A stretch of 46,569 bases of DNA from a virus. Position numbers and translations under genes: made by a program. This document shows positions 1-46,569 of the stretch, piece by piece. The DNA lies in IMG/VR virus record IMGVR_UViG_3300010883_000060, positions 1-46,569 of that record. The stretch is one strand, 5' to 3'. The notes beneath the pieces are model-generated. The model was given only the letters and a program-made list of their open reading frames with translations. It made no database searches and was not told the DNA's origin. How positions within the stretch are numbered: position 1 is the stretch's first letter; every line of letters starts with the position of its first letter.

Positions 1-2
1 AC

Positions 3-1649
3 GCAAGTCCGGGACTTAAAGATGCAATTACAGAAATGGTAGCAACCGGCGGCGTTCCACTAGGAGCAATGGGGCAAGATTTAATACGTTTAAATAAAGA
101 TTTGGCAGGAATGTCCGCAGGTTTGAAAAACGGTACAGTTACACAAGAACAGTTTATGGCAGAAATTAGAAAAACTGCAAACATGGCTAATAACCTAACT
201 GATGCACAAAAAGAACAGTATTCATTACTAGCGGCACAAGGCTCGGAAATTGGTGCGGCAACTATTGAAATTATTGGTTTGCAAAATGCTGGTAAGGCAT
301 TAGGTAAAGCACAACAAGACCAAAAAGATGCTGAAGAATCAAGATCAAAGGCCACAGCAGATTTTGAACGTGTACTACAAGAATCAAAAAACAAAATCAT
401 GGACGCATTGATCACATCAGGTATATTTGATACAATAGCAACAACACTTGGATCATTTACTACATGGCTAGCAAGTCCAGACGGTACAAAACGAATTGAA
501 GATTTTGTTGGAACTCTCTCAACTAAATTTAACGAACTAATCACAGCCTTTAAAGAAGGTAAACTTATGGATCTTCTGTCAGGATATGTTAAAGATGGCT
601 TAGCAGGTTTAGGCGGCGTCATTGGCGGATTATTAGGAAAAATGTTTAGTGGTGGCAGTGAAGAAGAAGAAGTGGGCCCAGATGGTAAACCAGTAAAGAA
701 GGCTGCGGGTGGTGGAATGTTTGGTGGGATAGACGGAGCATTAGAAAAGTTAGCAGGATTGGTAATGGTAGGTGGTGTAGTTTATCTTGCAATTAAAGGC
801 TTCCAAGCATTGCTCGGTGGATTTGCAAGTCCAACAGTTATATTAGGTGCAGGAGTATTAGCAGGATTATTAATTGGTACAGGTGCCGCAATTGCACTTG
901 CAGGTAAAGGTATTGAAATGGCTGGCAAAGGTGTATCAGCCGTTGCAGACGCCGTTGAACGCATGGCAGCAATAAAAGACAGTGCTAACTTAACTAACAT
1001 TGCAACAGCGTTGGGAGCAATTGGTAGTGCTATGCTGAAATTTGCGGCAGCAGAAATGCTTTCTGGACTTGGAAGCATGTTTGGCGGTGATAATATATTT
1101 GACACAATGGTTACAGGTATTAATAAATTTGCATTAATTGATGCTGCCGCAATCAAAAATGTTGCTAGTTTAGCAGGTACAGGATTATCAGATCTTGGCG
1201 ATGCAATGATAAAACTTGCGGCAGGCGGAATTATAGATAGTATTGGTAGTTTCTTTGGAGCAAGTTCACCATTTGAAAAAATGGTAGCCGGTATTAACGA
1301 ATTTGCAAAAATTGATGCAACAGCAGTAGCAAACTTAACAGCATCATCAGGCGGTTTAGCAGGATTAAAAGAGTTTGCTGATGGATTAGATGGTAAAAAT
1401 GTAGAAAGTTTTGCAACAGCAGTTGATAAACTAGTAGATTCACTAAGTGATTTAAATGGCGAACTTTCTAAAGATAACAATGGATTTCTTAAAGCAGGAA
1501 CAGGACCTAACGCAGGATCCGCTCTTGGAGGCGGAAGTGGCGGTGGTGGCATAAGTAATAGTAACATACAAGCATTAATCACACTTATGCGCGAACAAAA
1601 CCGATTAACACAAAAGTTACTCGACAAGAATCCAGAGAGTGCATATTAA
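3..1649 (+). CDS. Tape-measure-like virion structural protein, C-terminal part (5' end outside window)
   Basis: The reading frame is open from base 3 through the ATG at 36, so the gene starts before the window and at least 548 residues are seen. The first half is helical and polar (residues 1-180 from the ATG at 36). A Gly-rich acidic linker follows, then two strongly hydrophobic Gly/Ala segments at about 239-262 and 266-290. After these come degenerate repeats of about 65 residues, with cores GINKFALIDAAAI and GINEFAKIDATAV, and a Gly-rich linker leading to a helical C-terminus (QALITLMREQNRLTQKLL). Hydrophobic segments plus helical repeats are typical of tape-measure or internal virion proteins. 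The gene sits directly before the portal gene, 9 bases away. The specific role is inferred; a membrane-active internal protein is an alternative. Confidence 0.6.
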   Translation, partial: ASPGLKDAITEMVATGGVPLGAMGQDLIRLNKDLAGMSAGLKNGTVTQEQFMAEIRKTANMANNLTDAQKEQYSLLAAQGSEIGAATIEIIGLQNAGKALGKAQQDQKDAEESRSKATADFERVLQESKNKIMDALITSGIFDTIATTLGSFTTWLASPDGTKRIEDFVGTLSTKFNELITAFKEGKLMDLLSGYVKDGLAGLGGVIGGLLGKMFSGGSEEEEVGPDGKPVKKAAGGGMFGGIDGALEKLAGLVMVGGVVYLAIKGFQALLGGFASPTVILGAGVLAGLLIGTGAAIALAGKGIEMAGKGVSAVADAVERMAAIKDSANLTNIATALGAIGSAMLKFAAAEMLSGLGSMFGGDNIFDTMVTGINKFALIDAAAIKNVASLAGTGLSDLGDAMIKLAAGGIIDSIGSFFGASSPFEKMVAGINEFAKIDATAVANLTASSGGLAGLKEFADGLDGKNVESFATAVDKLVDSLSDLNGELSKDNNGFLKAGTGPNAGSALGGGSGGGGISNSNIQALITLMREQNRLTQKLLDKNPESAY

Positions 1650-1658
1650 GGACAGACA

Positions 1659-3404
1659 ATGAGTTGGAAGAAATATTTTACACCAGTACAAACAGGCGAC
1701 AACCCAGGGGGAAATTATAGTCCTTTAGGCGGCGGACGCGATGGCGGCGGAATGGCAGGGCCTGCACGTACTAATTATAGTTCTTATTTGCCAGATGTGT
1801 ATGTAGGCGCTCCTAATAGAGTTGAGCGTTACGGGCAATATAATACAATGGATTTAGATTCTGAAGTAAATGCCGCACTAGATATTCTTGCAGAATTTAC
1901 CTCGCAAAAAAATGCACAAAATAAAACACCATTTACATTAGATTTTAAGAAAAAAGCAACTACATCTGAAACAACTATTTTACAACAATATTTGCAACAG
2001 TGGAACAAACTACAAAAGTTTGATACTCGTATGTTTAGGATTCTACGCAACGTGTTTAAATACGGCGATCAATTCTTTATTAGAGATCCTGAAACTAAAA
2101 AGTTATTTCATGTTGACAGTGCAAACGTAGCAAGAATTATTGTTAACGAAAGCGAAGGCAAAAGACCACAACAGTATGTAATTAGAGATTTTAACTTAAA
2201 CTTTAGAGACATGGTTGCTACAACTCCTTTTCAAACAAACGGAAATGTTACTGGCGGCGGCGATGGCTACTTAACAGGTGGCGTTCGTGGTATGGTAGGA
2301 AGTGTACCTAAACAAAGCGGTAGTAGATTCCAAGACAACGAAGGTGAAGTTTCTATTGATGCAGACAATGTTGTGCATTTAAGTTTAAGCGAAGGGTTAG
2401 ACAACAACTTTCCTTTTGGTAACAGTTTATTAGAAACAATTTTTAAAGTATACAAGCAAAAAGAATTACTTGAAGATGCAATCATCATTTATCGAGTTCA
2501 ACGAGCGCCAGAGCGCAGAGTATTCTACGTTGATGTGGGCAACATGCCATCACACCTTGCTATGCAATTTGTTGAGCGTGTTAAAACGGAAATTCATCAG
2601 AGACGAATCCCATCGGCAACAGGTGGAGGCACAAATGTTATAGACAGTTCATACAATCCTCTGTCAATCAACGAAGATTACTTTTTCCCACAAACTGCTG
2701 AAGGTAGAGGTTCTAAAGTTGAAACACTACCAGGCGGAACTAACTTAGGCGAGATTGATGACCTTAGATACTTTACTAATAAGTTAGTACGTGGATTACG
2801 TATCCCTTCAAGTTATTTGCCAACTGGAGCAGATGATTCAGCGGCTCAATATAATGACGGTCGTGTAGGCACAGCGTATATTCAAGAATTAAGATTTAAT
2901 ACATATTGTGAAAGACTGCAAGGGTTATTAATTGAAGATTTAAATCAAGAGTTTAAACGGTACTTACTTGAAAAGGGTGTAAACATTGATACTGCAATGT
3001 TTGATATTAGATTTCAACCACCACAGAACTTTGCAAGTTATAGACAAGCAGAAATTGACAATGCACGTATTCCAACATTCACACAAATGAGTGCAATACC
3101 GTATGTTTCAAATCGGTTTGCTATGAAACGTTACTTAGGATTATCAGAAGAAGAACTTGCAGAGAACGAACGTTTGTGGCGTGAAGAGAATGATGAGAAT
3201 ATACAACCACTGCCAACAGATGCAGGTGGCGAACTTAGAGGTGCAGGTGTTAGCGGAGCAGGCATCGAAGCAGATATAGATGGCATGGAAGAAGAAGTGC
3301 CAGGTGAAGACGCACCAATTGATGGAGGTGCTGATACAGCACCAGATACAGCAACAAGTGGAGAAGGTGTACCTCAAGACGGCGCAACTGACGTAACGGT
3401 ATAA
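1659..3404 (+). CDS. gp20: Portal vertex protein (gp20)
   Basis: This is the dodecameric portal that nucleates the prohead and conducts DNA, with the tail attaching at this vertex. The 581-residue product carries the conserved N-terminal stretch of marine T4-like gp20 (NRVERYGQYNTMDLDSEVNAA, residues about 53-73, followed by LDILAEF). It also has the portal-core segments VQRAPERRVFYVDVGNMP and GTNLGEIDDLRYFTNKL, and LRIPSSYLPTGADD. Length is close to cyanophage homologues and slightly above T4. The last 60 or so residues are Gly/Asp/Glu-rich low complexity. The start has an AAGGAC ribosome-binding site. The stop codon overlaps a TATAAATA octamer. The next head genes follow in the T4 order. 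Confidence 0.96.
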   Translation: MSWKKYFTPVQTGDNPGGNYSPLGGGRDGGGMAGPARTNYSSYLPDVYVGAPNRVERYGQYNTMDLDSEVNAALDILAEFTSQKNAQNKTPFTLDFKKKATTSETTILQQYLQQWNKLQKFDTRMFRILRNVFKYGDQFFIRDPETKKLFHVDSANVARIIVNESEGKRPQQYVIRDFNLNFRDMVATTPFQTNGNVTGGGDGYLTGGVRGMVGSVPKQSGSRFQDNEGEVSIDADNVVHLSLSEGLDNNFPFGNSLLETIFKVYKQKELLEDAIIIYRVQRAPERRVFYVDVGNMPSHLAMQFVERVKTEIHQRRIPSATGGGTNVIDSSYNPLSINEDYFFPQTAEGRGSKVETLPGGTNLGEIDDLRYFTNKLVRGLRIPSSYLPTGADDSAAQYNDGRVGTAYIQELRFNTYCERLQGLLIEDLNQEFKRYLLEKGVNIDTAMFDIRFQPPQNFASYRQAEIDNARIPTFTQMSAIPYVSNRFAMKRYLGLSEEELAENERLWREENDENIQPLPTDAGGELRGAGVSGAGIEADIDGMEEEVPGEDAPIDGGADTAPDTATSGEGVPQDGATDVTV

Positions 3405-3407
3405 ATA
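3400..3407 (+). promoter_or_regulatory. T4-type late promoter TATAAATA
   Basis: This is an exact match to the T4 late-promoter consensus. It overlaps the gp20 stop codon (TAA at 3402-3404) and ends five bases before the ATG at 3413. With T4-like spacing, transcription would begin at or beside that ATG, giving a leaderless or nearly leaderless mRNA. It may mainly serve the gene at 3665. Confidence 0.6.
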
Positions 3408-3412
3408 ACAGT

Positions 3413-3661
3413 ATGATACTTAGAGAACTTTTTTACTTTGACAAAGAAACACTTGAGCCTGTAGAGGACAAGAGTTATTCTGCTAGAGATGACCAATCAC
3501 CAGTAGACCTTAATTCGACACGTAAAACTCGACTCACACTTCGCCAGATTAATCGTGCAAGATTAGCCGCAGACGTACATAAAGAAGAGCAAGAGAAAGA
3601 CTTGCATTTTGTAAGACAAATGTATGGCATTGCGACAAACGCAGAGGCCGGCGGAGTATGA
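3413..3661 (+). CDS. Small conserved head-region protein, unrecognised
   Basis: The 82-residue product is polar and mostly helical. It has an aromatic/acidic N-terminus (ILRELFYFDKETLEP), a basic central segment (TRKTRLTLRQINRARLAAD) and a charged helix (HKEEQEKDLHFVRQMYG). It lies between gp20 and the gp67-like gene, where T4-like phages keep small prohead-core or assembly genes, so a core role is possible but not shown. No Shine-Dalgarno motif is visible before the ATG; instead a TATAAATA octamer ends five bases upstream. Its last codons hold the GGAG that appears to serve the next gene, so the two are probably translationally linked. Confidence 0.65.
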   Translation: MILRELFYFDKETLEPVEDKSYSARDDQSPVDLNSTRKTRLTLRQINRARLAADVHKEEQEKDLHFVRQMYGIATNAEAGGV

Positions 3662-3664
3662 TAA

Positions 3665-4267
3665 TTGAGCATAGCCTTTGTATTAGGTAACGGCACTAGC
3701 CGGACCTCTATACCTTTAACCCCACTAAGAAAATTTGGAACTATATATGCTTGTAATGCAGTATATAGAGAGTTCAAACCTGACTACTTGGTTGCAGTTG
3801 ATACAAAAATGGTCAACGAAATTGTACAACATAGATATCACTTAGAAGGTCAAGTTTGGACAAATTATAATAAATCATATGAACGTTACACTGGACTTAA
3901 TTACTTTGAGCCAAGCAAAGGATGGAGTAGCGGTCCAACAGCATTGGACCTTGCAAGCAGTCATGGACATAAAACAATATACATATTAGGATTTGACTAT
4001 CAAGGAATAGGTCCCGAATACAAACGTGTAAACAATTTATATAGTAGTTCGCCTAATTATAAACGCGAACACGATACAGCAACTTATTATGGCAATTGGT
4101 TACGCCAAACAACTACTGTTTTTCAGAAAAATAACGAAAAGAGATATATAAGAGTAATAGTAAATGATAAAGGATTTATTCCAGAACCATTTGCAAACTT
4201 TGCTAACATTTCACATGTTACAATGGAGGATTTTGCAAAATCTTTCAATTTTGGCCTTGTAAAATAA
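3665..4267 (+). CDS. DUF115/MptE-like Rossmann-fold protein, TTG start
   Basis: The 200-residue product begins with a Rossmann-type strand and phosphate-loop-like turn (SIAFVLGNGTSR). It continues with YACNAVYREFKPDYLVAVD and a second hallmark segment, SGPTALDLASSHGHKTIYIL followed by GFDY. This pattern is known from the DUF115/MptE-like superfamily, which includes nucleotide-sugar and pterin-phosphate enzymes. Substrate cannot be read from the sequence. An in-frame TAA sits directly before the TTG at 3665, so TTG is the first possible start in this frame. GGAG at 3653-3656, inside the preceding gene, is spaced correctly for it. An enzyme-like fold inside a head-assembly operon is unexpected and might modify a virion component. 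Confidence 0.7.
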   Translation: MSIAFVLGNGTSRTSIPLTPLRKFGTIYACNAVYREFKPDYLVAVDTKMVNEIVQHRYHLEGQVWTNYNKSYERYTGLNYFEPSKGWSSGPTALDLASSHGHKTIYILGFDYQGIGPEYKRVNNLYSSSPNYKREHDTATYYGNWLRQTTTVFQKNNEKRYIRVIVNDKGFIPEPFANFANISHVTMEDFAKSFNFGLVK

Positions 4268-4306
4268 AAAAGGCCCATTTTTAGCCTATATCTACGTACT
4301 TTTCTG

Positions 4307-4314
4307 TATAAATA
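4307..4314 (+). promoter_or_regulatory. T4-type late promoter TATAAATA before the gp67-like gene
   Basis: Exact late consensus in the intergenic region, 56 bases before the ATG at 4371. It would start the head-protein transcript covering gp67-like, gp21, gp22 and gp23; no further octamer was seen before those genes. Confidence 0.75.
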
Positions 4315-4333
4315 GTAAATACTAATGACAGCC

Positions 4334-4347
4334 TTACCGTAAGGTAA
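4334..4347 (+). other. 5'-leader hairpin with GNRA-type tetraloop
   Basis: TTACC and GGTAA form a five-pair stem closed by a GTAA (GUAA in RNA) loop, near the predicted 5' end of the late head transcript and 12 bases before the AGGAG ribosome-binding site (4360-4364). A role in stabilising the mRNA 5' end is inference. Confidence 0.4.
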
Positions 4348-4370
4348 TTTAATTTTAACAGGAGACGAAA

Positions 4371-5318
4371 ATGGCAGATCTTAACAAATTCGAGAGTATG
4401 CTCGAAAAACTAGTTAACGAAGATCGCGCTGGAGCAGAAGAAATGTTCCACGAGATTGTAGTTGAAAAATCAAGAGAAATTTATGAAAATCTTTTAGAGA
4501 ACGATCTAGAAGATGACAAAGAAGATGACAAAGAAGTTGACGAGTCAAGTGATGACGAAGAAACTAAAGAGTCAGACGAAGACTTAGACGAAGCAACTGA
4601 CGAAGAAGTTGAAGAGTCGAGCGATGATGAAGAAACCAATGAAGGTTTTGACATGAACGAATTCGAAGTTGAACCAATGCCTGAGGCAGATCCAGCAGAT
4701 GATATGATGGCTGACTTAGAAATGGGTGACGGTGAAGAAGGTGAAGACGATGCTCCAGAGGGCGACGAAGACCTAGAAGACCGTATGGTAGACTTAGAAA
4801 AAGAATTAGACGACTTACGTCAACAATTCAATGACGAAATGGGTGCAAGCGACGACGAAGGTGACGACGAAGAAGCAGGCGACATGGATGACATGGAAGA
4901 TGATGACGAAGGTGATGATGACGATTCGGAAGAAGAGTCATTTGATCTTGGCGTAGAAGAAGCAACTGATAAAGAAGTTGATGAAACAGACAAATCAGAA
5001 GCAGAAACAATGCGTGAGTATGTTGAAAAAGTAACTGCAACAATGGGCGATAACGGTGCAAACACCAAATCTCCACATGCAGGTGCAAACAACATGGGCG
5101 GAACTTCAAGTAACTTAGTTGCAGGTGGTGAAGCAGACTCAAAAGGTACAACAGGTGGCTTAGCGGCAAACTCAAGTAAAGAAGATAACATGGGTAACAT
5201 CAACGTACCAGGTGGTAAAGCATCGAAAAGCATGAAATCACAGCCAAAAGGCCACGGCACTGAAAAGAAAGGTGCAGGCGAAACTGCTGACAATAAAAAA
5301 TCTACTATTGGCAGTTAA
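4371..5318 (+). CDS. gp67: Acidic prohead core protein, gp67-like, greatly extended
   Basis: The 315-residue product opens with a short amphipathic helical domain (LEKLVNEDRAGAEEMFHEIV, then VEKSREIYENLL), resembling the N-terminus of T4 gp67. Long Asp/Glu-rich low-complexity tracts follow (about 45-200), with one coiled-coil-like stretch (DRMVDLEKELDDLRQQF). The C-terminus is Gly/Ser/Asn/Lys-rich. T4 gp67 is about 80 residues, so this version is roughly four times longer. Position directly before gp21 agrees with the T4 order. The likely role is filling the prohead core, with removal by gp21 during maturation. It has a strong AGGAG site and its own late promoter. Confidence 0.75.
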   Translation: MADLNKFESMLEKLVNEDRAGAEEMFHEIVVEKSREIYENLLENDLEDDKEDDKEVDESSDDEETKESDEDLDEATDEEVEESSDDEETNEGFDMNEFEVEPMPEADPADDMMADLEMGDGEEGEDDAPEGDEDLEDRMVDLEKELDDLRQQFNDEMGASDDEGDDEEAGDMDDMEDDDEGDDDDSEEESFDLGVEEATDKEVDETDKSEAETMREYVEKVTATMGDNGANTKSPHAGANNMGGTSSNLVAGGEADSKGTTGGLAANSSKEDNMGNINVPGGKASKSMKSQPKGHGTEKKGAGETADNKKSTIGS

Positions 5319-5330
5319 TTTAGGAGTTAG

Positions 5331-5960
5331 ATGATGTTTATACTAAACGAGACACTGACATTCGACCAAGCAAAGATGGTTGTCGAGTCAACTGAAAACT
5401 CAACTGGAGGCAAGGATCTTTATTTAAAAGGTATTTGTATCCAAGGTGGAGTACGCAATGCAAATGAGCGTGTTTATCCTGTAAATGAGATTGGAAGGGC
5501 TGTCAAAACTCTCAATGACCAAATTGGAACTGGTTACTCAGTTCTCGGTGAAGTAGATCATCCCGAAGGCCTAAACATTAACCTAGATCGTGTTTCACAT
5601 ATGATAACAGATATGTGGATGGAAGACAACAACGGTTATGGCAAAATGAAAATTTTACCGACCCCGATGGGACAACTAGTTAAAACAATGCTTGAGAGCG
5701 GAGTTAAATTAGGTGTTTCATCGCGTGGTTCGGGTGAAGTAACAGAGTCCGGCGATGTGTCGGGCTTCGAAATAATCACTGTGGACGTTGTGGCTCAGCC
5801 TAGCGCCCCTGGTGCATATCCGACACCCATTTATGAACACTTAATGAATGCACGTGGCGGAATGAAGGCATATGAACTAGCACAGGCAACAAAACATGAC
5901 GATAAGGCACAAAAGTATCTTAAGGAATCGCTAATTAACATAATTAGCAAACTCCAGTGA
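5331..5960 (+). CDS. gp21: Prohead core protease (gp21)
   Basis: This serine protease of the herpesvirus assemblin-like S21/U9 fold cleaves core and capsid proteins after DNA-independent prohead assembly. Two expected catalytic elements are visible: His77 in LGEVDHPEG and the serine in GVSSRGSG (Ser130/131). The segment GGVRNANERVYPVNEI is also typical of the family. At 209 residues it matches T4 gp21. Two adjacent ATGs at 5331 and 5334 are possible starts; the AGGAG at 5322-5326 is four or seven bases away, favouring 5334 slightly. It lies between the core protein and scaffold genes that it should process. Confidence 0.93.
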   Translation: MMFILNETLTFDQAKMVVESTENSTGGKDLYLKGICIQGGVRNANERVYPVNEIGRAVKTLNDQIGTGYSVLGEVDHPEGLNINLDRVSHMITDMWMEDNNGYGKMKILPTPMGQLVKTMLESGVKLGVSSRGSGEVTESGDVSGFEIITVDVVAQPSAPGAYPTPIYEHLMNARGGMKAYELAQATKHDDKAQKYLKESLINIISKLQ

Positions 5961-5976
5961 AACTAGGAGAAAAAGT

Positions 5977-7065
5977 ATGATAGATGCACTGAAAACACTC
6001 TTTGAAAACGATGTTGTTACTCAAGAAGTCAGAGCACAAATTGAAGAGGCTTGGGAAGGCAAGATTCGCGAAAACAAACAGGCGGCAACGGCTGAATTGC
6101 GCGAAGAGTTTGCTCAAAAGTACGAACATGACAAAGCAACAATGGTGGAAGCCATTGATACAATGCTTAATGATCGTCTTGCTGAGGAAATTGCCGAGTT
6201 TGCAGAAGATCGCAAACATCTAGCAGAAGCCAAAGCAAAGTATGCTGTTAAGTTGAAAGAAAATGGAGACTTAATGAAAGCGTTTGTAATGGACCAGTTA
6301 GGAAAAGAAGTCACTGAATTGCACGAAGACCAAAAGAAAATGGCAATTAATTTTGCCAAAATGGAGGAATTTGTTGTAGAGGCTCTATCTAAAGAAATCG
6401 CAGAGTTCTTTGAAGATAAGAAAGACCTAGCCGAAACAAAAGTACGATTAGTACGTGAGGCTAAAGTACACTTCAATAAAGTGAAAACACAATTTATTGA
6501 AAAGAGTGCAAAATTAGTATCCGAAACAGTAAGTAAAGGCCTTAATAAGGAAATTACTTCACTTAAAGAAGATATTAATATTGCAAGAGAAAACGACTTC
6601 GGTCGTAAGTTGTTTGAATCATTCGCAAGCGAGTATGCTACTAGTTACTTGAATGAGAATAGTGAAACATCAAAACTTCTTAAAATTGTAAATCTTAAAG
6701 ATAAGCAAATAGTAGAAGCAAAAGCACAAGCGGTTAAGGCTGTTGAAATAGCGAAAGCAAAAACAACAGAGATTAAAAAGATTAACGAAACCGCAGAGCG
6801 TAATAAAGTAATTAGCGGATTGATCGAGCCATTAAGCAAATATCAACGCGAAATTATGACAGACTTACTGGAATCTGTTCAAACGTCTAAATTAGATAAG
6901 TCGTTTAACAAGTACCTATCGGCAGTTATTGACGGTAATGCTCCAGCGAAGAAGAAGGCAAAATTAGTAGAAGGCAAAGAAGTAACAGGCAATAGAACAA
7001 CTAACGTTAGTAGTAAAGCAGACGAGAATGTCGTTGACATTAGACGTCTTGCTGGATTAAATTGA
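5977..7065 (+). CDS. gp22: Prohead scaffold protein (gp22)
   Basis: The 362-residue product is almost entirely charged alpha helix with heptad-like periodicity, as expected for the major scaffold core. The opening ALKTLFENDVVTQEVRAQIE and the C-terminal KYQREIMTDLLESVQTSKLD are typical of marine T4-like gp22. The middle contains degenerate helical repeats with cores LAEEIAEFAEDRKHL, LGKEVTELHEDQKKM, LSKEIAEFFEDKKDL and LNKEITSLKEDI. An AGGAGA site precedes the ATG. The product is presumably assembled around the portal and degraded by gp21. Order gp21-gp22-gp23 is as in T4. Confidence 0.93.
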   Translation: MIDALKTLFENDVVTQEVRAQIEEAWEGKIRENKQAATAELREEFAQKYEHDKATMVEAIDTMLNDRLAEEIAEFAEDRKHLAEAKAKYAVKLKENGDLMKAFVMDQLGKEVTELHEDQKKMAINFAKMEEFVVEALSKEIAEFFEDKKDLAETKVRLVREAKVHFNKVKTQFIEKSAKLVSETVSKGLNKEITSLKEDINIARENDFGRKLFESFASEYATSYLNENSETSKLLKIVNLKDKQIVEAKAQAVKAVEIAKAKTTEIKKINETAERNKVISGLIEPLSKYQREIMTDLLESVQTSKLDKSFNKYLSAVIDGNAPAKKKAKLVEGKEVTGNRTTNVSSKADENVVDIRRLAGLN

Positions 7066-7077
7066 TAGGAGATAATT

Positions 7078-8250
7078 ATGTCAGAACTACTTGAAAGTCG
7101 CTGGCAGGAAACGAAAACTGCATTGCTAGAAGGTCTAGGCGGAACTAAGAAATCCGTTATGGCAACAACACTGGAAAATACACGCAAGTATTTGTCAGAA
7201 ACAGCAACCGCAGGAACAACTTCCGCCGGTAATGTCGCAACTCTTAACAGAGTTATTTTACCAGTAATTCGTCGTGTAATGCCAACGGTAATTGCAAACG
7301 AACTAGTTGGCGTACAGCCAATGACTGGTCCAGTGGGTCAAATCCACACTTTACGTGTTCGTTATTCAGACACGTTTAACGCAGGTGCATCAGGCGCAAC
7401 TGCAGGTGAAGAAGCACTATCACCATTTAAGATTGCTGAGTCTTACTCAGGTAACACCAACGGTAAAGCAGATGCTACAGCCGCTAAAGAAGGTGTGCCA
7501 GGGAATAAACTAAGTATCCAGATCCTAAAACAGACTGTTGAAGCGAAAACTCGTAAGTTGAGTGCTCGTTGGACGTTTGAAGCGGCTCAGGATGCTCAGT
7601 CACAGCATGGTATCGATGTAGAAGCAGAAATTATGGCGGCTTTGGCCCAAGAAATTACTGCTGAGATCGACCAGGAAGTATTGGCTTCATTGCGTACACT
7701 AAGTGGTACAGCAGTTGAGACATACGACCAATCAGCAGTAAGTGGTACAGCAACTTTTGTTGGAGACGAACACGCCGCATTGGCAGTTCAGATCAACAGA
7801 GCGGCTAACCTAATCGCTCAGCGTACAAGACGTGGTGCGGGTAACTTTGCAGTGGTAAGTCCATTTGCATTAACAGTACTTCAATCAGCAACAACTTCAG
7901 CGTTCGCAAGAACAACTGAAGGTACGTTCGAAGCACCAACAAACACTAAGTTTGTAGGTACATTGAACAATGCTATGAAAGTATATGTTGATACATATGC
8001 AGGCGACGGCACAGCAGTACTAGTAGGATACAAAGGTACATCTGAATCAGATGCTCCAGCGTTCTACTGCCCATACATCCCGTTGATGTCAAGTGGCGTT
8101 GTAATGGACCCAGATACATTTGAACCAGTAGTGTCATTTATGACACGTTACGGTTATGTTGAATTGTCTAACACAGCATCTTCACTTGGTAACGCAGGTG
8201 ACTACTTAGCGAATGTAGCGATTACAAACGCAAGTGTAAACTTTAGTTAA
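7078..8250 (+). CDS. gp23: Major capsid protein (gp23)
   Basis: The 390-residue product contains recognisable gp23 segments: LNRVILPVIRRVMPTVIANE, VGVQPMTGPVGQIHTLRVRY, the aromatic CPYIPLMSSGVVMDPDTFEP and VVSFMTRYGYVELSN. A gp21-type cleavage site (Leu/Ile-X-Glu) occurs as L39-S40-E41, which would remove a short helical propeptide. It is clearly shorter than T4 gp23 (521 residues), and shorter than most cyanophage versions as far as I recall. The gene ends the head-assembly block and is followed by a strong intrinsic terminator. An AGGAG site precedes the ATG. Confidence 0.96.
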   Translation: MSELLESRWQETKTALLEGLGGTKKSVMATTLENTRKYLSETATAGTTSAGNVATLNRVILPVIRRVMPTVIANELVGVQPMTGPVGQIHTLRVRYSDTFNAGASGATAGEEALSPFKIAESYSGNTNGKADATAAKEGVPGNKLSIQILKQTVEAKTRKLSARWTFEAAQDAQSQHGIDVEAEIMAALAQEITAEIDQEVLASLRTLSGTAVETYDQSAVSGTATFVGDEHAALAVQINRAANLIAQRTRRGAGNFAVVSPFALTVLQSATTSAFARTTEGTFEAPTNTKFVGTLNNAMKVYVDTYAGDGTAVLVGYKGTSESDAPAFYCPYIPLMSSGVVMDPDTFEPVVSFMTRYGYVELSNTASSLGNAGDYLANVAITNASVNFS

Positions 8251-8270
8251 TAACTTAACTGATATTAAGG

Positions 8271-8294
8271 ATAGGCGCTACGGCGCCTATTTTT
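8271..8294 (+). terminator. Intrinsic terminator after gp23
   Basis: A perfect eight-pair stem (arms ATAGGCGC and GCGCCTAT) closes on a TACG loop, giving the exceptionally stable C(UACG)G motif in RNA. A T run follows. It ends the capsid transcript 20 bases after the gp23 stop. Most of it is duplicated at 9111. Confidence 0.9.
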
Positions 8295-8300
8295 ATGACT
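8274..8300 (+). repeat. 27-bp direct repeat, left copy, flanking the lyase cassette
   Basis: Bases 8274-8300 are identical to 9111-9137, and identity stops sharply at both ends. This copy keeps the full terminator stem; the outer three pairs of the stem lie outside the repeat. Confidence 0.92.
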
Positions 8301-8323
8301 AAATATTTTGGTAAAATTTCTTA

Positions 8324-8352
8324 TTGACTAATCTCATATAATTGTATATAAT
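8324..8352 (+). promoter_or_regulatory. Host-type sigma-70 promoter (TTGACT-N17-TATAAT)
   Basis: TTGACT at 8324-8329 and a perfect TATAAT at 8347-8352 are separated by 17 bases, the ideal spacing. The expected start is near 8359. It is the only strong host-type promoter noticed and serves only the secreted protein gene. A late-like TATAAATT (8358-8365, one mismatch) lies just downstream, so the gene might also be read late. Confidence 0.82.
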
Positions 8353-8373
8353 GTATATATAAATTGATATGAG
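8333..8373 (+). promoter_or_regulatory. Inverted repeat that would hide the ribosome-binding site in read-through RNA
   Basis: CTCATATAATT (8333-8343) pairs with AATT-G-ATATGAG (8362-8373), giving eleven pairs with one bulged G. The 18-base loop holds the -10 element. The 3' arm overlaps the GAGG at 8371-8374 that serves the start at 8381. Only RNA begun upstream of the promoter contains both arms. Confidence 0.6.
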
Positions 8374-8380
8374 GTATATG

Positions 8381-9079
8381 ATGAAAAAGTTACTACTTGG
8401 ATTAACATTTGCAATATTAACCGCAACTTCAGTGCAAGCACAACAATGGGTGTCTAGTTGTGGTAGTAGTAGTTGGTCTAAAGAATTTTTCAAATCAAAT
8501 TACACTTTTACAGTACGTAAAGGCGAAATAGGCGGTTGTGAAGATGATAGTAAAAAACATTTTTCAGGACAGTGGGATTTTTCAGAACGACAAGAAGTTT
8601 GGTCTAAACCCGCTTGGAGAGCAAACAAAAATGAATTTGGTAAATGGGAATGGAGTGCAACTGTTAATATTGATCGTGCTTGTAGACCTGCTTTGAGAAG
8701 TACAATAGTACAAGTTCATGGTGGTCACAACACTGCTACTAAGCCAGATGGTCCTCCTAGTTTTCTTGCAGTAAATTATGCTAACAAATTTAGAGGAGCA
8801 TACGGTCCATTTAATAAAAACGGAAAATCATCTTGGCACCTAGGTCCAGGAGATATCGAAATTCCTAAACAACCATTTCACGTTCGTATGCAAACCGAAT
8901 GGATTAAAGAAGATTATATAAAAACTGACTACTGGATTGATGGTAAGTTTCTTGGTAGTGAAAAAGTAGATGCTAAAGGCTTTACAAAATTATTTATTAA
9001 GTTTGGTGTATATCGTGTAAACAGTAATTGTAATATTACACAAGCATATAAAAATGTTTCACTTAAAAAAATAAAATAA
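8381..9079 (+). CDS. Secreted polysaccharide-lyase-like jelly-roll protein (phage moron)
   Basis: The 232-residue product starts with a clear Sec signal peptide: MKK, a hydrophobic core, and VQA before a predicted cut at A20/Q21. The mature part resembles the heparin-lyase-I-like jelly-roll family (Pfam Polysacc_lyase, PF14099): YTFTVRKGE with GG near the N-terminus, VQVHGGHN followed by GPPSFLAV, TDYWIDGKFLGS, and the closing KLFIKFGVYR. Four cysteines could form two disulfides outside the cytoplasm. The start at 8381 is best spaced from GAGG, though in-frame ATGs at 8369 and 8378 exist. The gene has its own promoter and terminator and interrupts the structural block. It could act on host or competitor polysaccharide, or alter the envelope during infection; activity is unproven. 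Confidence 0.75.
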   Translation: MKKLLLGLTFAILTATSVQAQQWVSSCGSSSWSKEFFKSNYTFTVRKGEIGGCEDDSKKHFSGQWDFSERQEVWSKPAWRANKNEFGKWEWSATVNIDRACRPALRSTIVQVHGGHNTATKPDGPPSFLAVNYANKFRGAYGPFNKNGKSSWHLGPGDIEIPKQPFHVRMQTEWIKEDYIKTDYWIDGKFLGSEKVDAKGFTKLFIKFGVYRVNSNCNITQAYKNVSLKKIK

Positions 9080-9084
9080 AAGGT

Positions 9085-9107
9085 TAACATCTTCTATAAT
9101 GATGTTA
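9085..9107 (+). other. Hairpin after the lyase-like gene
   Basis: TAACATC (9085-9091) and GATGTTA (9101-9107) form a seven-pair stem with a nine-base loop. No T run follows directly, but the terminator copy begins four bases later. It may protect the 3' end or aid termination. Confidence 0.45.
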
Positions 9108-9110
9108 TAC

Positions 9111-9131
9111 GGCGCTACGGCGCCTATTTTT
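9111..9131 (+). terminator. Intrinsic terminator after the lyase-like gene (shortened stem)
   Basis: GGCGC and GCGCC form a five-pair stem with the same TACG loop as the gp23 terminator, followed by a T run. The three outer pairs of the gp23 version are missing because the bases just upstream (TAC) do not pair, as expected if only the 27-bp repeat unit was copied. Confidence 0.82.
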
Positions 9132-9137
9132 ATGACT
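9111..9137 (+). repeat. 27-bp direct repeat, right copy, flanking the lyase cassette
   Basis: Identical to 8274-8300. Together the copies bracket the promoter, the secreted lyase-like gene and nothing else, a unit of 837 bases. Confidence 0.92.
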
Positions 9138-9161
9138 TTTATTTCTTTAATGTTATTAGAT

Positions 9162-9169
9162 GATAAATA
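9162..9169 (+). promoter_or_regulatory. Late promoter GATAAATA
   Basis: Matches the marine T4-like late octamer form NATAAATA. It lies 88 bases before the ATG at 9258. The leader contains a small stem (CCACA-CACT-TGTGG) and an AGGAGA ribosome-binding site. Confidence 0.6.
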
Positions 9170-9257
9170 CTTATGTCGTAAATCGTGCCACACACTTGTG
9201 GACTTATGCAGAACTGACCCACTGCGTATTACATAGAACGTAACTTAGGAGAAACAA

Positions 9258-9719
9258 ATGGGTAGACCATTAAATAAAAGATTATTTGGAGCCGCTGGTG
9301 TTGGACCAACAGCCGCTGGCGCTGAAATTAAAGTAAACTTTCACAACGGTACAGCCGTTAAAGAAGGTTATATTGTAAAGCAAAAAGCAACTAAGAAATT
9401 TGTATGCGAAGAAATTGGTACAGGTGGATTATTTACTTGCACACTAACAACTGGTAAATTACCAGCGGCATTAGCGGCAGGTGAAATGTCAATCATGGTA
9501 TTAGGCAACGATGCAGAAACTTACAATGTAGCAAAAATTAGTGCTAAACGTGTAACACTTGCTAATCCAAGTGCGACTGGTGACAACGTATTAGGCGGGT
9601 TATCACAAGCATGGCAAGCAGGTGCCGCGGCTTCAGCAGGCGTAGTACGCATGGAAGAAGCAGGCGATAACAATACACTAGTTGGTACTGATGATGACGA
9701 CTTTACAGAAGACGCATAA
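9258..9719 (+). CDS. Accessory virion protein, MGRPLNK family, copy 1
   Basis: The 153-residue product begins MGRPLNKRLFGAAGVG and continues as a predicted all-beta domain (KVNFHNGTAVKEGYIVKQK, CTLTTGKLPAALAAGEMSI). It closes with an Ala/Gly-rich part and an acidic tail (GTDDDDFTEDA). The next gene begins almost identically, so the two are tandem paralogues. Position just after the capsid region and a late promoter suggest a capsid-decorating or other small structural protein. I do not recognise a named family. The start has an AGGAGA site. Confidence 0.7.
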   Translation: MGRPLNKRLFGAAGVGPTAAGAEIKVNFHNGTAVKEGYIVKQKATKKFVCEEIGTGGLFTCTLTTGKLPAALAAGEMSIMVLGNDAETYNVAKISAKRVTLANPSATGDNVLGGLSQAWQAGAAASAGVVRMEEAGDNNTLVGTDDDDFTEDA

Positions 9720-9727
9720 GGACTAGC

Positions 9728-10090
9728 ATGGGTAGGCCAGTAAATAAAAAGAACTTTGGAGCAACCGGCGTTGACACTACACCGACAATTCCTATTCGAT
9801 TTCATGATGGATCGAATTTAATTGAAGGTAAAATAGTAAGTCAACGCGGCAACGGTAAGTTCCTTTGTTCAAATGATGCTGGTAGTATTACAAGGATCTG
9901 CCGTTTGGTGAATGAGATTTCACCGAACGCAGAGTTCGAAGCATCTTTAATTGGAATTGCTCCTGGTAGTAGCCCAAAGATTATAAAGAAAATACATAAT
10001 AGAACCGTAGCAGATTTTGACGGTAATCGTTATAAATGGGAATGTCAAGATGATTCGACAGAATCTTTAATGATATTAACTGCGATCTAA
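9728..10090 (+). CDS. Accessory virion protein, MGRPVNK family, copy 2
   Basis: The 120-residue product is a shorter paralogue of the preceding gene. MGRPVNKKNFGATGV matches the first copy's opening, and RFHDGSNLIEGKIVSQRGNG parallels NFHNGTAVKEGYIVKQKATK. The centre and C-terminus have diverged, and this copy lacks the acidic tail. It follows eight bases after copy 1 in the same transcript. Function unknown; a paired structural role is likely from context only. Confidence 0.68.
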   Translation: MGRPVNKKNFGATGVDTTPTIPIRFHDGSNLIEGKIVSQRGNGKFLCSNDAGSITRICRLVNEISPNAEFEASLIGIAPGSSPKIIKKIHNRTVADFDGNRYKWECQDDSTESLMILTAI

Positions 10091-10107
10091 CAATGGAAAC
10101 AACGTAA

Positions 10108-11082
10108 ATGGCAAGTGTAGTAAGTATACCAAATGATGATTATATTATTAAAGTAACCCCAGGTGGAACAATTACTTTAGACACAGGCGCTGTACAAGGT
10201 AACGTTGTTTTTACAGGTAACTTAACTGTAGGTGGATCACAAACAGTAGTTAACTCAACTAACTTAGATGTACAAGATAATATTATTACAGTTAACTACG
10301 GTGAAACAGGCGCAGGCATTACTCTAGGTAAAGCAGGTTTAGCAATCGATCGTGGTACAGAAACTGATGCATTCCTTTCTTTTGATGAAAGTTTTTCGTG
10401 GACTGATCCAGTAACTGATACAACTGTTAGTGGTGGATTTGTTTTTACAAATCTTGCTAACACATTAGTAGGTATTAGGACAGTAAGCATTAACAGTAAT
10501 GGCGGCGACTTATATCTAATTAATAGCGGAAGCGGAGTTCTTAGTGTAACAGGTACCAACAATTATGAAGGTAATGTTACTGATGATGACCATATTCCAA
10601 ATAAGAAATATGTAGACGATGAAATTGTTGATGCATTAACTAGTACTTTCCAAAGACGTATTGAAGAAGGTACAACTAGTAAGTCATTTGTTGAAGTAAG
10701 AGATCGCGAAGTAACAGGTGTACAAAGTGTTGTAAACTTTGACTTAGATACAGTAAATGTTGGTAAGATATTTGCTGATAGGTTTGAAATACAAGATATT
10801 AAAGTTTCAAACAATGTGATTGAAACAACAACGTCAGATCAAGACTTAGTTTTATCAGCACCAGGCACTGGTGGTGTTAAGGTGTTAGATAATATGACGC
10901 TTACATCAACTCCTGCTATTGATGATTCATTAACAGACCCAGCAGGTCCAGCAGACGGATTAAAATTGTATGTTAAAACTCCTGAAACAGGTGGTACAGG
11001 ATTATTTTTCAAACATTCTAATACTACTGCTGGAGAATTAATAAGTAGAAAGAATGCTCTATTATTGAGCATGTTATTTTAA
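10108..11082 (+). CDS. Fibre-like virion structural protein
   Basis: The 324-residue product is repetitive beta-rich sequence of a type common in marine phage fibre and baseplate proteins. Segments include GNLTVGGSQTVVNSTNLDVQ followed by DNIITVN, and HIPNKKYVDDEI, a motif also near the end of the gene at 41082. A C-terminal unit (NNVIETTTSDQDLVLSAPGT) is also repeated many times in the giant genes at 12951 and 17299. That link places it in the same structural system. The ribosome-binding site is weak. It is followed after ten bases by a small beta-sandwich gene. Confidence 0.65.
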   Translation: MASVVSIPNDDYIIKVTPGGTITLDTGAVQGNVVFTGNLTVGGSQTVVNSTNLDVQDNIITVNYGETGAGITLGKAGLAIDRGTETDAFLSFDESFSWTDPVTDTTVSGGFVFTNLANTLVGIRTVSINSNGGDLYLINSGSGVLSVTGTNNYEGNVTDDDHIPNKKYVDDEIVDALTSTFQRRIEEGTTSKSFVEVRDREVTGVQSVVNFDLDTVNVGKIFADRFEIQDIKVSNNVIETTTSDQDLVLSAPGTGGVKVLDNMTLTSTPAIDDSLTDPAGPADGLKLYVKTPETGGTGLFFKHSNTTAGELISRKNALLLSMLF

Positions 11083-11092
11083 GGAAAGAAAT

Positions 11093-11431
11093 ATGGCCAT
11101 AGCATCCACAGCAATAGCAAGTACAGACACAAACTTACTACTTGTCCCAGCAGGAAAATCATATGCTGTTTTGACAATTATGGTTTGTAATACAGACGCA
11201 CCGAATCCAGTCCATAGCGAACACGGATTAACAAACTTTGATTTACACTTTGTAGCAAGCGGAGACGCAAAAAGCAATACTAATATGGTAATTAGATCAT
11301 TACTACTACCTGCAGGAGAAACATTTACTTTTGATAGTGAAAAAATTGTTTTAGAAGCAGGTGATAAAATTGTAGCATTAGGTGAATCACCTACTAATTT
11401 AAGTGCAACAGTAAGTTACTTAGAGGTATAA
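11093..11431 (+). CDS. Small beta-sandwich virion protein, copy 1
   Basis: The 112-residue product is predicted all beta. Its C-terminal half (LLLPAGETFTFDSEKIVLEA, then GDKIVALGE and SATVSYLEV) aligns with the protein at 22421 and more weakly with that at 33530. Each of the three follows a fibre-type gene, which suggests a shared accessory role such as a fibre cap, collar or decoration. Biochemical function is unknown. The gene ends one base before the next ATG, so the two are coupled. Confidence 0.65.
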   Translation: MAIASTAIASTDTNLLLVPAGKSYAVLTIMVCNTDAPNPVHSEHGLTNFDLHFVASGDAKSNTNMVIRSLLLPAGETFTFDSEKIVLEAGDKIVALGESPTNLSATVSYLEV

Positions 11432-11432
11432 C

Positions 11433-11933
11433 ATGAGATTAATGAAAGCACAAAGTACTAACTTACGCAGTATTGCAGGTACTGGTATGAAGTATGACAT
11501 CAACGGCATTAATAGAATGGGTGGCGAAACCGGAATAGTAGTTCCATTAGGAGATACTGCCGCAAGACCAACATTCCCAGAAGCCGGTATGATGAGATAT
11601 AATACAGATGTTGATGCTTTCGAAATATACGCAGATGGCGCTTGGGGCGAAGTACGTAAAAAAGAACCAGGCAATATTGTACAACAAAATTTAGGAAACG
11701 GTGATGCTAGTGAAACAGTATTTGGACCACTAGTTAATGGAGATATTAATTTTCCAACACCGGCAGCGGCAAGAAATATTTTAGTGTTTATTGAAAATGT
11801 GTTTCAAATTGCTACTACAAATTATACGATAGTCCAAAACCCAGCAGGAAAAGCGGCTGGTTGGTATGTATCTTTTGGGTCGGCACCAGACACAGGCAAG
11901 CCAATAACAGTATTGCATAATTTTGATAAATAA
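11433..11933 (+). CDS. Small fibre-type structural protein with GMMRYN motif
   Basis: The 166-residue product contains RPTFPEAGMMRYNTDVDAFE followed by IYADGAW. This motif is found near the C-terminus of many phage fibre proteins and occurs again in the giant genes at 12951 and 17299. The C-terminal half (GNGDASETVFGPLVNGDINF, then ARNILVFIENVFQ and NYTI) resembles fibre-associated beta domains. Its stop codon overlaps a late promoter that serves the Cys-rich gene downstream. The likely role is a small tail or fibre component. Confidence 0.62.
   Translation: MRLMKAQSTNLRSIAGTGMKYDINGINRMGGETGIVVPLGDTAARPTFPEAGMMRYNTDVDAFEIYADGAWGEVRKKEPGNIVQQNLGNGDASETVFGPLVNGDINFPTPAAARNILVFIENVFQIATTNYTIVQNPAGKAAGWYVSFGSAPDTGKPITVLHNFDK
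11925..11932 (+). promoter_or_regulatory. Late promoter GATAAATA overlapping a stop codon
   Basis: The octamer overlaps the TAA at 11931-11933 and ends 19 bases before the ATG at 11952. Transcription would begin right at the TAGGAGA ribosome-binding site. Confidence 0.6.
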
Positions 11934-11951
11934 TTGTAGGAGACATAAAGC

Positions 11952-12908
11952 ATGGCATCGTTAAAATCACTACTAGGTAGCAGAAATTTTACCTCGACGG
12001 AACAAAATCTTGAAAAAGGTACAATAACTTCATATATGAATGGAACTATGTACAGTAAAATGTGCAACGGATTCTGTTTTATAGCGCCGGGAGCAGGTAC
12101 AGTAACTATTGATAGTTGGGGTGCAGGCGGCAGTGGTGCAAGAATGTGTTGTTGCGGCGGTGGACTTCCAGGCAACTCAGGTGCTTATACAAGAAAACAA
12201 ATTAATATGTCTAGCGGACAGAGAGTTTGCGGATGTTTAGGTAAGTCATGTGGTAACGCAAGTTCATTATGTTTTAGAGGTTGTTCAGAACCTACTATGT
12301 GGTGCTGGTTTTCATCAGCAACAAGCGGTTGTGTATGTACACAAGGCGGACGTGGCGGAACAACATGGTGTTCAACAGGATCAAGTTTATATTGTTGCTT
12401 TAGAGCAAATGGATTTTGTACAACAAACAGAGGTCCAAACTGTGGACTAGTGTGTAACTGTTGTAACGGTTCGTTCCATGCAAATAGTTACGGCGGCGAT
12501 ATTAATTGCTGTAGTAGATTATCATGTGCGAGTTATTTAGGTTGTTATCCAGCATGTACATGTATGCATTATTATCACGTTGCTACACCAGCAGGAGTGC
12601 TTGGTAAAGACGGCGCAAATATAACTTATGCTATTGAAAATGATAATCCTTACTCACGTTGGTCAGGACAAGGCATACACCAATTTAGTAATGCATTAAA
12701 TGCGGCAAGTAAATCACCATCAAGAGGTGTTTATCACGGCTCGTGTTGGATGGGTAACAGATCATGTCAGTGTTACGAACAACTTGGATGTGGACACTTT
12801 GTACCTTACGGAACAGGCGGCCCAGCGGCAATTCCATGTCCGGGTGTTAGAGATCACGGTTGGCGTGGTGGAGACGGTGCTGTACGTATTAAATACGTCG
12901 AAGGCTAA
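11952..12908 (+). CDS. Cys-rich, Gly-rich adhesin-like protein, copy 1
   Basis: The 318-residue product has 32 cysteines by count, about one in ten, an extreme value for a phage virion protein. A short N-terminal domain (residues 1-50; MASLKSLLGSR, QNLEKGTI) leads into a glycine-rich fold with WGAGGSGARMCCCGGGLPGN and the closing GGDGAVRIKYVEG. These bracket motifs resemble phage glycine-rich receptor-binding tips (Gly_rich_2-type). Cysteines occur as CCC, CC, CxC and CGNAxxLCFRGCSEP patterns, kept in the copies at 34218 and 35190. Disulfides after lysis, or metal binding, are both possible. It has its own late promoter and AGGAGA site. Confidence 0.75.
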   Translation: MASLKSLLGSRNFTSTEQNLEKGTITSYMNGTMYSKMCNGFCFIAPGAGTVTIDSWGAGGSGARMCCCGGGLPGNSGAYTRKQINMSSGQRVCGCLGKSCGNASSLCFRGCSEPTMWCWFSSATSGCVCTQGGRGGTTWCSTGSSLYCCFRANGFCTTNRGPNCGLVCNCCNGSFHANSYGGDINCCSRLSCASYLGCYPACTCMHYYHVATPAGVLGKDGANITYAIENDNPYSRWSGQGIHQFSNALNAASKSPSRGVYHGSCWMGNRSCQCYEQLGCGHFVPYGTGGPAAIPCPGVRDHGWRGGDGAVRIKYVEG

Positions 12909-12923
12909 ATCAAAAAACATTAC

Positions 12924-12931
12924 GATAAATA
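12924..12931 (+). promoter_or_regulatory. Late promoter GATAAATA
   Basis: Ends 19 bases before the GTG start at 12951. The AGGAGA at 12939-12944 would lie almost at the 5' end of the mRNA. Confidence 0.68.
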
Positions 12932-12950
12932 CTGTGTCAGGAGAAATTAA

Positions 12951-15900
12951 GTGGCACAAGTAGGTAGAATATCCGGTCCGTTATTAACGGCAAATCTTGA
13001 ACGTCAGGGTAAGAACCTTGACTTTCGTGATCAACAAGCAAGTACCCCTTTATTAAAACTTAATGTTACGTCTAATAAAATAGGTGTAAACACAACTTCA
13101 CCGGCTTTTGATCTTGACATTAATAATTCTATACGTAGTAATTTTCTTACTACAACAAGTTTAAATGCAGGCAACTTTACAATATCCAATAATGATATAA
13201 ATGCATTAACAGGATCAGTTAATTTTAAAAATGATGTAGTTGCATCAGGAATAGCAACACAACAATTATTATTACGTGACAACACTATTAGTTCTTATGT
13301 AACTAATGCTGATGTAAATCTTTTGCCTAACGGAACCGGCACTATTGAATTACAAGCAAATGCAAATGTAACTGGAAATATAAATGCAACTGGTAACATT
13401 ACGCTTGATGGAAATTTAATATTTGGTAACGATTCTTCAGACAGTGTAACAATAAATGCTGACGTAACCAGTAATATTGTTCCTGATGTAGCCAATACAT
13501 ACAATTTAGGTTCAGTATTAAAAGGCTGGGATGCAATTGACTTTGGTACTATGGAAGTACAAACAGTACTTGGTAATAGTATATCTCTTGAAAATGGATT
13601 AATAGATATAACAACCCGCCAGGGTAATATATTTTATGTAGATAAAAATGGTAATGACTCAAACGTAGGAGATCATCCTAATGGTGCATTCCTTACTATT
13701 AAACATGCACTATCGTTTGCAGATGCAAGTATTCAAGGCCCGGTAGTTATACAAATAGCATCGGGAGAATACGAAGAAGTATTTCCTTTAACTATACCAG
13801 TTAACGTAACTATATCTGGTGATGATATGCGTAACACTATAGTTAAACCTACAGTAGCAACCCAAGCATCTAATGCATTTCAATTAAACGGTGAAACAAC
13901 TATTGAAAATCTTACTATTAAAGATTTTTATACTCCGGGATATGCATTTAGTTTTGAACCGAATGCAACTATTACATCACGTAGTCCTTATATTAAAGAT
14001 GTAACGGTTATTACAAAAGGTAGTGTAACTAGTGCAAGTGATCCAAGAGGTTTTGATCAAGGTGATGCTGGCATGGGCGCACTAGTTGATGGGTCAGTTG
14101 TTAGTTCTTCTAGTCAAGAAGCAAGTATGTTATTTCATGCTGTAACTTTTATTACTCCAGGAAGCGATGCTCTTAAAGCAACCGATGGTGCTAGAGTTGA
14201 ATGGTTAAACTCATTTACATATTTTGCTAATAGAGGTATACAGTTAATACGAGGTAGTACTGGTCATTTAAGTACAGACGGATCAACAATTAATTACGGT
14301 GCAGAATTACGTTCAATTGGTTCTGCGTGTATATATGGCAATGAAGGTGTTTATGCAACTGGTATAGGAACACTAGCATATTTAGTTAATCACAATTTTA
14401 CATACATTGGCACAGGTAAAAGCACAGAAAATGATCAAACTGAAACACAGCATGATAAAGAAGTAATAGAAGTTAATGGCGGTAGAATTAATTATACGTC
14501 TGTAGATGAAAACGGAAACTATAGAGTTGGCTCTGCACTTTTTGTAAACCAAGAAACAGGCAAAACAGAAATTGAAGCGGCAAGTATTGATTTTAGCAAT
14601 ACTGATTCACTAAATGTCACAACAGCAGGCAACACATTCTTTATTGATGACACCCAAGTTAGATCAGATTTTGTAAGATTGCGCTCAAACAAACTAGAAA
14701 GTTTAGTTGGTAATTTAAAAATTGATTCAGCACTTAATACTATAAACATAACTGCAAATACAAATATAACAGGCAATCTAACAACAGACGGTAACGCTAC
14801 TATTACGGGTGCTATTGTTACACTCGGTAATGCAGATACTGACGACATAACATTTACTGCTGATGTTGCATCAGGTATGATTCCAAATGTTCATGCATCT
14901 TTTAACTTAGGTTCTAGTAGCAAGATGTGGCAAACAGCGTATGCTGAAAAGTTAACAACAGATGAAATTAATATTGAAGGTAACAATGTTACAACAACTA
15001 GTTCAAATTCAGATCTTGATTTAGATCCAGCAGGTACAGGAAAAGTATTATTCAATGAGTTTACAGCAGATCGACCATTTACACAAAGCGGTACAAACTC
15101 AACTGCTACTGCACAAATTAATTCAACATTAGATATTACAGGAACACTTACTGTTAACACAAACAGTATACTTAACAATGTGATAGTTCCTAAATTACAA
15201 GTAACTGGTTATGCTAATATTGGAACTACTAGTTTTGTAGGTAATAGAGTCACAACAAACGATACAAATGCAAATTTAGAATTAAAACCTTCAGGTACTG
15301 GATTAGTACGAGTAATTGGTAACATGCTTGTTGAAAATACTATTATTGCTCCAACTGCAAATTATAGTTTTAGTAGTGCAACAATGAATACAACTAGCGG
15401 TGATATTCTTATTTCGCAAAACTATAATACAGAACAACAGATAGTAGGAGATATTAGACTCGAAGGTAATGTAATTGATACACTAAGTTCTAATACAGAT
15501 TTAGAATTTAGAGCCGTTGGTACTGGCAAAGTTATTATGCAAGAAGATGTTGATTCTGGAACAGTTCAAGTTAGTGGAACGGCTAGTGTAAACACAGCAA
15601 ATGTTACAACCAATACACACGCTACAAATATAACAGTAAATAATTTTTCAACTAAAGATACAAATATAGAATCAATATCAATTATACAAAACAGAATTGA
15701 TACTGTAGTGTCAGATGCAGATTTAGATTTACGTGCTAGTGGTACAGGAACAGTTTCCTTGCAAGAGCATGTAGATGTAACGAATAATGTAAACGTTCAA
15801 GGATCGACGAATTTGCAAGCCACAGCAGTAGTTAATGGACTTACTGCATCAAGTGTTACTACTGGAAGATTAACAACTGGTAGCACAACTATTGAAGGCA

Positions 15901-17159
15901 TAAACTTATTTGGTAACAGTATTTCAACTAATCAAACAGACGCTGATTTAGAATTGGGTGCAAGCGGAACTGGCGTAGTACGTGTGGGTGAAGATGTTAA
16001 CATTACAAATAACTTAACCGCAGATGCATTAACATTTGAATCGTTAACTATTACAGCAAGTCAATTATTAAACTTACAAGTAACAAACAATAGAATTATA
16101 TCTAATACACAAATGGTAATTGGCGATATTGCTATTGATGGAAATGCTATTAGTACTCATGTAAGTAATACAGATTTAGAATTTAGAGCAAGCGGTACGG
16201 GCAATGTACGCTTACAAGAAAATGTAAATGTTACAAATAATTTTACAGTAAACGGAACACTAACAGCATACAATATTGGTATTGAAGGTGATGTTGATCT
16301 TAACGAACTTGAATCTGATGGCAATATTGAATTCAACGATAACTATGTTACAACTACAGTTTCGAATAGTAACTTAGAATTACGAACAAGTGGCGTAGGA
16401 TATTTAGATTTACAAGGCGTTAAAGTTAAAGATAATGTAATACAATCTAGTTCTTCAGAAGATATATTGTTAGCCCCAACTACATATTTAAAAGTTAATT
16501 CAACTGATAGTGTGATATTACCAAACTCGTTAACAGATAGCAGTAATACCTTTTCAAATAATATTGGTGCTGTACAGTACAATAAGGATATTAATCAATT
16601 TACTGGAATAGGCAATAGCAAACTTGTATTAGGAGGATTGTATAGTGACAACTTCCAAACGTTTGTAAGACCTAATACTGATAATACAATTAACTTTACT
16701 ACACAGGGCGTTAATAGTATGACTACGTCTTATCAAGCAACTGAACTTAATCGAATAGAACTTAGTGGCATTAATATTGATGGTAATACGATTGAAACTA
16801 CTGTTGCAAATAGTGATCTTATACTTGCACCAGAAATAGGCGAAGGCAAAGTACAATTTAACGACCTGCACATTCTTGACAATTCTATTACAAATACTAC
16901 TAATGGCGCGGCAAATCTTGCTGTAAGTGGTAATGGTTACATCAAGTTTAATCAAACATCTGGATTTGGATTGCCTACAGGTACTAATAGTAACCGAAGT
17001 CCATCTCCTGAAACAGGACATACACGATATAATAATGAAGAAGGATATTTAGAAGTGTATACTGGTGCGGCATGGGTAGATGCGGCGGCTTCAGGTGCTA
17101 CTGTAGACACCGACGAGATGAATGGTATTATGAATGAATATATACTCATCTTTGGATAA
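12951..17159 (+). CDS. Giant fibre-like protein with beta-helix, 1402 residues
   Basis: GTG start with an AGGAGA site. The N-terminus (VGRISGPLLTANLERQGKNL) matches that of the gene at 17299. A pectin-lyase-like parallel beta-helix follows at about 227-520, opening with a DUF1565-type segment (NIFYVDKNGNDSNVGDHPNG). The motif YTSVDENGNYRVG then FVNQETG ends that part. The rest consists of about ten copies of a beta repeat with core NxIxTxxSNxDLELRASGTG. The C-terminus carries the motif SPSPETGHTRYNNEEGYLEV. The architecture suits a long trimeric fibre. I cannot tell which T4 fibre, if any, it corresponds to. Confidence 0.78.
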   Translation: MAQVGRISGPLLTANLERQGKNLDFRDQQASTPLLKLNVTSNKIGVNTTSPAFDLDINNSIRSNFLTTTSLNAGNFTISNNDINALTGSVNFKNDVVASGIATQQLLLRDNTISSYVTNADVNLLPNGTGTIELQANANVTGNINATGNITLDGNLIFGNDSSDSVTINADVTSNIVPDVANTYNLGSVLKGWDAIDFGTMEVQTVLGNSISLENGLIDITTRQGNIFYVDKNGNDSNVGDHPNGAFLTIKHALSFADASIQGPVVIQIASGEYEEVFPLTIPVNVTISGDDMRNTIVKPTVATQASNAFQLNGETTIENLTIKDFYTPGYAFSFEPNATITSRSPYIKDVTVITKGSVTSASDPRGFDQGDAGMGALVDGSVVSSSSQEASMLFHAVTFITPGSDALKATDGARVEWLNSFTYFANRGIQLIRGSTGHLSTDGSTINYGAELRSIGSACIYGNEGVYATGIGTLAYLVNHNFTYIGTGKSTENDQTETQHDKEVIEVNGGRINYTSVDENGNYRVGSALFVNQETGKTEIEAASIDFSNTDSLNVTTAGNTFFIDDTQVRSDFVRLRSNKLESLVGNLKIDSALNTINITANTNITGNLTTDGNATITGAIVTLGNADTDDITFTADVASGMIPNVHASFNLGSSSKMWQTAYAEKLTTDEINIEGNNVTTTSSNSDLDLDPAGTGKVLFNEFTADRPFTQSGTNSTATAQINSTLDITGTLTVNTNSILNNVIVPKLQVTGYANIGTTSFVGNRVTTNDTNANLELKPSGTGLVRVIGNMLVENTIIAPTANYSFSSATMNTTSGDILISQNYNTEQQIVGDIRLEGNVIDTLSSNTDLEFRAVGTGKVIMQEDVDSGTVQVSGTASVNTANVTTNTHATNITVNNFSTKDTNIESISIIQNRIDTVVSDADLDLRASGTGTVSLQEHVDVTNNVNVQGSTNLQATAVVNGLTASSVTTGRLTTGSTTIEGINLFGNSISTNQTDADLELGASGTGVVRVGEDVNITNNLTADALTFESLTITASQLLNLQVTNNRIISNTQMVIGDIAIDGNAISTHVSNTDLEFRASGTGNVRLQENVNVTNNFTVNGTLTAYNIGIEGDVDLNELESDGNIEFNDNYVTTTVSNSNLELRTSGVGYLDLQGVKVKDNVIQSSSSEDILLAPTTYLKVNSTDSVILPNSLTDSSNTFSNNIGAVQYNKDINQFTGIGNSKLVLGGLYSDNFQTFVRPNTDNTINFTTQGVNSMTTSYQATELNRIELSGINIDGNTIETTVANSDLILAPEIGEGKVQFNDLHILDNSITNTTNGAANLAVSGNGYIKFNQTSGFGLPTGTNSNRSPSPETGHTRYNNEEGYLEVYTGAAWVDAAASGATVDTDEMNGIMNEYILIFG
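14007..14044 (+). repeat. 38-bp segment identical to 18340-18377
   Basis: The segment encodes VITKGSVTSASDP in the beta-helix and matches the paralogous fibre gene base for base, including third codon positions. It suggests recent exchange or strong constraint. Confidence 0.8.
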
Positions 17160-17185
17160 CTAACTCCTTGTTATATTCTTATTCA

Positions 17186-17193
17186 CATAAATA
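17186..17193 (+). promoter_or_regulatory. Late promoter CATAAATA
   Basis: Lies 105 bases before the ATG at 17299, giving the longest late leader in the window. Confidence 0.6.
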
Positions 17194-17230
17194 CATTACA
17201 TAACGTAGAGAATACCTAAGTTTCTGTGTT

Positions 17231-17278
17231 ATCCTACTGTGGTCAACCCGCAATGTAATGTGGTTGGAGGGACAGGAT
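17231..17278 (+). other. Structured 5' leader of the 1705-residue fibre gene
   Basis: ATCCT (17231-17235) pairs with AGGAT (17274-17278), and inside it CAACC (17244-17248) pairs with GGTTG (17262-17266). The local GC content is above that of neighbouring spacers. AGGAG at 17289-17293 lies outside the fold. A regulatory role is inference. Confidence 0.4.
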
Positions 17279-17298
17279 CCCCGTATTGAGGAGTTAAG

Positions 17299-20200
17299 AT
17301 GGCGATAGGTCGCATAAGTGGTCCGCTCTTAAAGCAAAATCTCATTAGAAATGGGATTGATTTAGCCTTTGAGACAGATCTTTTATATCTAGATGTTAAT
17401 AACAACCGTATTGGTATCAATACTGCTACACCTCAATATGATCTAGACGTTACTGGAACTATTAGAACTACAAACTTGGTGTTAGATAAACTAACAGCAG
17501 GTAACATCACGATTGAAAATAATGATATTACAAGTAGTACAGGTACTATTGATTTAGGAACTGCTGACCAAGTTGTATATCAAAATAAATTAGTTGTTGA
17601 TAGTTTTGAAATAAACGATAACACAATTCGAACAACAGATTCAAACGCAAATATAGAAATAAATCCTAACGGAACAGGTACTATTGAGTTACTTGCAAAT
17701 ACTAATGTAACTGGAAACTTACACGCTACTGGAAATATTAGTGCAGATGGCAACATTGTATTAGGTGATGCTGATACAGACAGTATCAATTTTAATGCAC
17801 AAATTGCAAGTAATATTATTCCAGATGCAAGCGGAACATATAATTTAGGTGAAGCAGGAAAAGCATGGAATTCTGTACATGTTAATACAGTTAACGGTCA
17901 AGTAATTAATGCAACTAATGCAACTATAGCAGGTATTAGTTTAAATACCAGACATGCTAATACATTGTATGTTAGTGAAAATGGTAGTAATAATAATGCA
18001 GGCAACCATCCACAATCAACATACTTAACTGTTGAAAAAGCGTTACAAAATGCAATAGCAGGCGATACTATTCATATTTTTCCGGGTGTATACCAAGAAA
18101 GACTTCCATTAGTAATTCCTGCAGGAGTTACAGTTAAAGGCCACAGTATGCGAGCAGTTACTATCAAACCTGATAGTGTTGACTCGGAAGATGTATTCCA
18201 CCTTAATGGCGAAACTACTGTTGAAGATATAACCATTATGGATTTCTTCTACAATAGTGGAACTAATGTTGGACATGCATTTAGATATGCTCCTAGTATA
18301 AAAGTAACATCACGTTCGCCATACATTAGAAACGTAACTGTTATTACAAAAGGTAGTGTAACTAGTGCAAGTGATCCTAGAGGATTTAACCAAGGCGATG
18401 CAGGACGCGGAGCATACTTAGATGGTAGTGTTGCACACACAGACTCAAAAGAAGCAAGTTGCTTATTCCATGCTGTAACATTTATTACTCCTGGTGTTGA
18501 TGCATTAACATTTACAAACGGCGTTAGAGTTGAATGGCTAAACTCATTTACATATTTTGCTGATAGAGGCTTTTATGCTGTAAACGGATCTACTGGATTA
18601 AAGGGCGCAGGCGAAACAGAATTTAGAGTAAGTGATGTAACAGGATCATTTAGTGCAAGTGAAACATTTGCAGTGAATAGTATTGACGGAAGTACTGTTA
18701 CTGCTAGTGGTACTATTGCTAGAAAAGATGCAGACGGTAAGTTTTATATCGCAGGCAATGTGGCAGGTATTACTGAAGCCTTAACCAGAACAGAAAAAAC
18801 AATTAAATTTAATGGTGGCGCTAAGTTACAAACAGGTACTAAAAAGTTTGGAACTGCTAGTGCATATTTAGATGGCGTTAACAGTTATCTTAGTGTAGGA
18901 GCAAACGACGAGTTTGGCTTTGGCACAGACGACTTTACAATTGAAGCATGGATATATGCAACGTCGACTACTGGTGAACAACCAATATATGATCTACGTG
19001 CAGGTATTGCTACAGATACAGCACCGTACTTTTACTTAGACGGAACAACTTTAAAATACAAGGTAGGAACTTCAGAAAGAATTAGTGGCGGCACTATCAC
19101 TATTAATACATGGCATCATGTTGCTATAAGCAAACTTACTGATGGTGTGCGTATGTACATTGACGGAAACCAAGTTGGTAACACGTATGTTCATAACACT
19201 GACTATGGATTTACTAAGCCGGTATTTATTGGTGCAAACTTTAACCTAGCAAACTACTTTACGGGTAACATTGATGATGTTAGAATTAGTAATAGTGCTA
19301 GATATGTTGATACAACTTATACAGTTCCAACTTCACAGATAATCGGCGACAGTAATTGTGTATTACTTACACACTTAGACGGTGTTAATGATGCAACTAC
19401 TGTTAATGAGAATATAAAAATAAGACAAAACTTAACATTTAGTGGCGGCGCTACTGCTAACTTTATTGATTATTATAACACAACTGACTTTGGCGGTGAA
19501 TTAAGGTCAATTGGCTCAGCAAACGTTTATGGTAACAAGGGTGCAGTAGGTGACGGTACTGGCGTTATTATGTATCTAGTAAGTCATAACTTTGCATACA
19601 TTGGTAACGGCAAAGAAGTTACTAATGATGAAACTACAGTAGTACAAGCAAATGAAGTTGAAGAACTTAACAATGCTAAGGTAAGATTTACAAGTGTAGA
19701 CCACAAAGGTGACTTTAGAGTTGGTGATAGTTTTTATGTTAATCAAGAAACTGGCGAAGTTGTATTTGATGCTGTTAACTTAAACATTACAACACCAGAT
19801 GGTATTACATTTGGTACCGGTGGCAGTGTAACATTTATTGATGGTAACAAAATTGAAACAGGTGACTTTAGAATAAGTGGAAACACTATCGAAACACTTA
19901 CACAAAACTTTGTTATTGATAGTGCAACTAACATAGTTGACATTGACGCAGATACTAATATTACAGGTAACCTAAGTGTTACAGGTAACTTTACACTTGG
20001 CGGAAATATTAACATTGGCGATGCAGATACTGATAGTGTTGAGTTTGCTTCAGACGTAAACAGTGATATTTTACCAAACATTGATAACACATATGATTTA
20101 GGTAGTACAGCAAAACGTTGGAAAAACATTTATTCAAATCAATTTGATAACGGCAACTTAAAAATTGAAGGCAACGCTATTTCAACTTTAGATAGTGATA

Positions 20201-22416
20201 GTGATTTAGAACTAAATGGTGCAGGCACTGGCTCAGTTCGTGTACCAAGTAGTAACTTTGAAGTTACGGGCAACACAACATTTAATAACACAACCACATT
20301 TAATGATGCAGTAACAGTTAATAACAATGTTGGTATTACTGGAGCAATAAATCAAACAGGGTCAACTACTACAATTAATGCTAATCTTACAATACAAGAT
20401 GGACTTACTGTTAATGGTAATACCCAATTAGAAAATATTAATATTGCTGGTAACAGAATTCAAACAACAGACTCAGATAGTGACTTAGAACTAGATGCCG
20501 CAGGTACAGGCAGAGTTGTTATTCCAAATGCAGACTTAGAAGTTGGCGGAGATATTGTTGTTAACGGATCAGCACAATATGCTAACCTAAGTGCAAGCGG
20601 AACTATTACAGCAAATACAATTACAGTAAATACTTCAACTATTAACGGTCAATTAAATTTAGAAGATATCGAAATTAACGATAACTTTATTACAACTACA
20701 AATACTAATAGTAACTTAGAACTACGTGCGTCTGGCACAGGTAAAATACTTGTACCAAGTAACACACTTGAAATTACAAACAATTTAGATGTTAGTGGCA
20801 CAGCAACTATTAATAACTTGTCAACTACAACAATTACTACTGATACATTAACTGTTGCAGATACAATGACTATTAATGGGCAAGTACAGTTTGAAGAAAT
20901 AGTAATTGACGATAACGTTATTACAACTACATCTACAAATGCAAATTTAGAATTACGTGCAAATGGCACTGGTAGAATACTTGTTCCAAGTAACAACGTA
21001 GCAATTACAAACGCTCTTACAGTTAGTGGTGCAACTAGTTTGCAAACTACAACGACAGGCGACCTGACAACTGATTCAATAACAGTTACAAATAACATGA
21101 CTATTAATGGTCAGGCTAACTTTGAAAATATTGAAATTAATGATAACGTTATTACAACTACTGATTCAGATAGTGATTTAGAATTACGTGCTAATGGCAC
21201 AGGAAAAGTAATTATTCCAAGTAACGATGTTGTTATTACAGGCGGCTTAACTGTTGAAGGTAGCACGATTGTTGATACAGTCACAGTTAACGATAGTCTT
21301 TCAGTTGGTAACTTAACAGTCACTAATGCAATTACAGCACCTAATGCAACACTAGAACTTGCTGAAATTGATATTAATACAAACTTTATTACAACTACAA
21401 CTACTAATGCAGATTTAGAATTACGTGCTAATGGCACAGGTAGCATTTTAATACCAAGTAATAATGTTGTTATAGAACAAGACTTAACTGTACAAGGCGT
21501 ACTTAATGCAGATAACTTAGATGCATTAGGTAGAGTTACAGCAAATAGTTTCAGCACAGGCAATATTTTAATTGACGACAACTTTATTACAACCACTCAA
21601 TCAAACAGTGATTTAGAACTACGTGCAAACGGCACTGGAAAAGTTACTTTTGATGACATACAGTTTAATAGTAATATTATAAGCAGTACAGCAGATATGG
21701 TGTTAAATCCAGGCAGTGGTATACTTAAAATTGATAGTATTGACAGTGTTGTACTTCCAAAAGGTACTACAGCACAACGAAATGGGTCAGCACAAACTGG
21801 TATGTTACGTTATAACACAACTACAAACCATTTTGAAGGTTACAACGGATCATGGGTTACAATGACTGATGGTCTAAGAGATAACGACGGTGACACATAT
21901 ATTACAGCAGAACTTACACCGGGCGCTAATGATAACGTAATTAGATTTTATAACGCAGGCTCCTTAACAGCAGACTTAACAGCCGCTCGATTCAGTACAA
22001 ATAAACTTATTGTTGATGATATTGAAATCGACAATAATGAGATTAAAACGATAACTACTAATCAAGACTTAGTGTTATCAGGAAACGGCACAGGCGGCAT
22101 TGTATTAGATAATTTTAAATTTGCTAACGCTACCTTTACAAATACTGTTACAGATAGTGTTACTACGTTTAACTCAACAGGCACTGGTTATTACAAGTTT
22201 GCAGGAACAGGTGGTGTTGTAATTCCAACAGGTAACAACACACAAAGACCTGCATCAATAAATGCAGAAACAGGCATGATGAGATACAACAACGAGGACT
22301 CTCGTGTTGAAATCTATGACGGCACTAACTGGGTTAGTGTAGCAGGTGCAAGCGGCGGGATAAGTAGAAATGATGCAGAAGCGATCGCACTCGAATATGT
22401 ATTAGTATTAGGATAA
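17299..22416 (+). CDS. Giant fibre-like protein with beta-helix and LamG-like insertion, 1705 residues
   Basis: This is a paralogue of the gene at 12951 with the same N-terminus (IGRISGPLLKQNLIRNGIDL) and beta-helix. At about residues 435-715 it carries an insertion absent from the paralogue. The insertion includes a LamG/concanavalin-type domain (YLDGVNSYLSVGANDEFGFG, DDFTIEAWIYA, NTWHHVAISKL, GNIDDVRISNSARY). After it the beta-helix resumes at GGELRSIGSANVYGNKG. The C-terminal half has ten beta repeats (core NFITTTxSNxDLELRANGTG), five of them at a period of about 66-79 residues. It ends with two GMLRYN/GMMRYN motifs. A glycan-binding fibre is likely. Confidence 0.8.
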   Translation: MAIGRISGPLLKQNLIRNGIDLAFETDLLYLDVNNNRIGINTATPQYDLDVTGTIRTTNLVLDKLTAGNITIENNDITSSTGTIDLGTADQVVYQNKLVVDSFEINDNTIRTTDSNANIEINPNGTGTIELLANTNVTGNLHATGNISADGNIVLGDADTDSINFNAQIASNIIPDASGTYNLGEAGKAWNSVHVNTVNGQVINATNATIAGISLNTRHANTLYVSENGSNNNAGNHPQSTYLTVEKALQNAIAGDTIHIFPGVYQERLPLVIPAGVTVKGHSMRAVTIKPDSVDSEDVFHLNGETTVEDITIMDFFYNSGTNVGHAFRYAPSIKVTSRSPYIRNVTVITKGSVTSASDPRGFNQGDAGRGAYLDGSVAHTDSKEASCLFHAVTFITPGVDALTFTNGVRVEWLNSFTYFADRGFYAVNGSTGLKGAGETEFRVSDVTGSFSASETFAVNSIDGSTVTASGTIARKDADGKFYIAGNVAGITEALTRTEKTIKFNGGAKLQTGTKKFGTASAYLDGVNSYLSVGANDEFGFGTDDFTIEAWIYATSTTGEQPIYDLRAGIATDTAPYFYLDGTTLKYKVGTSERISGGTITINTWHHVAISKLTDGVRMYIDGNQVGNTYVHNTDYGFTKPVFIGANFNLANYFTGNIDDVRISNSARYVDTTYTVPTSQIIGDSNCVLLTHLDGVNDATTVNENIKIRQNLTFSGGATANFIDYYNTTDFGGELRSIGSANVYGNKGAVGDGTGVIMYLVSHNFAYIGNGKEVTNDETTVVQANEVEELNNAKVRFTSVDHKGDFRVGDSFYVNQETGEVVFDAVNLNITTPDGITFGTGGSVTFIDGNKIETGDFRISGNTIETLTQNFVIDSATNIVDIDADTNITGNLSVTGNFTLGGNINIGDADTDSVEFASDVNSDILPNIDNTYDLGSTAKRWKNIYSNQFDNGNLKIEGNAISTLDSDSDLELNGAGTGSVRVPSSNFEVTGNTTFNNTTTFNDAVTVNNNVGITGAINQTGSTTTINANLTIQDGLTVNGNTQLENINIAGNRIQTTDSDSDLELDAAGTGRVVIPNADLEVGGDIVVNGSAQYANLSASGTITANTITVNTSTINGQLNLEDIEINDNFITTTNTNSNLELRASGTGKILVPSNTLEITNNLDVSGTATINNLSTTTITTDTLTVADTMTINGQVQFEEIVIDDNVITTTSTNANLELRANGTGRILVPSNNVAITNALTVSGATSLQTTTTGDLTTDSITVTNNMTINGQANFENIEINDNVITTTDSDSDLELRANGTGKVIIPSNDVVITGGLTVEGSTIVDTVTVNDSLSVGNLTVTNAITAPNATLELAEIDINTNFITTTTTNADLELRANGTGSILIPSNNVVIEQDLTVQGVLNADNLDALGRVTANSFSTGNILIDDNFITTTQSNSDLELRANGTGKVTFDDIQFNSNIISSTADMVLNPGSGILKIDSIDSVVLPKGTTAQRNGSAQTGMLRYNTTTNHFEGYNGSWVTMTDGLRDNDGDTYITAELTPGANDNVIRFYNAGSLTADLTAARFSTNKLIVDDIEIDNNEIKTITTNQDLVLSGNGTGGIVLDNFKFANATFTNTVTDSVTTFNSTGTGYYKFAGTGGVVIPTGNNTQRPASINAETGMMRYNNEDSRVEIYDGTNWVSVAGASGGISRNDAEAIALEYVLVLG
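18340..18377 (+). repeat. 38-bp segment identical to 14007-14044
   Basis: Partner of the segment in the paralogous fibre gene. The flanking codons have diverged. Confidence 0.8.
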
Positions 22417-22420
22417 AAAA

Positions 22421-22750
22421 ATGGCAACATATTTTAGAACAAAAGTAATTAAAGATGTAGGAACACAAAAAATTGAAGTGTTTGAAGTACCGGCAGCAAC
22501 CAATGCTACGGTAATTGGACTCAACTTAGCAAACATTACAGACTTTGCAGTACAAGCAAGTGTTTATATAAAAGACGACACTAGTGTTGAAGGGTTCTAT
22601 GTTAAAGGAGTAATGATACCTCCACAAACAAGTTATAAAGCAATGATCGGCGGTGAAAAGATTATTTTACCAACAGGACATAGTTTATTAGTACAATCAA
22701 ATGCAAGCAATAGTGTAGATGCTATTGTTAGTTACGTAGATATACAGTAA
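22421..22750 (+). CDS. Small beta-sandwich virion protein, copy 2
   Basis: The 109-residue product is homologous to the one at 11093. VMIPPQTSYKAMIGGEKIIL then PTGHSLLVQSNASNSVDAIVS aligns along the C-terminal half. It starts four bases after the giant fibre gene, with AGGA at the fibre gene's last codons, so it is probably translated in step with that gene. A fibre-associated accessory role is inferred from the repeated pairing of this family with fibre genes. Confidence 0.65.
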   Translation: MATYFRTKVIKDVGTQKIEVFEVPAATNATVIGLNLANITDFAVQASVYIKDDTSVEGFYVKGVMIPPQTSYKAMIGGEKIILPTGHSLLVQSNASNSVDAIVSYVDIQ

Positions 22751-22760
22751 GGAGCAATAA

Positions 22761-23477
22761 ATGACACAATATGCAGGAAATGATGTAACAAGTGTAACTG
22801 GCAACATTGACGGTAGATACATGTATGCTCTACGTAGAACAGATCAGGGCGAATTGTTTTTTACAAAAATAGATCAAATGGAAAGCGGTGCAAGTATACA
22901 AATTAACTCACCCGGCGACCCAACATATAATTATAATGATTTTGAACAAGGTATTGATTTTTATGAAGGCAGAGATCAAAATCACGAAGTTGTGTATCCA
23001 AACTTAAACTACGAACAACTCCGCTGGGACAATAGACATTTAAATTACTATGTTAACGATGAAGGCGAATTTGTACTAGTGTTTAACGAAGCACATACAT
23101 ATGCAACTGATGTTAGTAGTGACGGAACAACAGCATATAATAAAAACTTTTATCAAATTACTATTGCAAATGACGGCACACAAAATAGATATTATTTTGG
23201 AGGAATTAAAACTCCAACACTAAATTTATATGAAGGACAAACATATACATTTGGACAAAGCGACTCTACTAATAACACACACCCAATTAGATTTTCAACT
23301 ACAGCAGACGGAACACACGGTGGTGGCGTAGAATATACAGAAGGTGTTACAGTTTTAGGTGTACCAGGTGTAGCAGGCAGTTACGTTAAATTTAAAGTGC
23401 CAACTAACGCACCAACCTTGTACTACTACTGTAAAAATCATAGTGGTATGGGCGGACAAATAAATACACTTACATAA
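22761..23477 (+). CDS. Virion-associated protein with cupredoxin-type copper-site domain
   Basis: The 238-residue product has an N-terminal domain (1-110; GNIDGRYMYALRRTDQGELF) seen in marine phage structural proteins but without a name I know. Residues about 125-238 form a cupredoxin-like beta domain (PTLNLYEGQTYTFGQ, NNTHPIRFS, YVKFKVPTNAPTLYYYCKNH). All four type 1 copper ligands seem present: His174, Cys224, His227 and Met230. The C-x2-H-x2-M spacing is that of amicyanin. It lies in the fibre cluster between two giant fibre genes. Copper binding by a virion protein is inference; the fold may be purely structural. Confidence 0.72.
   Translation: MTQYAGNDVTSVTGNIDGRYMYALRRTDQGELFFTKIDQMESGASIQINSPGDPTYNYNDFEQGIDFYEGRDQNHEVVYPNLNYEQLRWDNRHLNYYVNDEGEFVLVFNEAHTYATDVSSDGTTAYNKNFYQITIANDGTQNRYYFGGIKTPTLNLYEGQTYTFGQSDSTNNTHPIRFSTTADGTHGGGVEYTEGVTVLGVPGVAGSYVKFKVPTNAPTLYYYCKNHSGMGGQINTLT
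23459..23466 (+). promoter_or_regulatory. Possible late promoter AATAAATA
   Basis: Weaker variant of the octamer, inside the 3' end of the cupredoxin gene and 30 bases before the ATG at 23497. Included because of its position before a giant fibre gene. Confidence 0.4.
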
Positions 23478-23496
23478 TTAGTGAACAGGAAAGATA

Positions 23497-26400
23497 ATGG
23501 CAGAATTTAGAATTGATAGAATTAGATTTAACTGGAAGGGCTCTTGGGCCGCTTCAACTTCGTACATTAAAGACGATGTTATAAGTTATGGTGGTAAAGT
23601 ATTTGTTGCATTATCAAGCCATACTGCAAATACAGACTTTAATACAGACTTAGACTTTCTTGTAGCAGGTGAATCTACTCCTAAATGGGAGCAAATGGGA
23701 GACGGTCGTCAGTGGAAAGGCGATTGGCAACCAGAAGCATTTTATAAGGTTAATGATGTTGTAAAATACAGAGGCATATTATATAATTGTATTGATAGTC
23801 ATACTAGTGTAAGCACACTAAGTTTAGGACTTGAAAACGATGATGCAAAGTGGACCCCATTTGCTAAAGGTGGTAACTATCTTGCACTTTGGACTGCTAG
23901 TACTGTTTACAAGAAAAACGATTTAATAAAGTATGGCGGAACTCTGTATAGTTGCGTAGTTGACCATACAAGTAGTTCTACCGAAGTTGGTTTAGAAATT
24001 GATCAAGCAAAATGGACTGTTTATAATAGAAGTGATAATTGGCGTAATGTTTGGTTAGAAAATACAAGATACAAATCAGATGACATCGTAAGATATGGTG
24101 GCAATGTGTATCGTTGCATACTTGGACATACTAGTAATAATGATATTAGAGAAGGTATTGGATCAGATCTAGGCGATGATTCAACAGCGGCGAAATGGGA
24201 ATTAGTAGTTGTAGGTATAGAATTTAAAGGTGATTGGTCTGCGTCACAGTGGTATAAAACAAATGATATTGTAGTTTATGGACCAAACTTATATAAAGCA
24301 AAACGCGGCATGAGTGGTACAAGTACATTTGACGACACCGCTGACTGGGACATTTGGTTACCAGGATTAGGGTTTGAAGGTTTATGGTCTGCTAACGAAG
24401 CGTATCAACCAGGTGACATTGTAAGTTATGGTGGTTATACATATACTTCTTTAACAATTAATATTGGCTCCAATCCAAGTGCATTTGGATTAGAACAAGA
24501 CGGTGTTGGATCAGACTGGGAAGTGCTAGTACGTGGATACACTATGAAAGGTGAATGGGATATTACTGTTCCTTATCTTCCAGGCAGTGTTGTACGTAAA
24601 GGCGGATACCTATACGAATCATTAGTAAATATTTTACCAGTTGAACTAGTTGAGCCTGGCGATCCTGACACTGATACGTCAGCATCGTGGAAAACATTAG
24701 TAACTGGATTGGCTTGGAAAGGCGAATGGAAAGAATCAAAAACTGTTGACGGCGATAGTAGTTTCTTTCAATATTATCCAGGACATACTGTTATGGATGA
24801 AAGTGAAACTTACATTTGTATAACTCAACATTATAGTAATTTATTAGAAGCAAGACCAAGAATTGACACAGACGTACTAACAGGCAACGATAATTATTGG
24901 AAAAAATATGCCGGAAACAACGAAACAAGTGCAGAGAACAATGTTTTGCGTTACACTGGTGATGTTAGAACTTACGGAACTAAAGATGACGGATCTACAT
25001 TAGGAACACAGAGATTAGAAATTGGTAAGACTGGAGAACTGTTAAAAGTCGGCGAGACTGATAATTTAAAATACGAAAATTTATTTGAAATTAATAAAGT
25101 TTGGTATGTTAGTGAAAAAGGTTCAGACTTAGTAACTAGTGGTAAAAACCCAGCAACACCGTTTAAGACTATAAAGTATGCTTGTCAATTTTTACAAGGT
25201 AATTTAGCAGAAAGAACCCCGGCAACAATATTTGTAGCAACTGGCGCATATAAAGAAATAATACCAATTGTTATTCCTAGAGATACTGCTATTGTAGGTG
25301 ACGAATTGCGTAGTACAGTTATTCTACCAGCAGACGGATACGAACTTGATAACATGTTCTATATGCATAATGGTAGTGGTTTAAGAAATTGTACACTACA
25401 AGGATTAACTGGAACACTAGGCAATGCTAACGATAATTTAACTCGGCGCCCTACAGCAGGAGCATACTGTTCTTTAGACCCGGCAACAGGGCCTGCTGAC
25501 ATATACTCACACATTACAACTAAATCGCCATATGTACAAAACGTAACAACATTTGGTACAGGGTGTATTGGTATGAAAGTTGACGGTGACTTACATAATT
25601 CAGGAAACAAATCAATCGTTGCTAACGACTTCACACAAATTTTAAGTGATGGTATTGGCTACTGGGCTAACGGTGATGGTAAATCAGAACTTGTTTCAGT
25701 GTTTACTTACTATTGTCATATTGGATATCTAGCAACAGCAGGCGGTAAAGTACGTGCATTGAATGGTAACAACTCTTATGGAGATTACGGTTCAGTTGCA
25801 GAAGGATTTGATATTGACGAAGTGCCTATTACAGCAACAATAACTAATAGAACTAAACAAGCACAAATTTATCAAACATATACTGATAACGATAAAGTCT
25901 TTGGTGTTGCTTATAGTCATGCAGGCGAAGGATACACAAATGCTCAAATGGATATTACTGGTAACGGTTCCGGCGTTATTGCTACGTTTAATGAGTTTAG
26001 ACAAGGTGGAATACGTCAGGTATATGTTACTGAAGAAGATTCAAATTTTATTGGCGGAAGTAATTATACGTTTAAATCAAACAAAGCACAGATTGGAACC
26101 CCATCTCAACTAACACTTAGTGGGGCAGATACTGGCACAGAGGCTGGGTATATTGGACAAAGATTGTTTATATATGCAGGCAAAGGCGCAGGTCAATATG
26201 GTAAAATTGTTGGATTTAGTACAGTTACAAAAAGAGCCGATGTTGAAAACGAAACAAGCGGCTTGCCTGGTTGGGAACATGTTACAGGACAGCCTATACA
26301 GGCTTCATTAAACGATACAACACGTTATTATATTGAGCCAAGATCAGTAGTAGCAGAGCCAACTTATAGTCTTGGTAGTCAGTCATTAGGAAGTTTAAAT

Positions 26401-28404
26401 CCTTGGTTAGACGTAGAAGTTGGCTTATATAATACAACAGATATTTACGTTGCAAGTTATGTCAACGGAGTATCAGTAAGCACTGATGGTAATAGTTGGA
26501 CAGAATCTTCTAGGACAGCCAAAGGCGGATTAGTTGGTATTGGTAACGGAAAGATTGCACTAGTAAATCCAATAGGAACTGCTAATGCAGGATCATTTAG
26601 TAGTAATGGTGGAGCAACTTGGAGTGATACAACTATAGGGTTATCGGCAACAAATACTGTAACAGGTGTTTCTGGACAACCAAATGGTGATGTTATGCTT
26701 GCTACATACGTAGATTCCAGTGGCACAACTACAGGAATATTAAGATCAACAGACGGCGGCAATACTTGGGGCGCAGGTGCGGCTCTTCCAACAACTAGTC
26801 GATATCAAGATGTTGCATATGGTGGCAGCGATGGTTACGGAAAATGGGTAGTAATTTCAGGAACTGCATCAAATCCAAGTAACGCAGGCGCTTATTCAAC
26901 AGACGATGGGTCAAGTTGGACAGCATTTACACTTCCAGCATCAAGTGCATGGTCAAAAGTTGTATGGGGAAGAGATAGATTTGTAGCAGTTACTAAAAAA
27001 ACTGATAGTAGTCCGGCAGAAACAGCAGTTAGTTTTGATGGTATTACTTGGTCCCAAGGCGTTATGGAAGCAGGCGAATGGACTGGTATTGGATACGCAC
27101 AAGGAACGTTCTGTGCAGTAAAAAGTGACACAGGTGCAGAATCAGATGTAATTGCATTTAGTAGAGACGGATTTAGTTGGAGAAATAAATTATTAACAGG
27201 TGGTGCTGAAACTAGAGCAGGCGTTATTGGTTCGAGTACAACGAGTGAATGGTGGGTTGTAACTAATAACGAAAGCAACGCAGATAAAATTACATACGGT
27301 ACACAAGCATTATGTAGACCGATAGTAGGTAGTGGAAGAATTGGTACCTTTATTTTACACGAAACAGGAGCAGGATATACTTCAAGTCCGACAGTAACTG
27401 TTCATGATAATACAAATACTTTAGACGTAACAACTAATGCTGAAGTTGCTAACGGCGTATTGCCGCAACCAACAATGACTAATTTTGGTACAGGATATTT
27501 TAGATCTCAAGCATCAATTAATGTTAGTAGTAACGGATATGCTGATATTGCACAAATTGCCGATGAACTAATTCTTGAAAATGTAAATCGATTACCAGGA
27601 CCTGGTGATAATATTAGTATTAATGGCATTGAAGGAGTTACATATTTTGTTGTTAAAATTAAAGCACAATCGGGTGTACTTGGCGCCTTTAATTTAACAT
27701 TGCAAATTAGTCCAAACTTAGGACGTAAGGAAGCACCAGAGCACGGTGAGACAGTTATTGTTAGACAACAGTATAGTCAGATTAGATTAACAGGACATGA
27801 TTTCTTAGACATTGGTACAGGTAACTTTAGTAGCACAGCATATCCAGGACTTTATGTATTTGGTTATAATCCAGATGATAATGCTGAACCAAAACAATTT
27901 AACGAAGTTAGTCAATATAATGGTGGTCGTGTGTTCTACACAAGTACTGACCAAGATGGTAACTTTAGAGTAGGTGAATTATTTGAAGTTGAACAGTCAA
28001 CAGGAACAATTAGTATTAATGCTAGTTTCTTTGAACTAGACGGACTTGAAGAACTTAGACTAGGCGGCGTTGTACTTGGAGGTACAGGGGCTGTTGTTAG
28101 AGAGTTTAGCACAGATCCAACGTTTGCAGCCAACTCAAATAATATTGTTCCAACGCAACGAGCAATTGGCAAGTATGTGCAATCAAGAGTATCATCAGGT
28201 GGTTCAGATCTTAAAGTGAACAGATTAAATGCTGGTGATATTAGTTTTGAAGGTAATAGAATCTTCAAAGTACTAGGCGGAAGTATTGATGTACTACAGG
28301 TTGCAAATATACAAGGCAACGTAGAAGGTGATATGGCAGCACAAGCATACTTCCAGTCCGGAGCAATGGGTGGTGAAGGCGGACCAGGATTTGGCGATGA
28401 TTAA
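23497..28404 (+). CDS. Giant fibre-like protein: CBM5/12-like array, beta-helix, BNR propeller; 1635 residues
   Basis: The first 470 or so residues hold seven to eight tandem units of the form W-x-W/Y-x(6)-Y-x-x-D/N-D-V/I-V-x-Y-x-G-x-x-Y, like chitin-binding CBM5/12 modules. A pectin-lyase-like beta-helix starts at about 535 (WYVSEKGSDLVTSGKNP). At about 981-1241 there are six Asp-box motifs (STDGNSW, SSNGGATW, STDGGNTW, STDDGSSW, SFDGITW, SRDGFSW) spaced 41-50 residues, consistent with a BNR-type beta-propeller. The C-terminal module (RLTGHDFLDIGTGNF, FYTSTDQDGNFRVG) is shared with the gene at 28446. No sialidase active-site claim is made. Probable adhesin. Confidence 0.8.
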   Translation: MAEFRIDRIRFNWKGSWAASTSYIKDDVISYGGKVFVALSSHTANTDFNTDLDFLVAGESTPKWEQMGDGRQWKGDWQPEAFYKVNDVVKYRGILYNCIDSHTSVSTLSLGLENDDAKWTPFAKGGNYLALWTASTVYKKNDLIKYGGTLYSCVVDHTSSSTEVGLEIDQAKWTVYNRSDNWRNVWLENTRYKSDDIVRYGGNVYRCILGHTSNNDIREGIGSDLGDDSTAAKWELVVVGIEFKGDWSASQWYKTNDIVVYGPNLYKAKRGMSGTSTFDDTADWDIWLPGLGFEGLWSANEAYQPGDIVSYGGYTYTSLTINIGSNPSAFGLEQDGVGSDWEVLVRGYTMKGEWDITVPYLPGSVVRKGGYLYESLVNILPVELVEPGDPDTDTSASWKTLVTGLAWKGEWKESKTVDGDSSFFQYYPGHTVMDESETYICITQHYSNLLEARPRIDTDVLTGNDNYWKKYAGNNETSAENNVLRYTGDVRTYGTKDDGSTLGTQRLEIGKTGELLKVGETDNLKYENLFEINKVWYVSEKGSDLVTSGKNPATPFKTIKYACQFLQGNLAERTPATIFVATGAYKEIIPIVIPRDTAIVGDELRSTVILPADGYELDNMFYMHNGSGLRNCTLQGLTGTLGNANDNLTRRPTAGAYCSLDPATGPADIYSHITTKSPYVQNVTTFGTGCIGMKVDGDLHNSGNKSIVANDFTQILSDGIGYWANGDGKSELVSVFTYYCHIGYLATAGGKVRALNGNNSYGDYGSVAEGFDIDEVPITATITNRTKQAQIYQTYTDNDKVFGVAYSHAGEGYTNAQMDITGNGSGVIATFNEFRQGGIRQVYVTEEDSNFIGGSNYTFKSNKAQIGTPSQLTLSGADTGTEAGYIGQRLFIYAGKGAGQYGKIVGFSTVTKRADVENETSGLPGWEHVTGQPIQASLNDTTRYYIEPRSVVAEPTYSLGSQSLGSLNPWLDVEVGLYNTTDIYVASYVNGVSVSTDGNSWTESSRTAKGGLVGIGNGKIALVNPIGTANAGSFSSNGGATWSDTTIGLSATNTVTGVSGQPNGDVMLATYVDSSGTTTGILRSTDGGNTWGAGAALPTTSRYQDVAYGGSDGYGKWVVISGTASNPSNAGAYSTDDGSSWTAFTLPASSAWSKVVWGRDRFVAVTKKTDSSPAETAVSFDGITWSQGVMEAGEWTGIGYAQGTFCAVKSDTGAESDVIAFSRDGFSWRNKLLTGGAETRAGVIGSSTTSEWWVVTNNESNADKITYGTQALCRPIVGSGRIGTFILHETGAGYTSSPTVTVHDNTNTLDVTTNAEVANGVLPQPTMTNFGTGYFRSQASINVSSNGYADIAQIADELILENVNRLPGPGDNISINGIEGVTYFVVKIKAQSGVLGAFNLTLQISPNLGRKEAPEHGETVIVRQQYSQIRLTGHDFLDIGTGNFSSTAYPGLYVFGYNPDDNAEPKQFNEVSQYNGGRVFYTSTDQDGNFRVGELFEVEQSTGTISINASFFELDGLEELRLGGVVLGGTGAVVREFSTDPTFAANSNNIVPTQRAIGKYVQSRVSSGGSDLKVNRLNAGDISFEGNRIFKVLGGSIDVLQVANIQGNVEGDMAAQAYFQSGAMGGEGGPGFGDD

Positions 28405-28411
28405 TAATAAT

Positions 28412-28419
28412 GATAAATA
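28412..28419 (+). promoter_or_regulatory. Late promoter GATAAATA
   Basis: Lies in the spacer between the two CBM-bearing fibre genes, 26 bases before the ATG at 28446. Confidence 0.7.
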
Positions 28420-28445
28420 TACAGTATATACGGGTGGAGTAACCA

Positions 28446-31400
28446 ATGGCAGAATTTAAATTAGGTAGAATCAGATTTATTTGGAAAGACGAATGGTCTG
28501 AAGCAACCACTTACTACAAAGATGATGTAGTAAGATATGGTGGTAAAACTTTTATGTGTGTAGTAGGACACATTTCACAAACTGACTTTATGTTGGATCT
28601 AAATGATTCTACAGCAAAGTGGCAACAGTTTGCAGATGGTCAGACTTGGAGAGGCGACTGGACTGCACAAACAGTTTATAAAATTAACGATATTGTAAAA
28701 TACGGTGGACAACTATACATTGCTAACACCGGACATATTTCAGACGACGATGCCATTGGTGGTCTTGAAAGTAACTTAGGTGACGATAGTACATCAGCAT
28801 TTTGGGACCTATTTGGAGAAGGATTTGATTACAAATCTGACTGGGCTATTAATACACGTTACAAAGTTAACGATATTGTTAAGTACGGTTCACGTGTTTA
28901 TATTTGTACAGGGTACCATGTTAGTGCGCCAAATACTACATCAGGATTAGAATTAAATCAATCTAAGTGGGACATTATTAGTGATGGATTTGATTGGAAA
29001 ACAGACTGGGCTATTAATACAAGATATAGAATTGGTGACTTAGTTAAATACGGCGGTCAAGTTTATTCGTGTAATACTGGACACACTTCATCTGCAACAA
29101 CAGTTATTGGTCTTGAAGTAGATCAATCAAAATGGGATTACTTCCATAAAGGTATTGAATATTTAGGTGAATGGGCAAGTGCTTATAGATATAAAATTAA
29201 CGATGTTGTAAAAGATTCCGGCGGCTTATGGATTTGTACAACTTATCATACATCGACAGTTGCACTAGATTTAAAAACAGATGAATCTAACTGGGCACAA
29301 TTTATACCAGGATTAGAATTTGAAGATAGTTGGGGTCCTTATTCAGACTACCAACCAGGTGACATTGTAACATACGGTGGTTACACATATGTTTCTAAAA
29401 CAAACAACACAGAAAAGAAACCAAGTGAACAGACAGCAGATTGGGATGTATTTGCAACAGGATTTAATCTTAGAGGTGTTTACGGCGACGACTCAGCAGG
29501 ACAGGATTATCTAACTGGAGATGTTGTTACAGTTGGCGGATTTACTTACCTTGCTATTGCAACTTCAAACGGCGTTCGTCCACCTAATACAAGTTATTGG
29601 GAAAAATTAAATGAAGGCGTTGAATGGAATAGTGGCTGGACAACAGCGACATATTATGATTTAGGCGATGTTGTTTCACAGGGTGTTAACAGTTATATTG
29701 CAGTACAATCACATACTTCAAACAACGGAGTTAATGATCCGGCTACTGACACAGGCGGAAACTTTTGGAACTTCTTTAGTGGTGGTGCTGAATCAGGAAA
29801 CTTAACAACTGCTGGTGACATTGTTTACTACGGTGGATCAGGCCCAGCACGTTTACCAGTTGGTAAACCAGGACAAGTATTAAAAGTTAATGATGCAGAA
29901 ACTGCACCAGAATGGACATACTTTGGACAAGTTAATCACATTTGGTATGTTGATACAAATTCCGGTGTCGACGCTCCTGCTCCTGATAGAGGCATTACAC
30001 TTGATAGACCATTTAAAACAATACGTTATGCTACAGAACAAATTGAAGTTGGTGGAGTAAATCAACCAGATAGAATTTTAATTGAAGCAAACAGATCTTT
30101 CTTACAAGCAGAAGTTACAGAATGGATTGATTACCAAATTGCAAATGTTATTAGTCCGTTTTCAGGATCATTTAGTTATGATAAAGCAAAATGTTTGAGA
30201 GACACAGGTCAAATTATCGATGCAGTTGCATGGGATTTATCACATGGTGGTAATGTTAGATCACGTTTGTCAGCATTATCATATTTTAACGGTGCGGCAA
30301 GTTATATTGCAGGACAAACAGGTGAAACTGTTGCGGCAATTAATTACTTAGATAGTATTATGTCAAACATCCTTGCAAAAACAGATCCAGCGGCAAACTA
30401 CCAAACACTAAACAGTGTTAGTACACCGATTACACAGCAAAAATTAACAGCATACACAAGTACAGATGGTACAATAACAACTATTAGTTCATTAATAGAT
30501 ATTATTACAAATGCAATTACAGCAGGAGTTACAACTGGCATACCAACAGAACTACATGCACAGAAAACAATATTTGTTAAAACTGGTACATATTATGAAG
30601 TACTACCAATTATTGTTCCAGAAGATGTTGCTATTGTTGGTGATGAATTACGTTCAACAAGAATTTCTCCAGCATCAAGTATAACTAGTGCAGATGACAC
30701 TCCAAAAAGTATTGCGGCACTTACACGAATTGAAGCAGTAGTTAGTAACATTGTACAAAACGTTGCTATTACAAAATCATCAGGCAATAGTGCAACACAA
30801 GTAATAACAAGACCAGCAGGTAATGCAAGTGCAGGTACAGCAACAGCAAACTTGTTTAGAGAAATTTACGATTATATCGATTGGGGTATTAACGGCGTAA
30901 CAGGTGATAGTACACAACCTACTATGCGTGGATCAAACACTCCAGAAACTTCAACAGGATATACATATGCTGTAGAAGTATTAGAAGCAAACAAAGCGTT
31001 TATTATTGCAGAAGTACATGCATATATTGCAGTAACTTATAGTGGATACAGTTATTCATTAACGGCTTGTGCAAGAGATGTAACAGCATATATCGATGCT
31101 GTAAAACATGACCTAATTTACTCAGGTAATTATAAATCATTACTAGCGGCAAAATATTATGTACACTCAGTAGAAGGCTGTTTATTAAAAAATATGTTCT
31201 TTGTACGCAACGGTACTGGGTTACGTAACTGTACACTTACAGGATTATCTGGAACATTAAGCGGTGCAAATACATATGGAACTAAGCGTCCAACAGCAGG
31301 TGCATACGTTTCACTAGATCCAGGTTGGGGACCAGCACATACAAAGGCATGGATTACAAATAAATCTCCATATGTACAAAACGTAACAACATTTGGTACT

Positions 31401-33518
31401 GCATGTATTGGATTAAAGGTTGATGGTGATTTACACGCTGGCGGTAACGACAGTATTGTTGCTAACGACTTTACACAAATTTTAAGTGATGGTATTGGAT
31501 ATTGGGTTACAAACTTAGGTAGATCAGAACTTGTTTCTGTGTTTACATATTATAACCATATTGGTTACCTTGCAGAAGATGGCGGTAAGATTCGTGCTAC
31601 AAACGGCAACAATTCATATGGAGACTTTGGATCAGTTGCTGAAGGTATTGACGAAACTGAAACTCCAGTTTTAGGTAAAGTTGATAACAGACAACTAGAA
31701 GCACAGGTTGCAAATGTAGTTACAGATGGTGCAAATGAAATTTTACAACTAGAATATTCAAATGCAGGTACAGGTTATACTACTGAAGCAACAAGTGCAA
31801 TTATTACAACAGAAAATGTAAGCAATAATGATTCTGACAGAGTTGGCGGAACATACAAAGGCATTTCAGCAACATCAAGTGGTAGTGGTAGTGGTCAAGA
31901 ATTTGATGTAGAAGTCAGCACAGTTGGTGGAGCAACTATTACAGTTATAAAAGGTGGTACTGGACATGTAATTGGTGATACCTTTACAATTGTTGACGGA
32001 TTACTAGGTGCCGGCGGAGCAACAAGTGTAACATTTGACGTTGCAACAATTGGTGCGGCAACAAGATATACACTAAGTGGCGAAGGTTTTGGAGCGGCAG
32101 TTGATGCAATAACAGTTAGAAACGGCGGCGTAATGGAAGTACAACTTGAAGAAGATTCAAGTATATACGGCGGCGCTGGATTTGTTACTATTGCATCAAA
32201 CTCACAAGCAGGTAATACAACACAAATTACACTAGCGGCGACTGATGTTAATCCAACTGGAACATATAACGGCATGTGCATTTACATTCTAAGTGGATTA
32301 GGTGCAGGGCAGTACGGTGTTATTAGTGCATATGATGCGTCAACTAAAATTGCAACTATTGTTAAAGAATCAGATGGATCATCAGGTTGGGAACATATTA
32401 AAGGTTCAGCAATTGCAAGTGTACTAGATGCTACGACAGCATATGATATTACTCCAAGAGTAATATTTACAGCACCGCCAAGTGGCATTACAGCAAGAGG
32501 AAGATGTAGAGTTGCTGATGAAAAAGTTGTAGAAGTAAAAATTATTGAACCGGGTAGCGGATATAGTGCGCCACCACAAATGGCATTAATTGATGCAAGT
32601 CACACTATTGAAGTTCCTCACACAGTTAGAATTGGTAACGGCGTATTAGGGCAACCTACTTATACAAGTAGAGGTACAGGCTTTATTACTGCGGCGGCTG
32701 ATGTAATTGGTGACGGTTTTGGAGATATTAGACAACTTGGTACAAAAATTAGAGTTGATGAATTAAATAGTATTCCACAAAAAGGTGCTAACATAGAATT
32801 TGCAAGTTTACCTGATAGATGGTTTAAACTTGTTAGTATTACTAGTTTATTAGGAGCAGGACCATATAGTGCATTGCTTCAAGTTAGTCCTGCATTAAAA
32901 GCAGCCGAAAGACCACCACAGGATGATTTAATTACAATTCGTAGACGTTATTCGCAAGTGCGATTAACAGGACACGATTTCTTAGACATTGGTACAGGTA
33001 ACTTTACTAATACTAATTATCCAGGAACACCGTTAGTAGATCCGGCTCCACAATACGAAACAAACGGTAACGGCGGTGGCAGAGTGTTCTACACAAGTAC
33101 GGACCAAGATGGTAACTTTAGAGTTGGTGGATTGTTTAACGTTGAACAAGCAACAGGTATTGCTACATTAAACGTTGAAGCGTTTAATATTAGTGGTCTA
33201 AACGAACTACAACTTGGTAGTGTGGCACTTGGTGGTGCAGGAGCAGTTATTACTGAATTTAGTACTGACGGTACGTTTAGTGCTGATAGTGATAGTGTTG
33301 TTCCAACACAGAAAGCAATTAAAACTTACATTACAGCACAAATTGGTGGTGGTGTTGCTACACTTAACGTTAACAGTGTAACAGCAGGTACAGTTGAAAT
33401 TACTGCAAATACAATATCAACAACAGACGGCGGTAGGATAAATATACTTAACGCAGTCAACTTTAAAGGTGGAATTGATGGTGCTCCTGTAGCATTAAGC
33501 ATGTTCCTAAATAATTAA
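28446..33518 (+). CDS. Giant fibre-like protein: CBM5/12-like array, beta-helix with two helical insertions; 1690 residues
   Basis: Paralogue of the gene at 23497. Eight CBM5/12-like units occupy about residues 10-450. The beta-helix begins at about 498 (HIWYVDTNSGVDAPAPDRG). Two alpha-helical blocks interrupt it at about 548-705 and 742-912; each has a core of the type NKAFIIAEVHAYI...C-A/L-R-D...DL...GN. The rungs on either side still align with the uninterrupted paralogue (AIVGDELRST; then NMFFVRNGTGLRNCTL). The shared C-terminal module (RLTGHDFLDIGTGNF, FYTSTDQDGNFRVG) starts near 1502. There is no BNR region. Probable fibre or adhesin. Confidence 0.8.
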   Translation: MAEFKLGRIRFIWKDEWSEATTYYKDDVVRYGGKTFMCVVGHISQTDFMLDLNDSTAKWQQFADGQTWRGDWTAQTVYKINDIVKYGGQLYIANTGHISDDDAIGGLESNLGDDSTSAFWDLFGEGFDYKSDWAINTRYKVNDIVKYGSRVYICTGYHVSAPNTTSGLELNQSKWDIISDGFDWKTDWAINTRYRIGDLVKYGGQVYSCNTGHTSSATTVIGLEVDQSKWDYFHKGIEYLGEWASAYRYKINDVVKDSGGLWICTTYHTSTVALDLKTDESNWAQFIPGLEFEDSWGPYSDYQPGDIVTYGGYTYVSKTNNTEKKPSEQTADWDVFATGFNLRGVYGDDSAGQDYLTGDVVTVGGFTYLAIATSNGVRPPNTSYWEKLNEGVEWNSGWTTATYYDLGDVVSQGVNSYIAVQSHTSNNGVNDPATDTGGNFWNFFSGGAESGNLTTAGDIVYYGGSGPARLPVGKPGQVLKVNDAETAPEWTYFGQVNHIWYVDTNSGVDAPAPDRGITLDRPFKTIRYATEQIEVGGVNQPDRILIEANRSFLQAEVTEWIDYQIANVISPFSGSFSYDKAKCLRDTGQIIDAVAWDLSHGGNVRSRLSALSYFNGAASYIAGQTGETVAAINYLDSIMSNILAKTDPAANYQTLNSVSTPITQQKLTAYTSTDGTITTISSLIDIITNAITAGVTTGIPTELHAQKTIFVKTGTYYEVLPIIVPEDVAIVGDELRSTRISPASSITSADDTPKSIAALTRIEAVVSNIVQNVAITKSSGNSATQVITRPAGNASAGTATANLFREIYDYIDWGINGVTGDSTQPTMRGSNTPETSTGYTYAVEVLEANKAFIIAEVHAYIAVTYSGYSYSLTACARDVTAYIDAVKHDLIYSGNYKSLLAAKYYVHSVEGCLLKNMFFVRNGTGLRNCTLTGLSGTLSGANTYGTKRPTAGAYVSLDPGWGPAHTKAWITNKSPYVQNVTTFGTACIGLKVDGDLHAGGNDSIVANDFTQILSDGIGYWVTNLGRSELVSVFTYYNHIGYLAEDGGKIRATNGNNSYGDFGSVAEGIDETETPVLGKVDNRQLEAQVANVVTDGANEILQLEYSNAGTGYTTEATSAIITTENVSNNDSDRVGGTYKGISATSSGSGSGQEFDVEVSTVGGATITVIKGGTGHVIGDTFTIVDGLLGAGGATSVTFDVATIGAATRYTLSGEGFGAAVDAITVRNGGVMEVQLEEDSSIYGGAGFVTIASNSQAGNTTQITLAATDVNPTGTYNGMCIYILSGLGAGQYGVISAYDASTKIATIVKESDGSSGWEHIKGSAIASVLDATTAYDITPRVIFTAPPSGITARGRCRVADEKVVEVKIIEPGSGYSAPPQMALIDASHTIEVPHTVRIGNGVLGQPTYTSRGTGFITAAADVIGDGFGDIRQLGTKIRVDELNSIPQKGANIEFASLPDRWFKLVSITSLLGAGPYSALLQVSPALKAAERPPQDDLITIRRRYSQVRLTGHDFLDIGTGNFTNTNYPGTPLVDPAPQYETNGNGGGRVFYTSTDQDGNFRVGGLFNVEQATGIATLNVEAFNISGLNELQLGSVALGGAGAVITEFSTDGTFSADSDSVVPTQKAIKTYITAQIGGGVATLNVNSVTAGTVEITANTISTTDGGRINILNAVNFKGGIDGAPVALSMFLNN

Positions 33519-33529
33519 CGGAGAGAGAA

Positions 33530-33850
33530 ATGGCAACAGGAAGATTAGGCGCAAGCGATTTGAGCAGTGGAGCACTTACATCAGTGTATACTACTCCTAC
33601 AGATACGTATGCGGTTGCAAGTGTTAACTTGTGTAATAGAGGAAACCAAGCAACGTCAATTAGAATTGCTGTTGCAGACCTGGCTACACCAACGGCAGGT
33701 GAGTATATTGAGTATGATACAGAAGTATTATCAAAAGGTGTACTTGAAAGAACTGGTATAGTTTTAGCCGCAGGTCAAATAATTGTATGTTATGCTTCAG
33801 GGCCTAACATTTCAGCAGTCGCTATGGGCATCGAAACGTCTACAGCATAA
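33530..33850 (+). CDS. Small beta-sandwich virion protein, copy 3
   Basis: The 106-residue beta-rich product (TEVLSKGVLERTGIVLAAGQ then IIVCYASG) is the most diverged member of the family at 11093 and 22421. Like them it directly follows a fibre-type gene, here by eleven bases with a GGAGAG site. Its stop codon is embedded in the next late promoter. Function unknown beyond the likely fibre association. Confidence 0.62.
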   Translation: MATGRLGASDLSSGALTSVYTTPTDTYAVASVNLCNRGNQATSIRIAVADLATPTAGEYIEYDTEVLSKGVLERTGIVLAAGQIIVCYASGPNISAVAMGIETSTA

Positions 33851-33853
33851 ATA
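33846..33853 (+). promoter_or_regulatory. Late promoter CATAAATA overlapping a stop codon
   Basis: Contains the TAA (33848-33850) of the upstream gene and ends 19 bases before the ATG at 33873. Confidence 0.62.
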
Positions 33854-33872
33854 CATAGGAGAAGGAAAAACC

Positions 33873-34205
33873 ATGGGAAGATATATAACAACAACTGGTA
33901 CTGCTGGTGTTACTACTAGAGAAATTAGTACAACATTCAGTGCCACGGTAAATGATAGGGTTTTGGCAAATACTGCCAGTTCAGCATATACTATTACACT
34001 GCCAGTAAATAGTTCATTATTAGTAAATGACACAATACAAATTATTGACATTTCAAACAATGCGGCAAGCAACAACTTAACACTCGCTAGAAATAGTAGT
34101 TTAATTAATGGATCAGCAGAAAACTTAACGATTGACGTTAGTGGTGCGATTGTAACATTAATTTACACAGGATCTACGTACGGTTGGGTAGTTGGCTCAG
34201 TATAA
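33873..34205 (+). CDS. Small fibre-type beta protein
   Basis: The 110-residue product matches a domain commonly built into phage tail fibres: TVNDRVLANTASSAYTITLP, then NDTIQIIDISNNAASNNLTL and NGSAENLTIDVSGAIVTLIY, ending in an aromatic strand (YGWVVGSV). Here it stands alone. The start at 33873 was chosen over the upstream in-frame ATG at 33783 because a strong AGGAGAAGG site and a late promoter precede it, and 33783 lies inside the previous gene. It leads into the two Cys-rich genes and may form their attachment base. Confidence 0.7.
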   Translation: MGRYITTTGTAGVTTREISTTFSATVNDRVLANTASSAYTITLPVNSSLLVNDTIQIIDISNNAASNNLTLARNSSLINGSAENLTIDVSGAIVTLIYTGSTYGWVVGSV

Positions 34206-34217
34206 CAGGGGAAACAA

Positions 34218-35174
34218 ATGGCATCATTAGAAGCATTAATTAAAGCAAAACTACCCGCATCCGCAGAAGAGAATTTAGAATCGGGAAGAATTTATAGTTT
34301 TTCTGAAGGTAATACGTATGCAAAAGCGTGTAACTGCTGGTGCTGGTGTCCTACAACCACAGGCTCGGCTGTTATAGAAGTTTGGGGAGCAGGTGGCTCA
34401 GGCGCAAAGATGTGTTGCTGTGGTAACGGATTACCTGGTAACTCAGGAGCGTATTCAAAAACAACAAAAGCAATGACTGCATCGGATTACATGTACGGTT
34501 GTACAGGGTTTGCATGTGGTAACTCAGACGCACTATGTTTTAGAGGTTGCTCAGAACCAACAATGGTTTGTATGGTAGCGGCGGCTGGAAACAGTTGTAT
34601 GTGTGCTAGAGGCGGCAAAGGTGGCGTAAGTTACTGTTCAACAGGCACAAGTATGTATTGTTGCTTTTTAAGCGGCGGTTTTTGTGCAACAAGCACAGGA
34701 CCAAACTGCGGTACAGTTTGTAACCAATGTTCAGGACAATGGGACGCTATTGCATATGGTGGAGATGTAAACAGATGCGGAAATATTTCATGTATGGGCT
34801 TTCATGGTTGTCGCCCTTCATGTGTATGTTTATTTAGAGGCATGGTAGCATTTCCTCCAGGAATGATTTCAGAGTGCGGTGGAGTTGTACAGTACGGTAT
34901 GTCAGATGACTCAGCACACTCTAGTTGGTCAGGCATGGGACAATTTGAAGCACAGGCTATGATTAATGGCGCTGGTAAATCACCAGGACAAGGATTAACA
35001 TGGAAAGCATGTTACCAAAGTGATAAGAGTTGTGGTTGCTACAATACTAACGGTTGTCAAAGTACTTTACCATATGGCGTAGGCGGTCCAGGACCTCAAC
35101 CTTGCCCAGGTGTGCGTGATCACGCAACACGCGGTGGTATGGGTGCAATTAGAATTAAGTTTATAGAAAGTTAA
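34218..35174 (+). CDS. Cys-rich, Gly-rich adhesin-like protein, copy 2
   Basis: The 318-residue product has exactly the length of copy 1 at 11952 and also 32 cysteines. Conserved blocks are WGAGGSGAKMCCCGNGLPGN, CGNSDALCFRGCSEP, CSTGTSMYCCF, GPNCGTVCNQC and the closing GGMGAIRIKFIES. N-terminal residues and the segment at about 205-260 differ most, as expected for a receptor-contact region. The likely role is a fibre-tip adhesin. Cysteine clustering suggests disulfides formed outside the cell or a metal site. It is separated from copy 3 by only 15 bases. Confidence 0.75.
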   Translation: MASLEALIKAKLPASAEENLESGRIYSFSEGNTYAKACNCWCWCPTTTGSAVIEVWGAGGSGAKMCCCGNGLPGNSGAYSKTTKAMTASDYMYGCTGFACGNSDALCFRGCSEPTMVCMVAAAGNSCMCARGGKGGVSYCSTGTSMYCCFLSGGFCATSTGPNCGTVCNQCSGQWDAIAYGGDVNRCGNISCMGFHGCRPSCVCLFRGMVAFPPGMISECGGVVQYGMSDDSAHSSWSGMGQFEAQAMINGAGKSPGQGLTWKACYQSDKSCGCYNTNGCQSTLPYGVGGPGPQPCPGVRDHATRGGMGAIRIKFIES

Positions 35175-35189
35175 GGAACAGGAGCAAAC

Positions 35190-36148
35190 ATGGCAGGATT
35201 AAAAGCACTATTAGCAAGTCGAAGTACGCCCGCACAAGAAGATAACCTTGAAAAAGGTAAGATTTGGGCATATTCCAACGTTGCTACATACTCGACCTAC
35301 CCAGGTTGCTTTTGTTGGATATCACCAGGTACTGGTAAAGCCGAAATTGAAGTAATTGGTGCGGGAGGCAGTGCATCTAGAATGTGCTGTTGTTCAGCAA
35401 CAATTTCAGGTAACTCAGGTGCATACGCAAAGAAAACAATTGATGTAGGCGCAAACTGTTGGATATGTGGAGCGGCAGGTAAGAGTTGTCGTAATGCAAG
35501 CACATTATGTCACAGAGGTTGTTCAGAACCAGGTATGGTTTGTTGGCAAGGTAACAGTGGATCAAATGGTTGCATGTGTGCTCAAGGTGGATGGAGTGGC
35601 GCTAGTTGGTGTACAACTGGTACAGCACGTTGGTGTTGTTTTGCCGCTAACAACTGGTGTAAATCACAATATTCAAGTTATTGCGGCATTATTTGTAATG
35701 CTTGTACTAATAGTTGGAAAAACGTAGCATACGGTGGCGATACAAACAGAGATGGTGTAAAAAGTTGTGTTACATATTGGCACTGCTATCCAAACTGTAA
35801 CTGTTCAACTATTCACCATACTGCATTACCAGCAGGCATGTTTAGTGAATGTGGCGGCGTAGCATCATACAGTTTAGATGATGATAACGGTCACGGACGT
35901 TGGTCTGACAAGCATTAAATGGTTACCAGAGTGCATTAAACGGAATGTCAAGAATGCCAGGAGGCGGTACATACTGGTCACAATGTTGGAACGGTGTTCG
36001 AGCATGTGGTTGTTATGATACTCAAGGTTGTTCGATGTTTGTACCACATGGTTCAGGTGGTCCGGCGGCAACACCGTGTTCAGGCGTTAGAGATAATGGT
36101 TGGGCAGGCGGAGACGCACTAATTAGAATCAAATACATAGAAAGTTAA
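35190..36148 (+). pseudogene. Cys-rich adhesin-like protein, copy 3, broken by a -1 frameshift
   Basis: The first frame runs from 35190 to a stop at 35916-35918 (242 residues). Homology to copies 1 and 2 continues without a gap in the -1 frame from about 35912 to the TAA at 36146 (ALNGYQSALNGMSRMPGGG, CGCYDTQGC, GGDALIRIKYIES). Adding one base near 35910-35913, for example AAGGCA instead of AAGCA, would restore a 319-residue protein, almost the length of the other copies. No slippery heptamer is visible, so a real deletion or a sequencing error is more likely than programmed shifting. The ATG at 35945 is probably not a true start. Confidence 0.8.
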
Positions 36149-36191
36149 TGAATGTTAACTAAATATAAACAGAGTTAATGGAGATATAGAA

Positions 36192-36890
36192 ATGAACAAA
36201 ACTTTTACAGTAACCTATGCAGATGAGCCGTATAAAACGGCCACTACAAAAGGTCTTACGTTTGAATGTACGTATACAGGTCCGAGATGGATCTTAGGTC
36301 AAGTTGATAGAGACGACGACCAAGTTAGAGAAGCAGGACGCAGTGATTCGTCAGCAACAGATGGCGCAATTGACCCAGCAGGGTTTGAGCCAGATATGTA
36401 TGACTACATTATACTAGACGCGGCAGAAAGTGATGCAATGGCATGGAGATGTGCATACATGACTGACGAATATACGCATCTAGATGTAGACGACTATAGT
36501 GAAGTAATTTCACCAGCAACCGGTGCAGATTATACATGGGAACATGTATATGAAGGTACAACAGGTATGCTTGCACACATTTATATGGCTGATAGTTTAC
36601 TATACAATCATGAAACTGAAACATGGACTGACATGATTCTACGTACTCACAATAATACACGTGAAACAACGTTAGGAACATGGGCAAATTCTGCGGCTGG
36701 TATCAGACGTGCTATTTCAAGTGCTGGTGATGCACACAACAATCTTACTGACGCAGAGAAAGCAACATTAGCATCTCATGCTACATGGTTAGAATCAATC
36801 CCAGTAGAATATGAAGGCATCAATCACTGGAAAATTGAATATCCAGATGCAGTAATGCCTAGTTATATTGATCCAGACGATGTAGTATAA
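36192..36890 (+). CDS. Unrecognised protein after the Cys-rich genes
   Basis: The 232-residue product is acidic and rich in Tyr, Trp and Asp (TFECTYTGPRWILGQVDRDD, PDMYDYIILDAAESDAMAWR, HYxx-type patterns in TDEYTHLDVDDYSEV). A helical C-terminal part follows (NLTDAEKATLASHATWLESI). It ends with the aromatic segment INHWKIEYPDAVMPSY. It has no cysteine enrichment. A GGAG site lies eight bases before the ATG. Position directly behind adhesin-like genes would suit a fibre-assembly chaperone, but there is no sequence evidence for that. It is followed by a terminator. Confidence 0.6.
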   Translation: MNKTFTVTYADEPYKTATTKGLTFECTYTGPRWILGQVDRDDDQVREAGRSDSSATDGAIDPAGFEPDMYDYIILDAAESDAMAWRCAYMTDEYTHLDVDDYSEVISPATGADYTWEHVYEGTTGMLAHIYMADSLLYNHETETWTDMILRTHNNTRETTLGTWANSAAGIRRAISSAGDAHNNLTDAEKATLASHATWLESIPVEYEGINHWKIEYPDAVMPSYIDPDDVV

Positions 36891-36917
36891 CTACTAAATT
36901 TTCTATATCCAATCTTA

Positions 36918-36966
36918 ATCGGATTCGCCAGTTTTTATTATAATTACTAGTGAGTCCGATTTTTTT
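36918..36966 (+). terminator. Intrinsic terminator between fibre genes and glycan cassette
   Basis: ATCGGATTC (36918-36926) pairs with GAGTCCGAT (36952-36960) with one G-T wobble, across a 25-base loop, followed by seven Ts. It separates the structural transcript from the enzyme genes. Confidence 0.7.
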
Positions 36967-36982
36967 ATGGAGAAAATAATAG

Positions 36983-37945
36983 ATGACACAACGAAGTAAA
37001 GCATTTTTTTTAAACGGCGGCGCAGGGCGTATGCTATGTTCAATCCCTGCACTTGAATTATATGAACAAGAGTCGGGTGATACAGAGTTTGTAATTGTTT
37101 GTGAAGGTGGAACTGATATGTTCAAAGGCCATCCTAAATTACATAAACGTGCATACGATCCTTGGCACAAAAATTTATTTGATGATGTTATTAAACATAG
37201 GCAAGTAATAAATCCAGAACCATATCAAGTATGGGAATACTATAATCAAGAATGTAGTTTATCACAAGCATTTGATATTTTACTTAATAATAAAGGTATA
37301 AGAGAATTAGAAAAACCTTTTGTTAATTTAAGTAAAGACGAATTGCTAGTTGGTCGCAAATTAGTCAACGAAGTAAAAGAAAAAATTAAAAAAGATAAAG
37401 TTTTAGTTATTCAGCCATTTGGTCGAGGAATTGAAATAATGGACGACACCCCAATAGATGTTACTGCTCGTAGTTTTGAATTTAAAGATTTGAAACAAAT
37501 GATTAAAAAACTAGAAAAAGATTATGCTATTATAATGATGAGCGAAATGAAAATGGAACTTAAAGGCGAAGGATTAAAAAACGAAGTAGCAATGCCCGAA
37601 GGTCTTTCACTACGTCAATGGGCTGGTATGATTAAATTTTGCGATCATTTCTTAGGTTGCGATAGTGTAGGACAACACTTAGCATATGCTGTAGGAACAC
37701 CTACAACAGCCGTAATTGGCGCAACGTTTCCAATAAACGTAAGTTACCCAGATGCGGAAGGCATTAATATTATTGATCTAGGTATGAATGATAGACTATA
37801 CGATCCTATTAGAATTACACAAGACGAGACTGTTAATCGGCACAACGAAAAACTTATGCAGATGGATGAAGCAATACAAGACTACGTTATTAGTGTAGTT
37901 AAAGGCGAGCGTAATCCTCAAGAAGATAAAGATCCGTCAAAATAA
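36983..37945 (+). CDS. GT9-type (heptosyltransferase-like) glycosyltransferase
   Basis: The 320-residue product has a GT-B-like layout. An N-terminal Gly-rich turn (FFLNGGAGRMLCSIPALELY) is followed by a second Rossmann half beginning at KVLVIQPFGRG (139-149). The family signature near the nucleotide-sugar site is CDHFLGCDSVGQHLAYAVGT followed by PTTAVIG, with D227-S228 and H232. GT9 enzymes transfer ADP-heptose or related sugars to lipid or protein acceptors; donor and acceptor are unknown here. Its stop and the next ATG overlap as TAATG, so the next gene is translationally coupled. Possible targets are virion fibres or the host surface. Confidence 0.8.
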   Translation: MTQRSKAFFLNGGAGRMLCSIPALELYEQESGDTEFVIVCEGGTDMFKGHPKLHKRAYDPWHKNLFDDVIKHRQVINPEPYQVWEYYNQECSLSQAFDILLNNKGIRELEKPFVNLSKDELLVGRKLVNEVKEKIKKDKVLVIQPFGRGIEIMDDTPIDVTARSFEFKDLKQMIKKLEKDYAIIMMSEMKMELKGEGLKNEVAMPEGLSLRQWAGMIKFCDHFLGCDSVGQHLAYAVGTPTTAVIGATFPINVSYPDAEGINIIDLGMNDRLYDPIRITQDETVNRHNEKLMQMDEAIQDYVISVVKGERNPQEDKDPSK

Positions 37946-38805
37946 TGAAACGACTATTTGTATTAGGATGCAGTTTTAGTAATTATGCTTGGCCTACGTG
38001 GGCAGACATATTAGGCCAAGAATTTGACATATTTGAAAACTGGGCATTTCCGGGCCTAGGTAATAGAGCAATAGCAGAACGTGTTGCTGAAATACATGCA
38101 AACAATCATCTAACTAAAGACGACACAGTTATTATACAATGGACTAGTCATTTAAGACATGACTGGCATGCTACTGACCACCGACATCAAGAGAATGCTG
38201 GCTGGAAAACATCAGGTAGTTTGTTTAATTACATTAATGCAGAAATATTTGATGAAAAATGGATTAAAACTTTCTGGTCTGAAAATAGTTATATGATGCA
38301 TACATACAATAATATATTGCTAACTCAAAACTTTCTTAACGGAGTAGGGTGTAATTGGCGTATGACAAGTATGGGATATATTAACAAAATGAATAGTGAT
38401 TATCCTACTACTAGCCATGGTGAAAAGACTAATGAAATTGATGCTATGGTTGATATTCCAACACTAAGCATATATAAAAAAATATTTGATGACAAAAGTA
38501 AATGGATTAAACCGATTGGAACATTTGCATGGAATCACAAAACAAAACCGTATAAATTTAAATCTATGCAAGATAAAGCAGTGTTTTCAATAGACAGGCA
38601 TCCTACAACATACCAACATAGTGAGTGGCTTAAAACTTACCTGTTGCCTAGTTTAGGTATAAGCCAAAAACAAACAAAAAAAGCAAAACATTGGATAGAT
38701 ACTATTAACAGAATATACGATAACAGTCATAGAGATTTTGATTTGTTTTGTGAAAATATAGATAAAGAAATAAGTGATCGTAATAACCATTACAGAGGAT
38801 TTTAA
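37945..38805 (+). CDS. SGNH/GDSL-like hydrolase
   Basis: The 286-residue product has the block signatures of the SGNH fold: Ser10 in LGCSFS, G37 and N40 in AFPGLGNRAI, a block III-like strand (VIIQWTSHLRH), and D217-R-H219-P-T as the C-terminal Asp/His pair. Members remove or transfer acyl groups on glycans and lipids. No signal peptide is present, so it acts in the infected cell's cytoplasm or on proteins made there. It overlaps the glycosyltransferase gene by one base and is three bases from the carbamoyltransferase gene, implying one pathway. An acetyl-sugar substrate is inferred. Confidence 0.75.
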   Translation: MKRLFVLGCSFSNYAWPTWADILGQEFDIFENWAFPGLGNRAIAERVAEIHANNHLTKDDTVIIQWTSHLRHDWHATDHRHQENAGWKTSGSLFNYINAEIFDEKWIKTFWSENSYMMHTYNNILLTQNFLNGVGCNWRMTSMGYINKMNSDYPTTSHGEKTNEIDAMVDIPTLSIYKKIFDDKSKWIKPIGTFAWNHKTKPYKFKSMQDKAVFSIDRHPTTYQHSEWLKTYLLPSLGISQKQTKKAKHWIDTINRIYDNSHRDFDLFCENIDKEISDRNNHYRGF

Positions 38806-38808
38806 ATT

Positions 38809-40611
38809 ATGAGTAGACCAGTATGGATTGCAGGTATAGCAAGAGGACATAACGCAGGTGTATGTTTATTGAAAGATGGCGAAGTTGTATTTGCTATTGA
38901 AGAAGAACGTTTAAGTAGACAAAAATATGACGGTGGTCCGTTTGCAAGTATGGTTAAAATACTTGATTACACAGATAAATTAGATTACCTTGTAGTTGCT
39001 CATACACAGAAATTAGAAGAAACAGCAGGCAAGGTTGACTATAGTGGTGATGATGTATATACTGGACTTGCACGTAAACTTGGATTAATTGATAAAAAAT
39101 CAAACTCGCATACATACGAACATCCTCAAGTAATCGATCTTGCATTTATGCATCATAAATTACATAGTGCTTGTGCATTTTATCGTTCGGGATTTGATAG
39201 TGCTGTTAGTGTTATTGTTGATGGTGCCGGAACTTTTATTCCAATTGGAGTAAACAACGAACAAGTAATGAGTTGGGAAGTAGAAAGTATTATTGATTGT
39301 GAATATCCAGCAACGTTTAATACATTACATAAGGTATACGGAACACGAGATCCAATTCAGGGCGGCATTGTACAAATGGATAGTACACAATTTGGCGAAA
39401 CCGGACGTAAGCACTCAGCCGTTGTAAGTGATAGGGCAGGCATTGTAAAAGCATACGAAGCCGCTACTATGTACTGTGGTTGGTCTAGTATTGAAGCAGG
39501 AAAAACTATGGGATTATTTCCATATGGTAAACCAAACGAAAAATTTCCAAAACTATTTGATGACACAACAGATTATCCGTTAACAAATAGAAATATTGTT
39601 GTACCAAATTATCCTAATGGTGCATTGATTAACGCTGGATTGTATGCTGAACTTGGAGAACTTCCGAGCGGTGAAGATGCTGATATTACACTTTTACAAA
39701 GTAGACGTGACATAGCATATGCAGTACAAACTGAAACACAAGAACAAGTAACAGATCTTATTAGAAATGCTGTAGAATTATCAGGTAATAAAAAAGTTGT
39801 AATTAGTGGCGGTTATGGACTTAACTGTGTTGCTAACTATCATTATTTAGAAGCATTAAAAGATGATGGTATTGAAATTTATGTTGAACCAGTAAGCAAC
39901 GATGCAGGCACAGCAATGGGCGCGGCAATGATGTTTTGGTACGGTTTAGAAGATGAAACTGAAAAACGTCAAACTCAAACATTATACTTAGGACCAGATA
40001 ACAACTATACTAATAATGATATTAGCACCATTACTAGTAAAGAAGAAGTTGAAATAACAGATGCTACGCATGATGATGTAGTAGATTTAATTACTAATAA
40101 AAATATTGTTACAATATTCCAAGGACGTTCTGAAAACGGTCCACGTGCATTAGGTAATAGAAGTGTATTATACGATCCTACTGATCCCAATGGTAAAGAT
40201 CATGTTAATGCTGTAAAACATCGCGAATACTTTAGACCATTTGCAGGCAGTATATTACAAGATGACGTACATGAATGGTTTGACTTACGCGGTATGGAAG
40301 ATAGCCCGCACATGATGTATGCTGTAAATTGTAAGCCAGGCATTGCAGAAAAGATTCCTGCTATTATTCATATTGACGGTACTTGTAGAATCCAAACAGT
40401 TACCCGGGAACAGAATCCTCATTACTACGATTTAATTAAAGCATTTAAAGAAAAGACAGGATGTCCTATTATCTTTAATACTAGTTTTAATTTAGGCGGA
40501 GAACCATTAGTAGAAACTCTAGAAGATGCTATTTGGACATTAAAACAAAGTGAAATTGAATATTTGTACTTGCCGGAGTTTAGTAAATTAATTACTGTCA
40601 AAAACGGGTAG
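38809..40611 (+). CDS. O-carbamoyltransferase, NodU/CmcH family
   Basis: The 600-residue product has the full family length. The N-terminal kinase-like domain holds HNAGVCLLKDGEVVFAIEEE, the metal-site residues H115, H119 and D138 (HHKLHSACAFY, VDGAGT; compare H114/H118/D137 of TobZ as I recall), and GGYGLNCVANYHYLE. The C-terminal part has GRSENGPRALGNRSVLYDPT, REYFRPFAGSIL and NTSFNLGGEPLVETLEDAIW. The reaction moves carbamoyl from carbamoyl phosphate, through carbamoyl-AMP, to a hydroxyl, often on a sugar. With the adjacent GT9 and SGNH genes it suggests synthesis of a decorated glycan. Related genes occur in other marine T4-like phages. Confidence 0.9.
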   Translation: MSRPVWIAGIARGHNAGVCLLKDGEVVFAIEEERLSRQKYDGGPFASMVKILDYTDKLDYLVVAHTQKLEETAGKVDYSGDDVYTGLARKLGLIDKKSNSHTYEHPQVIDLAFMHHKLHSACAFYRSGFDSAVSVIVDGAGTFIPIGVNNEQVMSWEVESIIDCEYPATFNTLHKVYGTRDPIQGGIVQMDSTQFGETGRKHSAVVSDRAGIVKAYEAATMYCGWSSIEAGKTMGLFPYGKPNEKFPKLFDDTTDYPLTNRNIVVPNYPNGALINAGLYAELGELPSGEDADITLLQSRRDIAYAVQTETQEQVTDLIRNAVELSGNKKVVISGGYGLNCVANYHYLEALKDDGIEIYVEPVSNDAGTAMGAAMMFWYGLEDETEKRQTQTLYLGPDNNYTNNDISTITSKEEVEITDATHDDVVDLITNKNIVTIFQGRSENGPRALGNRSVLYDPTDPNGKDHVNAVKHREYFRPFAGSILQDDVHEWFDLRGMEDSPHMMYAVNCKPGIAEKIPAIIHIDGTCRIQTVTREQNPHYYDLIKAFKEKTGCPIIFNTSFNLGGEPLVETLEDAIWTLKQSEIEYLYLPEFSKLITVKNG

Positions 40612-40620
40612 TCACATTTC

Positions 40621-40656
40621 TTCAAACTCCGATAAATAGTATAAAGCGAGTTTGAA
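40621..40656 (+). promoter_or_regulatory. Inverted repeat enclosing a late promoter directly before a start codon
   Basis: TTCAAACTC (40621-40629) and GAGTTTGAA (40648-40656) are perfect complements around an 18-base loop that contains the late octamer. The 3' arm touches the ATG at 40657 and includes the only ribosome-binding-like bases (GAG). Confidence 0.65.
40631..40638 (+). promoter_or_regulatory. Late promoter GATAAATA inside a hairpin loop
   Basis: Late octamer 18 bases before the ATG at 40657. Initiation near 40644 would leave out the 5' arm of the surrounding inverted repeat. Confidence 0.68.
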
Positions 40657-41043
40657 ATGGATATAACAAAATACTTTAAAAAAGGTCTAAGAGGTACTAT
40701 ACTTCTTGCTAACAGTCATTTTTCCTATGGTAGTACATGGAAGGCTGTAGAAACTTCATTGCCATTAGATAAATGGTATCAAGGAGATTTCTCCAGTGCT
40801 GAGTATACTATCAATATTGAACTAGGCAAAGATAAAAAAGAAATTATAAAATGTTTATTAACTGCTTCACCTAATGAAGCAAGCGTAGTAGTGTATGGTC
40901 GAGCAAGCACTACTACTGATTTAGTCAATGTAACTGCACAAGTTACTAACTCTTTTGTTGAACTAGTATTAACTCCAAAAACAGATGCTACTAAGGGGTG
41001 TAAAGCATCGTTTAGTGCTACGTATTTTAAGAGTCATACCTAA
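40657..41043 (+). CDS. Small virion-type beta protein
   Basis: The 128-residue product is predicted mostly beta: a basic start (MDITKYFKKGLRGTILLANS), then LDKWYQGDFSSAEYTINIEL, VVVYGRASTT and FVELVLTPKTD. I do not recognise a named family, although similar small proteins accompany marine T4-like fibre genes. It is the first structural gene after the glycan enzymes and has a late promoter enclosed in an inverted repeat, so late-only expression is likely. Confidence 0.62.
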   Translation: MDITKYFKKGLRGTILLANSHFSYGSTWKAVETSLPLDKWYQGDFSSAEYTINIELGKDKKEIIKCLLTASPNEASVVVYGRASTTTDLVNVTAQVTNSFVELVLTPKTDATKGCKASFSATYFKSHT

Positions 41044-41053
41044 ATCATTGTTA

Positions 41054-41061
41054 GATAAATA
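41054..41061 (+). promoter_or_regulatory. Late promoter GATAAATA
   Basis: Ends 20 bases before the GTG at 41082. GGAG at 41071-41074 is the ribosome-binding site. Confidence 0.68.
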
Positions 41062-41081
41062 TATAGAACTGGAGTGCTAAA

Positions 41082-42017
41082 GTGGCCGTAGAAGAACGTC
41101 AATTTGAATCAGAATTTGGATTTAAGAGTCCGGGTTTTACAGTAGACAAGTTAGGTAATATTACCGCAACGTCTATTAATGCTGCCGGAGCAGGTGGAAC
41201 TGGTGGCGGCGCTGCCGGCGACTTTACAGTAACCCAAGTAGGCGGAAACTTTAGAGTAGCAAGTGATTCTGTTATTGTAGGTACTGGAAATAATCCAACA
41301 CTTGCATTTCAAAGAGGACAAGAATATTCCTTTACACTAACTATGTCGGGTTCGCCAATATCGTTTAACTTATTAGACTCAACTGGACTTGTAAAGTATA
41401 GTACAGGTATTACTCATCAAGCAGATGACGGTACAACGACAACAGGAGCCGCGGCACAAGGTAATACTACAGGCAAAGTAGTTTTTGCTGTGCCAGCAGA
41501 TGCTCCAGACACGTTGTATTATGGTAACTCAGTTGGTTCTGTTAGGGGCATAATTAATGTTAGCAATGCAATAGCAGTTGATGCTACTTTTGCAGATTTA
41601 ACATCAACTGGAACATCAGCATTACAAGCACTTACAGCAACAGCATTAACATTAAACGGCAATGGCACAGTTACTGGTGATCTTACTGTTGAAGGTAAAT
41701 TAATCGGAGACTCGTTAAGTGTTAATGGATTAGGAGTTGCTGAATTTAATGCAGGAACTAATATTGTTTTACGTGCAGGAAATAAAATAGATTTCATTAT
41801 TAACGATACTATACTAGGCACAGTTGATTCATCTGGGTCGTCAGTAGGGGTAGTTAATACAATAATAAACAACACATCAATTGGAGCAACAACTGCATCA
41901 ACTGGTGCATTTACATCCGGAACCATTGCCGCGCAACCGACTACAGCAAATGGCATAAGTAATAAGAAGTATGTAGATAACACATCAACAGCATTAGCGA
42001 TTGCACTTGGGGTATAA
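41082..42017 (+). CDS. Fibre-like protein with degenerate cupredoxin-like domain
   Basis: The 311-residue product starts at GTG with a GGAG site. The N-terminus (ERQFESEFGFKSPGFTVDKL) is typical of marine phage structural proteins. Residues about 48-165 align with the cupredoxin domain at 22761 (LAFQRGQEYSFTLTMSGSPI; FAVPADAPDTLYYGNSVGSV). The copper ligands are gone: Ser replaces the first His, and YYGNSVGSV replaces the Cys-His-Met loop. The C-terminal part holds fibre-type beta sequence and the ISNKKYVDN motif also found in the gene at 10108. The gene is followed three bases later by the giant repeat protein. Confidence 0.68.
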   Translation: MAVEERQFESEFGFKSPGFTVDKLGNITATSINAAGAGGTGGGAAGDFTVTQVGGNFRVASDSVIVGTGNNPTLAFQRGQEYSFTLTMSGSPISFNLLDSTGLVKYSTGITHQADDGTTTTGAAAQGNTTGKVVFAVPADAPDTLYYGNSVGSVRGIINVSNAIAVDATFADLTSTGTSALQALTATALTLNGNGTVTGDLTVEGKLIGDSLSVNGLGVAEFNAGTNIVLRAGNKIDFIINDTILGTVDSSGSSVGVVNTIINNTSIGATTASTGAFTSGTIAAQPTTANGISNKKYVDNTSTALAIALGV

Positions 42018-42020
42018 TTA

Positions 42021-45000
42021 ATGGCAAAGAAGAAAATTGGTAATTATAAGTTTAAACCTGGTATAGGATATGCGGAAAATTTATTTCCAAATGCTTATGC
42101 ACTTTTAAACACAAATAGAGCATTTATCCAAGCAGAAACAGGACAGTTTATCAACGAACGTGTAAGCGATGCTACGGCATTTCAAGCAGATTTAATATCA
42201 CTAGTTGAAGATTTAAAACAAGAAATAGTTTTAGGAACAACTGCTACTCAGCGTTTATGGGGACAAATTGAATTTACTAAAGGTGTTACACAAAAACTAA
42301 CACGTAAAAAAACTTTACAAAGATTAAAAACAGGACTAGCGGCACTTGGTAATGTTAATGGTACTTACCAAACAAACATGGAAAATGCTATTGATGGTCT
42401 TATTAATATAGCAGACAATGGAATTTCTAGTGCAACAGCATTAGTAACAGCAGAACGTACTGCTGAACCTGAAACAAATATAGGATTTTCTGTTACAAGA
42501 ATAAAAAATAATAGAGCGTTTATGATTGCTGAAATAAAAGCATTTATGGATGTAGACACCCCGTCAAATACTGTTACTACTGCAACACATTTTGAAACAA
42601 ACATAGGATTATTACTTGATTGTATTTGTCAAGATATTTCTACAACAGCAAATAACTTAGTAAAAACAATCAACGAAGAAATTTTTGTAATTACAACTCC
42701 GGCAGATAGATCATTAACCGGCGACGGTATGACTAGACTTGGAACTGTAATTAAACAAGTTATTGAAGGTGATTCTGTTGTACGTAGTACAGGAAATACA
42801 CTAACACAAAATACTACAGGAACCAGTGGAAATACAGTATTAGGCGATAGAAGTAAAACACATATCTTAAATACGCAAACAGTTATTGCAAACGGAACTG
42901 TAGCAAGTTTACCAACAGCAGTATATCCTAATTATAGTGACGAACCTTCAGCAGGTAACGCGGCGGCTACTGATTTAGAAAATAACAAAACTGTTGTAGC
43001 AACAAATATAAATGCATTTTATAATTACACTTTTAATCAATCAAAGTGTGAAAGAGATACAGGACTTATTTTAAATGCTTATAAGTTTGATTTGCGCTAT
43101 GGCGGTAATTTCAAAACTTACGATTACGCAAGCAAATATTGGGAAGGAGATGTTGCACAAGTTGATGGAACACGATATCCTGAAATAGATACACATACTT
43201 GGGTAACAGCATTAATTAAAGATTACATTTTTAATAAAACATCATATCCTGCAGAACAATCTGGAACAGTGCAGTTGGTTGCTGGCACTGATGCTGAAAC
43301 TGGTGCAGACACTGTTATTAGTACATTAGGAACTTTATTAACTGACACTATCGCAGGCGGTCTGAGTGCAAGACCTGCGTTCGAAGACACTGGTGCAGGC
43401 TATATTAAATTTCCAGGAAATTATGACTCAAGTGATATATTATTAATTACAAATACTTCTGAGAACATAGTAGTGTATTCATTTAATGATGCAGACAGCG
43501 GTGGCTTTACAGAATTATCAAATCAGTTTAAATCAACTAATGGTGTTGTATACGATAAAGACGAAGATTTTCCAAAATATTTACAAACAACCGATGCTAT
43601 AACAAAAATTTATCTTAATAAAAATACGTCAACAATGTTGGGTGATGATAAATTACAGATTTATGTAGATACAGATGAGTTAATTGTTAGACCATACGAA
43701 TTTGGAACAGATGCAATTGAACGCCAGCGTACTGCTGAACCAATGTCAATGCTTGACGCTGACTTTGAATACGGATTACAACCTACGAAATGGAGTGCTA
43801 TTGCAACCATGCGTGGATATCCAAGTGTGTACGAAATACCTGGAACTGAAACTAGTGTTATAACAGTGGTATCAGATAGTAGTGCAGGCACAGAAGGAGT
43901 TGGTAGTTCATTAATAACAGTAACTACAGCAGGTGCTCATGGATTTGCACTAGGCGATGCTATTACTATTAAAAGTTTAAAACAAGATATACAGGGATAT
44001 AGTAGAGCAGAAGGTGCGTTTATTATTATTTCAGTACCTAATGCAATTAGTTTCCAATATTATGCAAAAGCAAAAGTTGGAGTAAGTGGCAATGTTAACA
44101 TTCAAGCAGAAGCAACCCAATTAAGACAAGCAGGATTTTATACTGGTGCTAGTATTGGTGTTCCTTCATTTAGTATTGAAAGCAATGGTAGTAGTGGTGT
44201 AATTCGTCCATCATTAATAGTTGATAGTGGAGATGACGTTATTCCGTTTACTGTGCAATCCGGCGGTGCTCCTGAAATTGGTGCTCCGATGAGCGCATCC
44301 TCAGGCATTGCGTTAGGTACACAGGTAACTGGTAAAGTTGGCACAGGCGGCATTTCAGTAACCCCAGTAGTTACTGCTGATTACGGTCCAGGCACAACAG
44401 ATATTGATGTACAGAGTGCTACAGGCATTCAACAAAATATGGCGGCAGATAAAGGCGACGGTACTTTAACACTTGTTAATACTGTTGTAGGTAATACAAT
44501 TACTTTTAGTGATGCTACTACTGGTGATATTAAAGGTAACTTAGTATCATATACAGGAATTGAAGGACAAAACGTTGTTAGTTTAGGTTTTGGTGCTTCT
44601 CTTAGTATTAGTAGAGCAAGCGGCAATTATGCACTTGTTGAAATTGTAAACTCAGGTCAAGATTATCAAGTAAATGATGTATTAGAAATACAAGGTGAAT
44701 TTTTAGGAGGCGTTACTCCTACAAACGATTTAACAATTACAGTTAACAGTGTTGATACTGGCGGAGAAATTTTAACTTTAACATTAGCAGGTAGTGCATT
44801 TGACGGTACTGGAAACTTTGGTAACGTTAACGGTACCTATTTAAATGGTAATGGTAATGGCGGCCTTTGGAACGTAGCATATAGTGGTGGAGTATTTACT
44901 AGTACTACATTAACTGATCCAAGTTATCCTGCACAATCAGGTACAACATCAGGCGGTACTGGTACCGGCGTACTGTTAGATTTTACAATTACTAACAATT

Positions 45001-46569
45001 CATATGCAGTTACTATTGATCCATCAGATGCAGGTGTAACAGGTTATAGTGTTAATGATCTTATTGAAGTTGCTGGTACTTCGTTAGGTGGTACTGCTCC
45101 AAATAATGACGCACAAGTTACAATCACAGCAGTAGATAGTAATGGATATCCGACTGCGGCAAGTGTAACAGGTAACGGTGGAAACGCATTAAATAATTAT
45201 ACTAACGTAACGTTTACTACAAACAATTCGGGTATTGGTGCAGGCTTAAACATAAACACTGATGGTGCTGTATACGATGGAACATTTACTGTTCAAGGTA
45301 CAGGCTTTGCAGGCGGTGATACAGTTACCGTATTAGGAACACAAGTAGGCGGTAATACGCCAGCAAACGATATTACTATTACTATTGACACTGTTGATAC
45401 AGGTGGTGAAATTTTAACATTCACTGTAGCAGGTACAGCCGTTAATGTACATTCATATGTTGGTATTGCAAACGGAGTAAATTTAATAGGTTCTGGAGCA
45501 GCCTTTGATATTGTAATTAACGATCTTGCTCAAACGTATAGTGTTACTGTTGCAACTCCTGGTAACAACTATGCACCAAATCAAACTATTGTACTTCAAG
45601 GTACAAATATTGGCGGCGTAACGCCAGACAATGATTTAACATTAACAATTACAGATGTTTCTAATGATTCAACTCTTACAGCAGGCGGAATATTAACTGT
45701 AAATTCTGTAGGTACAGCAGTTAAAGCAACCGCAGGATATGCTGTTGCAGATAGATTAAAAATTAACGGTAGTAACTTCTCAGGAGGCGCAGACGTTACT
45801 AACGATGCAATTATTGAAATTACAGCAGTCGACGCAGACGGAGGCATTACTACATATTCAACTACTGGTACAGCACCAGACGGCAATCAAACATATAACG
45901 AAGTTTCAGGTACAGCAAGTGCTAGTGGTACAAGTGCTACATTTGATATTACTCGAACAGGCACAACTTATACAGCAGTAGTAAATAATGCAGGTGCTAA
46001 CTTTACTACTAGTGAAACTATTACAATTTTAGGTACAGCGTTAGGCGGCGGAACAACAGCAAACGATTGTACAATTACTGTAGATAGTGTAGACGGCAGT
46101 GGAACAATTTTAACATTAACAGCAACAGGTACTGCGTTTAATGGAGGATCATTAAGTGATCAATCAGCAGGCTCAATAACTGGTAGTGGTTCTACTTTTA
46201 ACATAGCAATCGCAGGCGGTACTTATACAGCGACAGTTGCACAAGCAGGACAAGATTACTACACAGGACAAAAGTTTAATGTACTAGGTAATGTGGTAGC
46301 AGGCGCTACACCAACAAACGATTTAGCAATTACAATTTCAGGAGTAAATGCTACAGGTGGTATTACAGCAGTTACGCAATCAGGTACAGCACCAACAGAC
46401 GTTGGTAGTTTTCCAAATGTTACAGCAAATACAGCAGGCGCTTCGGGTAATGGATTAAGTTTAGACGTTGTTAGAGATGGTACATCTGGAGATAGTTCAG
46501 TAGGTACATATAGTATTTCTCTTAACAATGCAGGAAGTGGTTATAATCCAGCAGACAAAGTGAAATTTG
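42021..46569 (+). CDS. Giant repeat structural protein, 5' part (runs off the window)
   Basis: The frame starting at the ATG 42021 (MAKKKIGNYKFKPGIGYAEN) has no stop to the window end, giving at least 1516 residues. Three degenerate copies of a helical unit appear near the N-terminus (NRAFIQAETGQFI, NRAFMIAEIKAFM, and one with CERDTGLILNAYKFDLRYGG then NFKT), related to the insertions in the gene at 28446. From about residue 870 the protein is made of at least eight beta repeats of 60-100 residues with the signature I-x-G-x-x-L/I-G-G-x-T-P-x-N-D-L-x-I-T-V. Low Cys content and Thr/Gly/Asn richness suit a long extracellular fibre. No ribosome-binding site is clear; coupling to the upstream gene is likely. 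Confidence 0.78.
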   Translation, partial: MAKKKIGNYKFKPGIGYAENLFPNAYALLNTNRAFIQAETGQFINERVSDATAFQADLISLVEDLKQEIVLGTTATQRLWGQIEFTKGVTQKLTRKKTLQRLKTGLAALGNVNGTYQTNMENAIDGLINIADNGISSATALVTAERTAEPETNIGFSVTRIKNNRAFMIAEIKAFMDVDTPSNTVTTATHFETNIGLLLDCICQDISTTANNLVKTINEEIFVITTPADRSLTGDGMTRLGTVIKQVIEGDSVVRSTGNTLTQNTTGTSGNTVLGDRSKTHILNTQTVIANGTVASLPTAVYPNYSDEPSAGNAAATDLENNKTVVATNINAFYNYTFNQSKCERDTGLILNAYKFDLRYGGNFKTYDYASKYWEGDVAQVDGTRYPEIDTHTWVTALIKDYIFNKTSYPAEQSGTVQLVAGTDAETGADTVISTLGTLLTDTIAGGLSARPAFEDTGAGYIKFPGNYDSSDILLITNTSENIVVYSFNDADSGGFTELSNQFKSTNGVVYDKDEDFPKYLQTTDAITKIYLNKNTSTMLGDDKLQIYVDTDELIVRPYEFGTDAIERQRTAEPMSMLDADFEYGLQPTKWSAIATMRGYPSVYEIPGTETSVITVVSDSSAGTEGVGSSLITVTTAGAHGFALGDAITIKSLKQDIQGYSRAEGAFIIISVPNAISFQYYAKAKVGVSGNVNIQAEATQLRQAGFYTGASIGVPSFSIESNGSSGVIRPSLIVDSGDDVIPFTVQSGGAPEIGAPMSASSGIALGTQVTGKVGTGGISVTPVVTADYGPGTTDIDVQSATGIQQNMAADKGDGTLTLVNTVVGNTITFSDATTGDIKGNLVSYTGIEGQNVVSLGFGASLSISRASGNYALVEIVNSGQDYQVNDVLEIQGEFLGGVTPTNDLTITVNSVDTGGEILTLTLAGSAFDGTGNFGNVNGTYLNGNGNGGLWNVAYSGGVFTSTTLTDPSYPAQSGTTSGGTGTGVLLDFTITNNSYAVTIDPSDAGVTGYSVNDLIEVAGTSLGGTAPNNDAQVTITAVDSNGYPTAASVTGNGGNALNNYTNVTFTTNNSGIGAGLNINTDGAVYDGTFTVQGTGFAGGDTVTVLGTQVGGNTPANDITITIDTVDTGGEILTFTVAGTAVNVHSYVGIANGVNLIGSGAAFDIVINDLAQTYSVTVATPGNNYAPNQTIVLQGTNIGGVTPDNDLTLTITDVSNDSTLTAGGILTVNSVGTAVKATAGYAVADRLKINGSNFSGGADVTNDAIIEITAVDADGGITTYSTTGTAPDGNQTYNEVSGTASASGTSATFDITRTGTTYTAVVNNAGANFTTSETITILGTALGGGTTANDCTITVDSVDGSGTILTLTATGTAFNGGSLSDQSAGSITGSGSTFNIAIAGGTYTATVAQAGQDYYTGQKFNVLGNVVAGATPTNDLAITISGVNATGGITAVTQSGTAPTDVGSFPNVTANTAGASGNGLSLDVVRDGTSGDSSVGTYSISLNNAGSGYNPADKVKF

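Follow-up and report, generated by a model that had tools for sequence, protein, structure and literature searches.

A cargo gene between two copies of the gp23 terminator in the variable slot behind the major capsid gene of a T4-like phage

Features between gp23 and the next late gene

The window, that is, the whole stretch of 46,569 nt that was analysed (positions 1 to 46,569 of IMG/VR record IMGVR_UViG_3300010883_000060), encoded a gp23 major capsid protein. The nearest isolates by gp23 were jumbo T4-like phages (about 70% amino acid identity), which differed among themselves in the content downstream of gp23. The following features were recognized on the plus strand.

7078–8250, +: gp23 major capsid protein gene, fixed left neighbour of the slot (PF07068, E = 1.6e-99)
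8271–8300, +: predicted gp23 terminator hairpin with the left repeat copy (repeat itself 8274–8300); perfect 8-bp core stem
8304–9100, +: putative mobile cassette, bounds from blastn matches in L003 and L004, where the context is unrelated
8324–8352, +: predicted early-type (sigma-70-like) promoter of the cargo gene (TTGACT-17-TATAAT, 11/12 match)
8369–9079, +: cargo gene, an ORF for a 236-aa protein with a signal peptide that is typical by eye
9082–9110, +: putative truncated second promoter at the apparently cut cassette end (TTAACA-16-TATAC)
9111–9137, +: right copy of the 27-bp terminator repeat (27/27 identity, 5-bp stem)
9162–9169, +: T4-type late promoter GATAAATA, recognized by sequence; most relatives have it in the same position
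9187–9260, +: freshwater-2 RNA leader (RF02980) of the next structural gene (47.8 bits, E = 6e-6)
9258–9719, +: next late gene, an ORF of 153 aa, fixed right neighbour

The repeat GGCGCTACGGCGCCTATTTTTATGACT was identical at all 27 positions in 8274–8300 and 9111–9137. This exact duplication, reported in the initial annotation, was confirmed: with up to three mismatches allowed, the two copies remained the only ones in the window, and shuffled sequences predicted none. The same 27 bases were thus not a general property of unrelated terminators in these 46.6 kb. As judged from sequence, a terminator (hairpin and T-run) was predicted on either side of the unit, the right one being weaker. The earlier statement on the stems was likewise reproduced, with eight pairs and a folding energy of −19.1 kcal/mol on the left versus five pairs and about −11 to −12 kcal/mol on the right. 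L001 and L002, which come from other assemblies, showed the same repeat-bracketed arrangement (~99.8% identity), so it was not an assembly slip in the window.

Homology to L003 and L004, two contig fragments without gp23, covered positions 8307–9100 and 8304–9100 of the window (blastn, 88–89% identity) and stopped just inside both repeats; the rest of these loci had no match to the window. In L003 and L004, a Rieske-like or IscU-like gene (names assigned by eye) was located upstream of the shared gene, and tRNA-like genes downstream. As the initial annotation had supposed, the cargo gene is a separate mobile unit; the comparison confirms this at the sequence level, since two further phage contigs carry the gene in an unrelated location.

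The same annotation had placed one promoter, one signal-peptide gene and nothing else between the repeats. The promoter and the gene were recovered, while the "nothing else" had to be given up because of the truncated promoter-like sequence at 9082–9110. This sequence resembled the promoters of manA RNA units in relatives and, in L003 and L004, the promoter that follows the gene, and the right end of the cassette looks like a promoter, apparently of manA type, cut at its −10 element. The predicted cargo promoter was the best-scoring one in the first 20 kb of the window and was preceded by the palindromic ATTTTGGTAAAAT, an upstream box also found with promoters of relatives. A palindromic box ATTTTGGTAAAA(T) was located a few bases 5′ of the −35 element in the window (8305–8320) and at promoters in L184, L086, L143, L187 and L196. 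This box, common in the early-type promoters of the group, is possibly a regulator or UP-like site.

The cargo protein shared 89% amino acid identity with its homologues in L003 and L004. The dN/dS of the gene against L004 was 0.16 (NG86) or 0.07 (YN00), indicating that it is under purifying selection. Searches of Pfam, PHROGs, NCBIfam and INPHARED returned nothing convincing, GTDB genomes contained no relative of the protein, and the gene was present in no isolate of the phage collection searched; in IMG/VR, only two lineages carrying it were found. The initial annotation had likened the protein to the heparin-lyase-I-like family PF14099. This assignment was not supported: the profile gave no match to the full protein at E values up to 1 or to the mature protein or C-terminal part at E values up to 10, and none was obtained either when the window was searched for the family together with three related records (E up to 10). 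Two AlphaFold runs on four close sequences reached a pLDDT of 47–50. The best matches of the fold model were jelly-roll folds, namely galectins, CBM66, and PL7 and PL20 lyases (E about 1e-4, sequence identity about 6–15%, TM-scores about 0.3–0.6), and no catalytic residues could be assigned in the cargo protein; since both runs had low confidence, these matches serve as leads only. Judging by its signal peptide, the cargo protein is probably exported. Based on the model, it is possibly a beta-jelly-roll carbohydrate-active protein and may bind or cleave a polysaccharide. The label lyase is a guess.

A cargo slot behind gp23 in relatives

In relatives, the gp23 terminator was followed by the cargo, the GATAAATA late promoter, the freshwater-2 leader and the next virion gene. 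The leader in the window scored below the gathering threshold (47.8 versus 49.9 bits) with a full-length alignment, and relatives' leaders at the same place passed. The 153-aa product of the right neighbour had no match in Pfam, PHROG or NCBIfam.

A GC hairpin with a T-run, most commonly in the form ATAGGCSCTWCGGSGCCTATTTTTWTGACT, was present at nearly all of the ~138 distinct gp23 junctions (IMG/VR loci with enough downstream sequence). The terminator was thus conserved after gp23 in well over 100 relatives, from which we infer that the left copy is the ancestral gp23 terminator. The initial annotation had reached the same polarity from the stem lengths, an argument that was not relied on here. 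Across all fetched loci, 95 distinct hairpins of the gp23-terminator type were located directly after gp23; those elsewhere were the right copy of the window, the right copy of L012/L124/L194, and hairpins in L161, L169, L200 and L197 (contig end). Because a pattern and gp23 itself served as queries for retrieving the loci, this count is biased towards gp23. The duplicated right copies in the window and in L012/L124/L194 carried an additional base between ATA and GGC that none of the listed gp23 copies had.

Junctions were readable in 82 cases, in which the leader was recognized by a simple motif, and were termed empty if the leader lay within 220 nt. Empty sites with a single terminator, as foreseen in the initial annotation, made up 26 of the 82, and 56 were occupied. 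On the gp23 tree, which held 78 of these junctions, the empty or occupied label changed 16 times, with at least 10 changes forced by well-supported branches. Two pairs (L091/L093 and L127/L167) had opposite slot states despite identical gp23. The cargo types recognized with Pfam were AdoMet decarboxylase, NifU_N/IscU, CHAP, TonB-dependent receptor, DUF6580 and winged helix, and with Rfam, glutamine riboswitches (RF01739) and manA RNAs (RF01745) were found as common occupants. The expectation of different cargo behind the same terminator was therefore borne out, in L012/L124/L194 even with a second, independent terminator duplication. Most occupied sites had no duplicated terminator; with clear cases at only 2 of the ~138 distinct junctions (the window and L012/L124/L194), duplication is not the usual outcome. 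We consider it probable that the spot downstream of gp23 is a cargo hotspot in a group of aquatic T4-like phages, at which units are gained, lost and swapped by recombination.

The closest relative by gp23, L184 (96.4%), carried a glutamine-riboswitch gene, a manA-type RNA (named by position and sequence) and then a TonB-receptor-like gene. In L012, L155, L184 and others, a glutamine riboswitch in front of a small ORF lay about 50–150 nt downstream of gp23 or of the second terminator copy. Often, the next element was a manA RNA equipped with a promoter and a terminator of its own. L184, L086 and L202 encoded a TonB-dependent receptor-like outer membrane protein with a signal peptide, 3′ of the manA-type RNA and an early promoter. 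The L086 protein comprised a plug and a barrel; receptor masking or nutrient uptake are possible roles for this cargo.

Breakpoints and the origin of the right copy

Four pairs of near-identical phages (L127/L167, L091/L093, L123/L108 and L158/L109) agreed through the gp23 terminator, and the indel that distinguished them began in the terminator tail. Its right end coincided with the poly-T of the second terminator in the latter three pairs and was less sharp in L127/L167; the overlap at the right end was 5–7 nt in L091/L093 and L123/L108. L012 and L113 (gp23 98% alike) differed by a segment that started with a second gp23-type terminator and whose edges had a short A-rich word in common. These comparisons, in which gain and loss cannot be told apart for most pairs, indicate that gene exchange between relatives has its borders at terminator motifs.

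We propose that the gp23 terminator acts as the constant left border of the hotspot, and that cargo units with their own early-type promoter are placed between two terminators. With this promoter and the two flanking terminators, the cargo should not disturb the late operon. Short stretches of homology at terminators and promoters would provide the joints. The right copy in the window would then have arisen either by joining of the cut promoter end of the cassette to a gp23-type terminator, for which the gp23 terminator of another phage is a candidate donor, or by exchange between two similar terminators. The spacing between the right copy and the leader does not discriminate between origins, since the 77 nt observed fit both empty sites (61–79 nt, one at 100) and the occupied class (65–86 nt). 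The right flank of the window was less like typical empty-site flanks than like the flank behind the second terminator of L143, its best match (3 of 200 shuffles were as good), which slightly favours overwriting of a position-equivalent second terminator. Such gene conversion, in which an earlier, different second terminator was replaced by the gp23 version through recombination at the hairpin, is one route within the proposed explanation. As an account of its own it is plausible, though we hold it to be less probable than not. The second terminators of relatives had the same hairpin layout and a TTGAC tail, and candidates in L143, L153 and L184 were alike to the repeat at 20–21 of 27 positions; however, the right copy had no counterpart to the left arm of the longer stem of second terminators, and the manA RNA, normally located 5′ of the second terminator, was absent from the window.

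The initial annotation had read the duplication as the footprint of an insertion at the hairpin. A cassette, perhaps a small circle with one terminator, would in that case have entered through one crossover with the gp23 terminator, which left a direct repeat on both sides. The terminator–cargo–terminator topology of two unrelated cases (the window and L012/L124/L194) is consistent with this, as are the ATA+1 nt+GGC form of the extra copy in both and the ancestral state of the left copy. However, the repeat was absent around most cargo, the right flank of the window was not clearly an empty-site flank, the cassette's own right end fell in a cut promoter, and the ORF list of the window's slot contained no integrase or recombinase gene. 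The footprint reading is therefore weaker than claimed and, in our view, unlikely: given the many occupied sites without a repeat and the L143-like right flank, the repeat is accounted for equally well or better by illegitimate recombination or by an exchange involving two similar terminators. It is similarly doubtful that the capsid-gene terminator is a true landing site at which cargo circles with a terminator copy integrate by hairpin crossover; if so, this phage family would have a built-in, terminator-addressed dock for receptors, metabolic genes, secreted proteins and riboswitch units. Independent evolution of two hairpins of similar form would find some precedent in L161, L169 and L200, where other genes are also accompanied by hairpins of this loop and tail, but the 27/27 identity extended into the ATGACT after the tail, shuffles predicted no such match, and there was no further copy in 46.6 kb, which makes chance or convergence a very remote prospect. 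The pattern looks like the promoter/terminator-cassette shuffling of T4-like phages rather than a dedicated insertion system.

Relation to known mobile cassettes

PeSL cassettes in T4-like phages were reportedly described by Arbiol et al. (2010) and Comeau et al. (2014). According to passages in PMC4503421 and PMC4177764 that cite such work, promoter-early stem-loop (PeSL) elements are mobile cassettes that shuffle genes between T4-like phages. As described there, PeSLs resemble the present slot in that early promoters and terminator stem-loops delimit the cargo and mediate its shuffling among related T4-like phages. In contrast to PeSLs, the slot is built on a constant element that belongs to the major capsid gene, its terminator, and has the cargo promoter apart from this element; the site is another one, and the sequences apparently differ as well. 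That terminators can delimit cassettes in T4-like phages had been proposed in print before. PeSL-type features in the window and its relatives were the predicted sigma-70-like promoter inside the unit (11/12 at 8324–8352), the predicted terminators on either side of it and the gene exchange among relatives that is bordered by such motifs. As to a composite motif of terminator and promoter, the tails of relatives' terminators continued into TTGAC, but in the window the two elements are apart and the terminator alone is repeated. The case fits the known promoter/stem-loop cassettes and adds new instances in its location, its cargo and the duplication of the capsid-gene terminator.

Pelagimyophages and cyanomyophages contain hypervariable islands and AMG regions, including a large island between VrlC and gp14 (PMC7029224). 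In the passages of that paper on islands, these are similar to the present slot in carrying variable, partly host-derived cargo in a syntenic T4-like structural module, and a slot downstream of gp23 is not described. The manA RNA is covered in PMC2864571. Units with this RNA or the glutamine riboswitch occupied the slots of relatives, whereas the window kept freshwater-2 only, together with the apparently cut manA-type promoter.

Empty, occupied and duplicated sites form a natural series for cargo exchange amid a conserved virion module. The breakpoints in this series fall at transcription terminators, and the duplicated terminator leaves the exchange route partly readable. The slot also offers a single spot for cataloguing host-derived phage genes, such as those for AdoMet decarboxylase, IscU, the TonB-dependent receptor and secreted proteins. 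Elsewhere in the window, an ORF in the head-gene cluster (3665–4267) matched phrog_30607 and, weakly, an alpha-2,3-sialyltransferase family; it is a possible host-surface gene within the virion module.
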